DNA of 64,000 bases from assembly GCA_021234155.1 (NCBI GenBank), contig JAJEKV010000052.1, forward strand, positions 7,241,358-7,305,357. The letters run 5' to 3'. The notes under the pieces were generated by a model. That model was not told the origin of the DNA. It did no database searches and saw only the letters and a program-made list of their open reading frames with translations. Both the position numbers and the translations under genes were made by a program. Position 1 is the stretch's first letter. The number at the start of each line of letters is the position of its first letter. This document shows positions 1 to 64,000 of the stretch, in pieces. The stretch comes from Isoetes taiwanensis (taxonomy: Eukaryota > Streptophyta > Lycopodiopsida > Isoetales > Isoetaceae).

Positions 1-298
1 GCCGGATGAATTATATGATGCAATTGATGCCATAATGTGGTTTTCCCAGAGAAGAATTTGCAATCGGCATTTCGGGGATGATTTTAAATCATATCTTGTT
101 TTAATGCTAGATATTGGATGCCAATGCCGGTTATGATTGCCATTTCTTTTGTATTGATGCTCCCTCTTTGCGGAATTAAGTTTGTTTTACATATGGCATA
201 TGCTTATGAATGCTTTGTGGAAATAATTTGTTTGTCTTGATGTTATTGTGCTTTTTAGTAATTAATATTTAGGCCCATAAAGTTTACCTATGTTTGCT
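1..298. other. AT-rich sequence, nothing recognised
   Basis: I see no convincing reading frame, repeat or RNA gene in this stretch. It is AT-rich unique-looking DNA that ends at the foldback element. Confidence 0.4.
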
Positions 299-768
299 TT
301 AGTTAGGGCCCGAAGGGCCCAAAATTTTTTTTAATATAACAATCAACACACAACTACCATTAACATTATTAACACAAACCATTGCATTTAACACATTTAA
401 ATTAAAATCCCCCTTAAACCCCCACACGGGGGGTTACGTAGGGCAGCGAGAGCTCCAAAAATATATTTACAATACATGTACAAAATTAACACCATTAAGT
501 ACATTCTCTCAAACCTTATAGTATTTTGCAAACTTTAATATACAGTATACAGAAACTTGTACATGCATACCCCACAAACGAGGATCGCTATGTACGGTCC
601 AGATCTTGGAATAACGGGCAAATATGCCTATCCGACAGCTCTCGTTGCCCGGAGTAACCCCCCGTGTGAATATGCACCCAAACCAAAGGGGGTTTAAGGG
701 GGATTTTAATTTAAATGTGTTAAATGCAATGGTTTGTGTTTGGTTCAATACCCTTAGCCCAACTAATG
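299..768. repeat. Foldback (inverted-repeat) element
   Basis: Positions 371-454 and 637-740 are long inverted repeats. The left arm runs from AACACAAACCATTGC to the GCGAGAGCTC region, and the right arm reads as its reverse complement apart from a roughly 17-bp insertion and a few mismatches. About 180 bp of unrelated sequence lies between them. Weaker outer similarity (TTAGTTAGGGC near 299 and GCCCAACTAA near 768) suggests the full element extends to these points. It encodes nothing recognisable, so it is most likely a non-autonomous foldback or MITE-like DNA element. The superfamily is not assignable and no clear TSD was found. Confidence 0.8.
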
Positions 769-1280
769 AAAATTAACACCTCCATTTAGAACTTTGCCCA
801 GGTGTCTCTACCAACTACATTTGCCCGACATATTATTATATATCACATTTTATATTCTATTTTAGACTAACTCATGCACATTGACATGCGTACCCCATTT
901 GTCTACTATAATCACAGAGAATGCAATAATAAAAAATATGTTCACAAAACCATGGTGTTACAATGCCAAACCATTGTAAAGTTGCAACTACTTTCACTTC
1001 CATTCTCAAATTGCTCACACGTCTCCACCAATTACATATACCTACATTTGCCTAGATATATGTATTTTGAACTAACATATGCACACCAAAGAGCACCTTT
1101 ATATCATTTTTGCCTGTATAAGCACATAGGATGTAAAAAGCCGAAATCGATGAACAACTTGCGAGCATACATGTTTGTTAGTTTTTTTAATGGTTATATC
1201 TTCGCACAAAATGGTCCACCTATGGAACACCTAGAACATCTATAAACACCATTGCATCTATTCCACTTACCTGTGACTAA
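769..1280. other. Non-coding, possibly Helitron body
   Basis: No gene is recognised. A partial internal similarity exists between about 803-835 and 1,018-1,060, both holding a GTCTC-ACCAA-TACAT pattern followed by ATTTGCC. This stretch may be the body of the Helitron whose 3' end lies at 1,310, but I could not identify a 5' terminus (A followed by TC). Confidence 0.3.
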
Positions 1281-1310
1281 TGCCCGGCATCGCCGGGCAC
1301 ACGTTTCTAG
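1281..1310 (+). mobile_element. Helitron 3' terminus
   Basis: A perfect hairpin (TGCCCGGC, loop ATC, GCCGGGCA; 1,281-1,299) is followed 7 nt later by CTAG at 1,307-1,310, and the next base is T. A GC-rich hairpin shortly before a CTRR end and insertion 5' of a T are the standard 3' signature of plant Helitrons. No Rep-helicase coding sequence is visible, so if real this is a non-autonomous or truncated element. The 5' end was not located. Confidence 0.65.
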
Positions 1311-1796
1311 TGGTATTTAAAAAGGAAAGATGCTCTTAGGGCTAGGAATATTCTCCTACCATTAATAGCCCTATTAATTAGCCTCCTCTATTAAATACAC
1401 CAATATATATACTTATTAATATATGGTTACTACTTTATTACAATTAAAAATTCGAATTTTCCCAATGGTTTGGGGTGTTAATTATGGATTTGCGCCATTT
1501 TTCACCCGGGTCTCGGATTGGGATGATTCTTCGACCCATTTTGGGTGAAATTTGATGCTTGCATAATTTCCACTCTAATTTTACTAGAATGTTAATTGGA
1601 CTCATTCTTTTTCCTGTATCTAACAACTTATGCTAACTTTACGAGCCCACTATCTGGGAGAAAAAAACTTTTCTCCCATTTTCGAGGTTCAATGGTGGAA
1701 TTTTCATCCCACACTCTATTAGGCCGGTTAGACTACTTAGCTAGGGATATGGTCAGTGCTAGTTCTTGGTCAACCAAGAACATGGCTCTAAACCAA
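1311..1796 (-). mobile_element. Degenerate leader and PBS of an LTR retrotransposon
   Basis: Read on the minus strand, this region aligns with 42,243-42,620, the sequence just downstream of an intact PBS. Shared blocks include the TCTTGGTTGACCAAGA palindrome (about 1,763-1,778), the GAACCTCGAAAA stretch and GGTCGAAGAATC. The PBS itself (about 1,785-1,795) has decayed from TGGTATCAGAGC to a TGGTTTAGAGC-like sequence. No gag frame is open. The relic appears to be cut near 1,311-1,440. Confidence 0.6.
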
Positions 1797-3290
1797 TATA
1801 CGACACCCGGCCATACAGTCCGTAGAAAATCCCCCATCTGGTCCTCCGACCGCACGGGCACTCCGTCTATCCCGCACTCCAAGTATCCCTAGTGTGGGAA
1901 GGGGACACGAAGGTGTCTTGTGCGCCCTTCCCCTATGAGCTCCTACAACAGGGGAAGCATAAACAATGTCAGAACTAGCAACAACAATACATTGAACTAC
2001 CTCGAAGGGTAGCACATCCATACATCTAGAGATACAATAGAGATAAACATAAGCTATAAAACATGAGAGCTCCTACTCAAGGCTCGGACTCATGGGGAGG
2101 TAGACTGACGGCTAGGCCACAAGATAGAGCAGACTGAGGTATAACAATGGTGGGGCTGTCTATAAACAATGGCTAGGGTTGACCACTCCATCCGCCCCGC
2201 CTGTGCATACTTTGCAGATGGGCTAGATCGGGCTCTAGCGTGACTATAGCCTGTCGGATACGCAATCTCGTGGCATCACCCATCGAGAGTACTCCGGGTT
2301 GCATCTCCCCGGTCCGATGAGGCACGAAGTGTTGCATCTCCCCTTTTTGGTGTCTAGAGGTTCCGTGGGCAGCTAGAGAATCATCGCGACACAGGATTCT
2401 TACCGACTGAACCCCCCAAAACAAGAGCCAGGCCGACACCTGCAACTCTTGATAGGCAGGGCGACACCATTGCCCCAGGAGGCGTCGGACCCATACCCGG
2501 CCCACTCGAATTGACCGGCTATAGGCCTAGCCCGCTATGGGTCCCCAGTAGCCGCGCTTAGCAGGGACCTCCCTCCACTTTGCCTCTAGCCCCATTATCT
2601 GGTGCTAAGTCACATCATAGCCCCCGTAGCCCAGTGGGTTTCTATGCACAGGGCGCATATAATAGGAACTAAGGGGTCTAAACTAGGAGCATCACTAAGT
2701 AATGGTTACTAGGTCTCTACCCCCCTTCCCAATACAAGAGGAGCAAACATGATCAACCAATGTCACATATCCACATAACATGATAATAATGAGAATAACA
2801 TCTAAACCTAATCATATACATCTAACTTACAGTTAGGGTTCATTGATTAGGGTTTAAGATCTAGACTGAGTGTTCTAGGAAAGCTTTACTAGAGACATGA
2901 AATGCTAACTCGTCTGGAGTCCTAACTTCCAGATGATCTACAAAGAACTCTAACCCAAATACCTGCTCCTGAGGAACTCCTTCCTACTCCCGGCATCTCT
3001 ATGGTCTTCAAGGTGGTCGAAGTAGCTCCCACTCCCATTGACACGCACACGCTCTGGGGGCTGTTGTGCTATGCTATGCCATAGCAGACAGTTCTCGAAA
3101 CGGAGTTTCGAGCACGAACAGGGTTCCCAGACTGTTGGAGCCAGAAAAATGGCCTAGTGTTAGGGTTTGGCCATTTATAGGTTAGGGTTGATGTCACCTG
3201 CCACGTGGCTCCAATAGGGTGGTTTCGTGTGGCAGGTGTCCAATAGGTTAAGGCCACGTGGAAAATGGTCTTAACCTAAGGTTGGCTAAG
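1797..3290 (-). repeat. Long terminal repeat, minus orientation, degenerate
   Basis: This is inferred to be an LTR because its minus-strand reading ends at a decayed tRNA-Met primer site and because about 750 bp of it matches the LTR at 41,500-42,241 in the opposite orientation. A TATA-like CCTATAAATGG on the minus strand (about 3,170-3,181) could be the LTR promoter. Short open frames such as 2,173-2,505 have a counterpart in the other copy, but I take them as incidental to LTR conservation. The outer (5') boundary near 3,290 is approximate and no TSD was found. Confidence 0.55.
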
Positions 3291-3605
3291 TTATATGAAT
3301 AACTTAGTCATGCCCCCTATTGCCACTACTATGGTATACAAGGCTATGGAGATAACTTGTATAGTGACGGACCTAAAAATATACGTATTTATGGCGTATA
3401 TTTTCCTGGAATGTCACACAGTAGCAGGATGTGTGGTCACCATAGAAGTGAGAGTGGCAGGTGCACCAGTAATAGAAAGAGCAGGCATAAAGGGCGATAC
3501 AGGATTATAATTGGCAAAAGTATCAACATCAAGGAACATCTTACCTAACTCAGGACCAACCGAGCAAAGACAGATGATATCTGAAGAACAAAGGGCCACT
3601 TCTAT
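3291..3605. other. Spacer, nothing recognised
   Basis: Short overlapping frames occur on both strands, but none has a recognisable domain. The sequence lies between the LTR relic and the LINE ORF1 relic and may include the C-terminal or 3' part of that LINE. Confidence 0.3.
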
Positions 3606-4559
3606 TCATGACAGACTTTGGTAATGAAGAAGAAATAGGCAGACAGACACAAATGCGAAGATCGTTGACAATAGATGCAACCCCAGACCATTTGCAATAG
3701 CCACCATGAACTCAAGAACTTGCAGTTCAATTGAAAAGTCTTCTAAGGCAGACCAACAAGCTATATGGAGAGCACTAGACTTATTAGGTGTAAAGCCAGG
3801 TGTATAAACTTGAAACAACAAATAATGCTCCCACAAAGGCTCAACTTCACGCGCCACAAGCTTATCTACAGCAATTGCAGAGTCAAACATGACCAAGAAA
3901 AATTTATTCTTTTTATCGATAACTTTCAAGGACTCAAAAGTAGGCAGCCTTAGTCTGTAAAGATGTTGCTTAAACTAAAAACCCATCCTATGGAGATCAA
4001 GAAACTGGCCCATGAAGTGACAAACAACCGCATGAGACACCATATTCTGGACACACCGCAAATGTGAGTTGTGATTAATAGGAATCACTTGTTTACCAGC
4101 TTGAGCAAATGCACTAGCACATTGTTCTGGCTCATAAAAAACATACTCAGATGGTAGCTGAACATCCATATGATCTGCCATAGATTGCAATTCCTTCAAG
4201 TATGCAGAGACCTCTAGTTTATTATTTGTAACCATAATATTCATAGCAGCAGAAACTCGAGCACTTCTAACATTGGAAGACATATTACGTTTAATCCAGT
4301 CACTGAATCATGTATGTGGAGCACGAGAACCAGAATTATTTGAAGGCCCAACAACCGAGGGAAGAAGATTACTTGTTGGCATAGAAGTAGCATTTATTGG
4401 AGGTACTATAGCAGAGGTACCAGAACTAGGACGCAAGGGGGGATTGGGAGAAGCGGATACTGACTGAGACGAAGGAAGAGGTGACAGAATATACATCCAC
4501 ATATCTATCTTGGTATGCATGTGCTCTACCACTTCAATCCTCTGGCGCGACAAAGGCAC
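3606..4559 (-). pseudogene. LINE ORF1-like protein with DUF4283 domain, decayed
   Basis: One minus-strand frame runs from 4,559 to about 3,606 with only two in-frame stops: a TGA near 4,307 (after a Ser/Pro-rich N-terminal part) and a TAG near 3,977. All three segments are collinear in the same frame. The last segment has the DUF4283 pattern: a beta-rich FFLVMFDS start, a PLWEHYLLFQ middle, then a TPGFTP turn and a MVAIANGLG end. DUF4283 is typical of plant L1-type ORF1 and gag-like nucleic-acid-binding proteins. The N-terminal part is rich in Ser, Pro and Asn and has no recognised fold. It is a relic because of the two stops. No ORF2 of the same element is visible nearby on this strand. A captured host DUF4283 gene is the alternative reading. 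Confidence 0.6.
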
Positions 4560-4809
4560 AATTTCTTTCTTACATATTCAAGCTCAAGTTAATATCATGG
4601 CACGCCATAACATTTGGAAACACAATCATAAGAATCATTACCAAGATAACATTCGCAACGAAAATCATATTTGAGTCTAACAACAAATATAAACTTGCAA
4701 TATTTCATTTCATATTTGTGGAAGCATTTTCTCACATGGCTGGGCTAAGCTTTCTGTAGCTATTAGATGGAAAACTGTATTTTTTTGAAAAACTGTATTT
4801 TTTGCATAT

Positions 4810-5325
4810 TTGAGGAGCTTATTTGCAGTTAGGTCAATCTTCCATTACCTCAGAATTGAAACAGGTCGCTGGGGGTTGAATGGCGGGCACGGGATCCCCA
4901 GGGAGGAAAGGATATGTCAGTGTTGTGAGATGCACGTGATAGAGGATGAGCACCATGCCCTCCAGCGATGCCCAGCATATGCCCATGTCCGAGCAGTGCA
5001 CACTGATCTTAGATGCTCTGACACACCGCTACATCAGTTACTTGCATCACCTATGGTAGCGCGGCTGGGAGCTTACATCCTGCAGATTTCGGCCGTCAGA
5101 CTTGCTCTTCTGGGGCATGGTATTTGAGAGCCTACTGCTAGGGTTTTTCCTCCCAAGTGGGGGTTTTTTCATCCCGGTAGTAGGGTTCTACTGTACAGTT
5201 ACATTGTTTGTTTTTGGTGTTGGGGTTTTTGGCTTTTTTGCCTGTTCTCTGCATGTACCGTCTCATAGGCCTTTGGCCTCCGTGGACGTTAAAATAAACT
5301 TCCTTCCTTCCTTCCTTCCTTCTTA
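4810..5325 (+). pseudogene. 3' end of a LINE: RT C-terminal zinc-finger segment plus 3' UTR
   Basis: Codons 4,810-5,127 encode a 105-residue piece with the LRIETGRWG and GIPREERICQCC motifs, then EDEHHALQRCPAY. This is the Cys/His region found C-terminal to the reverse transcriptase in jockey/L1-like plant LINEs. The 3' UTR continues through TTGGCCTCCGTGGACG and AAAATAAAC and ends in a short (TTCC)n tract at 5,299-5,322. The endonuclease and RT domains are missing, consistent with normal 5' truncation. Its 3' UTR closely resembles the sequence before the microsatellite at 7,351, so the two are copies of one LINE family. Confidence 0.75.
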
Positions 5326-7295
5326 TTTTGGCTTGAGTTTTTAGGTGTTTTGTCGATGTTGTGCATGGTATAGAAAAGAAAAGGATAGAATTGCATATGG
5401 GCAGATCTGCTGGGCAGACAAGTCTTCCTACCATGCCATTTTTGTCGGGAGTGCAAATTTGGAGCGCCTGACAGGATGGAGGCCAGGGCTGCGCAAGCCA
5501 GTTTCAAGCCAGATTTGAGGCGTCTTAGATAGGGATCAACTTATAAGGGTAGACCCTACTTTTTTTTTTTCTAAGGGCAGATTTTGAGTTGCCTTTTTGG
5601 GGAAGGTTATGGTACAATGTAAACTGCCGTTGTTTACTATAATACTCATTATAAAGATAGATATTACTTTAACGTCTATGTGGGGCCTACATCGGACCAA
5701 GAGACAAGTCTTTACATAGTGTGACTCTAGGCATCCTCGAGCTTGAGACATACATCTATCTATAAAAGCACACATTAATAGAAAACAAAATAGTTCCTAT
5801 CCTAAAAACACATAGTAGTTTATATTGATAAACATCATAATAGCTTATATGTATGAGTTCAAGAAAAGGTTAAAGTACTAAACAAGACAAGGTAACTCTC
5901 ATAGAACAAACTACAAAACAACTTTCCATAATTCTCCAATACGCCTCTCCTTTGCATTCATCCACTCCTTGTAAAAAGATGACACCCCTAATCAACTTCT
6001 TCCATGTTCTTCGTGTCGTTCGTCCATCAGTCCTTCAATTGAAAGAGCCAATAAGCATCTCCATCCATTTGTCGCATGTTTTAGCATGCACATCATCATC
6101 GTCAATATATACAACTTTGTGTCTTTTTTTCTTTTGCTTTTAGAATATTGGCTTTTAGAATATTGGCTTTTAGAATATTTTCTTTTCTTATTTATTATAA
6201 ATTTTTAGTTTCTTGCTTTTTAAGATATATAATATTATATGCATTTTCCGTTGACCTTCATAGAATAAGGGTTTTATAAATCCTTGCCCTTATTTTCAAG
6301 GTTATTTATTTTTTTGCCTTTTTAGATGGGGGCATCTATTTCTGGGTTCCAAACCTTATTTACTGTACTTGTATACAGCTTGAAAATTAACTGCTCTCGA
6401 GAATTGTCTATACTTCAGAGCCATGTTGTTAAACGTTGATTCTTTTCATCTACCCTACTAGGGAGCATATTGTATTCAAGGTTTTTTCAAAGCTCAATGA
6501 GAAAACCACTTCATTTCGGCCATTTGATTGTGTCTCAAGATCTATCTTAGGAATAATGAATGTATAGAATCACATTAAGAATAATAATGAATGTATAATC
6601 AACATATGATCATATGTTTGAAAAACACCAAGGGTACAAAACAAACCATACCACTAGTTGTGGCTTCATATTAACTATTAAATCAATAGAAACACTTGAG
6701 AGCATTTGATATACAAAAAAGTTGTGATGAAATCATAAGATAAAATAAGATAAATGATTTTTACGTCCAGGGGGGCTCAATCGGCTATGAAATGGGAACA
6801 GAGCAAAAGGACATGAGCACAAACAAAACATGGAGGCTATGACCCATAATAAATTATACAGTAATGAAGAAAAGAGTAAAACAAAAAACAAAATAAAACA
6901 AAACTAGGAAGCATAGGGCTATGCAGAAACTGTCTATGGATCAGATGGCCACTGATCACGATGATAGCCTGACCTTCTCTATAGACGGCCCACTTTCGTT
7001 GCAGGCAAATCCCGCACACCTGACACAATTTTTCTTCTCGTCTGCAGAATTGTGTCGGGTCAAATCTTTTTGGACGGAGAAGGTGATCCATTTCAGATAA
7101 TTGCATGTTACAAGATGTGTAGCCTGGAGAGGGAATCTCAAAAATGGACTAAGAGGTGACGAAGATGGTCGGACCACGCTGTTCCGACTTGATGTGCCGA
7201 GAGGATGCAATCTTCCTGTACGTGCATCACCTGGATAAAAAAATGAACTACCGCATATGTAGCAGGAGAATCAATCGTCTCCTCAATACCTATGA
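5326..7295. other. Non-coding stretch without recognised genes
   Basis: Only short frames without recognisable domains occur. At about 6,135-6,180 a 16-bp unit (GCTTTTAGAATATTG core) is repeated three times in tandem. A T-run near 5,560-5,570 may be an old retroposon tail. A minus-strand frame at 6,837-7,210 contains several Cys residues but I cannot assign it. Confidence 0.4.
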
Positions 7296-7490
7296 TACAT
7301 AAATGCAGGGCCGTTGTGTGCTCTGTGCTCCGTGGACGATAAAATCATATTCTATTCTATTCTATTCTATTCTATTCTATTCTATTCTATTCTATTCTAT
7401 TCTATTCTATTCTATTCTATTCTATTCTATTCTATTCTATTCTATTCTATTCTATTCTATTCTATTCTATTCTATTCTATTCTATTCTAT
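7296..7490 (+). repeat. LINE 3' end with (TCTAT)28 microsatellite tail
   Basis: The sequence GTGCTCCGTGGACGATAAAA at about 7,326-7,345 matches the 3' end of the LINE at 5,270-5,300. It runs directly into 28 uninterrupted copies of the pentamer TCTAT (7,351-7,490, 140 bp, equivalent to ATTCT). The long open frames across it (SILFY repeats) are a by-product of a 5-bp unit that lacks stops and are not genes. The tail replaces the poly-A seen in other LINEs and has probably expanded after insertion. Confidence 0.85.
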
Positions 7491-9100
7491 GTGGACACAT
7501 GTACTCTATCAACATGTTCGGGCATAGCATCCACATGCTTAGGTGCAGGCACTATGTTAGACATTAGTGGAACACCATTGTGATCTATTAGACTGTACCC
7601 AACTTGCTAAGAGTAACTGAGCAGATGTCCCTATGATAGTGATGGTGGACCAGATCCTGCCAATGATTTTTAAAGGCAGACAATGAATCTGAGCATTAAG
7701 TCTATACAAGGCCACATCTAAAGTTGTATTAGAAGCTGATTGTACATCTGGTTGTGTTAGGATAGGATGACAGAAGGGGGCTGCCTGAAGGTATGGTTCA
7801 ATAGTATGGTCATAAGGTTTGGCAGAGACCTACGTAGGTGCCTTGGTCAGGTTCTTGGCTTTACGAGCATGCCTTACCATGGTCTTGATCTTACGAGTCA
7901 TGTTGAGTGTTTTTGACTATCAAAAAATTGGGCGATGGAAGACCAGAACAAATCGATAAGAGGGCAAACCCCAACGGACTATACTGGATAAGGATAAGAC
8001 TGGTAAAAGAGAAACCAAATCAAAATAATGAAGAGGAGGGCAAACCAAACCTACTTGATATGGTGTGCCAAAAGAGATCAGTTGCTAAAATGCTATCTGA
8101 ATGAAACTGGCAACAAAGATCCCAGTTTCTGACTGGAAGAAACCAACGAGGGCTAGAAAATAACTATAAGGAGTGCAGGTAAGCTGGGTGGGAGTGATAC
8201 AGTCGGATGTAAAGGGAGCTGCTATAGCTGAGAAATCCGTTGCAATGGGAAGGGGTCAAAAATTCGTTGTTGGGGGCAAGTCCAGTCTTCATGTGGCAGA
8301 ATTCGATCTGCCTGTGGCCAACGATTCGATGTTGGACTACCCAAATCTCAGATGACTAATCCAATTGTGTTGTTGCAGTGTAACTCTATCTGATTGCCAA
8401 ACCTATGTTCAAGGTTCGACGAAAAAAACAAGCTTTCATGTTGAAGGCAGTTGCTGCCTGGGCTGCTTGGATCATGTGTCATGATCCTGAACTGAAGTCG
8501 TGTAAGTGTATCCTGGTTAACTAGCCTACGGTGGATTTTGTGGCCCTGCATGGCCTCTGCTTGATTCTTGGTTCTTTCCCCTGCGTTGACTACATTATGC
8601 TGCCAATAGCTCAGTAGTAGGAGGGACATCAATAAATCCAAAGAATGGGAGTTGAGCCTACCATAATAGCATGAAATAGTTATAGAGCCAATGCAACAAA
8701 ACCACACCTACAATCGATGTTTAACAGAGAACCATGGAAGCATATTTTATCCCATAACATAACAAAACAATACATTAGAACTCATGGGATTGAACCATGA
8801 TTACAAAACATTGATCACATGCTACTGCAAATTCAAAAGCAAGTAACTATGGCAAAAACCTCAAAACAAAGGGAAGGTGATTACCTTGGAGAAAAGAGTA
8901 CATGAAAGGTTGCACACAATTTTGCAAACCCTAGGTGTTTTTTTACACCAGAGAAACGGCAAGCCTCTCATGTGAAAAGACCTATTAAAAAAAAAAAATT
9001 GGAAATACACCACGCGCTCTATAAATACCACTGGCATACCCTGACAAAAATACAATAACATAATTAACTAAGTAAAAGGTCAATAACTATATAGAGCCAT
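7491..9100. other. No gene recognised
   Basis: Several frames of 60-119 codons are present (for example 7,907-8,104 plus and 8,348-8,707 minus), but none shows a domain, signal peptide or splice context I can defend. Probably old repeat sequence. Confidence 0.35.
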
Positions 9101-10300
9101 TGGCCATTTATTGAAAGAAGTGAAACTGCAGACTTTTTAGGAAGAGCGAGACAACAGATCTCTACATCTTGCTATTTCGACATGATAGCAAACGAAGGTG
9201 AGTTTTAGCAGGGAGTTCTGGCAAACTAGAAATCAGCTTCGAATATAGCGGCCCAAAAAGCAGAGCAAATATATTTTTACTAAGAGGTAGCAATTGTATG
9301 GCAAACCTGGGACCCATTTTGTGGCTACGACTTGATCAGTTATACATCGACTCTATTGAAAGTTTATTGACTTATTATTAAAAATCTTGCACCATTGCAG
9401 TTATCACAATAAGCCTCTTCCTTTCGAAAAACCATTTGTATTGTGCTTTAATTGGGTCTACCTGGAGTAGAAAGGATAACCCAAAAGCCATAACTCAGTG
9501 CTAATGTGTTCTATTTGCTATAATCTAGTTGATCTGGTTCGGTGGTTAATTGTATTGCCATGTTAGTTTATTTGAAATATGATCCATATTGCTATTGATC
9601 TTCATTTGTTCTTGTGATGAGCTACTATTGTAAGAACTTAAAAATATCCCAAATTCCATGAATCCTATCATTTAGTATCAGAGCAAAAGTTTGTGACTCT
9701 TCTGGGATCTATGGGCAGTGGGATTATCAAAGGAATTTGAATTCTTTATTCTTTGAGTTGAATCAAAGAAGTCAGGGGTAGTGATGCTAGAAAATTACAA
9801 GACCGCAAAACACCAGTGCTTTTGCAGGCATGTGCTGCAAGTATTACTATTGGTTCTTGCTTTGATTGAACAAGGAATAAGGATGAATTGGAGATTTTTG
9901 GAGCTTGACAGCAACATATATAATCGTTGAAACTATGTGAATTGTCTTATTTGAGAAAAAGCCTTTATGGCACCTTTGGAAAAGACTGTGTGAAAAGGCA
10001 AAGCAGAAATTTATATCCTCCTTCAGATTATATTTCAATGCGATTGAACAAGATTTTTGTTCCTTGGTGATAAGATTTTTCCAATATTGAAGCGATGAAG
10101 GAGCTGGGCGAAATTGAAGATAGCTACTGCAAGCAAGACCAGAGCAACTGTAAAAAAAGAGAGGGGGTGCAAGGGGCTGAGCTTCTAGGGTGCTAGAAGC
10201 AGAGCAATTGAAAGTGTCTATACCAGCTTGTCGTGGAGACAAGTAGCTTGTCGTGGAGATGAGTAATACCTGCTACATTCCTGATCAAATTTAATTGAGT
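9101..10300 (+). mobile_element. Relic of a non-autonomous LTR element (5' LTR end, PBS, leader)
   Basis: TAGTATCAGAGC at 9,673-9,684 differs from the tRNA-Met primer site by one base. The following 120 bp are collinear with the leader of the complete element at 43,659-47,302, sharing GGGATCTATGGGC, a TTTGAATCAAAGAAG-type stretch and GTGCTGCAAGTAT. Near the 3' part, 10,227-10,243 and 10,247-10,263 each fold into a hairpin with the loop GTGGA, as in that element. The LTR proper lies to the left but I could not fix its start, and no 3' LTR was found. No coding capacity is visible. The 9,847-10,242 minus-strand frame is taken as a shadow. Confidence 0.55.
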
Positions 10301-10330
10301 TTTGCTTTGTCATGATAGATGAACTACTTA

Positions 10331-10495
10331 CCATATAGGTATCAAATGTCATATGTCATTTGTCAAAATTGTCATCTTATGTCAAATTTGTCATATATTT
10401 CATGTTTATCATATGTGTCGTATTTGTCATATATGTCAAATTTGTCATATAGATCAAATTTGTCATATATGTCAATAAAATCATCATTTATGACA
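10331..10495. repeat. Degenerate TTTGTCATAT repeat cluster
   Basis: Roughly a dozen copies of a TTTGTCATAT or ATATGTCAAA unit are packed into about 165 bp. The TTGTCA core is the same as the subterminal motif of CACTA-A, so this may be a relic of a related CACTA end. No TIR is visible. Confidence 0.55.
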
Positions 10496-12064
10496 ACTTT
10501 GAACTGGAAGAATAGAAAAAAGAGAAATACCAGCCCTTAAGGCAAAAACTTACCCCCAACTGGGCTATATAAGCAAGAGAGATTTTTAAAAAGAGCTAAA
10601 TATTGGAAGATGGAAAGGATAAGGGAAAATTCAATGTTAATACTAGAGATTTTGCTCTAGCAAGACCTAAATCGAGGAAATGCTAGTACAAATGTAATTC
10701 AATTGAAACACTAAGGAGTTCTACCCTAGCAATCACAATTTTAGAAATTAATCTAAGAATGTCCAACTCTTAATTAGATTAGGTTAACTTAACCAGTTGG
10801 CTGTCTCTTAACAAAAAATCGATTGTGGTTTTTCATTATCGTCAAGTTAAGCCTAACTTAAATGATTGAAGATATGCATTTACAGTATACCGGTTATGGA
10901 CCACTAAGATTAAGCTCATGATATCAACTAAACCTAACCTTTACAATCAAGAAGTTTTTTTTGAGAAAGTTTCGAACTTGAATAACTAGCATAAGCATTT
11001 TAACAATGAGAAAACAGAATCCAACCCCAGTATTTTTCTCACCATGGAATGGTCTCACATTGAAAATCCTAACAATGGGCTTTACTGTATGGTTCTGAAG
11101 TGAGAGGACCTTCTATTAGCACTAGTGCTCTTTTCATTTGTTTTGAGGAAAGTTTGTCGAAAGGCCAAGACATAATAGTAATATCTCTAAATGACTGCTT
11201 ATAGTTTTCTCATGCTCGCCACGTGGACTCACTCGCCATGTGGATTTGGAGTGCAGCAGATAGGCTATCCAAGTGGCAAGCCATCTCAGCTCTCTCGATT
11301 CAATGTCAATGATCTTTAACAGAATGACTATGACTGAGCCCATTATATTCTACGACATATTCTACGATGACTAGGTAAGCATTTTAGCTAACGCGTTGCC
11401 GTTATTAGGCATTAAAAGTGTTCTCTAAATAAAAGGTTTAAAGACTGTTTTCAAAAGGCGAGCACTAATACAGATAGAGGAGAATGCGCTGGTTCCCATC
11501 CACGAAGTGCGCAGTGGAGTGAAGCTCTGTACAACATTGTACTGGCCTCCTGATCCGTCCTTGGCCTCCCGGTTAATTCTTGGGAGCCGATAAAAGCTCG
11601 CTAAAAAAAAAGGTCATGCCCTGATGCCAAACAGATGATCTCTTAGCTTTACTTCATCTTGCCTTTGAATGATTGTTTAGACACGCATGGCTTGCTTTTG
11701 AATGATGGTTTAGATCTATAGAGCTAGCTTAGTATGAGCTCTTTACTTCTGTAAAATACATGAATTCCATAAGCTATGTGCAATAGGATATTGTAAAAGT
11801 TCCATCTCCATCTTGAACCAATATTAAATAGACTAAAACGGAACATAAGCTGAAGACAAATACTTGCATTAGCTTTTGAGTCTTTCATTGCTTTGAAATG
11901 CAGATGTAAGTGAGGAACTTGGAGTGATGTAGTTGTTTCTTTTGCTCCTTGAGTTACATAATTGTCTATATTTTGCAAGTCTATTCCAATCTCATAGTGG
12001 AAGTGAGTTAACATATTTTGTTTTTGTTTAACTTTTTTTTAGGTAGTTGTTCGTACCGAGGAGG
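10496..12064. other. Upstream region of the MFS gene; possible retroposon 3' end
   Basis: No gene is recognised. Around 11,530-11,612, GGCCTCC..., TTGGGAGCCGATAAAAGC and an A9 run look like the 3' end of a LINE or SINE on the plus strand (low confidence). At 12,026-12,046 a T-rich tract ending in TTTTTTTTAGGTAG is a good splice acceptor, so an upstream exon or 5' UTR intron of the MFS gene is likely but was not identified. The minus-strand frame at 11,724-12,014 has no recognised domain. Confidence 0.35.
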
Positions 12065-13435
12065 ATGCAAGATGTTAAAGGATTGCCACCGAAGGTGTCG
12101 TTGTTTATCATCCTGTGTGCAAACTTCTTATTCAACGTCTCGTTCTTTGTTATCGTCCCTACTGCGACAGCATGTATGAAAAGCATCTTCTTTTAACTTA
12201 CCTCTATGTTATGTTATGTTGTGCTTCTTAATTTACTCTGATTTTGGCCTTTCGCAGATGCTAAACATTTGGGAGGAGATGCAATATACAGTGGTTTCAC
12301 AATTGGTGCGGTGACATTGAGCTCGGCGATTCTTTTGATCCCACTATCTCAAATGTCAATATTTAGGGAGCGCTACCTTCCGACTTTGGGCTTAGCATCA
12401 ACATGTTTATGTGTTGGAAATGTGCTTTAGGCATTCGCTGACAGAGCAGGGTTTCTCTACTTAATTCTCATAGGCAGGATTGTGAACGGGAGTGGTTTCA
12501 CAGGATGGTATTTTGTGAAGAGATATTGCACTGATCCACAGCTTGTGGGCATACAAAGAAGAACCATGTGCACGAGTAGGTTGGTAATCGCACAGACGCT
12601 CGGAATGGCAATGGGTCCAATAATTGGAGGGCAACGCGCACGGATCCCACTGCACACTCAGCTTTTTAATAAGTACACCATACCTGGGTGGTTCATGGCC
12701 ATTATTTGCATCCTTTTTTGGGTCATTGCTCGGATTTTTTTCCAAGATGTGAAGATTGCAGTGCAGCAAGATGTTGAGCTGAATAATATCCCTTCACCTG
12801 CTCTCAATGATCTCAACACAAACAAACTTACAAAAGGGCAATTGATTGTATGTTGTGTCATGAGTTATGCAGCATTTCTGATTTTCTTCGAATTAGGTTC
12901 GTGGGAATCATCTATTCCCATATATGGCTTAAAGAAATTCCACTACAATGAATGGCAGTCAGGAAATTTCATAGGTTTTATAGGCCTAGGAAGTGTGCTT
13001 ATTGTGGCTATAATGCCTGCCTTATCCCATAGACTGCACGATAGAATGTGGTTGTTATTAGGGTTTGTCACTGGCACTCTTGGTATCTTTGTGAACTTTT
13101 ATCTTTTGGGGGCTAACCAAAACATGAAGATTGTGGCTTATGGAACTCAATGGTTCTTGGTGTGCATAGGTTTCAATGCTGCATCATGCATTACATTATC
13201 ACTATTATCAAAGAATTTGCCAGATCGATATGCCGACATGGCGGCTCTTGCCGTCCAACTCTCCAACTACACTGGGAGACTCCTTGGGGCTATATGGGGT
13301 ACTGCTGGATCGCGGGTAGGGGATAGTGGTATTGTTTTGGGCCAGCTGGTGATTGCATCAATAGGCATTATTGCAATGTCATTCATTTACGTGCTCCTTC
13401 ATCACCTAAATTCCAAATCAAATTGGATAATTTGA
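12065..13435 (+). pseudogene. Major facilitator superfamily transporter, two exons, one in-frame stop
   Basis: Exon 1 (12,065-12,173) begins MQDVKGLPPKVSL and enters the first membrane helix. A GT-AG intron of 84 bp (12,174-12,257) splits a Tyr codon after one base. Exon 2 (12,258-13,435) restores the frame and runs to a natural stop. The product would be about 428 residues with many hydrophobic segments. The order KHLGGDAIYSGFTIG, then GRIVNGSGFTGWYF, then a charged central loop and a second half with GLGSVLIVAIMPALSHRL fits a 10-12 helix MFS carrier, most like the MFSD8/SPX-MFS type of plants. The GxxGGxxxR-type signature appears as MGPIIGGQRAR. A TAG at 12,428-12,430 (codon 94) interrupts the frame where the family has a coding residue, with in-frame coding on both sides. 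It could be a recently disabled gene, a sequencing error or a nonsense allele. Substrate unknown. Confidence 0.7.
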
Positions 13436-14002
13436 CATAAATAACCATGTAATGAATGTTGGGGATTCTAGTGCAAAAAACATTCAACCTCTTTTATTTA
13501 TGGTACAATGACTTTATCCCCCCTATAATCACAATGTATGCCTGGTTGGTGTAAAGCTGCATCAAAATGCTAAGTGTAGTGCAATGAAGGGGCAGGAAGG
13601 TTGGAATTTAGAATAAGCTCATGCAATGTTCCCTCTTGAAAAACTTTCCTACTGCAAGAATATTGAGACCTAAACATCTGGTAGTATCTACAATATCATA
13701 GTATGTAGACACCACCACAAGCGATCGAGTTTGGGAGGCATCTCTATCAAAGTTCATAAGTATGTTAGTGTCATCTCGTAGGCCAAATATTTGCCAAAAG
13801 GCAAATATTGTTAAGTTTGAAAAAAAGTTTGACGATGAACTCTAAAGTAGGTTAAAAAATAGGAGGAAAAAAAAATTAGCCAACATTCTATAGCCAACAG
13901 TTGAGCAAGCCTAGGGTTCACTTACTTTATGAAACATGGTGTAACTTTTAATACAGTTCAGGATCGACCGCCTTGCATTTGTCATTACCAATATAACTAT
14001 AC
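13436..14002. other. 3' flank of the MFS gene
   Basis: No gene is recognised. The region probably contains the 3' UTR, although I see no canonical single polyadenylation signal that stands out. Confidence 0.35.
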
Positions 14003-14006
14003 TATT

Positions 14007-14327
14007 GGGTAAAAGCATGTTAGGGTGTACCACTTTTGGAACCTGCAAAAGTACATACACTAGGTACTTCAGAATTGGGTACTTTCTCATTTTTATTTTC
14101 ATTAAAACTAGTGCAAAAGTCCAAAATAAAAGTCAAGGACGCATTAATATTCAAAGTTAAGATAAAGATAATGCTACTGGAGATCAAAATATATATAAAA
14201 GTTCTAGAATGTACCTTTTTTTGAGATATTACACAGGTACCCAGTACCCAGTCCTGGGTACCTTTTTAGGTACTTTTTTAGTCACTAAATAATACTTTTT
14301 AAGGGACACCCTAACATGCTTTTACCC
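14007..14327. mobile_element. MITE, 321 bp, 22-bp terminal inverted repeats
   Basis: The left end GGGTAAAAGCATGTTAGG at 14,007 is matched at the right end by the reverse complement ending at 14,327, perfect over 22 bp. TATT lies on both sides (14,003-14,006 and 14,328-14,331) as a probable 4-bp target duplication, or a TA duplication within it. Subterminal GGTAC/GTACC motifs recur near both ends. There is no coding capacity. The superfamily is uncertain. Confidence 0.85.
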
Positions 14328-14712
14328 TATTACCACCATTACCATCTGAAGTAATGCATGGAAGAACAATAGAAGAAGATGTCGGGGAATATTTCAATTC
14401 ATTCTAGAGATTATTCCAACTTGCTGGGAAAAAAAAAAAAAACAGAGTGCTACATATTTTGAGCTTGAAAAGTTACTTGGAAGCATCCAATATTTTAATA
14501 TGCCTAAAGTTTTGCTTTGAAATTGGCCATAGATGACCTTTCAACAATTTGTGGATGCCATAACAATAGCAACCATACAAAAAAATAAAGATGGAATACA
14601 GACAAGATGGAATCGGTTTATTAATTAAAAAAATAGAATTTAGTACAATGATTATTACTTAGGATTAAAAAACCTCAGGGGAAAAACCTTTGGTAATAAT
14701 TAAAATACTAAG
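14328..14712. other. Spacer, nothing recognised
   Basis: AT-rich sequence with an A-run near 14,430. It lies downstream of the minus-strand ORF and may include its 3' UTR. Confidence 0.3.
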
Positions 14713-15120
14713 TTAAACAAAAATGAAATTAGTTAACCATTTCCTCCAGGTCCCCTGTCCCTCTGCTGCCTCCTCTAGGAGCTTCATTTCCTCCTGGGCC
14801 TCCTGGACCAGCAAAAGTTCCACACAAGGGATTTGCATTGGCACCTGGACTGCCTCTTTGACTTGGTTCACTTTGTCTACGCCCCGGGCAGCCAGGTTTT
14901 CCCTTGACCCTATCTGCTCTATCTCTTCTTTTGTTGGAGGTGGGGATGTTGAGATAGGAGATGGAGCGGATGAGAATATTTCATCATAGGACACAGCATA
15001 AACCGAGATAAGTGGAGCAGGTGAATGTAAACTTCGAGCCAAGCATGCTAATGTAAAAATTCCTAATGCAAGTATCAAACCTAGTATAGAGAAAGAAGAA
15101 GCCATTCCTAATTTACCCAA
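14713..15120 (-). CDS. Putative small secreted or membrane-anchored protein (135 aa)
   Basis: The frame starts with an ATG at 15,118-15,120. Residues 7-30 form a strong hydrophobic stretch (FSILGLILALGIFTLACLA core) typical of a signal peptide or single membrane anchor. It is followed by a short Ser/Pro-rich region (residues about 50-62, SSAPSPISTSPPPTKEE) and then a charged segment rich in Glu and Gln that may be helical. The Ser/Pro block recalls extensin or arabinogalactan-type linkers, but it is too short to assign. Composition looks more gene-like than that of neighbouring frames. No homolog is recognised. The overlapping plus-strand frame is treated as a shadow. No intron is evident. 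Confidence 0.4.
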   Translation of the reverse strand: MGKLGMASSFSILGLILALGIFTLACLARSLHSPAPLISVYAVSYDEIFSSAPSPISTSPPPTKEEIEQIGSRENLAARGVDKVNQVKEAVQVPMQIPCVELLLVQEAQEEMKLLEEAAEGQGTWRKWLTNFIFV

Positions 15121-16092
15121 TGGAATTTCATTACCTACCTATATATTGCTTAATAACCAAAACAAGTCATATTATTTGAATGATCCATTAATTATTATAT
15201 TTTAAGAAACGACAATAACATGTTAATCTATACACTACAAAAAAACCCATTAAATTAAAAAAAAAAATGCTAAAGTTATGTTAGATTAGTTAGAATATAT
15301 ACAAATGGTGTAGAAAGCATGACAGAAGTATAGGAAGGAAGTGGTTAGGCGAATGAAGTTGCAAGGCTATGCCATACTAAAGATATAATTTAGTAAGCAA
15401 TTTCTATGAAAATCAAGCAAAATACCATATAGATGCACTAAAGTCTTCTAAACTTTGACTTTAGGCCTTTTTCCCAAGACTTCTACATAAATGCCTAGAT
15501 GACGCTAAGGTAGTTGGTACAGTGAAGAATCTGGAATGCCAGAAAAAATAGCAGATGTGTTCGAAAAATGTCTTTATTTATCTAAAAGCCTGTCTAGGGG
15601 CGACTTTGTTAACGACATTTCCTTGTACTTTAAATAAGAAAATGAGGACACGTTTATTGTTGCCACTATGATTTTGAATTCATCAAGAGAGTTCTTCAAG
15701 CCCCACACAGCCTCACCCTCAGTGGTGGTAAACTCTGTATGTTTCTGTTAACTCTTAGAGATTGCAATTTGCTACTCTTTTTTATTTTTGCAAGTCTAAC
15801 AATCTGTTTTGCCAGTAGGTCTGTTCTCCAAGTATTACATCGATTCTATGACTATTTAAGACAGATGCTTACAAAATCATATGTTTCTGATTTGAGTCTC
15901 CCATCACTAGTTTCAGTAGGAAAAGCTAAGAAATTTGTAAAACTAGACATATGGGAGAAGGCGAAGGAAGATATTCAAAAAGACAAGGAAGATAGAAAGA
16001 AGACGAACAGTAAAAGTGATGCAAGAAGCAAAACAAAGTGAAGAGGAGAAAGGAAAAATCATTCATGAGTCTGTTGTGAAAACACTTGCCTC
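15121..16092. other. Left flank of CACTA-A, unassigned ORF
   Basis: A 100-codon plus-strand frame at 15,739-16,041 opens with a hydrophobic stretch and ends in a Lys/Asp-rich tail. I do not recognise it. It may be a piece of an older element or exon. Joining 16,092 to 41,426 gives the sequence before the CACTA-A insertion. CACTACAAAAAAA at about 15,232 resembles a CACTA terminus but has no partner. Confidence 0.35.
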
Positions 16093-16106
16093 TAACACTA
16101 CAAGAG

Positions 16107-19100
16107 GGTCTAAGTTAGATATTGGGGTACAAAAGCACCCGTCCGGACGCTCTGCTTTTCGTGCTTGATCTGCTGTGCTTGGGGGTGCTTGGAGAGCGGG
16201 AACACGATGTTCCGTTTTTAGCAAATTGCTTCTGGATCGATGACATGACTGCTCCGAAAATCAAATTCGGTTCCGAAATGATCTGGCGCGGTCTGTTTTG
16301 AGATGGCGGGGTCTGTTTCTTGAATTCTTTTGTGGCGGGAATGATCATTCAGCTTGTACCTCTGAAACGAACTGTTCTTTGTAGATCACGCTTTCTGATC
16401 TTGCAAAATTCTCTCGTACATCACGATCCTCAATGGATCAATCGGTTTCGATTTGGATGAGGAAAAGAGACTCAAAGTTTTAAAGGAAATTCAAGCCAAG
16501 AGAAGAAGGCAATCAAGGCGTGAAAGAGAAAGGGAGAGAGAGAAAGAAAACTTGCACCACGAAATTGAGCGAGGCTGAGTGCGAGAAGGCTTCAAGAATT
16601 GTCAAAAATGGACGATTATTTCAACGAAATCACAAAGCCTTTGAAAGAAGGGGATAAAGCAATGGTGGTGCATGATTTGTGAAGAGAGTGAAGGCGAAAT
16701 TGCCCTTTGGAAGTGGATTTTGTTGATCATGATCAAAGCAAGATCATGAAGAATGTGATTAAAAATGTTGGGGAGACACTCAATGAACAAAAGAAATTAA
16801 GGAAGGCGGATGTATTGCAAGCAAGAAAGTCTACTTTGCAAATGGTATCTTCATCGACAAAATCCATCAACCAATCTGGCATGTCGCCGCGTCTCCTTCA
16901 TATATCTAGAAAATCATTTGTTCTTTGCAACGGAAGAAGAATAATGGCGGACCAAGAATGTGGTCCGTGGTCAAGCGTTTTCAAGGAAAAAGAGGTGTGA
17001 TGCATTGAGTGGCGAGGTTAGGAATTGTGTTTACAAGTTACGGGACGAGAAAACACCACGAGTTTCACCATCACGGGAAGCATGTGAGAAAGTTTGTTCT
17101 GGCGGATGGCGATAAAATTGATCATCAATACAAGCTGCTTGAAATATCTCGGGTGATTTCCACGCTTAGTATGTTTCTTCATTTGCATATATACTGTTTC
17201 TATATAGATCTTCTTTGTTTGCGGTTGCAATTTTACATGAACTTCAAGAAGGAATATAATGACATTAAGATTACCCAGTAGCACATTTGAATTCTTTGAA
17301 GCCATCATTTGTGAGGCGCTTAAATGAAAGAGAAACTTCTGTCTGCGCCAATATCACATGCACTTTGAATATGTGATGCAAGCACTCAACAAAATCGAAA
17401 CAGATCAAATGGCGTGCATAAAGATTGCAAGCTGTACTTGTGTTGTTTGTGGTGATGGTAACTTTTGTGCGACCAAGAACCATGTTTATAAATCCACTAG
17501 TGATTTTTGGAGGCAAATGATCGCCCTAAGGATGAAGATGAAGATGAAGAGTGGCACAAACATAATTGTCTGCGGTGGCATGCAAGGATTGTGGATTGAA
17601 AAGGTACTCTTTTTTTAATGTTAAGATGTTTGAACATTCTATTTTGAGTTGTTAAGATGATTGATGCAACATCTTACAAACAAATTTTTGTGTGGTATTA
17701 CAAACAGGTTGCCAATATGTCCAAAGGAGAAGGAGGAGTCGATTACAAAGTGGAGTGGAAAGCAGTTTGAAAAGGTAGTGTATTTGGCATTTGTGCTTAA
17801 ATGATTTTTTGTGCTTGTGATTGTTGTGCTTGTCTTTTGCAAACTTACGGTGATCTTTGTTTTCAAAAAAAGCAAAGAGGTTGGTTACATGAAGGAGACC
17901 ACCAAGAAAAAATGGGGAAAGAAACCCGACAAAGGTAACTAGACTTGCATACAAGAAAAGAGCACTGCCCCAATTCAGTGACATGCTTGAAGACAACTTT
18001 GGAACAATTCATCCCACACAATTATGTTGCTGCTTTGGCGGGCAAAGCAATTCGGGAAGTGCTTGGATACTTTTCTGAAGGTGCGATTGTCTCGGTTATT
18101 GATTTTCTTTGAAAACTACAGTTTTAAAATTTAGAAAGAGGCACAATCTTGTCAGCGGCACCTGGATCGGGCATCAATTTTGGTTCATATCACATATAGA
18201 CATGCAACCGGGATGAGATAGAAGATATGGAAGCTAAGGAAGCGAGAGAGAAGGGAACTAGAGAAGGAAAAGCGACAAAGAAAGAGGAAGACAACTTCAA
18301 TGAGATCATCGTGATGTAATGAGAGGAGAATCATAAAGGAAGTACATTTTTATATTTCGGATGATAGAGATCACAGCCCGGTGAGTTTGTACAACATTGC
18401 TTGAAAGTTCATGCGGTCGGCTCGAGTACAAAATATTTTGTACAACAAACATATTTTTGGAGTGATGGTTGCACAGCCACAGTTCAAAGGAGCAAGACCT
18501 TTTTGGTATTTAGGAAGGAACTATGTTAATAGTGAAGGAATTGAGTATGAATGGAATTTTTTGCGGCTCTCATGGGAAAGGAGAACATGATGGACAAGGT
18601 GCAATCCTAAAAGGATTTTGGCAAGAGAACAATTGAAGTATGATTCACGGAAATTGGGCGTGCCAAAGGCGTTGTGGATTTCATGAATTGGTATATGATG
18701 AACAACCCACCGGACCCAAATATAAGAAGGTAAATTCAATCGGTACCATTGCATTCTTCTTCATTTGAGGTGACATTTTTACATTCTATATTGCGAGGTT
18801 TTTGGCATATTGAACCCGAAAATGTAGACAAATCTGAAAAGAAGGAATGGAGATCACTTTGTGGGAGCTTTAAACTTCATTCCATCGGACCATGTGACAA
18901 AACAAATCCGCAAAAGTTGCCCACAGGTGCCTCTCTTGTTTACTGTCCCTTTTGCTTTCATGGAAAATGGGATGATTGCATGAACAAAGCTTCGATTGGG
19001 ATCTTGGTCCACAACAGGCTGAAGTTGAAGAAATCTCTGAGAAAACAATCAGCCAACAAAAGCGGTTCAAGATGAAGATGAGGATGAGGATGAAGAAGAG

Positions 19101-20893
19101 GATGCATGATGAGGCTAATGAATACCTCGAGTTACGTTCTAGAAGTTGGAGATAACTTTCTTTGTAAAATGCAGATCCGGAGGATGATGAAGGAGTTGAC
19201 TTTTATGTTCTTAGGTGTACAGAGACTAAAAATACATTGTTAGATGCATATGAAGACTCATGGGGTTCTGCATTTGGTGTGGGAGAAGTCATAGTTTTCG
19301 GCCACTACTACAAGCGACGGATGCACTCCACTTTGAGTTATTAGTGGACAAGCCGGTTGCTAGTGTGTAATACGGTCACCTTATTAGACAAGTGAAATTT
19401 GATATGGAGAGTCTTGGCAACAACAAGTTCAAGATGAGTGAAGAGACATGCCAAAAGTGATGGCATCCCTTCACGTAGGCGCTAACACTGCCGACAGTTT
19501 TTTTACATACCTTGAAGAGGCGAGAAGCACATCATTCACATGTAAAGTGGCTCATTCTTTGCTACATTGTTTCTAACAAACCTATTGTTTCTAACAAACC
19601 TATCAATGGAAGCTAACAAATTCTTTGTTGCACGAAATTTGTAGTCTGGACCGACTTGATCAATGTCTTCTTCTTTGGTGCTTTATGCATTTTACGCTTT
19701 GTCTGGCGGCGTGCTAATTGTTTTGAGTTTATGCTTAAGCTATGCGTCGCCCGGTAACAAATGGTGGAAACTTTTACGCAAGTGTTCAATTGGGGATTTG
19801 CTCAAGACAATGCACAAAGTAAATACTCTAAAAAGACAATGCATATGTTCAAAGATTGGCTTCATATCTGAGGTTTGTTTGTTTAACCAATTAGGATTTG
19901 GACTTCATCTTTGGATCTGAGAGACAAGCATAGGAGAAACCATTACATTCAAATATAAAGCTGGGACAACAATTTTGCAAGTAGAAACTCGCAAGTCGCG
20001 GTAAATATTATATTCATTAGATACAAAATTGTTACAATATATGTACAAAGCGTACAACTCACTTCTTTATCTTTATTCTGAGTTACATCTGAGGCTAAGT
20101 TACATAAATATTGAAAAGAGTCTATAGACTCTTATTCTCCTTCTGTGAGAATTCTGTTCTTTGCATCATTTGAAGTGCCGGTATCAGCAATAAGAGTAGT
20201 ATCTTGTGTTTTATCTTCTCTTGCAGGCTCTTCATCCTGTTCATTGACAAAATCAGTATTATTACCTGCAGGATTGTTATTATTATCTTCATGTACTTTA
20301 TCTCCCTTTTGCATCGGTATGTTTATACTTATATCATCTATGAAGCCTTGTAGCTTAGACATCTCGGCTACCAACTTGTACTTGTTTCTATTTTCTCCAA
20401 AACATGCTCCTTGTGAACACATTTGCTTATCGTGTTTCTATGTTGCTATCATTTTATTATGGTGATCGGCCGTGATAGTTACCTCAATTGCTTCCTCGAA
20501 CCGCGCAACTTCTAGATTACGTCAAACCAAGTAATTCAAATCAAACAACATACAAAAATCTTTGCGACCGCCGGTTTCTGGCGAGGAATAATCCCTTCTC
20601 AGGCCATCGCAAAAAAGCGTTGAATTAACCAAAGAGCAAGGTATGAAGCAAGCGTAGGAAGGAAAAAATCTCGGAAAAGCGAGAGGGTACAATTCGAGCG
20701 TAAAATAGGGTATAATCTGCGTCTATTGAGATCAATTATCGATTTATTTGCGAATGATTACGGGTCCGGCGGCCGGATCATTGTTTGCGAAACGGCACGC
20801 GGGAAACGAGAAGGTGCGAAGAATAGCTGCTTCGCGTGCTTAATCTGCTTCCGCTTGTCGCGCTTTTTTGTACCCCAATATCTAACTTAGACC
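16107..20893. mobile_element. Element X: 4.8-kb TIR DNA transposon, superfamily unassigned
   Basis: The ends GGTCTAAGTTAGATATTG and its exact reverse complement form 28-bp TIRs (16,107-16,134 and 20,866-20,893). The 6-bp sequence CAAGAG flanks both sides (16,101-16,106 and 20,894-20,899), and removing the element restores a continuous CACTA terminus, so the borders are secure. GGTCT ends with a 6-bp duplication do not match CACTA (3 bp), hAT (8 bp) or typical MULE (9 bp). Subterminal regions on both sides are GC-richer than the interior and contain repeated GCTTGATCTGCT-like words. The interior holds several short exon-like plus-strand frames. Confidence 0.85.
16707..19344 (+). pseudogene. 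Exon-like coding remnants inside element X
   Basis: Successive plus-strand segments look coding: 16,707-17,000 (basic), 17,009-17,281 (HHGKHVRKFVLADGDKIDHQ), 17,358-17,618 (with a CTCVVCGDGNFC Cys cluster), 18,749-19,075 (VYCPFCFHGKWDDC) and about 19,174-19,344 (DPEDDEGVDFYVLRCTETK, later SWGSAFGVGEVIVFGHYY). Acidic and basic low-complexity stretches and GT/AG-like borders suggest one multi-exon gene, either the element's transposase or captured sequence. I recognise no DDE triad or known domain. Frames are broken, so it is listed as a remnant. Confidence 0.35.
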
Positions 20894-21620
20894 CAAGAGA
20901 ATAGGCGTTTATTGTCAGTTTTTTTGTCACTTTGTAGACTACTGCATTTTTCAGAGAACTGACAAAAATGTGACCATAAAAATGTCAAAAATTAGTGACG
21001 ATAGATCGTCAGTTTTTTGTCACTTTTTTTGGCAAATTTTTGACACCTCATTTGTCATCTTTATAGCATTTTTTGTCACTTTTTTGGGCAATTCTTTGAC
21101 ATCTATATTGTCATATCTTAGGCAAATTTTGACACCCTATTTGTCATTTTTATAGCATTTTTTTGTCACTTCTTTGGGCAATTCTTTGACATCTATATTG
21201 TCATATCTTAGGTTGTTTTTTGACAATTTAGAGTCATCTAGAGTGTCATTTATATCTATTTTTGTCACTTTTTTTGTAATTCTTTGGCACCTACTGTGTC
21301 AATTTCAGATGAGTTTTTGTCACTTTTTTTGGCAAGTCTTTGGCACCTATTTTGTCACATTTTAAGTTGTTTTGGCACTTTTTTGACACCTATTTTAACA
21401 TATTTTAGGCCACGTTTGTCACTTTTTTGGCAATGTTTTGACATATATTTGGTCATATTCTAAATTATTTTTGGCATATTTTTGTCATCTATAAATATAT
21501 TTGGGCAATTTTTTGTCACTTTTTCTAACAATTCTTAGTCACATTTTTGACATATTTTAAATCATTTTTTTGACACATTATTGTCGTGTTGTTTTCTTTT
21601 TTGACATTTTTTTTGCAATT
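20894..21620 (+). repeat. CACTA-A left subterminal repeat region
   Basis: From 20,900 the resumed terminus leads into about 700 bp packed with TTTTTGTCACTTTTTTGGCA, TTTGACACCTA and TTTGTCAT units. CACTA elements carry such subterminal arrays as binding sites for a TNPA-like protein. The plus-strand frames here are products of the T-rich repeat. The region is continuous with the TIR and mirrored at 30,683-31,161 and 41,303-41,422. Confidence 0.8.
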
Positions 21621-22790
21621 TTAATTCATAATGATTAGTTCACAATGTCTGAGAAGAATACTGGACATGAATATTTTATGAAACATAGAAGCAATACACA
21701 TAGAAGCATAGGTCATAATGTCTCATAGAAACATAGAAGCAATAGTTCATAATGTATGAAAAGAACAATTAGCATTGTACGCATTGGAGACATTGGACAA
21801 ACCTACTAATTGGACATTGGACAAATACGTGGCCTTGTCATTTGCTACTTTGTCATTTGCTATTGTTACTGAATGTCCTGCTCTTTAAGAAGACAAATCC
21901 TCACATTATCAAATGGGCCATTTCGCCAGTTGGGTTCGTTCATGTCTATGTCTCTGTTGCTTGCAGATCTTTGTAAATGCCCATCAAATTGTGCTCTAAC
22001 ATGCTTCATCTTGGAGATCAGATATGGGGATGAGGAGATCCGTTTCGCAGACGAAGATTTCAGATCAGGCATCTACCTTCAGGATCAAAACACAGGATCT
22101 GCGTCAAAAGACTAAGAATAGTTGCAAAATACCAGATTCATGCCCTTCTGTTATCAAAGGCAAAAGGGAATGTGATGCAAGCAAATTGCGTAAATTCTAA
22201 TGCGAGGTTTGAAGTGTAAGTCATTGCGAGGATTTTTAATCTGATTTAAAATGTAAGTCAAGGACAACCCCTAGATCTGGAGGTGGCCTGACATACTAAC
22301 GACCATGTCTGAGAACATAAGATTCCCAAGTCGATTGATACGGAGGAAAAAGTGGATCTTGCCCGATTGAAAGATATGCCCAATTCCTCCATCCATGTGA
22401 AAGGCATCATCTAAAATGTTCAAAGCAAGTGCCTTTTGAATGAATTGCCAAAGAAATCACTGTTCTTGACAAGAGGATGAGATAAGAACCCTCGAATTGA
22501 AAGAGAAGACTAGATCTGATTGGGGGCAATGCGGGGAGGTCCTTGTTAATGAATCGGGTAATACCAAAGATAAGATTTCCAAGGTATCAACTAGAAAGGG
22601 ACAAACACAAATTACTCATAAATCATTTACGAAAAATGTTGTAAGAGCTTCAAAAACAAAGGGCGAGAACAACCCTTAAAGCCCTCAGGTAAGCATGAAT
22701 GACACGAGAAAGCATTTAAGGTACAAGGATCCAAGAATGGGAAAGATAGCGTTATTTGGGATGAAAATCTGAGAATCAGGTTGATGTAGG
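21621..22790. other. CACTA-A interior, unassigned
   Basis: Frames at 21,866-22,072 (minus, Ser/Arg-rich) and 22,497-22,679 (plus, Lys/Thr-rich) are not recognised. The latter lies just upstream of the KLCR fragment and its basic, Ser/Thr-rich composition could be the low-complexity N-terminal part of the same captured gene, but that is a guess. Confidence 0.3.
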
Positions 22791-22794
22791 CCAA

Positions 22795-23103
22795 GGCCTC
22801 TACCTTCTAAGGTTAGCTAAGTTAAGCCAGATGTCTGGGGATAATCCTTTTAATACATTGAGTTATGCTACAAGAGCTGCTAACTTTTTCAACAAATATC
22901 ATATGGAGGAGAATCCCCTAGAATTAATAAGCAGCTTGTATGTTCTAGCAGCTAGTTTCTCTGGGCTCCATAGACATGAGGATGCTGTTATTGTATTGGA
23001 ACACTCCTTAAGCATGATTGATGTGAGTAGAGGACCCCAATATGCGTCTGCTGCACTTAAAGATTTAAGCCACAGCCTCCGCCCTAAGTTCTTGAAACCC
23101 TAA
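22795..23103 (+). pseudogene. Kinesin light chain-related (KLCR) gene fragment, first TPR region
   Basis: The frame from the ATG at 22,831 contains SGDNPFNTLSYATRAANFF, then NPLELISSLYVLAASFSGL, then HEDAVIVLEHSLSMIDVSRG. This follows the start of the TPR domain of plant KLCR/CMU proteins, where an SGDNP...AL...A.RAAK..E segment, a PLEL..SLHVLAA.YC.LG helix pair and an AV.VLE.S...PDV.RG helix occur in this order. Similarity ends after PQYASAA and the frame soon stops. Full-length KLCRs have several hundred residues, so only about 80 are present. It lies inside CACTA-A, in the same orientation, next to a gypsy insertion. It looks like a captured host fragment, not a functional gene. Confidence 0.65.
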
Positions 23104-23152
23104 ACATTTCTTCCTATTCTCCTGTGTAGATAAGAGTATGGAAGTAGAAGTT

Positions 23153-23357
23153 TGAAACACACAAATGACGTGCTAGCTATACTCACCACCCAACCACGAG
23201 CTCAGCACAGAAAACTGAATGCCCGTTGAGCTCTCCCCCGAGCCTCTTTATAGCTAGCAGCCCTCCATGCATGCATGCAACCTCTTAGGGATGCATGCAA
23301 CCCCTCTATGGATGCATGCAACCCCTCTCTGGACGTCCACGTCCAGTGTCTATTGCA
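23153..23357 (-). repeat. 3' LTR of the chromovirus
   Basis: It begins TGAAAC and ends TTGCA on the plus strand, 205 bp, and matches 25,623-25,827 with two substitutions. On the minus strand it holds a CTATAAAG TATA-like box and three diverged copies of a roughly 22-bp GGATGCATGCAACCCCTCT unit rich in CATGCATG words. Confidence 0.9.
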
Positions 23358-23848
23358 TTCCCTCCCCCTTGACATCGCAGCAGTCCTCTGCTGCAAGGGG
23401 CTATAGAGTCCTTTTGCCATCTTAGCATAATCTTGTCTTGGCCCTCTTCTAGGCCGGCTACTAGAAGCCTTCCCAATGTCTTGTGACTTCCGGCCATTAT
23501 ATTCATGCAGAATATCGGAATAGGCCTCTAATAAATTGCCACGAACCCATGAAGCGTCCTCCAAAGGCCGATTGGCAAACTTAACCAAATATTGCTTAGA
23601 ACCACTAGTGGATTTATCATTCAACTGAAACATTAATCGAGGCGCCAACTTAAGGTCTTTCTTGCGCGCGTCCTTCTTAAAGTGGCCTTTGTGAATCCTC
23701 ATCCATACCCAATCACATTCCTTAAAAGTCATTTGCATGCATCATAAGTTTTTAAGTTATTTGAACAAGGAATAAAGTGGGCTTGCTTAGTCAAACAATC
23801 CACAACTGTCCAAATCATATTATTCTTCCGAGAGCAATGCTAGCAAAA
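23202..23848 (-). pseudogene. Integrase scrap and C-terminal chromodomain of gypsy pol
   Basis: Reading leftwards from about 23,838, a short segment MIWTVVDCLTKQAHFIPC matches the start of the retroviral-type integrase catalytic core. The frame then opens at 23,738 with ECDWVWMRIHKGHF, the post-integrase linker, followed by KQYLVKFANRPLEDASWV, a chromodomain-like segment (compare the YLVKW...P...ATWE pattern). The tail reads into the LTR. The catalytic integrase residues downstream of the first Asp are missing, so integration function is lost. Confidence 0.65.
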
Positions 23849-23851
23849 TTC

Positions 23852-24058
23852 TTAACAAACTTGTCTATAATAACTGCAAATGCAAATAGTACTCTTCCAA
23901 AGACTTGCAATACACATACGCCAAGAATTGTTCCTTTTCCTGACCAATAAAACTGGTGCACCAAAAGGTGAATAACTATGTCGAATCAAACCAGCTTGAA
24001 GTAACTCAGCAAGTTGGCGCTTAATCTCAGCTTGTTGCCCATGCACTGAAATTGACAA
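23852..24058 (-). pseudogene. N-terminal reverse transcriptase fragment (gypsy)
   Basis: The segment contains QLAELLQAGLIRHSYSPFGA followed by PVLLVRKRNNSWRMCI, the beginning of a Ty3/gypsy RT (fingers region). It stops before the active-site YxDD block, at the same place where integrase sequence resumes, which defines the internal deletion. Confidence 0.75.
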
Positions 24059-25006
24059 CAGAAACCATTGGAATGGGGCCGATCACAAGATCCTTAACCA
24101 ACTTAAAGGTCCTTTTCCCTCCATCCAAGGCTAACAAAAGAGTACCAGAAACCCAGTCAACCAAAGGATTATACTCTTGATGCCAGGGCATCCCAATCAA
24201 AAGATCCACACTGCCAAGGTCAGCCACCAAAAAAGTACGCTTGGCATTAAAACCTTGAATGGAGTATTCCAAATCTTTAACAACCAAGGCGCAAGGTGAA
24301 AGTTGACCACGAAAAGCGGACGACAAATCCATCGCATTTGTCAATGGAAGAGTGGACAAGTCCAACGCCTTCACTAACCTGTCAGAAATCACATCAAACT
24401 CACTACCAGGATCAAAAAGAGCATGCACTTTCTGATCCCGGACAGTTGCCCAAAAGCAAAAAAGGCGACTATGTTCAGGATGGTCTAGTGTATAGGAATG
24501 ACCCACAAAAGCCACCGTTTTTGTCCCGCTTTCTTTCTTAGATTCCGGTGGAACTTTAGATGTACCTGATTTTGAATCCCCTTTTTCCTTTGGGGTGTAC
24601 CTGGAACATTCAAAAAATTTATGGTCAGGACTAGAGCAAATAAAACACTTATGCTCACGACGGAGGCGATTCTTAGAGCCATATAGGATTCTTTTTAGGC
24701 TCCCTCTCCGGCGAAGACTTATCCTCCTCCCGAGAACGCTTTGCACCGACCCTAAAGGCGAAATAGGAGGAACATGATCTCCATTGGTACGCTCTTTCAC
24801 GATGCGGGTTTAACAAACTTGTGAGAATGACCAGCGTGGGAATCATAAGACATAGATTTAAACCCCCTTTGTGCATTGATGGCCTGAGTTAATGAAAGAC
24901 CCTCCTCTTCAACTTTTTCTGCTAGTTTGCAGAGGGCCCCAAAAGAAAGGTTTGCAGCTTGAAGATCCAACTTGGCTCGGATCCAACGATGGACACTGCC
25001 CATCAA
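24027..25006 (-). pseudogene. gypsy gag C-terminus, CCHC zinc knuckle and aspartic protease
   Basis: A gag C-terminal piece (24,797-25,006) overlaps the main frame 24,027-24,800. The latter has CFICSSPDHKFFEC, a C-x2-C-x4-H-x4-C knuckle, then a linker. The retropepsin-like segment is ALFDPGSEFDVIS, with Pro in place of Ser/Thr in the D-S/T-G active site, followed by DLLIGMPWHQEYNPLVDW near the domain end. The frames are shifted relative to the gag N-terminus. The altered DxG motif may mean an inactive protease, though variation at this residue is known in plant gypsy elements. Confidence 0.75.
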
Positions 25007-25052
25007 CCCGGTCGATTTCTCGCATCATTTTTGCCAAGTTGGAGACCTTTCT

Positions 25053-25598
25053 TCAAGACTCTTGCCGAAAAATCACGCGAACGGACTCCTTGTCTTGCTG
25101 GGTCAACTGGTTCCATTCGGCGAGCAAATCCCGCTCCCAATTATGACCCAGAAACCTTTCCTTAATGAGTGTCTCAAACTCTGCAAATGTTGTGATCGGA
25201 GTTTCCTTGGGTCGGTGCTTGAGTAGATCAAGCCACCAATCCTTAGCGACCCCTCCTAAGTGACGTTCAGCAAAATAAAGCTGAGTGTCATCATCATCTT
25301 TGGTTTTGGCGAAATATGAGTTCAGATCCCGCAACCATGCAAAGAGTTCCTCCGCATCATCCGTGGCTGCCAAATAAGGTTTGAACTCAATTTTCACATT
25401 CGCGCCAGTCTTAATACCACTGACACGTGGATGTCCTGCATCATGCGACAGCTTCAACTGCCGAACTTCGGCCCGAAGCGAGTCCATGTCCTGAAGCTCC
25501 TGTATGCGAGCTAAAGCAGCTTCCAACTTTTCGCTCAAAATCGCATTGTCGGTCTCCAACTCCATTATCCGATCCACTTCCCCAGCGGATTGGTCCAT
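25053..25598 (-). pseudogene. gypsy gag N-terminal region (retrotransposon gag domain)
   Basis: The likely start is the ATG at 25,596-25,598, just inside the PBS. A coiled-coil-like segment (METDNAILSEKLEAALARIQ style heptads) is followed by VKIEFKPYLAATDDAEELF, then LYFAERHLGGVAKDWWLDLL and TTFAEFETLIKERF. This order is the capsid domain of Ty3/gypsy gag. The open frame to 25,634 extends into the LTR and is not needed. It is frameshifted near 25,050. Confidence 0.75.
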
Positions 25599-25609
25599 CA
25601 CAACTTGAA

Positions 25610-25621
25610 GCTCTGATACCA
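25610..25621 (-). other. Primer-binding site (tRNA-iMet)
   Basis: On the minus strand TGGTATCAGAGC lies directly next to the 5' LTR (which ends at 25,623 on the plus-strand map). It is complementary to the 3' end of plant initiator tRNA-Met. Confidence 0.9.
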
Positions 25622-25622
25622 C

Positions 25623-25827
25623 TGAAACGCACAAATGACGTGCTAGCTATACTCACCACCCAACCACGAGCTCAGCACAGAAAACTGAATGCCCCTTGAG
25701 CTCTCCCCCGAGCCTCTTTATAGCTAGCAGCCCTCCATGCATGCATGCAACCTCTTAGGGATGCATGCAACCCCTCTATGGATGCATGCAACCCCTCTCT
25801 GGACGTCCACGTCCAGTGTCTATTGCA
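25623..25827 (-). repeat. 5' LTR of the chromovirus
   Basis: 205 bp, identical to the 3' LTR except at the A/G near position 6 and the G/C in the GCCCGTTGAGC stretch. It contains the promoter-like TATA box and the CATGCATG-rich repeats described for its partner. Confidence 0.9.
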
Positions 25828-26640
25828 AAGTCTCGATCTTTCTATCATGGTCGAATTCCAGAAATACAGCAGAGCACAAACCTCACCTGTAAGCAAGCCC
25901 CTCTAAGCGGATCAGAACCACCTTTCCGAATCTTCCTTTGCGGATCATACATTTGTGTTTGAGAATTGCGGATCAGAAGCCGGATCATGCACATTGAGGA
26001 TCATACGAACCGCCTTTGAAAATAGAGATCAGAAGCGAGAAAGAGGGAAAAACTCAATGCACGGATCAAATCCGGGCCATTAATTTTGGGCTTTGGGCCA
26101 ATCGGATGACAGGACATGGATCACCATCTAAACCAGTCATCTCAGCCGTTGGATGGAGGTGATTGTTTACAAAATTTAAATGCTCGATAAAGCAACCTCC
26201 ACCTTGATGCTAATTTAAAACTAGGTTAAATGCTTTAATTTTGTGTGGCATTTATAAAGGAGGTTAATTTTGTTCAACCTCCTTCATTAGATGGAATGCA
26301 TGATGTTAGCATTTGAGAAAATTCTAGCTTCCTAAATGTTTATTCTACAAGGTAGCCAGGCGTTATTATAGACAAAAATAGAAAAATCCTTCACAAAGTG
26401 AACTAATTTTGTTCTGTTCTCCATATTCTAGATTGCCCAGAGGGAGGGGGGCCTTTGACGAAGTTGAGGTGCACTAGATTTCACTTATACAAACAGGGCT
26501 GAGGAGGGTATTTGGCGAAATTGAGGTGCACTAGATTTCACTTATACAATCAGGGCTTCTGCATGTGATTCAATGTGGGATATGTGTGCAATGAGATCAC
26601 CCCACCTCTATATCCTATTAGGTTCTAACTAGCTAAGAGC
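25828..26640. other. CACTA-A interior with a short tandem duplication
   Basis: No gene is recognised. A segment with AAATTGAGGTGCACTAGATT occurs twice, at about 26,459-26,507 and 26,516-26,558. Several GGATCA words recur between 25,910 and 26,060. Confidence 0.4.
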
Positions 26641-28080
26641 AATCAAGTTTTTAGAACAATGGTGAGGTGGCCAAGATGAGCAATGAGATGGCAAAAATGG
26701 ATTATGATGTGGCAAAATATGGATGGATGGAAAAATGAAGAATTTGCCTAGCCTATTTTGCAACTTTTTAGAAGAAGCATCATTCAATATGGTGACATGG
26801 CATTTTTTGGATGATGTGCCATGTCACATGATGGTTAAGCATTTTAGGCACTTTTGGTAGAATATGACTAGACCTTTCTAGACCTGAAAAGTGGAGATGC
26901 CAATGAATCAGATTCTCGTGAAACTCGGTCCCATGGGGTAATATCAGTAGTATGAACTTTCTGGAACAATCAATTTGTCGTTCCAGAGTGTCCGGCAAAA
27001 CATGGTTAATGACATGGAAAAAGTAGCATGATGATATGGCAAAGGGTATTTTTTGCAATCTCCATGAAATGAATGGGGAAAATTGAAATTTGCAAAAGTA
27101 GACATGCACATGATGATGTGGCACGTCAGTGGCAACATGTCATGCCAAGTAAGCAAGACCAAGGCCAAAAATAAAAAAATGTGCAACTTTGGTTTTCCAT
27201 GGGTGATGTGGCAAATTTTTGGTGACATGGCAAGATCTGCATGATGTGGACATGATGGTGACTAGGCATTTTTGCAACAAATAGACAAAGCAAGTATTTT
27301 TGGTATAGGGAATTTGGCAAAGAGAACTTCAAGAACTTAGAGCAATTTTTGCTGCCAAAAGGGTGCTTACTTATTGACTGTATTTCCTTGAGTTTTATTT
27401 CAATTTATTTTGAGTTTGATGTTCAACTTTAGCCAGGAAAAGGTGTACATTCTTGAAATGTTGACTACTTGGACCTTGCATGCTTACTTTTGAATTCAAA
27501 CTTTTGAGTTTTTTTGTGATGTTTCTTGAATGTTTTTTTCTAAAATGAGCTGCGGCAGGGAGGGGTAAGATGAAACTAGGTGTAGGCAGGCCTGGAGTAG
27601 ATCTAGTTTTGCGCGCATCCCAAGAAATCGATTTTGGGTGTCTAAATTTAGCCAAATTCAATTTTTTCAAAGCCCATTGCATTTTGGAATAAGAAAATTT
27701 GGACTATAAGGATTTTTTGCTTTTAGGGCAAGAATGGCTAAGGATGGGTGATTTGGCAACAAAGGTGATGACTTGGAAAGCAAAGGCTGACATGGCAATA
27801 TGAGGGTGGTGATGTGGCAAGAAAATTAGCAAGCAAAGTTTCTCCTAGTCAAAAACGTTTTGTGACATAGATATGACATGGCAATAGCGTGGGGGTGATA
27901 TAATGGAACCTTTGACATGTATGCACAATGGTGCTTGGATTTTGAGATTTTGGATTTTGACATATATGCACAATGGTGCTTGGAGAAAATGATGTATAAG
28001 AGATGATTTTTTTGGTGGAATGATGGTAGTAAAGCCTTGGGAAATAGCAAATCATGCCTTAAGAAGTAACATCATGGCAA
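26641..28080. repeat. Dispersed GATGTGGCA / GACATGGCA motif cluster
   Basis: About ten or more copies of GATGTGGCA, GACATGGCA and variants are scattered over 1.4 kb, mostly in one orientation, with a few inverted TGCCATGTCA copies. This resembles a second type of subterminal array, either an internal part of CACTA-A or the relic of another element. Minus-strand frames rich in His are read-throughs of the motif. Confidence 0.5.
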
Positions 28081-28429
28081 AAGCTTGAATCATGCAAAGT
28101 ACTATTGAATTTCGAGTGGTCTTCTAAACTTTAACTTTGGGACCTTCAACCTTTGACTTTAAGTGTTCAAGATGCTTAGGTGATCAAATGACCTTCAAAA
28201 AATGCCTATATGATGTCAAACTAGTGTCCATGTTTGATTCTTCATATCAATGTGTCTTTTACAAGTTCCCAAGTGATAGATGTCTTCAAGTTCATGCTCT
28301 ACAAGCTCACACACACACATGTATGAAGTCAAATGCTAGTGAAGTGTGTCAAGCATGCATATAGCTCTTGTATGCTGCCATTTTGTGGTAGTAATGGCAT
28401 GTGGGCAACTTGGTCATACATGGATTCTT

Positions 28430-28640
28430 ATAAAACTATAAAAAACCACAGCTCAAAAAGAACACTACCTTAAAAAACACCGCCTTAAAAAAAAACATTC
28501 CTTCAAAAAACCATACCACCTGAGAAAATTACACATCCTTAAAAAAAAACTACAACTCCTTAAGAAACCACACATTCTTTAAAAAAAAAAACTACGGCTC
28601 TTAAGAAAAACTATAGCATATCCTTGGAAAACCACACCTA
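28430..28640. repeat. A-rich degenerate repeat
   Basis: The unit CCTTAAAAAAAACYAC recurs imperfectly about ten times. No function is apparent. It separates the motif cluster from the transposase remnant. Confidence 0.6.
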
Positions 28641-28729
28641 TGTATAACTACGTGTAGATTTTTTTCAAATCTTCAAAAAGACAAGCCGTATTTTATTTTT
28701 ACTGTTGTTTTCAGTCATGGACCAAATGT

Positions 28730-29865
28730 TGGGGTTGTAATGATCCCATCCAAAGTTTATATCAATCTAAATGGACTTGTTGGTGCCTGAAGTGTCGTGG
28801 TGCGAGAAAACTAGAGTACAGTGTCAGAGAAGATCATAAAATAAGATTTGGCAGATGCACCTCCTCCTGATTATTCTGAAAGACAGATGCGTCGAAAGGC
28901 CGATAAGGTACGTCTATAAAGTTTTTCTCTATCTTTGATTTTGGCAACATTAGAATTTGGATAATCTTGCCAATCTTGCAATATATAAGGGGCTTGCAAC
29001 ATAACTCACCAATTGCACCCGGGGATCAAATTGGATTTCCATCCACGTCCTCATCTACACCACCTAGAATTCGGCTTCGTAGATGTTGTGAACAAGGTTC
29101 AAGTACCTCTTTCAGTGATGCAGAAGAAATGGTAGTAAACACTAAACAAGTAAGAGGACATACAAGGGGGGAGTCTGCAACACTTTCAATCAAGGCCTAG
29201 TTTAGCACATATTCTCTTTCACGTGTTAATGTGATTGATGGGGATTACCATACTCATATGCCAGACAGTCTTAAAAATGCAATTGTTCCATTTGATCGTA
29301 GGACATTTGGTTGTTGGGAAGGATAGCTTCCACCAATGTTGGAGGAGTTCATCTATTGGGGACGTCGATATATGATTGCACCATCTAGAAAGATTCTTGA
29401 GGCAGGAAGAAGCTTATATATCTTAGAAAGTGTATGTGGTAGTCTTGGAAATCCAACAACTCTGATGGCATATGGAGGACCCACATATAGTTGGGGTGTT
29501 TGGATAATATTGGCATCGTTCATGCCTAGCATGTCTATGTATGGTCTAATAATGAATTGGTGCAGACTGAATAAGCAAACGTAACATGGAGAAGATGTGT
29601 CGATAGCTGACAAGATTTATATCGATGGTCGTCCTAGCGTCCATGGAAATATTGCTGGTCTTATTAACAGCTCACATGGTCATTTAGAGTTGTCAAATGC
29701 TATTTTACGGTTTACCCTAAACAAGTTGAACAGGTTTTCTTTTTTGAAAACTCTGTTAACCCAACATGGTGGATTGTAGCCCATGTTGTACCCAAGCGCA
29801 GACATCTGATTGATAGTACTATATTAGAGCCTAGCAATGATGATCAAGAAGATGATTGATGATAT
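28730..29865 (+). pseudogene. SET-like segment joined to a CACTA transposase DUF4216 tail
   Basis: Two parts are visible. From about 29,390 to 29,710 the reading contains ILEAGRSLYILESV, then PTTLMAYGGPTYSW, and after one stop IYIDGRPSVHGNIAGLINSS. This resembles a SET domain: a GxGLF start, a Y-G-E/P block, and the IDGR..GN.A.FINHS motif. The normal Cys after INHS is absent. At about 29,708 the frame changes to VYPKQVEQVFFF...NPTWWIVAHVVPKRRHL, which is collinear with the DUF4216 tail of the CACTA-B transposase (about 33,455-33,560). Upstream segments (28,790-29,200) look exonic, with a GTACGT donor at about 28,909. At least two stops make it non-functional. The SET call is tentative. Confidence 0.45.
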
Positions 29866-29921
29866 CTTGACTTCTCGAATAATTTCTTATGAGCTTGTCT
29901 TAGTTTATTGGCACTTATTTG

Positions 29922-30682
29922 TTTTTTGTTTTTTTTTGGGAGAAAAGGAAGTTTTTATATTTTATATAATAAAAAGTACAGAGTACAATGTTTCAAACTT
30001 CACAGAGGATTACTATAGGAATAACCTCAACCTCTTCATCCTCTACGAACTGAAACTTATTCAAATGATGAGTAACAGCAAAACAAAAGAAGTATAAGAT
30101 AGCTAACAATGGTTAAAGAAACCTGATTCTCAAAATGTTGTGTCTAAGGTGCATAGTAGAGTGCTGCATTGTCGGGGTCACAGATAGCCTAAAGCTGGCT
30201 AGGCTTAGTACAAGCCCAGCCGCCAGACTCCTCCCCTAAAAGCCTGGTGCAGGATATAGAAGCTCCTGTATAGCCCCCTAGCTCGGCAATCTCCACTGAA
30301 AGGGTCACCCTGTAAGGGTCTTCCATTTCCATTGTCCCATCAAGGAGCCCATACATCCTTGATAAATAAGCACATCCATCTTGTTAATCATGGCAACTAC
30401 CATCAAATCTACCTGTATACTACTTTTGAAGTAGCATAGAAGACCGGCTATACCACCAGCTGTCACTGCACATTTTACTCTTACCGAGATACAAAGAAGT
30501 GAAATAAAGAAACAAATCAGTGTAAGAAGAGCAGCCTGCCACTCTGCTCATAGAAGCTGCCACCGCTTCATGGATTCTGGTCTCTCAGCTTTACTCAAAT
30601 AAATCACCTGTGAATTGCATCAAATAAAATGCTGCATTGTCGGGGTAGGCAATCCAATTAAAGCTGGCTAGACAAAAAATAT
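29922..30682 (-). mobile_element. Poly-A retroposon (LINE/SINE-like), 761 bp
   Basis: The 11-bp direct repeat GCACTTATTTG flanks it (29,911-29,921 and 30,683-30,693). The T-rich left end is a poly-A tail read on the minus strand. A roughly 45-bp segment (GCTGCATTGTCGGGGT...AAAGCTGGCTAG) occurs twice inside, near 30,162 and 30,632. Its 3' end resembles those at 31,162 and 60,588 (TTTTTATATTAATA type), so it is probably a non-autonomous LINE relative. There is no coding capacity. Removing it restores continuous CACTA-A subterminal repeats. Confidence 0.8.
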
Positions 30683-31161
30683 GCACTTATTTGTCATCCT
30701 ATTGTCACTTCAAAATCTATTTTTTGTTATTTTATTGTCGTCGTATTGACACTTTGATGCCAACTTATTGTCAATTTATATTCACTTTTTTGTCACCTGA
30801 TTCTCTCCCTCTTGTCACATTTGAGGCATTCTATTGGCACACTATTGACATATTTGTGCCACTTTTTCTCCAACATCTTTGTCAAAGTTATGACATTTTA
30901 TTGTCACACTATGGTCAAATTTATATCATTTCTTTGTCATTGCTTTTGTCATTCTAAAGTCAGTCTATTGACACATTTTTGGCATATGGTTTTGTCAAAA
31001 CTTTGTCAATTTATTGTCATAGTTGTGTCATCTATTGCCACATTATAGTCAGACTTATAGCATTTGTTTGTCATTACTCTCGAGTCACATTCACACCATC
31101 CTTTTGTCACTTTCTTTTGTCACTGTTGCATCACTCTATTGTCACATTTATTGTCATTTGG
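30683..31161 (+). repeat. CACTA-A right subterminal repeat region (part 1)
   Basis: TATTGTCAC, TTTGTCAT and similar words occur about every 15-20 bp. The array is broken by the LINE at 31,162 and continues at 41,303-41,422 to the right TIR. Confidence 0.8.
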
Positions 31162-32247
31162 TTTTTTTTTATTGAAGGCTGTATTTATATTAATAGATTG
31201 TACATAGGAATACATATGTATATATGAGTACAAAAAAGGTCAACTTTTTTATCCTGGAAGTGATTAACCCTTTGATCAAGTATTTAGAATTTAAGAAAAA
31301 GCAAAACTCGAGTTATACTTCGGGATCATATAAGACTTAAAACTAAAAAGAAATGGAAAGTAGTCTTTTCTAAAGTCTGATCTCAGGCTTCTGGATTAGC
31401 ATATCCAGATGCTTCTCCAACTTTTCTTTTGTCCTTCCGACCCATGCCTTTGGTAGCGGAGATGAATGAGCAATACGGGCAGCTACACATCTGACATTTA
31501 GCTGGGTTAAAACGACCTGAATGGTCTACTGCTTCACATATGAGTGCTCGCCTGGCATCCAAACTCTGAATGCATGAGCAGTCGCACTGGCAATAATCTC
31601 CATGGTAGGCTGTAGAGATGGCTCCAAATTGATCCAGCCACATGGAGTTAACCCCAAGATTAATCCGACTCCATTTCAGCTTCTTTTGTCCTATAAGAAT
31701 GTTACCTGTAATTCAAAGAATCAGAAAAAAGTTAGTGAATTGAAAAAATTTCTCTTATCCAAGAGATATCATAATTGGTTTGCTTGATCACTGCAATTGG
31801 CCAGATAATCTCTTGGTCAAAGATGATTGAGTTCCTTGTTTGGGGTCTGGGTTCGGGAACTCCTGGAAGACAGCCCTCTGTGAGGACCCGTGGATCTAAC
31901 AGGAGAGTCCGGGGGACTATGTCACGCGGGATTTGCTGAAAGAGAAGAAAAAGAAGAGAACAGAACAAATGAGAGAAAGATGATAAGCTTCCTTGATATC
32001 AATGATGAAAATACATGAGCTCTCACAATAGAGAGAAAACTGAAAGGAGACAAGACTCAAAACTCATCTAAAAACTTATGAGCTAACTCTACTCATATAT
32101 ATAGTACAATGGCCTTGGGCCCAATATAGACACTCTGACTGATCTCGGTGCCGACTCCTGGAAGGAGGCCTGATTTGCAGGAATGTTGGCGGTGCCTCTT
32201 GAAGTGCCTAGAATCACGCTGACGCTGACGCGGGCGGTGACGGGCCG
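31162..32247 (-). other. LINE 3' UTR region
   Basis: Sequence between the C-terminal coding block and the poly-A tail. A minus-strand frame at 31,383-31,643 contains several Cys residues (CQCDCSC, CQMCSCPYC) but is not recognised. No other gene is visible. Confidence 0.45.
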
Positions 32248-32444
32248 TCACTTGTCTGAGCGGCGCCTCTTGTTGACAGCCAAAGGCTTTGACTGCGTGG
32301 CCTGCTGCTTAGTCTTCTGTGGAGGCTTGGATGTCTGACCCGTGGTTGACTGAGGATCTTTGAGCTTGACCTGGTCTGACGTATGCATGAATAGTCCTGT
32401 ACCAGGAGGCACAGGACTAACATTCCTTGCTTTCCAGATTCTCC
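32248..32444 (-). pseudogene. C-terminal end of LINE ORF2
   Basis: The frame restarts at the CACTA-B border with WRIWKARNVSPVPPGTG, the W.IWKARN motif that follows the zf-RVT domain in plant L1 ORF2 proteins. A Lys/Gln-rich basic tail ending in RRRSDK follows. The frame does not join exactly to the part at 35,013, so a small frameshift exists at or near the insertion. Confidence 0.7.
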
Positions 32445-32448
32445 AGGT

Positions 32449-33926
32449 ACATTTGTTGGTGCACTTGCCGCGAGAAATATTGCTTGTGGGTCCGAACCCT
32501 TCAAGATGGATGTTCTTTTTAGAGAGATATATGAAGGTGCTAAAAGGCTTTGTGCGCCAGATGGCAAGGCCTGAGGGATGTATGGCAGAAGGGCATCTTA
32601 TTGAAGAGACATTATTCTTTTTAACAGACGCCACTACATCAATAGATCCAAATGCACCAAAAATTTGGAGGAAAGAGATCCCTGATTGGTTAGAAGGTGA
32701 AGTCTTACAAGGTCTAGGTAAACAACGGAGATTAAGCGATGAAATATTTGAAGGCATCAATAAATTCATTGTGAATAATACAGATAGCCTTAGAAGGTGG
32801 GTGGAATTGTATAAAATTGAGAAGGCACAAAGAGATAGTGATCGAAAAGCATATGCTGCAAGGAACCGTCGAGGACATCAAGGAGAGCTATACAATACCC
32901 TCGAGAACTAATGCCTCTACCTGATTCTCCACCCCATTGGTGGTTATAAAAAAAACTCAGAGAAGCTGAAGAAAATGGAGAGAAAATTCAAGAAGATGAA
33001 CTCAACATTGCATTTGGTTCTGAAAAATCAGTAAGTTCCTATTTTTTGTTGCCAATATGTATTTTGCATTTGTCATAAGCATCTCACGTCACTTATATTT
33101 AACCAATGTGTAGGCCAAGTTCCATAATTCAATGTGGGCATATGGTGCGCACTTTAGAATCGATGACATTGACAAAGCTCGCGTTACTTTTGACTCTGGA
33201 ATCGTTGCCTCATTCAATCAAAGGAGTCAAGAAAGCATTCGAGATAATAACCCTATTGATGGAGAACTTGAATATGTTGGGGTTATTACTGATATTATTG
33301 ATGTGGACTTTCGATCATTTCGGCAGACTATACTGAAGGCCAAGTGGTTCAAACCTTTATATCGTGGATGAAATCACACAGTGAGAGCACATCCTTCTGG
33401 ATTTTTTGAAGTTGACTCCACCCACATCTTAGTGGACAGAAGCGAGCCATATGTATATCCACATCAAGTTCGACAAGTTTTCTTTCATGTCAACCCTCAA
33501 AACAATGCATGGTGGATTGTAATTCCCACGGAACCAACGTCTCGTCGACATATTTGCAATACAACCCTTGAAGAACAAGTGCAAGAGGATCAAGGAGAAG
33601 AGGTAGAGCATGAGCAAGTAATTCAATTTATTGAACCAAGAGATATAGAAGAATACGAAGCTCAAGAGAGAACAAGCAATCAAGGAGTGAGATCATTGAT
33701 GCATTTCGATGAAGATTATATTGAAGAGGAGGTTGAAGGAGAAACAAACAATCAAGGAGTGAGATCACCGATGCATTCCGACGAGGATTATATTGAAGAG
33801 GAGGAAGATATTGAGCTCCATACTCCAAATATGCGACGAAGGCTACTCCTACAACTGGACGATGACGAATGGGAGGACATTGAACATGATTTTGCGGACG
33901 AGAGTTTGATGTCTGGTGATCAATAA
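32449..33926 (+). pseudogene. CACTA-B transposase C-terminal half (DUF4218 + DUF4216)
   Basis: From 32,449 the frame reads VHLLVHLPRE, then RWMFFLERYMKVLKGFV and ARPEGCMAEGHLIEE, which is the DUF4218 core of plant CACTA transposases. After a frameshift near 32,900 it continues to a GTAAGT donor at about 33,030 and a TGTAG acceptor at 33,114. The next exon has MWAYGAHFRI, then YVGVITDIIDVDF and KAKWFKPL (DUF4216). One TGA (33,369-33,371) separates this from SEPYVYPHQVRQVFFHVN and WWIVIPTEP. The C-terminus is very acidic and contains a duplicated 25-residue unit. The N-terminal transposase catalytic part is missing. Confidence 0.8.
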
Positions 33927-34639
33927 AAACAACATTTTATCTTATATTGAGTTCAAATGTGATTAAAGAATACTAATGTACCCCCATATATAATGCTTTT
34001 GGTTTTCATTAAGATATTGCATGCTTTCTTTCTTTCTTTTAAATTTCGTGCCAATTGCCTTAAGATCTTGAAATTGCTAGATTATTGAATATTTGTGAGG
34101 TAACAATAAATTGCCAAATTACAAGAGTTTTAAACTTACTACCTTAAAATTCGGCTATGATGTGTTTTTGGTATTTAGACATTGACTGGAGTATATCTAG
34201 TCACTTTGAAACATATAAAGATTTTAGGAATATCAAATATTAAACTACTAGTTAGCCAATATTTGCAATGACATAGCATGCTCATAACAAATTCAATGTC
34301 TCTGGAGATGCCACATCTCCGTTGAGGAACACTATAGCGAGACTATAAAAGTGTCAAATTACAGTATGCATATAGTATTGTGCAGCTTTAAGTCTACTTG
34401 TTAGATTCTTAAACGTCCCATAAACATATAAATATCGGGTGCGCGTGAGCTCAAGCCTACAATATATTAGCTAGGGATAGAACTTGATCAAGCTTGGTCA
34501 AATAATACATTATTAGATAGATTGAGGAGATAGCTTTGCAAAACATCAAATTCCATCTAAAATAGACTCTTGAATGAAATGTTATTACTAAATTTGTAAT
34601 AATGCCTGGAAAAATATTCATTGCCCTTAATGTTTGACC

Positions 34640-35009
34640 TTAATTTAGACGTGTTTCCTGACGTAATAACTGACGTAATTTCTGACGATAAAAATGATGC
34701 ATTTTCTGACGCTAAACTTGACGCAAAATCTATCTGTCGCATACTCTGACGATTAATGTGACGAACTTCTTGACGATTAATTCTGACGCTTATTGTGACG
34801 AAATATCTGACGCAGCTGCGTCAGAAAAAGCGTCAGGCAACTAAAATGCAAATCTGATGCTTATTGTGACGAAATATTTGACGCACCTGCGTCAGAAAAA
34901 GCGTCAGGAAACTAAGCGTCAGAATTTCCGTCAGCATTTACGTCAGACCAAAATATCTCTAGACAGTCTGACGCTTTTTCTGACAAAAAACCCTCATTCT
35001 CTTGTAGTG
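34640..35009 (+). repeat. CACTA-B right subterminal array of TGACG motifs
   Basis: About 21 TGACG or CGTCA motifs lie in 370 bp, direct on the left and mostly inverted on the right. An 18-bp perfect palindrome CTGACGCAGCTGCGTCAG lies at 34,807-34,824. Such arrays are the TNPA-type binding regions of CACTA elements. The motif differs from the TTGTCA of CACTA-A, so the two elements belong to different families. Confidence 0.85.
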
Positions 35010-35012
35010 AGG

Positions 35013-36013
35013 AGTAGGAAAATTCTCCAGTCCTGAGGATTATTGGGAAAGAGGATGTCAACCAGAGGAGTTGAGGACAAGTTGGGGATTTGGAATTCCT
35101 CACCAGCCAGCTCAAGGACCCACTCAGCCCACAAGCAATTCCTGAACAAGTGGTTCTCGTCTTCAGCTTCCTGTAAACATCTCTCACATAAATTAGAAGC
35201 AGCCATGTTCAATCTGAATCTTTTAGAGTTGGTAGCTAAAGCCTTATGCCAAAGTTGCCACATAAAGGCCTTGATCTTAGGATTTATGGGGGAGTTCCAC
35301 ATAAATTTTAAATTTGCAATGCACCTCTCCTCAGTGATATCCCATTTGGTATGGAGAGAAATGGTGTAGCTTCTTGTCAGGAATCTGTAAGCACTTTTAA
35401 CCTTGTATCCTGAGTTACCAAAAACATGCCATTGGGTCTCTTGGTTGTGCCAATCTCCTTCACTAAGACAACTCTTTATGGCATGGTAGAGTCTTTCATG
35501 ATCTTCACCCAGGTCTGCAAGATCTGAGTTCTGAAATTCTATAAAGCCCACATCATTAAAAAGATGAGAAATGTGAGTAATACCTCTATCTGACCATTTC
35601 CTGCACTGAATAGGAAAATGCATAGCCAAGCAAATATCAGGGTTATCAAGAATTAAAGAGGGGTTCCAAAATATTGTTTGATCCCTAGATAGACCCTCCT
35701 TCTAAGAGTACATCCTACTGACTGCTTTCCAGGCTCTGATCCATTTTTTAAGAATTCCAGGAGTATTATTAGGAACCTTGAACTCAAAGAATAAACTGTC
35801 AGGGAGGTGCATGTTAACATTTCTCCAACCAAAGGGTTTGCATTTAGCAAGGTAGTGGTTGATGAGATGAGACACGGTGTGGTTAATTTCATCATGGCCA
35901 GCCCTATAAATATATTTGGCTGCCAGGGCCAGCCCTTGTTTCTCAATATCCAGAACTCCAAGTCCACCATGTTTCCTTTTTTTCATACATTCTTTCATGG
36001 AGACTGGGATCAA
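35013..36013 (-). pseudogene. LINE ORF2: RT thumb and zf-RVT region
   Basis: Segments at 35,702-36,013 (KKRKHGGLGVLDIEKQGLAL and following) and 34,994-35,629 (with KFMWNSPINPKIKAFMWQLW, CERCLQEAEDENHLFRNC) match the region after the RT and the Cys/His zf-RVT domain of plant L1 elements. A frameshift lies between them near 35,640-35,700. The frame is cut by CACTA-B after NPQDWRIFLLL. Confidence 0.8.
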
Positions 36014-36177
36014 GGTTCTATTACTGCCCCCACTTGCAATAAACCTCCCTAAAATACCTTGGAGCTTGGAGATGACCTTTTTAGGAGCTAAAAGGATAGA
36101 AGACTGCTAAACATGAGAGGAAGAAATGACAGAGTTGGCTAAGATGGCTCTTCCATTCTTGGACAGATATTTACTAT

Positions 36178-37688
36178 TTAGGAGATCAGCCTTTCTTGAA
36201 ACTTCTCAATAATGTCACTCCAAAGATCACTAGCATTAGTCCTTAAAGCAAAAGGAATACCCAGAATTTTGGATTTAGTTATTGGAGAGAGATACTCACA
36301 GCCAAGGGTTTGAGTAGTTTGCTGCCCCTTTACCTGATTTCTTGCAATGAGCTTGGACTTGAGAGGGTTGATCTTACATCCCGAGCAGCTGCCAAAATCT
36401 TGGAGAACAATTTGGGTATTTGTAATGGAGTTCTCTTCCATGGTAACAAAAAGAAAGGTGTCATCTGCAAAGTGAGCATTAAGGAAGAAACAGGCATCTT
36501 GATTATCAGGGAGCTTAAGTCCCACAATTCTCTTCTCCTGGTCAGCCCTTTTGAAAGCACAACTCAAGGCTTCCATTATTATAAGAAAAAGAAAGGGGGC
36601 AAGAGGACAACCTTGTTTGACACCTCTCTTTATCTCAAAGAAAGGGCTGCATTCCCCATTATCAGGACAGAAGATCTGGAGTTGTGGAGGATGGCTTGAA
36701 AAATATTGATCACTTCTTGGGAGAACCCCAACTTTTGGCAACATTTGAAGAGAAAGCTCCAGCTGACCGTGTCGAAAGCCTTGGTGATATCAAGCTTGAG
36801 CAGGGCTATATCCTGTTTAGTTTCTTTAGCCCAATGCATACCTATGATAGCAATGGCTACATTATCCAAAATAGATCTATCTTTTAGGTAAGCACTCTGG
36901 GTGTTGGAGATGGTGAGATCAAGAATAGGTTTCAGTCTAGATGCCATGGTAGCTGAGATGATTTTGTATATGACATTGGTGAGGGATATAGGTCTGAAAT
37001 CAGAGAAGGTCTCAGGCTCATCAATTTTGAGAATCAAGGAAATGAAACTGGTATTAATTCTGCAATCTAGAGTCCTGAGAAGTAAAAACTCATTGCACAC
37101 ATTAGTAACATCATTTCCAATAATATCCCAAGTTTTTTTAAAGAATTCAGCTGGGAGGCCATCAGGACCTGGAGTCTTACCATTTTCCATACCTGATACG
37201 TTTGCCCACAATTCATCGATGGTAAAAGGAGCCTTCATGTTGTCATTCTGCTCTACTTGGATAGACCTTTGAATCTGAATAAAGTTATCAATATCCTCTT
37301 CCATGGCATTAGGAGAGGTTCCCATGATCCTAAGGAAGTGATCTGTAGTAGCCTGTTTTAGGTCTCTGTCCTCAGAGATGGGGTTACCATTAACCTTTAC
37401 ATTATAGATCTGGTTTCTCTTAGTTCTCCCTTTAGCTTTGATGAAGAAATATTTGGAGTTACTTCTCTCATCATCCTTAAGTTCCCTGACTTTAAGCTGC
37501 CAGCCCTTTGCAATTTTGAGTTCCTCTCTTTCAATCTGAATTTTGATGTTCTCTTGCTGATCCAGAGGAGTGTGCTGGAGCTGAGTTCTCAGGTCCACCA
37601 GGTGCTGCTTTTCTTGAATGTAAATTTGTTTACCCCAGACCTTGAGCCAACTTTTTATGTTTTTGGCAGTTTTCACCCACCAATCCAT
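36178..37688 (-). pseudogene. LINE ORF2: reverse transcriptase domain
   Basis: The minus-strand frames 36,630-37,688 and 36,178-36,744 contain the RT blocks in order: NGKTPGPDGLPAEFFKKTWD, RPISLTNVIYKIISATMASR, LLKLDITKAFDTVSWSFLF and, after a frameshift near 36,690, IKRGVKQGCPLAPFLFLI and AHFADDTFLF. The catalytic Asp residues (LDITKAFD and FADD) are present. A frameshift between them means no single polypeptide is made. Confidence 0.9.
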
Positions 37689-37981
37689 CCATCCAAACTG
37701 ATTTCTAGGCCTAGGGATCCTCCTGTAAACTTGTTCAAACTCATGTAGAAAAGTAGGCTGACAAGAAGAGTGACATTTAACTTGAAGTAGGAGTTTCTTT
37801 TGGCATTTAAGATGTCACCTCTTATTTCCAACAACTGGGGAAAGTGATCAGAGATTGTATAGCCATTTAAATTGGAAACTCTGTCACATTGGTTCCAAAG
37901 ATTCTCACTGACATAGAAGCGGTCATGAAGGCAGTGGATAGGGTCATCAATTCTCTGATTGAACCAACTATAAGTGTTAGG

Positions 37982-38539
37982 CTAGGTTCTAACCAGTTTA
38001 AGATTATGCATGGAGGTTAGGTGCCCCCAGGAATTCAGCTCTTGGTTGAGGAGAGGTCTGAAATTAGTACTCCTCATAAAATCATGAGTGACCATGTTAA
38101 AGTCACCAGCAACTAGGCAATTATTATAAGGAATATTAGCTAGGCTATTTCTAATTGTATTCCACATAGGACTTCTCTCACCAGGCTGGTTGTGAGCATA
38201 AACATTTACAAAAGCAAACCTTTTGGTTCCGAGATCTCCATGGAGAATTTGCCATCTCCCACAGTTGCCATGCATCATCTGAATGTTGGAGATGTTTAAA
38301 CTGTTTTTTCAAGCAATAGAAATACCTGCAGAACTGTTATTTGCTCTAATAGCCCAAAGTTTAAAACTAGGGGGAAGACTGTTAGCAATAAGGCTCTCAA
38401 AATCATCATCATGAAGCTTATGTTGGAAAAAAAATATATCAGCATTAATGGAAGAAATACAAACCTTTAGCCTATCACGTTTGACATTTGAATTGATACC
38501 TTGGAGATTCCAAGATATACATCTGAAGTTAATATCCAT
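37982..38539 (-). pseudogene. LINE ORF2: APE-type endonuclease domain
   Basis: It starts at the ATG of MDINFRCISWNLQGIN. The following block reads DIFFFQHKLHDD, where the family has Q-E-H/T. Here the Glu appears lost, which would remove a metal-binding residue. After a stop near 38,308 it continues through CGRWQILHG, VNVYAHNQPGERS and CLVAGDFNMVTHD (the GDFN motif). A further piece with TYSWFNQR and ISDHFP lies at about 37,840-37,980. Several stops are present. Confidence 0.85.
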
Positions 38540-38901
38540 AAAAATCAGTTTTTTTTTTTTTATCCTTGAACTTCTCTTGAGACTTCAAAGGTTTGTTTTT
38601 TATTCCTCTTCTTTCTATTGGAGGTGACCAATTTCCAAGATCCTTTTTCTTCTTCTTTGTCTAATCTCTTTCAATTACCTGCTCTAAGAAATGTTGCTCG
38701 GAATGGTCACTCTCATAGACATAATGGATTTCTTCCAAGGCTTCTCCAGGCATTGCTAAGGCTTTATCTCCCTTGATCTCTTCAATTTCTTCAATAATCA
38801 CACTATTTGCCTTGATCTCTTCAATTTCTTCAATAATCACACTATTAGCACTGCAGATCATAAGGGGGATGATGCTGATGGTATCCTCATCCTTTTGTTT
38901 G

Positions 38902-39690
38902 CTAGTTTCCCCTTTTTCCCAAGATTTTCCTCTCCCCCTTCCTTACTGCTGTTAGGCTTTTTCTGACCCAAACTTTTTTGGGCTGGGGAGGGTACATAGG
39001 GGCCTTCCCTTTATTAGGAGGGACTTTATCCTCCTTATATTCCTTGATGACAGGAATTTTAGAATACTTGATAGCAATATCAAGAAAGATGTCTTCATCA
39101 ATTCTGGTACCAATGAACTTCTCCCAATTAGAGTCTATTTCTTTCAGAATGCAAATAGAGGGGAAGTCGGTTTGAGGGATAGAGATATCAATAACTTCCC
39201 CCAGGCAGCCCCCTATGGATTTAAGGTGATTATGAGTCCAGAACATGGGGGGAAGGTTTGGGCAGGAGACCCAGGTAGTGGTAGCTACACCAGAAAAATT
39301 GCCCGGGATATAGAGAGGGTTCCAATCCATAATGTAAACCGGGCAGTTAGCTATGGAGGAAATTTTTCTTGTAAGCATAGCCTTTCTGTGATTACTATCC
39401 CTGCATAAGATTTGATAGGTTTTAGAGTCCATTCTTAGGATAGAAAGGATGGGGATATTAATGGCTCTGTTAAACCAATTCTTAACCTCACTGATATTAG
39501 GACATTTATCAGGAAAGTGAACCATTATTCCATCAGCAGAATATTTTACTTTAGCTTCTTTGTCCTTTATGGCAAAAAGATCAACTTGAGACCCCTTAGT
39601 GTTAGTGTCATTTTCCTCTCCCCAATCAGAATTTAAAAGAACATTTTTGAATGAAGGGGACGTACCATTTATTTTGTCATACTTGCCCAT
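38902..39690 (-). pseudogene. LINE ORF1 with DUF4283-like domain
   Basis: A 262-codon open frame. Residues about 50-190 contain DGIMVHFPDKCPNISEVKNW, then IDWNP-like YIMDWNPLYIPGNFSG, WVSCPNLPPMFWTHNHLKSI and GCLGEVIDI, which follows the DUF4283 order of plant LINE and gag-like RNA-binding proteins (W.PN.P...W..L..IG..LG). The C-terminus is Lys/Pro-rich. It overlaps the upstream frame (39,677-40,192) by 14 nt. The frame itself is intact, so it is one of the better preserved parts of this LINE. Confidence 0.75.
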
Positions 39691-40917
39691 AGTAGGTACT
39701 AGGTATCTTGGACTGAAGCTTGGAATCTGAGATCTTAGTTGACTGTTTGTCCAGGTTGAGACTGACTACTTTTGTACAGTTGGGACATGGACATTCTCCT
39801 GCTTCTCGGGGGTTGAAGTACCCATTGCTGTCACTGATCAGGCAAGTCTTGGTTGGTTCAAGCTTGTGCATAACTGTGTCATGGTCCACTTCCACATTCT
39901 TTAGTTCCTCTGCAGCGGTCAAGGACAAATCTTCTTTGAATTTTTCCTTGAATTCGACTATCATGTGGTCGTCTGCACTTTCCCAGACTCGGACCAGTCG
40001 GAAAGAAGCTTTGGATTTCCATTCCATGAGTTCAAGGTCTTCTGCCAGGTTCTTGGTCGTCTGGAGAAGTTCAGTCATGGATCTTTTAAAGACTTGGTTC
40101 TTGAGGCTACAGCAATCTTCTTTGCAATGCCCGGATTTGACCCGAATCATTTGATAGAGCATTAAGTCGAGGTTTTGGAGTCTATTGATCATATTCCAGA
40201 CCAGATCCCTGTCATTGGCCTTCCCCTCCGCATATTGTCTCTCCAGCCTGGTAATTTCTTGTTGACAAGCAAGAATCTGACCTTCCTTCTTGATTGCATT
40301 TTGCTGATCTCAAATAATATCAAATGTCACTGTGAGGTCCCTCATCTTTTTCCATGCCAGATCATTTTTCTCTTCGAGTTTCAGGATGAGTTTCCAATCT
40401 CTACTCTCCTGGGTTAGAGATTCATTGTCATCCAGTTCATAGGCTGATCTGGTGCCAGAGGTTTTTCCCTTGTATGCTAGCTGTTTAGATCTCATTTTGG
40501 AGGAGCAGGATGTTAATTCCTGGTCCCAAAGACGACGAGAAACAATTCCGAAAATATGACAACAGAGCCTAAGAACAAGGGGATCTGCTTCAAGGACCAG
40601 AATTCTATCTGTGAAGTTGTGATTCCTAAGAACTGTCTCAAGACACCCGGAAGAGTTGATATTCTGAACCAGATTTCTTCCTTCTGCCGAGAAAGAGAGG
40701 ATGCACAGGAATCTCTATCACAATCTTCGCGAAAATTAAAAAAACCTAAGGTAAGTCTATCACTAGCTGCTGTAGAAATCCAGATTTTGATGATTAGCCT
40801 GGCTTGGGGTGCTAGGTTTGCTGCAGGGACTAGGTTCTGGAGAATAGCAGAGGTAAGGACCTCTGCCTCATCCATCGAATCCGTCCCGTTCCCCGAGGCG
40901 CCAGCAGGTTCGCCCAC
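39677..40917 (-). pseudogene. LINE 5' coding frames (coiled-coil, Cys-rich)
   Basis: Three successive minus-strand frames (40,513-40,917, 40,310-40,495 and 39,677-40,192) precede ORF1. The last is rich in Glu/Lys heptads and ends with a CPCPNCTK cluster. Together they may be the N-terminal part of ORF1, broken by frameshifts, or an additional upstream ORF. I do not recognise a domain beyond probable coiled coil. Confidence 0.45.
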
Positions 40918-41302
40918 GGCAGCGCCAAGTCACCATGCTCTCCCTGCACTACTCCAACACTGTCAAAATATCATCTCTGCTTCACAATCTCCATAAGCAA
41001 CTCTGAGAGAACTGCATGCACAGCATGCTGTGAGAACCATTTGCTAAGTCAGCATCAACAAAACCCTTTGTAGTAGATGCTATAGCCTTATAGATTGTCC
41101 CTTGATCTTTTTGAGTCCAATGGAGAACATCAATTTCGTGTCCCAACATAATCCTTTGGAAAATGGATCTACTTAAAAGTCTATAATGGACCTGGCCACT
41201 TGATGGAAAAGTATATGTAATTATGGATACATGTACACATGCTTGGCATGCATGCGTGCATGTGTGCATGCGTGGAGAGTACAAAAGCAGGAATCTTGCC
41301 TG
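40918..41302 (-). other. LINE 5' UTR or extra 5' sequence
   Basis: A minus-strand frame at 40,982-41,314 covers most of this stretch. Around 41,238-41,278 CATGCATGCGTGCATG words recur. It lies inside the LINE target duplication, so it either belongs to the LINE 5' UTR or was carried along at its 5' end. Confidence 0.4.
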
Positions 41303-41422
41303 ATTTATTGTCATTTGGATTTCACTATTTTTGTCATTTTTATTGTCACTTTTACATCAGTTTTTGGACATAATATTTTAGTGACAAAAAAAGTGACAAT
41401 AAATCACTGTTCTCTTGTAGTA
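41303..41422 (+). repeat. CACTA-A right terminus
   Basis: The array ends TTTTTGTCATTTTTATTGTC, then AGTGACAAAAAAAGTGACA and finally CTCTTGTAGTA at 41,412-41,422. Its reverse complement aligns with the rejoined left TIR. Confidence 0.85.
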
Positions 41423-41499
41423 TAAGTTTCCTACTGAAACAGAATTTTTCTACAAATGGGCAGGTCACAGTTGTGGCAAAGGGAATCAAATGTCAGTCA

Positions 41500-42241
41500 C
41501 TTCATGTGGGCTGGGTATGGGTCCGACACTTCCTGGGTCAATGGTGTCGCCCTGACTCTCAAGAGTTGCAAGTGTCAACTTGTCTCTTGTTTTGGGGAGT
41601 TCAGTCGGGTATGGACGTGTGTCGCCACGATCCTCTAGCTGCCCATGGAGCCACTGCACTCCGGGAGGGGGAGATGCAACCCTTCCTACCTCATCGGACT
41701 GGGGAGATGCAACCCGGAGTACTCGTTGGGTGATACCATAGGATTACGTCTCCGGCAGGTTACAGTCACGTCAGAGCCTGATTTAGCCTATCTGCAAAGT
41801 ATGCACAGGAGGGGCGGATGGAGTGGTCAACCCTAGCCATTGTCTATTGCCAGCCCAAGTCATTGCCATAACTCGGTCTGTTCTATCTGGAGGCCCCCAG
41901 CCGTCAGTCGACTCCCCCTTGAGTCTGAGCCCTGGGTAGGAGCCTCTATTTGATGTATTTGATGCATTCATTGTATTGTTGTATTTGATGACTATGGATT
42001 ATCACTACCCTTCGAGGTAGTTTGTTGTTATTGTTGCTAGTGCTTATGTTGTATATTTTGCTTCTGCTGACATAGGGACCCCATAGAGGACGGGACGGAA
42101 TGACACCACTGTGTCCTCTACTCGATCGTCTGGACCCCAGACGCGAGTTAGACAAAGGGCCCATACGACGGGTGCCGTTGGATGGGGAAGGTCCTTCGAT
42201 GTATACGGCGGGCTACCGTATATAGCGCAAGGAGCGTCACA
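41500..42241 (+). repeat. 5'-truncated LTR related to the 1.8-3.3 kb LTR
   Basis: It matches the minus strand of about 1,797-2,520 through several long blocks, for example GGTATGGGTCCGAC, GGGGAGATGCAACCCGGAGT and TGCACAGG.GGGGCGGATGGA. It ends at CAC just before an intact PBS, which identifies it as an LTR. The upstream portion seen in the other copy is missing, and the left border lies somewhere between 41,426 and 41,500. Confidence 0.7.
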
Positions 42242-42242
42242 A

Positions 42243-42254
42243 TGGTATCAGAGC
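42243..42254 (+). other. Primer-binding site (tRNA-iMet)
   Basis: A perfect TGGTATCAGAGC directly follows the LTR. Confidence 0.85.
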
Positions 42255-43653
42255 AATGATCTTGGTTGACCAAGATCAAGCACTGGCCATCACCTTATGA
42301 TAGAAAACTAACTGGCCTAGTAAAACCCAATACTGAACCTCGAAAAGTGGGAAACTTTTTCCACGAGTAAGGTCGTCATTAAATTAAGTTAGATTAGAGA
42401 ATAGGAGTAATAGAGTCCACGAATTCTAGTAAATTTTGGTGAAAATTTGTGCATGAACCCAATATTCCACCAGGAATAGGTCGAAGAATCGGCCAAATTA
42501 GACGTCCCAATGGAATATAGCGCAAATCCACAATAAATAACCCAAGAACCATCGAACATTTGAGAATTTTAATACATTTAAGGGCATCACGAATAAAGGT
42601 GGTTGTTGTAAACGGCCATGAATATCACCATAAATACCCTAATTTGGCCCACAAAATGAGTCACCGTTATGTCACGGGACATGAATTTGGCAAAAAGGAT
42701 ACGAAGAGAGAAGATATTGGGGGTACTTTTGAGGAGCAAACCCTTGTTTGGTAGTATTGTTGAGGGGAAAAGGAATATTATCTTGATTCACGCCGAAAGT
42801 TGGGCCCTAAGCCCTGCTGCTAATATGTTTTTTTCTCGCTAGATTTCATTAGCCGCTATATGAGTATGGGATCATTAGCCGCTATATGAGTATGGGAGTC
42901 TTATATTATATGGTGGTGTGATTTGAAAGTTCAACGCCATTTAGCATAAGACTAGCTTCACAATGGCTTGACGTATTAAGTTGGCTGCTATCAAATATAT
43001 ATATAAAAAAAAAAACATTGGATTAGATAAGCAACATAAGATCTTGTTAGGCAATTATACATACTATGACGATGCCATTATAATGGCAAGGCTTGTTTTG
43101 TAAGTCCAACTAAGCAAAAAAAAAAACATGGTAAGGCTTGTTTTGTAAGTCCCAACTATTCTATCGAAAAGCAACGTTTAGCTAGACTGCACAATTTTTC
43201 CAGTAGAGACTATTTTTCTAGTAGAGACAATAAGTGTACACATCATAAGTAATATAAGCTATAAATTTTGAATAAATAGGCTTATAAATTTAATGTAAGT
43301 AACATCTCAAAGATCTCTGTTACTTATAATATCTTTGAGCTGCATTCTGCATCTGCTAATTCCACTTTTATAATATTCTGAACATTGTGTCAGCATACCC
43401 TGCACTAGCTCGACACTAGCTCTTACTGATGGAAAGCATATGCGTCTGGGTGTCTTCGTTTATATACCCAGTTTATATTAGAATGCGTCGGATTCAATTT
43501 GTGTTAACAAATTATACTTAAGCTATAGTTGACCATATTCAGTATCAATAGATTACAGCTTCCTTACCAGTGGTGATAGCAATAGATTACCAGTACTCTA
43601 ATTAAATTACCAGAGTAACCATAGCAATAGATCATAGTGTAGCAAAACGAAGT
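42255..43653. other. Leader remnant, then unassigned AT-rich sequence
   Basis: To about 42,620 the sequence is collinear with the leader on the minus strand at 1,440-1,780. Beyond that no gag or pol is present and no gene is recognised. Small tandem duplications occur at about 42,847-42,896 (CCGCTATATGAGTATGGGA twice) and 43,088-43,160 (AAGGCTTGTTTTGTAAGTCC twice). The internal region of the retroelement has evidently been lost. Confidence 0.45.
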
Positions 43654-44158
43654 GTCATTGATACGGAGTCATAGCACGGGGGAGTGGTCCACGGCGCTAG
43701 GGTTATGGGGCATGGCAAAACATGGCAAAGTTGTGGAACTATGGCAAGGTTGTGATATCTAGGATGGGGTCGAGAACCATTGGTTGGAGAGATATCAAGG
43801 GGAATCAATGATCAAGCAAAAGGGGCGGACTATTTTGTACAAAAAGGCCATAGATAATATCCATATGATAAGTCATATAATCTAATTAAAGGCAAGGAGA
43901 TATTTTGAGAAAAAGGCAATTACATGCTAAAAAAGGCTAAAGTCGCAGAGAGATCTATAAATAGAACCGAAACTTCAGTTGGACATACGGCAACCAGAGG
44001 TCGGATTGCAGCGACCTTTACCTCGTTGGAACCGGCTCGGAGTCTAATTTCCGAATTGGGGTGGCACATATCCTAATTCATCCGTATGAGGGAGTAATGG
44101 CCGAAAAGGTGACAGGGGGTCACAAATTACTGCCATAGCGACTTCACAGATCTGCAAT

Positions 44159-44860
44159 TCTTGCACTGCGACTCGCATGAAACCAACAAAGCGCCCGATA
44201 GATAGGCTTCTCATTCATCTCAGCAGATTTCTACAATGGTGGACAGTGGATAGCCGCACACATGCGAACTACCCACGAAAAAATAAAGGGAAAATCCAAT
44301 TATAACATTTGGACCCCAAAAACAAATACAATGCTAAGATGAGTGGCTGATGTACCTGCCGAAAGCTTATCACCGGGGGATTAAAAACCCGCCCTTTCGG
44401 GTTTTCGAGGAAAAACCCTAGTGATAAGCCTTCGGCAAGGGGCTTAGACAAACGTAAGGCATAGAATCGCTCCCAAAAACCCGCGCATGGAGAAGTCAAA
44501 ACGGATGGGCCGCCAACCTGCACACGCACATCACCAACAACAAACAAGAAACATACCAAAGAATAGCATCACCGGTGGGTGGAAAAAAGCATCACCCACC
44601 GGGTGGAAAAACATGATAAACAGAACTTGTACAAAATATAGTAAACAAAGAAGGGGGGGAGGGTGGGTTCAAAGATAATAAGGTACTGCTGAGAGAAGAG
44701 GAAGCGCCGATGAAACGTCGATGAAGAACTCTGCAATAAGTAGCAAACGCCCAACCTGACGAACGGCCCAAAACGCATGCGATGCATGCATGCGACGCAT
44801 GCAATGCATGCATGCTCGTCTTGAGCAAGAATGCCGATTCGCTACGCGAATCGACGACAT
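44159..44860 (+). mobile_element. Rolling-circle-like element 1 (Helentron/Helitron2-like), 702 bp
   Basis: It starts TCTTGCACTGCGACTCGCAT and ends with GCAAGAATGC, the hairpin CGATTCGCTACGCGAATCG (44,835-44,853) and 7 more bases ACGACAT. The 5' TCTTGC is inverted as GCAAGA just before the 3' hairpin, the asymmetric inverted-repeat arrangement described for Helitron2/Helentron elements. It lies between two T residues of the host LTR without target duplication. An internal inverted repeat (TGCCGAAAGCTTATCAC / GTGATAAGCCTTCGGCA, about 44,357-44,437) surrounds a second hairpin. It encodes no protein. Confidence 0.6.
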
Positions 44861-45234
44861 TCTTGCACTGCGACTCGCATGAAACCAACAAAGCGCCCGA
44901 ATACCAAAGGACTTCCTTAACAAACTAGGATCGAGGACGAAGGTCACAGGATGAAGGCTAAAGGCCGAAAAGGACAGCAGGAAAGCAACGCCAAATTGGC
45001 CAAACCAGGCAGGAAGAAGCCCCTCCCCTGCCTGGAAACAAATCAAAGAGAATAAGGTACTGCTGAGAGAAGAGGAAGCGCCGATGAAATGTCGATGAAG
45101 AACTCTGCAATAAGTAGCAAACGCCCAACCTGACGAACGGCCCAAAACGCATGCGATGCATGCATGCGACGCATGCAATGCATGCATGCTCGTCTTGAGC
45201 AAGAATGCCGATTCGCTACGCGAATCGACGACAT
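44861..45234 (+). mobile_element. Rolling-circle-like element 2, tandem copy, 374 bp
   Basis: It follows element 1 head to tail with no spacer. The first about 40 bp and the last about 185 bp match element 1 (one difference in the GATGAAACGTCGATG stretch), but the middle is unrelated. It ends with the same hairpin and ACGACAT, and the host LTR resumes at the next T. Tandem units with common ends and different cargo are typical of rolling-circle transposons. Confidence 0.6.
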
Positions 45235-45508
45235 TGCTTTTATGATGTGTGGCTACGTGGAGTAGCTAGACTAGCTTGGAGGGCCAATAAGCCAGATATT
45301 GTTTGCTCATGGTCTACGCGGAGTAGCCAGATACTGTTTGCTGAGCCAGTTGCCAGATGATTGCCATAACCCTGTGGACCCGGTTGGGTGGTTAAGCATG
45401 CTCGTCAATGTATTTATCTGATATATATGATGATCTTGGATCTTGATCTTCAAATAAGATGCTGTTGTTCAGTAGCTTAGCTTCCCATAAATAATGAATT
45501 GTATCAAG

Positions 45509-45520
45509 TGGTATCAGAGC
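45509..45520 (+). other. Primer-binding site (tRNA-iMet)
   Basis: TGGTATCAGAGC lies two bases after the 5' LTR end. Confidence 0.95.
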
Positions 45521-46546
45521 GGAAGTTACGATTCTTTTGGGAATCTATGGGCTATGAAAACATCACCGGGATTTGTATTTCTACTTTGGATTTGAATCAA
45601 AGAAGAAGGAACTAGTGGTGGTATTATACTCTAAGGCTGCGACACACCAAGAATCTTGCAAGATTGTGCTGCAAGTATATGATTGAACTGGTGAATCCTT
45701 GGAACGTGGAGTCCAAGTAAGGAGGATTTGACGACTACTGCTGCAAGTGAAGCTGCAGCATCAGTAGCAGAGAAAAGAAAAGCTCGATGCTTTCGTGGAG
45801 AATGATCGAAACATATGGGACCGACTTGTTGAGAACGAGTTCGGAGTATTGGGGAAATTCCTATGATCCTTTGGGGGATTATGGAATAAATAAAAGCATT
45901 TTGCTTGGGATTGCAGAGTCAGATCGTGGTGATCTGAGAGGCCGGTTGGCCATGGTATAAATATTTGACTTTGGAAGTCATATTAACACTTGACCTTAAT
46001 TGCAGGTTTGCTTAGTGTTAAGCATTGGGAAGGAACTTTACGGACAAGTTGTCAAGGATATGGATGCTAAAATTTGGATGCGGAATCTCAAATTGTTTCC
46101 TATGGGACAGACTTATGGGTAAAGTTTGTAAATTGATTTTCTTTATGCGGAATAGAGAATAAGAATTTTATTTCTTGTGTGTACCCATGGTGGATTGGTA
46201 TCGTGGAGATACTGTATCGTGGAGATACAATCAAGTAGTGCCGCGGAGGTACGAAAGATAATAATGTACCGCGGAGGTATAAGGATATATCGTACTATGG
46301 AAGTACGCGGATATGCATAACTGCTTTTAGAGTTTTGCAAGGATCTAAAATAATGGAAACGCGGAGGTTCCAATGGGTATAAGGTACTGTGGAAGTACAA
46401 TAACTTATATAACTACTCTTGAGTTCGCAGGGTCTAGGAACTCCCAGGTGTACGTTGAACATGGGACAATCACCTTGAGAAGGGATGGACCAAACTGGAA
46501 CGTACTCGAACGATCGCAGACGATCTCTTTTTGAGAAGGGATGGAC
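45521..46546 (+). other. Non-coding internal region with hairpin array
   Basis: No reading frame of note. Seven short stem-loops with the loop consensus RYGGA lie between 46,198 and 46,398 (details under findings). A probable polypurine tract lies at about 46,533-46,546. Confidence 0.7.
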
Positions 46547-47302
46547 TGATATGGAGTCATAGCACGGGGGAGTGGTCCACGGCGCCAGGGTTATGGGGCA
46601 TGCAAAACATGGCAAAGTTGTGGAACTATGGCAAGGTTGTGATATCTAGGATGGGGTCGAGAACCATTGGTTGGAGAGATATCAAGGGGAATCAATGATC
46701 AAGCAAAAGGGGTGGACTATTTCGTACAAAAAGGCCATAGATAATATCATATGATAAGTCATATAATCTAATTAAAGGCAAGGAGATATTTTGAGAAAAA
46801 GGCAACTGCATGCTAAAAAAGGCTAAAGTCGCAGAGAGATCTATAAATAGAACCGAAATTTCAGTTGGACATATCTCGGCAACCAGAGGTTGGATTGCAG
46901 CGACCTTTACCTCGTTGGAACTGGCTCGGAGTCTAGTTTCCGAATTGGGGTAGCACATATCCTAATTCATCCGTATGAGGGAGTAATGGCCGAAAAGGTG
47001 ACAGAGGGTCATAAATTACTGCCATAGCGACTTTACAGATCTGCAATTGCTTTTATGATGTGTGGCTACGTGGAGTAGCTAGACTAGCCTGGAGGGCCAA
47101 TAAGCCAGATATTATTTGCTCATGGTCTATGCGGAGTAGCCAGATACTGTTTGCTGAGCCAGTTGCCAGATGATTGCCATAACCCTGTGGACCCAGCTCG
47201 TCAATGTATTTATCTGATATATATGATGATCTTGGATCTTGATCTTCAAATAAGATGCTGTTGTTCAGTAGTTTAGCTTCCCATAAATAATGAATTGTAT
47301 CA
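46547..47302 (+). repeat. 3' LTR, 756 bp
   Basis: Intact partner of the 5' LTR, with the TATA box CTATAAATAG at 46,841-46,850 and hairpins at 47,065-47,079 and about 47,127-47,139. It shows the undisturbed target CTGCAATTGCTTTT (about 47,041) into which the rolling-circle-like elements inserted in the 5' LTR. Confidence 0.9.
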
Positions 47303-47307
47303 GTCAT

Positions 47308-48214
47308 ATACTGCAAGTCCCAAACTGTAGCAAACCGAAACTCTTACTCGAAGCTGTAGTCAGAAGCTATGGCTAGAAGCCCCCCAACGCCAACTGATAT
47401 GGATCATCCCCTGTCATTATTAAATTGGATATTTTAGTTTAGAAAAAGAATGGGCCTAAAGGAATACTTGATGTATGAGTACCTAAATTCTCTCTGGATG
47501 AGCGTGATGTTGCAGACAAAAAGTTGATGGCACAAAGATGTGCGCTGCATAGTCTATGGCTCAAGATCTTGGCATGGTTTAGTTTTCTTCAGTTGTGTTG
47601 CTACACTTTATTTGCCAAGCATTTGTGGAAGTCGTCAATATAACAGAGGCTTATTCTGTACTGCAAGCCCAAACAGACATAAACTGAAAAAATAAATAAA
47701 TAAATAAATAGTTGGGCTATAGTTAGCAAACAGGCCGAAAATGAATGTTCAGACCTCCAATTCAGTTTGGAGTTTGCCTTCATGCATCTCTGTGGCCTCT
47801 TGAAATCTATGTTTTTTTCAAACATCATCAACAATAACGTGTTCCAGAAGTCGGAGAGCAAGAACAGAAATTTCATGCACTGTATCAAATGGAAATAAAC
47901 ATCTGCTTGAATAAAGATGCTGAACTTTTGTACGAGATGGAAGCTATGGTTAGCAAACAAGTCGAATCTGTCATAACAACATACAAGCTCCATGGGAAAG
48001 GAACTTCTATGAATACTGTTTTCAAAGTTGAGAACAGGTGCTCAAGCGCGACAACGACACAAACACTTCTAAACAACAGCAACAGATCCCACATGGACAT
48101 CAATAGAAAGATCTCAGAGATTATGTCAGTTTGGTAGCAATGCAGCTATATTCGGCCATATACAGTTAGCTTACCAAGTTCAAACAGTTTTTCTTAGGCA
48201 AAATAAGGCACAGG
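47308..48214. other. No gene recognised
   Basis: Short frames on both strands without recognisable domains. An (AAAT)n-like tract lies at about 47,690-47,710. Confidence 0.35.
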
Positions 48215-48281
48215 GCGACTCATGCCGCGCCCTGGCCTCAACCAAAAACTTCGCAGAGCTCCCAGGCACGGGATCAGTCGC
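48215..48281. repeat. 67-nt foldback 1
   Basis: GCGACTCATGCCGCGCCCTG pairs imperfectly with the CAGGCACGGGATCAGTCGC arm about 27 nt downstream. The size and arm length resemble small hairpin precursors. A related foldback of identical length lies 202 bp further on. Confidence 0.55.
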
Positions 48282-48416
48282 ATCTTCATCAAGAATAAAT
48301 TTTTTGTTGTACTCCTCCTTTGAAAAGCTCGATCAAACGCCTGTAGCAAGATATTATTCAGCATTCATCATTACCTACACAAAAGAACTTCTTCAAGACC
48401 CTGAGAAAGGCCCGAG

Positions 48417-48483
48417 GCGATGCATGCCGCGCCCTAGGGCCATGCCAAAATCTTGCAGGTCCTCCAGGCGCGGGATCTGTCGC
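48417..48483. repeat. 67-nt foldback 2
   Basis: GCGATGCATGCCGCGCCCT pairs with AGGCGCGGGATCTGTCGC. The arms are clearly related to foldback 1 and the loop differs moderately. Confidence 0.55.
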
Positions 48484-48605
48484 ACAATACAGCTCGACCT
48501 CTTCTCTTTGAGATCCAAAGCCCTCAAACGTCTTGCATTTTTGTTTGCCCTAAAACAACCCTAAAACATAAATTTCGACCCTGCCTTATAATTACAAGAA
48601 ATTTA

Positions 48606-48629
48606 TCGCGGCGGCCAAAGCCGCCGCGA
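48606..48629. repeat. Perfect GC-rich hairpin
   Basis: TCGCGGCGGC, loop CAAA, GCCGCCGCGA. It is preceded by ATTACAAGAAATTTA, which resembles a CACTA terminus with the first base changed, so it may mark the end of an old DNA transposon. No partner end was found. Confidence 0.6.
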
Positions 48630-51600
48630 ACATTTCTCTTTCCCGACCCCGTGTATATAGAGGTGAGTTGGTATGATAAGAATCCTTCTATAGAATTTGA
48701 TGTGGTTCATGTGGCAAAAGAAGTTATTTCATTTTCATTTTTAAAATGCTTATGTGGATATTAAACTAAAGTGCTAAAATATTTGCAGTTCAAGACGCTT
48801 ATGTTAAAAATAAGGTACTAATAACATACTAGGGGCTCTTGGAACACTTAAGCTCTCAACCAATTATCTACACATATATGATTCATTTAGGCAAGATTAT
48901 GTGGTCTTGCTAATGGCAACATTTTTAAGAAGGATTCTACTCGGATTCTTTTGTAATTCGATAGTATTTTTACCAAGGGGAAAATACCATTATTTATTCG
49001 TTGTTAATTATTGCTCTGTGTAGAAATGGTCACGGGCCGCACCCAGACTGTGCGCCGATCTTCTATGGTCGCTTTTGATCTTCTCTAGTGAGTCGAAGAT
49101 GGCTAGAAGCCGCCAGATGTGGACCGGATTTCCAGTTTTTCTAGCGCCAGATTGAAGTAGCAACAAAGCAATCGCATCTCATGCAAATTTAACCCAGATT
49201 GTTCTTCAAAATTCCAGTATCCCAAGATCATGAAAATTTTATTCAGATTCTTCTGTTTCTTCTGTGCAGTGCTTTTAGTGCGACCAAGACCCAGCCGTGT
49301 AGAATCCAAGTTCTTTTGAAGAGTAATTGTTAATAGTGCCGATACTATCACAACTTTAAGGGCCAATCTTCAAATTTCGGCCTGTACAGAAACACATTTA
49401 GTCAAGAACTTCTTCAAAACCAGGAGTTTCTTCAATTCCGGCCAAATCGGCCTGTTTCAGGCCCAATTCCTTCACAATTAAAGCACTGGCTTCTGCTTCA
49501 GTAAATTTCGGCCGCCTTCTGCAAGAATCCAGCCCTATTTTTCTCTGATTCAAATCCTAACACGCATAAATTTCCTTAGGTCGGCCAGTTTCGGCCCCGT
49601 CAAAGACAATGCTGGCAAGAACATCAATTGGTATATTCCTTAAGATATCCATCCGCTCAGTATCAGACCCATTCAGGCCCAATTTTCTCTTCTATCACAG
49701 CAAATCTAGATTTTGGTTTGATAATTAATGGCAACCGTCTTGATATTGATATTGAGCCCCCTTGGCCTCAAAAGCTAAAACATTCTGTTATGCATAAGGC
49801 GACTAGAATAGGCGCCTCGGACATCGGATGATCTGAGCTTCCAGAAGCAAATATAAGCCTACATTCAAACTACGGAAGGGGACTGAAGGATCCGATTCTG
49901 AAGAAAAACACAAGCTCGAAGCCTTCATTCAATTCAGAAATGGGCTGCAGAAGACTTGAAGCTCAAAGCCTTGATTCCATTTCTGAAGCTCAAAGCCTTC
50001 GTTCCATTCAAAGAAATAGGCTGCAAAACGGAATGGTCTTACATTCTGCAGACCCATACTTATAAGAAGGAGGCGGATTCTTCGTCTAGCCTGATAATCC
50101 CGGCACCAAGCCTGGAGCAGCTTGAGCACAACACACGATTGATCTGATTACCGGAATGGGCTGAAGCAAAAAGCTCATACCTTATTTTTTCACACGATTT
50201 CCTGATCAATTGAAGGCCGCATTTAGCAAGAATCTGGCCCCATCAAGCAATTCTAAGCCTGTTACTCCATTGTCTACTCCGTCCCTTTTTTTTCCATATT
50301 TTTTAATGTCTATTTCTTCCTCAAAAACCTACGTAACCTACGTGTCGTTTTTAGAAATAAGCATCACAGACGAATATTCCCAAGGCATCTTTCTAGGATA
50401 GTTATATATGTTTTGATAATTTTTTGTTATCATTACATTTTATCTGTCACAACTTTGAGGATTTTTTTTTTCTCTTGTCTCGCTGCACCTTGTAATCTAT
50501 TTTTATTTTTACTTTTTTCTTGCACCATTATAGCCTATCCTTGATGAAATTTATTGATTCAAACTTTGTTAAGGATGTCAGCTTAACGATTTACTCAAGT
50601 GGACTATGATATTTGAAGTTTGAATGTCAATAGTATTTACGAACCACTATTCATATTTGTATGGGCGTCGATTCAAACACTGTTCACTATGGGATTGATA
50701 GTTTGACAGTCACACACTCAGGAACCACCAACTAGGCTGGTGATCTCCGCCGATTATCCCATATTCAATTCACTGTATAATTTCATCTATGTACATCGTT
50801 TCTATGTCATCAATTTCCATTGTTTCTCAGTGTACCATTTCCATATTTGGAGCTGGAGGTGGTTAACTATTATTCGACCACATCTCCTCTTTCTAACCCT
50901 ATACTTAACCATTGATATTTATCTACATGTAAAACCTTATTTACGTGGTTCCATATTTACATAGTTCATCAATCTTGAACTAGGTTTGAAGTCTCATAAA
51001 CGATCAATCTTGAATAACTTGAGATGATCTACTATCAGAATTTTCTCATGACACCTTATCCCAAGACACATTGTGCCTAATCCTTGCCCAATTATACCAT
51101 ATGCTTAGACCCTGTGCAAATTAGGAAAAGTGCTAGTGCCATTAATTTTTTTCTTCTAGTGCCTAGACCCCCACTTGCCACGTTAGTGACATTTCTAGTG
51201 CCTAGACCATCTAGCAAGTATACAACTATTTGTGTATTTTTCCACGTCAATATACTACTTGATGCATTAAGTAAAGAGCATGCTAAAATATTATTTTGCT
51301 CCATAGATTATTACCCTTTAAGTGGTATTCAACATTTGGCATATTATGCCCAACCAAGTCTACATGTTTTTCAACTAAGTTGGGTCTGCTACATACCTTT
51401 GTTAAAGGCAAATGCATGTTTTACATTTCTCAACTCAGGTTGGCCCTACTAAATTGACTCAAATATCTTTCCCAATAGGTTGGGTTTGCTTCATGCAAGT
51501 TATTTAAGGCACATGCCTGCTTGCCTTATGTGGGCACAAGCACAAATACAAGGCACAAGTTTTTAATAAAAACTTGTTAACATATGTACATGTACATAAC

Positions 51601-52108
51601 ATAGGAAAAAGAAAAGGGGGCTTGTGTTACTTGAGTTCCAAGCCCCAAATACTCATGTACTAGAACAAAACCTAAACTTTGAAAAAATTAGGGCTTCGGC
51701 ATGGAACCTTATGAGCCTTTTAGGGTACATCTATCGTCTTGCTTCTACTAAAAGATACAAGGAGCTTACTCAAGTCATTTTCCACTCCTCTTACTATTTT
51801 ACATAGCCGTTAGTTCTATGGGGCCTACAGAGTTTGTTGAATAGTATTGCAACTCGGAGCACATCAAAGAGGCACCAATCGACGGGTATTTCAAGTCTTT
51901 CAGCATACCTTTAATCTTTATGAAACAACATCAAGGACACTGTATTGCCAAGATATCCTTGGTCAATACAATCAACAGCTCCAAGGCCAGGATGTGAGAC
52001 TCCAAGGGCAAACCGGAGCGTGGATCTTTCTTAAAGCTATCACAACAGCACTGAGTCAGACATCAAAGAAGACAATCTGAAAAGGGCTGAAAGAATGTCA
52101 GAGTACAT
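48630..52108. other. Long stretch without recognised genes
   Basis: Frames of 60-122 codons occur (for example 51,084-51,452 plus) but carry no recognisable domain. Repeated words such as GAAGCTCAAAGCCTT (49,958-50,005) and TTCGGCC (49,380-49,600) suggest old repeats. Confidence 0.35.
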
Positions 52109-54137
52109 TCTAGAGCCTAGTTGAGCACACTCTCAATACAAATCAACAACACAACCACCATGCTGAATGAGCCATAGGAGCCCTCCTCTTTACTTCCAAA
52201 AAAAAATATACAAGTTTTTAGAATACTTCCAACAAAGTTCCTCATGCCTATCAGCCTTTTTGGATATACAAGAGTAATCATATATCATGAGATACACCCG
52301 TATACTAATAATGGACTATAAAGTTATAATGAAGATCTTTAAGCCTTCACTCCATTGTTCGCAAAACAACGACCCCAACAAAATAAGAGTTCATCGACCT
52401 CAGAACGACATCCACTCGTTCTAAGGACAAGCCAACTCCATGAGGCGAGCTATGCCTACAGGTCCATTCCATCTCCAGGCCAAATGAACGTGAGCATAAG
52501 TGCAGCCATGTCTATCAAACTCAATCTGCAACCTGCAAAAACCACCAGTGCAACATCCATTGGAAACGAGGCCCCTAGCCCAGGCACGAGGACCAGCAGA
52601 TCTCGGCATGAGGGCGAACACCCATGACATGAAGGCCACCACAAAATCGACATCTCTCCCCATTACTTGGCATAAGAGCCACCATGTCGCTGGCACGAGG
52701 ACCATCACAAAATCCTTGAATAAAATGAAAGACTTGAAATACAAAGGCATGCCAAAAGAGATCGCCAATCATGAAAAGAGAGTCAGCACAATATCAAAAC
52801 TTAGCACGAGGACCACCAGACATCATACAAGAACTCAAGATCAATAAGGCTAGAAAACTTAAACGGTGAGAGAGGGGGCGGGGGGGGGGGCAAGCGAGCA
52901 CAAAAGGAGAGGCTCAAAGACGGCTGATGAAAATAATAGAGATGCCAAAAGGTTATAAATACTCTAATGGGAACCCTCTCAACTAGCCTCAAGAAGCGGA
53001 TTTATCTGCTAATCTTGAAACACAGATAAATCATACTTCTAGAGCCTAGTTGAGCACACTCTCAATACAAATCAACAACACAACCACCATGCTGAAAAAA
53101 GAGGCAGAAAAAGAAGGTGCTCACTCACTCAAGAAAAACCAATGAATCCTCAAAACTCAGAATTTTAGTTCCATCAGAGAGCAGGGAGATGACTTACACA
53201 AGGAAAAATCAACAGACCTTGGAAAGTCAAAATTACAGCTCCATCAAGCAAAGCGCAAAGAGTAGAGACTACAAATGGCCAAACCATCAAACCTCCAATG
53301 CAAAGATGAGAACTTAAAAGCCCATATAACGTGTCAAACACCAAACCAAACTACGATGTGGCCAACAAAACAAAACCACAACTCAAAATGAGAAGAGGTC
53401 TAAAGTATATAATATAGAGCTAAATTAGAAGTACAATGCCAGAGAACTCAAAATGAAGGCCCACCTCCCTAAAACAAAGCCAACAACCTACAAACTGAAA
53501 ATGAGGGAAATAAAACTCGAACATAAAAGTCCAAACAGACTACCAAAAACTCAAATGACAGCAGTAAAGGAAACCTTAAAACATATGAGACTAGAACCAA
53601 CTAATAAAGAGACCATTATAATAACTCCAAGTGGCAATCAACTAAGAAGCGACCAAACTTCCTGCACCACTATATACCACAACCACCAACAGGTTAAAAT
53701 CGTAACCAATAATACTAGAAGAAAGGAAAGAGAAACGTATCTAATGTGCAAGGACAAATAGAAGAATTAGCCCCTACAAAACTCCAATATCACAGACTTA
53801 ACAAGTAACGCAAAAACAAAAGGTACAACTGTGCCATACCTAACTAAGAAACCACAAAACAACCTGGATAAGACGCAGAAACCTAGAAGGCATTTCAATC
53901 CCAGGAACCTTGAAATTAAGCCCCAAAGAGTCTTGTCAAAACAACTAAAGAAAAAGGAGAACAAAAGGAAGATTCAAACTCCATGCCCTTCAAGCGACCA
54001 CAAAAGGAGAGGCTCAAAGACGGCTGATGAAAATAATAGAGATGCAAAAAGGTTATAAATACTCTAATGGGAACCCTCTCAACTGGCCTCAAGAAGCGGA
54101 TTTATCTGCTAATCTTGAAACGCAGATAAATCATACT
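52109..54137 (+). repeat. Two tandem units with common ends and different middles
   Basis: Unit 1 (52,109-53,037) and unit 2 (53,038-54,137) both start TCTAGAGCCTAGTTGAGC, with about 60 bp shared, and both end with about 145 bp shared (from CACAAAAGGAGAGGCTC to CAGATAAATCATACT). The interiors appear unrelated. The shared 3' part contains a TATA-like GGTTATAAATACTC and an imperfect hairpin AGCGGAT/ATCTGCT. A G-run (CGGGGGGGGGG, about 52,879) lies in unit 1. No coding function is evident. Mobile units of an unknown class are likely. Confidence 0.65.
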
Positions 54138-55666
54138 CACATGTACAGTCCAAAGGCGCAAATATTTATCAGCACAAGTAGCCTTTGGAACCTTCTTCCA
54201 TTATCAGGCAATAAATAAGATAGGGGAACCGTCAGTCCGACCTCTTGATCTAGCACCATTGAATATGACCATTTTAGAGGAACTCGACACCAAGGCCACC
54301 TTCTAGAAGGCCCATCACTCGAGTATCAGGAAGTCCATGATTTTGAGAAGGAACCCAGATTAGCCAAGCAAATGGAGAAGTACATTGAGACATAGAGGAC
54401 CTCCCAAGAAAGATAACAGCTCCCCCAGTTGGAATCACATCTCTTACACCAATTGTTATTGAAGGGAAGGAATACTTTTTTGCAGATGATACCTTACACC
54501 TATCATACTCCATTGATTAAGATCTTTGCATGGATGAGCTCTAATCTATGATCATTGATACTTATAATGACGATTTCATCGATTATTCAGAGCAAGAACT
54601 TCCAAGGGAAATAGCCAAAAGAGAGACATATATAACGGCATAACATCACGGACAAATAAGCATATGATTTTATCAAGCACCGAATGCAGCATAAAGATCT
54701 TCAGATGATGAGGAGTTTCAAGCAATTCAAGCAAGATTGTATAAGAGTGGGAGCACGGCCAAACCCAAACAAGCCGCATCATCATGGGGCCAAACCCTGA
54801 GAGGCAATCATATTAACCTTGGTAGCACCATCTCGATGAAGAGGGATCATGGCGACCTAATGGAGATAGAAATATATAGTCAAGCAGCCATGAGGAAAGG
54901 GTCAGAATCCCTAGTCGGCATGTCATGCTACTATCTTACTTTGCTCACTCAAGGTCAAATAGTAATTTTTTCAAAAATAAATTAACCATATGTTTACTTG
55001 CTATCAGCACGCCCCTAGCTTCGGGAGTCATTCCAAACTTTGCGAGAACATCGATCATGTAATCCTAATTAGAAGATCTGTGGCCTTGCATTACCTTCAT
55101 TTAGCTCGAGGATAGCTTCGAGATGCACCCTTAGCATTAATGGCTGCACAGATACAGGACTGGACATGGGAAAAAGTAGTCCCAGCACTAGAAGGATACT
55201 CGACATGAAACATACTATGAAACGTCGGCCACGACCTCAAACTCAAAGACATTAAGGAGCACTTCAAACTCAAACATCGACGAGCATTAGATCCGCAATG
55301 GACCTACAAAGTTTAGATATACCTTAAATTATGTCTTTGAACTAAGACTTTGAGATCAAAGATGTATTATGAATATAAGTGTTTCACTATAATTTCTTCT
55401 ACGAGTTAAGACAAATAAAAACAACAACAAGTGTTTGCAGCTAGAAACTTCATGACACCCTCACAGAACTTGGGTAGTCAAGGTAAGAAATTTGCCTCAA
55501 TAATGCAGTGCATGTCATAAATGCATCATTAAGGATCGGATTGATTATATATCTAAGCTTGAAGTCGTCGACCAAGACCAAAATAAGAAAAAGGAGGATG
55601 CAAATCCAAAGCAATTACCTAAGGCAATTGCCGAGTTAATTAAAAAGTTCTATGACCTATTTTCGG

Positions 55667-55670
<4 letters not shown>
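54138..55670. other. No gene recognised
   Basis: A few frames below 85 codons and no domains. The region ends at a 34-T run. Confidence 0.35.

Positions 55671-55704
<34 letters not shown>
55671..55704. repeat. 34-bp poly-T run
   Basis: Pure T from 55,671 to 55,704, immediately before duplication copy 1. It could be the poly-A tail of a minus-strand retroposon, by analogy with 60,552. Confidence 0.8.
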
Positions 55705-55706
<2 letters not shown>

Positions 55707-57775
55707 GCAATAGATCGTGGAGGTCTAAGCATGGCAATGAGCTATATTCTAGCTGGCAGTGCAATATGATTTTGCATTTTAACTTTTTGGCATTGATAGA
55801 AAGGCATGTTTATTTGTGAGTCAACTCTGAGGCAGTCATCAACTAAGAGACATTGTCTGGACATAGAAAATGTCCATGGGACTGGGTAGTAACTCAAGGG
55901 CAATGGTCCCCTCAGATATTATTATGTATGAGCATGGCTAAAGACTATTCCAGGCAAAAAATATTTTGGGAAAAGATTGATATGGAGCTTAACCCAAGGA
56001 TTGATTTTGATTTTTAGACAAGTTGGTGGTGCTAGAAAGCATGGGTCTTTTTCTTTTTTTAAAATAAAAGGAGTTGTCAAGATAATTTTTGGACATGTAA
56101 ATAAATCTTTTGCTAACATTATGTGAAAACATAAGCATGCATTTTTTTCTAATGCATGTTGGACATGTGGTGGTCAACATGCAAGTGTTGCATGCAACTT
56201 TTCTATTGCATATTGATCTTACGAGAGTGTGCATAGGCTTTGGGAAATGTGGATTTCCTATCTTACTTTAAGGCTCGTCTATGGTTTGGAAATACAAATA
56301 TGACCATTGTATTGAAGGAAATACAAGAAAAATTTTTTTAGGGTATTGTGGTCATTTACGGCTATGGTCGTGGCGGGGAAGGCGAGATCGGTCGCGGTGG
56401 CGGAAGGCAGATCATGGCGAGCTCTACCTTGAGTGAATATCACACTAGCGGCCGGATTTGTAGTTGGATATCTTAGGCCAAGGCTATGGAAACACTCTGT
56501 TCTTTTCTGTTTAAAAATAAGGTTCTTCAATGCAAGAATGATCCTGCTATATTCCTTGATGTCTTGGGGCTGCTAAATTCGTGTACCAGAAGGTTGATGG
56601 TCATGGTCAACGAGAAAAGCTAATGCAATGGCAAAAAAAATGCAAACAAAGAACCGGGGCTCAAGAAATGGGCTTCATTTACGATGCATGCAAGACCCGG
56701 ATTCGCAAGAGGAAGGACTTTACCCGCAAATGCCCGGACATAAATCAAAGGAAGTTTAATGCATTGTAGCGAGAAGATATGAAGATCATCTATCTCCACA
56801 AGTTGTGAATATGGCGTAGGAGGTTCCACATAAAAATCAGGTTTTTAATCTTTGAATTGTTTTTGGGCTCTCTAGAGAACATAAGCGTTTGCATTATGAG
56901 TGCGACATATGCTTATGCTTTTCGATAATTCTATCAAACACTTAGTCTACTTGGTGAATGATCAGAATGTAACATTGAGGGGACTTTGCATTATTGAAAT
57001 CGGCTAAAGGCGGGGACTTTGCATTATTGAAATCAGCTAAGGAATAATATTAATTTTAGCAAGTTTAGAGGGTACTACTACATAATGCATAAGCATAGAT
57101 AATGGCGTTGGCTAATATATTCTCCTTTCATTTTCTCTTGCTAATTCTAATTAGGGGCAAAAGGCACAATGGGTAATCGGTGATGGCGAAAATCCCAATG
57201 TACCTTTTGGCCCCCCGATACTGGTTTTCACGCCTAACGAGTCTTGATTTGGCTGCAGCAGTGCGGGATTTTCTTCCCATTGTTCCTTTTGCTTATGTAG
57301 TTGGAGTTGGCTGGAAGAATGATGGAGTTTTGGAAGAGTCTATAGGTGAGAAACAATCTTGGTGTCCTTAAGTTCATCTACATTGACAAAAACGCGGAGT
57401 CAAAGCGGTTGTAAATGTCAACTTTTGTTAAATCTAGAATGCATTTATATTTTGAATTTTAAACATGAAACACAATAGAAAGTTATTTAAGGTTGAAGGC
57501 TTTATTTTCAACTTCATAGCTAGTTGTGAGATGCATGTGTTATACAAATGATTTCTATTGAAATAAATTGCTACTTGTACAGATGTAAACTTTGACCATA
57601 TGAATTTATACAAACTGCACAAAGTTATTTAAGGGCTATTTGGACAGATGTTATGGTTGAGTAAAATGGGTAAAAAGATACTATCTTTGGATAAACTCAC
57701 GGTAATAGGATGATAATACCAGCGATGGATTGGTGAGGTGGATGTTGGATCTAGGTTTACTAGGTCTTACCGGCT
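55705..57775 (+). repeat. 2.07-kb duplication, copy 1
   Basis: Runs from AGGCAATAGATCGTGG to TCTTACCGGC and is nearly identical to 58,488-60,551 at an offset of about 2,783 bp. Internal plus-strand frames are exon-like (for example RDFLPIVPFAYVVGVGWKND near 57,265) but I cannot assign a protein. Most differences from copy 2 fall at CAG or CTG. Confidence 0.85.
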
Positions 57776-58487
57776 TTTTTTAGATACTTCATTACAGGAG
57801 ATATCCGTGTGTTGTCTTTGCCCATTTCTATTTGTCTGAGTGTTTATGTAATCCTAAGCTTATACTTAGGAAAAATATTCATATCTGGCGGTTTCGTCAT
57901 ATATGATAGTGGATGATACAAATTAAAATAAATAATGAAAACATCTTTGAAGTTTTGATGTTTGTTAGGATGAAGAGGAGGAATACGTAAGGTTACCTCC
58001 AACATGGATAGCTGCAATTGCAAACAACAATAATGTTGGCCATTTGGCCTACTTTACATATGCCGGTTGGTCGCCGGTTGGCTTTCTATTTATGTCATGG
58101 CGGTTGGCTATGAAAGTTCATTTACGTAGACTTGAGAATGACCAACGGGTTTCTAATCCAAATTTGAGAGCAACGGATTGATGCTAGTATGGGCAAAGTG
58201 CACATGCATTGGACTAAAGATGGCTTTTTTGCAAAACAATGCGTGTTCCATATGGATTCTTTGGTTTGCAGCACAATAGTCTTTGCAACTCCACGAACAC
58301 CCATTTATCAAGGTATGTTTTGACATCTTCTAAAGAATTTCTATAAAGTTGCTATCAAAGTTATGGGATGAGGCATAACCCCTGCTGTGGCAGTGGGGGT
58401 TTGCCATCCCCATGGTCCTGAGAATATAGAATTAAGGTGTGTTAGCCCTCATTCCACGGTAGGTGGTAGGGTTTTTTTTATTATTAG
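57776..58487 (+). other. Spacer with an exon-like reading
   Basis: From about 57,970 (after a TTTGTTAG acceptor-like site) a plus-strand reading gives DEEEEYVRLPPTWIAAIANN, then LAYFTYAGWSPVGFLFMSWR and LRRLENDQRVSNPNL before a stop near 58,180. It looks coding but is not recognised. It would lie downstream of the exon-like frames in copy 1. Confidence 0.3.
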
Positions 58488-60550
58488 GCAATAGATCGTG
58501 GAGGTCTAAGCATGGCAATGAGCTATATTCTAGCTGGCAGTGCAATATGATTTTGCATTTTAACTTTTTGGCATTGATAGAAAGGCATGTTTATTTGTGA
58601 GTCAAACTCGAGAAGGTCATCAACTAAGAGACATTGTGCGGACATAGAAAATGTCCATGGATTTGGTAGTAACTCAAGGGCAATGGTCCCCTCGGATATT
58701 ATTATGTATGAGCATGGCTAAAGACTATTCCAGGCAAAAAATATTTTGGGAAAAGATTGATATGGAGCTTAACCCAAGGATTGATTTTGATTTTTAGACA
58801 AGTTGGTGGTGCTAGAAAGCATGGGTCTTTTTCTTTTTTTAAAATAAAAGGAGTTGTCAAGATAATTTTTGGACATGTAAATAAATCTTTTGCTAACATT
58901 ATGTGAAAACATAAGCATGCATTTTTTTCTAATGCATGTTGGACATGTGGTGGTCAACATGCAAGTGTTGCATGCAACTTTTCTATTGCATATTGATCTT
59001 ACGAGAGTGTGCATAGGCTTTGGGAAATGTGGATTTCCTATCTTACTTTAAGGCTCGTCTATGGTTTGGAAATACAAATATGACCATTGTATTGAAGGAA
59101 ATACAAGAAAAATTTTTTTAGGGTATTGTGGTCATTTACGGCTATGGCTGTGGCAGGAAGGCAGATGCGGCTGTGGCAGGAAGGCAGATCATGGCGAGCT
59201 CTACCTTGAGTGAATATCACACTAGCGGCCGGATTTGTAGTTGGATATCTTAGGCCAAGGCTATGGAAACACTCTGTTCTTTTCTGTTTAAAAATAAGGT
59301 TCTTCAATGCAAGAATGATCCTGCTATATTCCTTGATGTCTTGGGGCTGCTAAATTCGTGTACCAGAAGGTTGATGGTCATGGTCAACAGAAAAGCTAAT
59401 GCAATGGCAAAAAAAATGCAGCAAAGAACCAGGGCTCAAGAAATGGGCTTCATTTCTGATGCATGCAAGACCTCGGATTCGCAAGAGGAAGGACTTTACC
59501 TGCAAATGCCCAGACATAAATCAAAGGAAGTTTAATGCATTGTAGCAGAAGATATGAAGATCATCTATCTCCACAAGTTGTGAATATGACGTAGGAGGTT
59601 CCACGCAAAAATCAGGTTTTTTAATGCTGAATTGTTTTTTGGGCTCTCTAGAGAACATAGCGTTTGCATTATGAGTGCAGCATATGCTTATGCTTTCGAT
59701 AATTCTATCAAACACTTAGTCTACTTCAGACTGAATGATCTGTAACAGCAGGGACTTTGCATTATTGAAATCAGCTAAGGCAGGGACTTTGCATTATTGA
59801 AATCAGCTAAGGAATAATATTAATTTTAGCAAGTTTACAGAGGGTACTACTACATAATGCATAAGCATAGATAATGGCAGTGGCTAATATATTCTCCTTT
59901 CATTTTCTCTTGCTAATTCTAATTCAGGGCAAAAGGCACAATGGGTAATCAGTGATGAACTGAAAATCCCAATGTACCTTTTGGCCCTTGCCCTGATACC
60001 GTTTTCACGCTAACAGGGTACTGATTGGCTGCAGGTACGGGATTTTCTTCCCATTGTTCCTTTTGCTTATGTAGTTGGAGTTGGCTGGAAGAATGATGGA
60101 GTTTTGGAAGAGTCTATAGCTGAGAAACAATCTTGGTGTCCGCAAGTTCATCTACGTGACAAAAAACGGAGTCAAAACTGGTTGTAAATATCAACTTTTG
60201 TTAAATCTAGAATGCATTTATATTTCTGAATTTTAAACATGAAACACAATAGAAAGTTATTTAAGGTTGAAGGCTTTATTTTCAACTTCATAGCTAGTTG
60301 TGAGATGCATGTGTTATACAAATGATTTCTATTGAAATAAATTGCTACTTGTACAGATGTAAACTTTGACCATATGAATTTATACAAACTGCACAAAGTT
60401 ATTTAAGGGCTATTTGGACAGATGTTATGGTTGAGTAAAATGGGTAAAAAGATACTATGCTGGATAAACTCAGTCTGGTAATAGGATGATAATACCACTG
60501 ATGGATTGACTGAGGTGGATGTTGGATCTAGGTTTACTAGGTCTTACCGG

Positions 60551-60551
<1 letters not shown>
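58488..60551 (+). repeat. 2.07-kb duplication, copy 2
   Basis: Second copy, interrupted at its right end by a T36 run where copy 1 has only T7. A 90-codon frame (59,263-59,535) is open here but broken in copy 1 by the small differences. No domain is recognised. Confidence 0.85.
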
Positions 60552-60592
<41 letters not shown>

Positions 60593-62640
60593 TAAGATTT
60601 TTATATTAATAGTAAATGGATTACATTTATTTGAGGCTCCACAATAGGCCTGATAGGAAGAATTTAAGCACAAGATAGCATAAGATGATGTCTTCATACT
60701 ATGGTCTAAGCAATCTTGACCTCTTCCTCTTCACAAACAGAAGGAGAGCGTCCGCCTTTAACTCAACCAGTACTAGAGGGCATGGCCCTCTTCCCATCCG
60801 CTGCAACTACTACAGGAATTCAGCTATAGTTATGGAGCCCTACTAGACAAAATTCATCCATATCTTAAAGCTCCAGCCGAAATATGTACTTGGAAGAACA
60901 AGGTCTTTCAGCACGACCATTCTAGTAACTGTCTCACCCTCTTCGTTACATCAGAAGTACTATGGATCATACATTTTTTCCTGGAAGAGTAAAACCAAGC
61001 GATTCCTATTTCCTGAAGTGAGGAGTACTACAGAAGAAAGCTTGTTGCATTTCCAAAGAAAATCACCATATACTTGCTCCACTAACCTCAAAAAAAACCT
61101 GGCCCTGAGATAATCAATTTAAAGCTTGCTTCTGTAGATTGCCACGGATAACGATACTATGCAAAGGACTCCACTCTGCTACTACACCCAGAGCTAAAAT
61201 TCCCATGAAGTTCCTCCCCCCGAAAGTTGCAGCTGTTCAAGTGATGACTGATAGAAGAATACTACCTAGTTACCACCATAAACATATGTGCTGGAATTAA
61301 GAGCCAAGTGTAGTCCATCTGCATCTAACTCCAGCAGGCTTGTCCCGTACTAGTGCCAAGCATACGTACAGTAGAAGCCTCCCGTCTCCTAAAGACATTT
61401 AGCCCTACACATACCACTGTTTACAGTGCCATCTGTACAAAAGCATCTTCTAGCTGGGATGGAAGATCACGGGCCTAATTGGAACCCATCATAAGAACGC
61501 TACTTGCTTCATAATAAGCACATGAAAAGTGGACATATTTAGGTAACCCACTCAAGGCCTAGCATAGACACCAGTTTCATAACTATCCATATAGATAGCA
61601 ATTACCAGCAGACAAAGACTCATTAGTCACAAGATAATTAGAGCTTCGTATGCACCCAAAGCGCTTCAGATCTTTGGCTAACATACTTTTGTAGAGAGGA
61701 ACGAAACTGGCTACATAGAGGTGCAAGAACAGACCTGATGCTATGCAAAACCTCATATAAATCAGATAAGAAGCCCCCAAAACTGTACCACCTGATAGCA
61801 TGATAGCACGAGTAACCGAGTTCCAAAAGTTGCCTGAATAAATTTCTCACACTCGACACATAAGCCTCCATTTCGTCCCCATTGAGGAAGCACCACTGAC
61901 ATCATAATGGGTTCAGTAGCAAGCACCCAGATCTGAATGATAACCTGCCAATTTAATCATTTCAGGAGCTTGCTTCAACCGCGCGAGAATGGAGCTCTCT
62001 ACTCTGAATAAATCTTAAGGCCGTCAGTACAGATCTGAAAACATTACCAAGAGCCACATTGAGTGCAGCTTTAGAGCAAAAATGAGATCCCTGTGACTAT
62101 ATGGCTAGCAATAAAGTCCTATCAGTATATATTTGAACTCAAACAGCATAGAGAGCCAGAGCTGCAAGACCTTGCAGTGAGTGCAAGATCAAACCACCCT
62201 GATGTGGCTTCCGGTAATCTACTGCCAAGTGTTGCAGAATCTAAATAATCCAACTAAAACCTTATCTATCACCAAGAGATTGAAAGATGGGTGAGGAGAA
62301 CTTACCAAGCTTAAACACGAATAGAATAGATTGATAAGGAGGCAGGGCCTGCCAGAACCATGGCTCTTTCTCATTCAGATGGCTTCTAAGGATTTAAAGC
62401 CCTCTGAACTTAGGGGCATAAAACTGGCTCCACACACCACACTGAAGCCCTGCTAAATTCGTGCAGCTCTGCTTAGAGCTCTTCCAGCATAGAAGGAAAG
62501 GAATCGGTCTGCAAGAAACTACTGCCGGCCATGGCCGGCAGCCCCTTAGCCGCTGGTCAACGCCGTCCTATTTTGGTCGTTGGCGCTAGTTTTTCCGCCG
62601 AAAGCTTTTTTGATAGCCTCTTCTTTTAGGTTTGGTCTTT
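60552..62640 (-). mobile_element. Poly-A retroposon, about 2.1 kb, non-coding
   Basis: A 36-T run (60,552-60,587) is a poly-A tail read on the minus strand. The adjoining TTTTTATATTAATA resembles the 3' ends at 29,930 and 31,170. No RT is found. Minus-strand frames (for example 61,583-61,871) are short and unrecognised. A perfect 20-bp palindrome CTGCCGGCCATGGCCGGCAG lies at 62,522-62,541. The 5' boundary is uncertain and no TSD was identified. It may be a non-autonomous LINE derivative. Confidence 0.5.
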
Positions 62641-62649
62641 TCGGATGAA

Positions 62650-64000
62650 ATCTGAGAGCTAATGTCGTATAGAGGCATTGAATGTGAAATTACTCTTACG
62701 CCAGATGCAAAACCAACTAGCAAGGCTCACTATAGGATGAACACCCTAGAGCTAGTCGAGCTCAAGAAGCAACTGCAAGAATTATTAGAGCTTGGGTTCA
62801 GTAGGTCGAGAGTATCATGCTTCGGGTAGTCGTCCTCTTTGTAAAAAGAAAGACAGAAGTCTAAGGATGTGCATTCATTTTCGTCTGCTTGACAAGCAAA
62901 CGATAAAGAATAAATACGTATTGCCAAGAGCTGATGATTTAATGGACTAGCTCCAAGGAGCAAAATTCTTTTCCAATAATGATCTAAGGTCTAGCTACCA
63001 TCAAATAAGAATCAAGGAGGAGGATATTCATAAGTCAACTTTTAGAATGTGGTATGGGCACTATAAGTTCACAGTCATGCCCTTTGGTCTATCAAATGCC
63101 CCAGCAAGATTTATGCGCTTAATGAATGGGATGTTCAGAGACTTTTGGACGAGTTTGTCATTATATTTTTCGATGACATTCTAATCTATAGCAAGTCCAT
63201 GGAAGAACATGTGGGACATCTAAGGAGAGTTTTAGAAAAGCTAAGGTATCATCGCTTATACGATAAACTCTCAAAGTGTCACTTTGCAGCAAGTAGAGTG
63301 GAATACTTGGGGCATGTGTTCACACTGGAGGGAATCTCCACTGATCCAATACAAATTGAAGCAAGAGAAGAACGTCTCCGAGATGAGAAGTTTCTTGGAT
63401 TAGTAGGCTACTATCCGAAATTTGTAAAGGATTTTGCTAAGTGGGCATCCCCTTTGTCGGACCTGACTCAGAATAAGAAACTAAAGGATTTGGTAGCACA
63501 TTGGCTAGAGAATGTTCAAACCTCATTCAAAAAGCTCAAAGAAGCCTTGACAACAGCACCAGTGCTCACCCTAACAGTTCCAAATAAGGATACGTTAATA
63601 GCAACTAATGCAAGTAAACTAGCAACCAGTGGAGTCCTTATGCAAGAAGGAAGAGTAGTAGCCTATGACTCTAAGAAGATGAATGACACCGAACAACGTT
63701 ATCCAACGTGCATGATCAAGAACTTCTAGTTGTCGTAAGAGCTCTTCGTATTTGGAGGCACTATTTGCTTGGTAGAAAATTTCAGTTAGGTATTGATCAC
63801 CAAAGCCTCGAATACATTTTCACGCAACCATTTCACAATTTGAGGCAAAGATGCGGGATGGAATTCCTCGAAGAATATGACTTCGAGGTAGTCTATAAGT
63901 CAGGTAAATTAAATGTGGTTGCTGACACACTCTCTCGACGACCATGGAAACTCGAGTGCATTGCAATGCCATCTCCACATTGTCCAGTGAGTTCAGCAAA
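62650..64000 (+). pseudogene. Ty3/gypsy RT and RNase H, frameshifted, runs off the window
   Basis: The RT begins with [20 protein letters not shown] (about 62,723), then passes through several frames to [17 protein letters not shown] (about 63,077). The open frame from 63,145 has [20 protein letters not shown] with the FDD catalytic pair, then CHFAASRVEYLGHVFTLEGI. The RNase H follows: LIATNASKLATSGVLMQE, where the usual TDAS catalytic Asp reads Asn, then a stop near 63,729. Another frame continues with ALRIWRHYLLGRKF and KSGKLNVVADTLSRRP. Integrase would lie beyond 64,000. Multiple stops make it defective. Confidence 0.85.

Follow-up and report, generated by a model that had tools for sequence, protein, structure and literature searches.

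Short hairpins with a constant NYGGA loop in a noncoding LTR retrotransposon family of Isoetes taiwanensis: a possible RNA recognition signal

Introduction

Can the RNA of a noncoding LTR retrotransposon carry a repeated structural signal that is read by a protein? The question is raised by a locus of Isoetes taiwanensis in which small hairpins with nearly the same loop, on differing stems, are clustered within an element that encodes no protein. The locus lies in a stretch of 64,000 nucleotides, here termed the window, and positions are those of the window unless a contig is named. An original prediction had described seven such hairpins with a constant RYGGA loop. The entry of noncoding LTR elements into the particles of others is described as assumed rather than demonstrated in the available text of PMC7215508. 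The anatomy of the element, the excess of its hairpins over chance, their fate in related copies and the readings that may account for them are considered here.

Structure of the element

The whole element spans 43659-47302 and is bounded by two copies of the target-site duplication (TSD) GTCAT, the left at 43654-43658, directly before TGATACGG, and the right at 47303-47307, directly after the 3′ LTR. These limits come from a combined analysis of direct repeats, TSDs and the polypurine tract. The 3′ LTR (46547-47302, plus strand) is 756 bp in length and has TG...CA ends. The 5′ LTR (43659-45506, plus strand), delimited by direct repeats and alignment to the 3′ LTR, is split by a nested insertion at 44157-45235. 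Over 753 ungapped alignment columns the two LTRs show 19 mismatches. The insertion, of 1,079 bp with ATT at each end, is not element sequence; it contains two 193-bp direct repeats that are 99% alike (44669-44861 and 45043-45235) as well as palindromic GATTCGCTACGCGAATC stretches.

The internal domain of ∼1.04 kb (45507-46546, plus strand) lies between the two LTRs. The primer-binding site TGGTATCAGAGC (45509-45520, plus strand), which we take to be of the tRNA-Met type, lies 3′ of the 5′ LTR, and the polypurine tract GAGAAGGGATGGAC (46533-46546, plus strand) is immediately 5′ of the 3′ LTR. Together with the TG...CA ends and the 5-bp TSD, these features make the element an LTR retrotransposon. 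The string TGGTATCAGA is also present in Copia leaders, and TGGTATCAGAGC is also found on the minus strand at 25621, adjoining a Gypsy gag frame.

The LTR ends are fitted by matching 5-bp TSDs at three other loci, two solo LTRs (L013 and L025) and a copy of 2690 bp (L046); the remaining listed TSD site (L012/L041, one place) has a false end inside a primer-binding site. The LTR as originally drawn covered no more than the final third of the actual 756-bp LTR, and those limits are ruled out by the TSD and polypurine tract analysis. The description as a non-autonomous LTR element was borne out. No sense ATG open reading frame longer than 57 amino acids is found in 45236-47302, and no plus-strand stop-to-stop frame reaches 150 amino acids in 43659-47302. 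The element is noncoding and non-autonomous.

A TATA box, TATAAATA, is found in the 3′ LTR at 46842-46849 (plus strand), with a second copy at 43956. It places a putative transcription start near 46870, and the LTR hairpins described below are assigned to R-U5 on this basis. The hairpins would thus be 3′ of the start, either within R-U5 or in the internal domain, which is noncoding; the one exception is a weak 4-bp match at the very 5′ end of the LTR (43659 and 46547), which would fall in U3.

Hairpins with a constant loop

All hairpins given here are on the plus strand. Unless stated otherwise, they were found by a scan for the loop RYGGA on a stem of at least 4 pairs, G.U allowed. The 5′ LTR carries TGGCTAC-GTGGA-GTAGCTA (45250-45268) and CTAC-GCGGA-GTAG (45314-45326), and the 3′ LTR, in its putative R-U5, carries TGGCTAC-GTGGA-GTAGCTA (47063-47081) and CTAT-GCGGA-GTAG (47127-47139); this is the LTR pair originally noted, recovered at 45252/45314 and again at 47065/47127. 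Within the internal domain, HPa, TTCTTTAT-GCGGA-ATAGAGAA (46139-46159), is followed by the array proper. This consists of HP1, (TG)GTATC-GTGGA-GATAC(TG) (46196-46214), HP2, TGTATC-GTGGA-GATACA (46213-46229), HP3, GTGCC-GCGGA-GGTAC (46238-46252), HP4, TGTACC-GCGGA-GGTATA (46265-46281), HP5, CGTACT-ATGGA-AGTACG (46291-46307), HP6, TGGAAAC-GCGGA-GGTTCCA (46354-46372), and HP7, GTACT-GTGGA-AGTAC (46384-46398). HP6, read from the sequence, has an internal A.G mismatch. All seven units first listed, at 46198, 46214, 46238, 46266, 46292, 46354 and 46384, were found again, and in 6 of the 7, counting G.U, the stem is fully paired for 5 bp or more, the exception being that at 46354.

Further members, at 46139, 45919, 10246, 55711 and 58492, extend the original list. 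The one at 45919-45937, TCAGATC-GTGGT-GATCTGA, was read from the sequence and marks site C, which has a homologous site in diverged lineages. A candidate bulged hairpin, CTTGGAAC-GTGGA-GTCCAAG (45698-45717), was noticed by eye and is outside every test count. The hairpin reported at 10227 in a relic is present, as GCTTGTC-GTGGA-GACAAGT (10226-10244), with a second one beside it, GCTTGTC-GTGGA-GATGAGT (10246-10264); both belong to site B, and the relic itself comes from a diverged lineage within the same superfamily, not from the same family. At 55711 and 58492, in two copies of a nearly identical segment 2,781 bases apart, TAGATC-GTGGA-GGTCTA occurs, possibly as another relic of site C. A palindrome with another loop, TGCTTA-GTGT-TAAGCA, is present at 46009-46024 and also in the diverged L074, L077 and L087. 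Elsewhere in the window, TATTC is repeated 28.6 times without a mismatch at 7348-7490, and the MFS frame at 12.4 kb has its best hit in Selaginella, at 57% identity.

The constant loop is found on many stems far more often than chance predicts. Against 200 dinucleotide shuffles, the region 45233-47302 has 13 RYGGA-loop hairpins where the shuffle mean is 0.4 (maximum 3), and the array at 46180-46420 has 6 where it is 0.03 (maximum 2). Across the whole window, 21 such hairpins are on the plus strand and 4 on the minus strand. A census that disregards the loop sequence was taken of 5-bp stems with 5-nt loops in 16 stretches, namely the element, the relic and 14 stretches of the deep lineages described below. 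A loop NYGGA is found in 28 of the 170 distinct sense hairpins and in none of the 135 antisense ones. The four commonest pentaloops are GTGGA, TTGGA, ATGGA and GCGGA, and GGA occupies loop positions 3-5 in 29 hairpins where 3.6 are expected. The excess is limited to position 3 of pentaloops, apart from 7- and 9-nt loops in which the same GGA strings reappear, the inner one or two pairs being counted as loop. In the 14 deep stretches alone, 24 NYGGA hairpins are present, compared with 0.6 (maximum 3) in shuffles.

The same bias is seen when NYGGA strings are taken as the starting point. All five flanking pairs are formed around 8 of the 25 such strings of the internal domain and around 27 of the 127 in the deep lineages and relic; elsewhere in the window the figures are 9 of 427 on the plus strand and 2 of 357 on the minus strand. 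The pair that closes the loop in the 28 distinct NYGGA hairpins is C-G in 19, U-A in 6 and U-G in 3. The constant loop of the original prediction thus stands, far beyond chance; its consensus RYGGA is better written NYGGA because TTGGA is present in deep lineages. A GNRNA pentaloop fold is unlikely as a general rule since ATGGA and TTGGA loops occur, and loop-loop kissing as a dimer signal was set aside because NYGGA does not appear to be self-complementary.

The stems differ by site: GTAYY/RRTAC, CTAC/GTAG, CTTGTC/GACAAG, CAGATC/GATCTG, TGGCC/GGTCA and TTCTTTAT/ATARAGAA. The proposed change of both stem sides together holds in this sense, between different hairpins.

Family copies and diverged lineages

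Copies were sought in 1,658,258,908 bases of the genome (1110 contigs). The LTR-end query gave 980 candidates and the array query 861, of which 40 were scored in each case. Copies are present both singly and in tandem arrays with common LTRs. One tandem array, at C1100:12.498-12.512 Mb, has at least 8 units with a period of ∼1,908 bases, and others are found at C1032:3.36-3.37 Mb and C1018:28.285-28.290 Mb. The TSD and polypurine tract analysis showed the view that most copies are tandem arrays to be wrong; true arrays do exist. Widely spaced LTR pairs on C1047, C1058 and C1100, considered as autonomous copies, resolved into separate elements that adjoin one another, a nested insertion and an array.

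Hairpin units are gained and lost among copies. The number of intact units per array stretch ranges from 0 to 10 (n=33), and extra units, which arise in tandem, are at differing places in C921, C1055, C1032 and C1037. Five C1032 copies with 0-1 units look like read-error damage. Odd clustered changes round CAG/CTG and GCGG strings, seen in C1032 and C1018 copies and in the window at 55.7-60.5 kb, likewise look like long-read error and not evolution.

The relic query gave 293 candidates, and among the 40 that were scored, matches other than the relic itself range from 87% down to 66% identity. The deep-lineage set comprises 15 short stretches at 13 sites, of which 14 were used and L084 was omitted; L078 continues L077 and L079 continues L073. 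Lineages that are 66-87% alike retain hairpins with the same loop, some on other stems. Hairpins are kept at matching sites, namely B (CTTGTC), C (CAGATC), D (TGGCC), HPa (TTCTTTAT) and the start of the array, and site B in L077 has five hairpins in a row. The loops are GYGGA, ATGGA and TTGGA, with a few GTGGT or GTGGG. As 8 of the 13 deep sites were picked by alignment of the hairpin stretch itself, the set favours the finding of hairpins. Five sites were picked by the leader alone (L083-L087). Three of these have 1, 1 and 5 hairpins with stems of at least 4 pairs and loops NYGGA or NYGGT; L086 has no perfect hairpin and L084 no hairpin. L084 was also rejected as an autonomous relative, its stop-to-stop frames being at most 76 amino acids. 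The hairpins are sense-specific, and diverged lineages carry them again on other stems, as is expected of an element recognized in sense RNA.

Outside this genome, no relative was found in the plasmid collection, and a 20-22 nt LTR pattern has no exact match in viral or GTDB contigs.

Stem changes and conservation

Covariation within the same hairpin was assessed in a young set of 24 copies (mean column identity 95%) and in the deep lineages. In the young copies 98.2% of stem cells pair, and 2 pairs have changed on both sides, as happens in 194 of 500 shuffles. Pairing is broken in some copies, against the covariation as first worded: HP4 has a C.A mismatch in 12 of the 23 copies with letters. 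The sense G.U state occurs at 16 pairs and A.C at 6 (one-sided binomial 0.026, relatedness ignored).

In the deep lineages 9 pairs have changed on both sides, compared with 4.0 in shuffles (17/5000), and G.U and A.C types number 15 to 11. Four of the nine double changes come from the row L082 at HPa (AATGTTAT-GCGAA-ATAACATT), which was placed by hand and was noticed because it pairs. With this row removed, there are 5 double changes compared with 3.0 (727/5000 shuffles), and 88.2% of positions are paired compared with 87.2% (348/5000). At present depth, covariation at the same site does not rise above shuffles in the 24 young copies, and the deep excess is owed largely to the hand-placed row; by itself (194/500; 727/5000 without L082) it is no proof of selection. 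Higher conservation of the hairpin columns was also rejected, their value of 0.785 against 0.739 for random blocks not being significant (2833/20000).

These figures bring forward an explanation that needs no structural selection: chance palindromes would have been spread by short tandem duplication and held palindromic through template switching from arm to arm as they were copied, with the loop constant by descent. HP1-HP5 and HP7 do have a common GTA...TAC frame, extra units arise in tandem, same-site covariation and conservation are not significant, and hairpins with other loops also exceed shuffles (165 vs 133, s.d. 12). Common descent sits poorly, however, with the same pentaloop on stems without visible kinship, with a GGA excess limited to one pentaloop position and with the surplus of sense G.U over A.C in young copies. 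This explanation is considered unlikely, and it is one of the two main alternatives.

Comparison with known systems

LARDs and TRIMs, including Cassandra, are noncoding plant LTR elements that are thought to move in trans, as the present element would. The LARD internal domain is several kb in length and conserved between host species. The core internal domain of the Isoetes element likewise lacks protein products, and it is ∼1.04 kb long. In TRIMs the LTRs are short and the internal domain is all but absent (PMC7215508), unlike the 756-bp LTR and the internal domain found here, and TRIM tandem arrays with common LTRs (reported in PMC4717578) resemble those described above. The Isoetes element differs from both groups in that it has many small one-loop hairpins and not one large fold; the available part of PMC4717578 describes nothing alike. 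Among noncoding LTR retrotransposons it is larger than a TRIM and noncoding like a LARD. In a limited survey of open-licence literature, hairpin arrays with a constant loop were not found described for any LTR element. Retrozymes are small noncoding plant LTR elements (PMC9695139) that are characterized by a hammerhead ribozyme in the LTR. No hammerhead was found at the Rfam gathering score in the window, nor among three weak Rfam matches up to E 10 in 45200-47310; no other Rfam family reached the gathering score in the window.

Arrays of hairpins with a common loop are known from viruses. HBV, with its RGAG loops, and STNV have several short stem-loops with a common loop motif on different stems, in the portions of two papers available (PMC7612645, PMC6281560), and the dispersed packaging signals of such viruses resemble, from sequence alone, what is found here. 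The STNV-1 packaging signals defined in vitro are, however, described as having no discernible significance in vivo (PMC6475782), which is a warning against too ready a packaging reading of the Isoetes array. Retroviral Psi hairpins also present a GGA-containing loop in R-U5 or leader RNA. In HIV-1, the zinc knuckles of nucleocapsid bind guanosines that are exposed in the GGAG loop, and replacement of that loop has little effect on packaging, according to the available text of PMC7599994. The Psi loop is a GGAG tetraloop, whereas here there is an NYGGA pentaloop, in many near-identical units and with no gag.

The bacterial sponge RNAs CsrB and RsmZ are stem-loop arrays with GGA in loops mostly closed by C-G, as here. 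In RsmZ, a protein is titrated by several stem-loops that carry A(N)GGAX in a loop closed by C-G (PMC4005645, as far as that source was available). CsrB and RsmZ are bacterial small RNAs, whereas the present array belongs to a plant retroelement, and its loops mostly begin with a base other than A. ATGGA accounts for 6 of the 28 distinct NYGGA hairpins, which does not fit the Csr/Rsm rule of A(N)GGAX closed by C-G and then U-A. RsmZ and the viral and retroviral packaging hairpins resemble the Isoetes array in loop and layout, without sign of kinship.

It had been suggested that the signal was hijacked from an autonomous partner, and such a partner was not found. Ten stretches of 341 bases, each located 5′ of a Copia gag domain that has a long open frame, were drawn from 150 scored of 6919 candidates; two of the stretches are nearly identical. 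None of the 10 leaders has a sense NYGGA hairpin of at least 4 pairs, despite 36 NYGGA strings; one antisense NYGGA hairpin is present in L088. As far as these ten show, the hairpin is no general feature of Copia leaders in this genome.

With no partner among the Copia leaders sampled, a host RNA-binding protein comes into consideration, for which the array would be a decoy or an element of export, stability or translation, in the manner of RsmZ and CsrB and with an unrelated protein. The titration of a protein by RsmZ provides the precedent, and the varying number of units is as expected of a dosage element. Even so, mobility of the element depends on a helper anyway, which makes packaging the simpler demand. 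Binding by a host protein is judged rather improbable.

Folding and interpretation

Folded alone, 15 hairpins that were assessed have predicted energies of -2.2 to -8.3 kcal/mol. For most units, the majority of pairs are predicted to reach probabilities of 0.55-0.99 in short windows, with HP1 at ∼0.4 and HP6 lower; in wider windows the arms of different units compete, which lowers many pairs to 0.2-0.7. The 241-nt array at 46180-46420 folds better than its shuffles, with z -2.7 in sense and z -4.1 in antisense. The stronger antisense figure might suggest that the palindromes act in DNA, as double-stranded protein sites or single-stranded cDNA hairpins, but this is very improbable, since dyad DNA sites usually keep their arms and leave the spacer free, whereas here the arms vary and the middle is fixed, and among the one-sided changes of young copies sense G.U is the commoner state.

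The explanation we favour, tentatively, is recognition of the sense RNA, most likely for packaging in trans by Gag through the NYGGA hairpin array. Recognition is suggested by the enrichment, the strand bias, the different stems and the preference for G.U over A.C in young copies. If transcribed and folded in the cell as predicted, the RNA of this noncoding family would carry many short hairpins with a fixed NYGGA loop, mostly GYGGA closed by C-G. The stem would merely present the loop, its sequence being free provided that pairing holds, and a protein acting on sense RNA would read the loop. The reader would most likely be the zinc-knuckle nucleocapsid part of Gag from an autonomous LTR element, and the array may then be a multivalent packaging signal that takes the noncoding RNA into another element's particles. 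Packaging is proposed because R-U5 and the leader are where retroviral packaging signals sit. Against this reading stand the covariation and conservation results, sense folding weaker than antisense, the competition between units and the Copia search that yielded no partner.

A broader proposal, possible but doubtful, is that a noncoding superfamily has kept a variable array of same-loop hairpins through 13-34% divergence as a multi-site assembly code akin to the dispersed signals of RNA viruses, which would be its main functional content, and with it parasitizes the particle of another retroelement.

Should a host protein read the loop, the array would point to a GGA-loop reader in plants, which would be new. 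If packaging in trans is true, the family would represent a natural case of a satellite RNA that has evolved a multivalent docking array, and so compact a repeated hairpin would make the question of particle entry directly testable.
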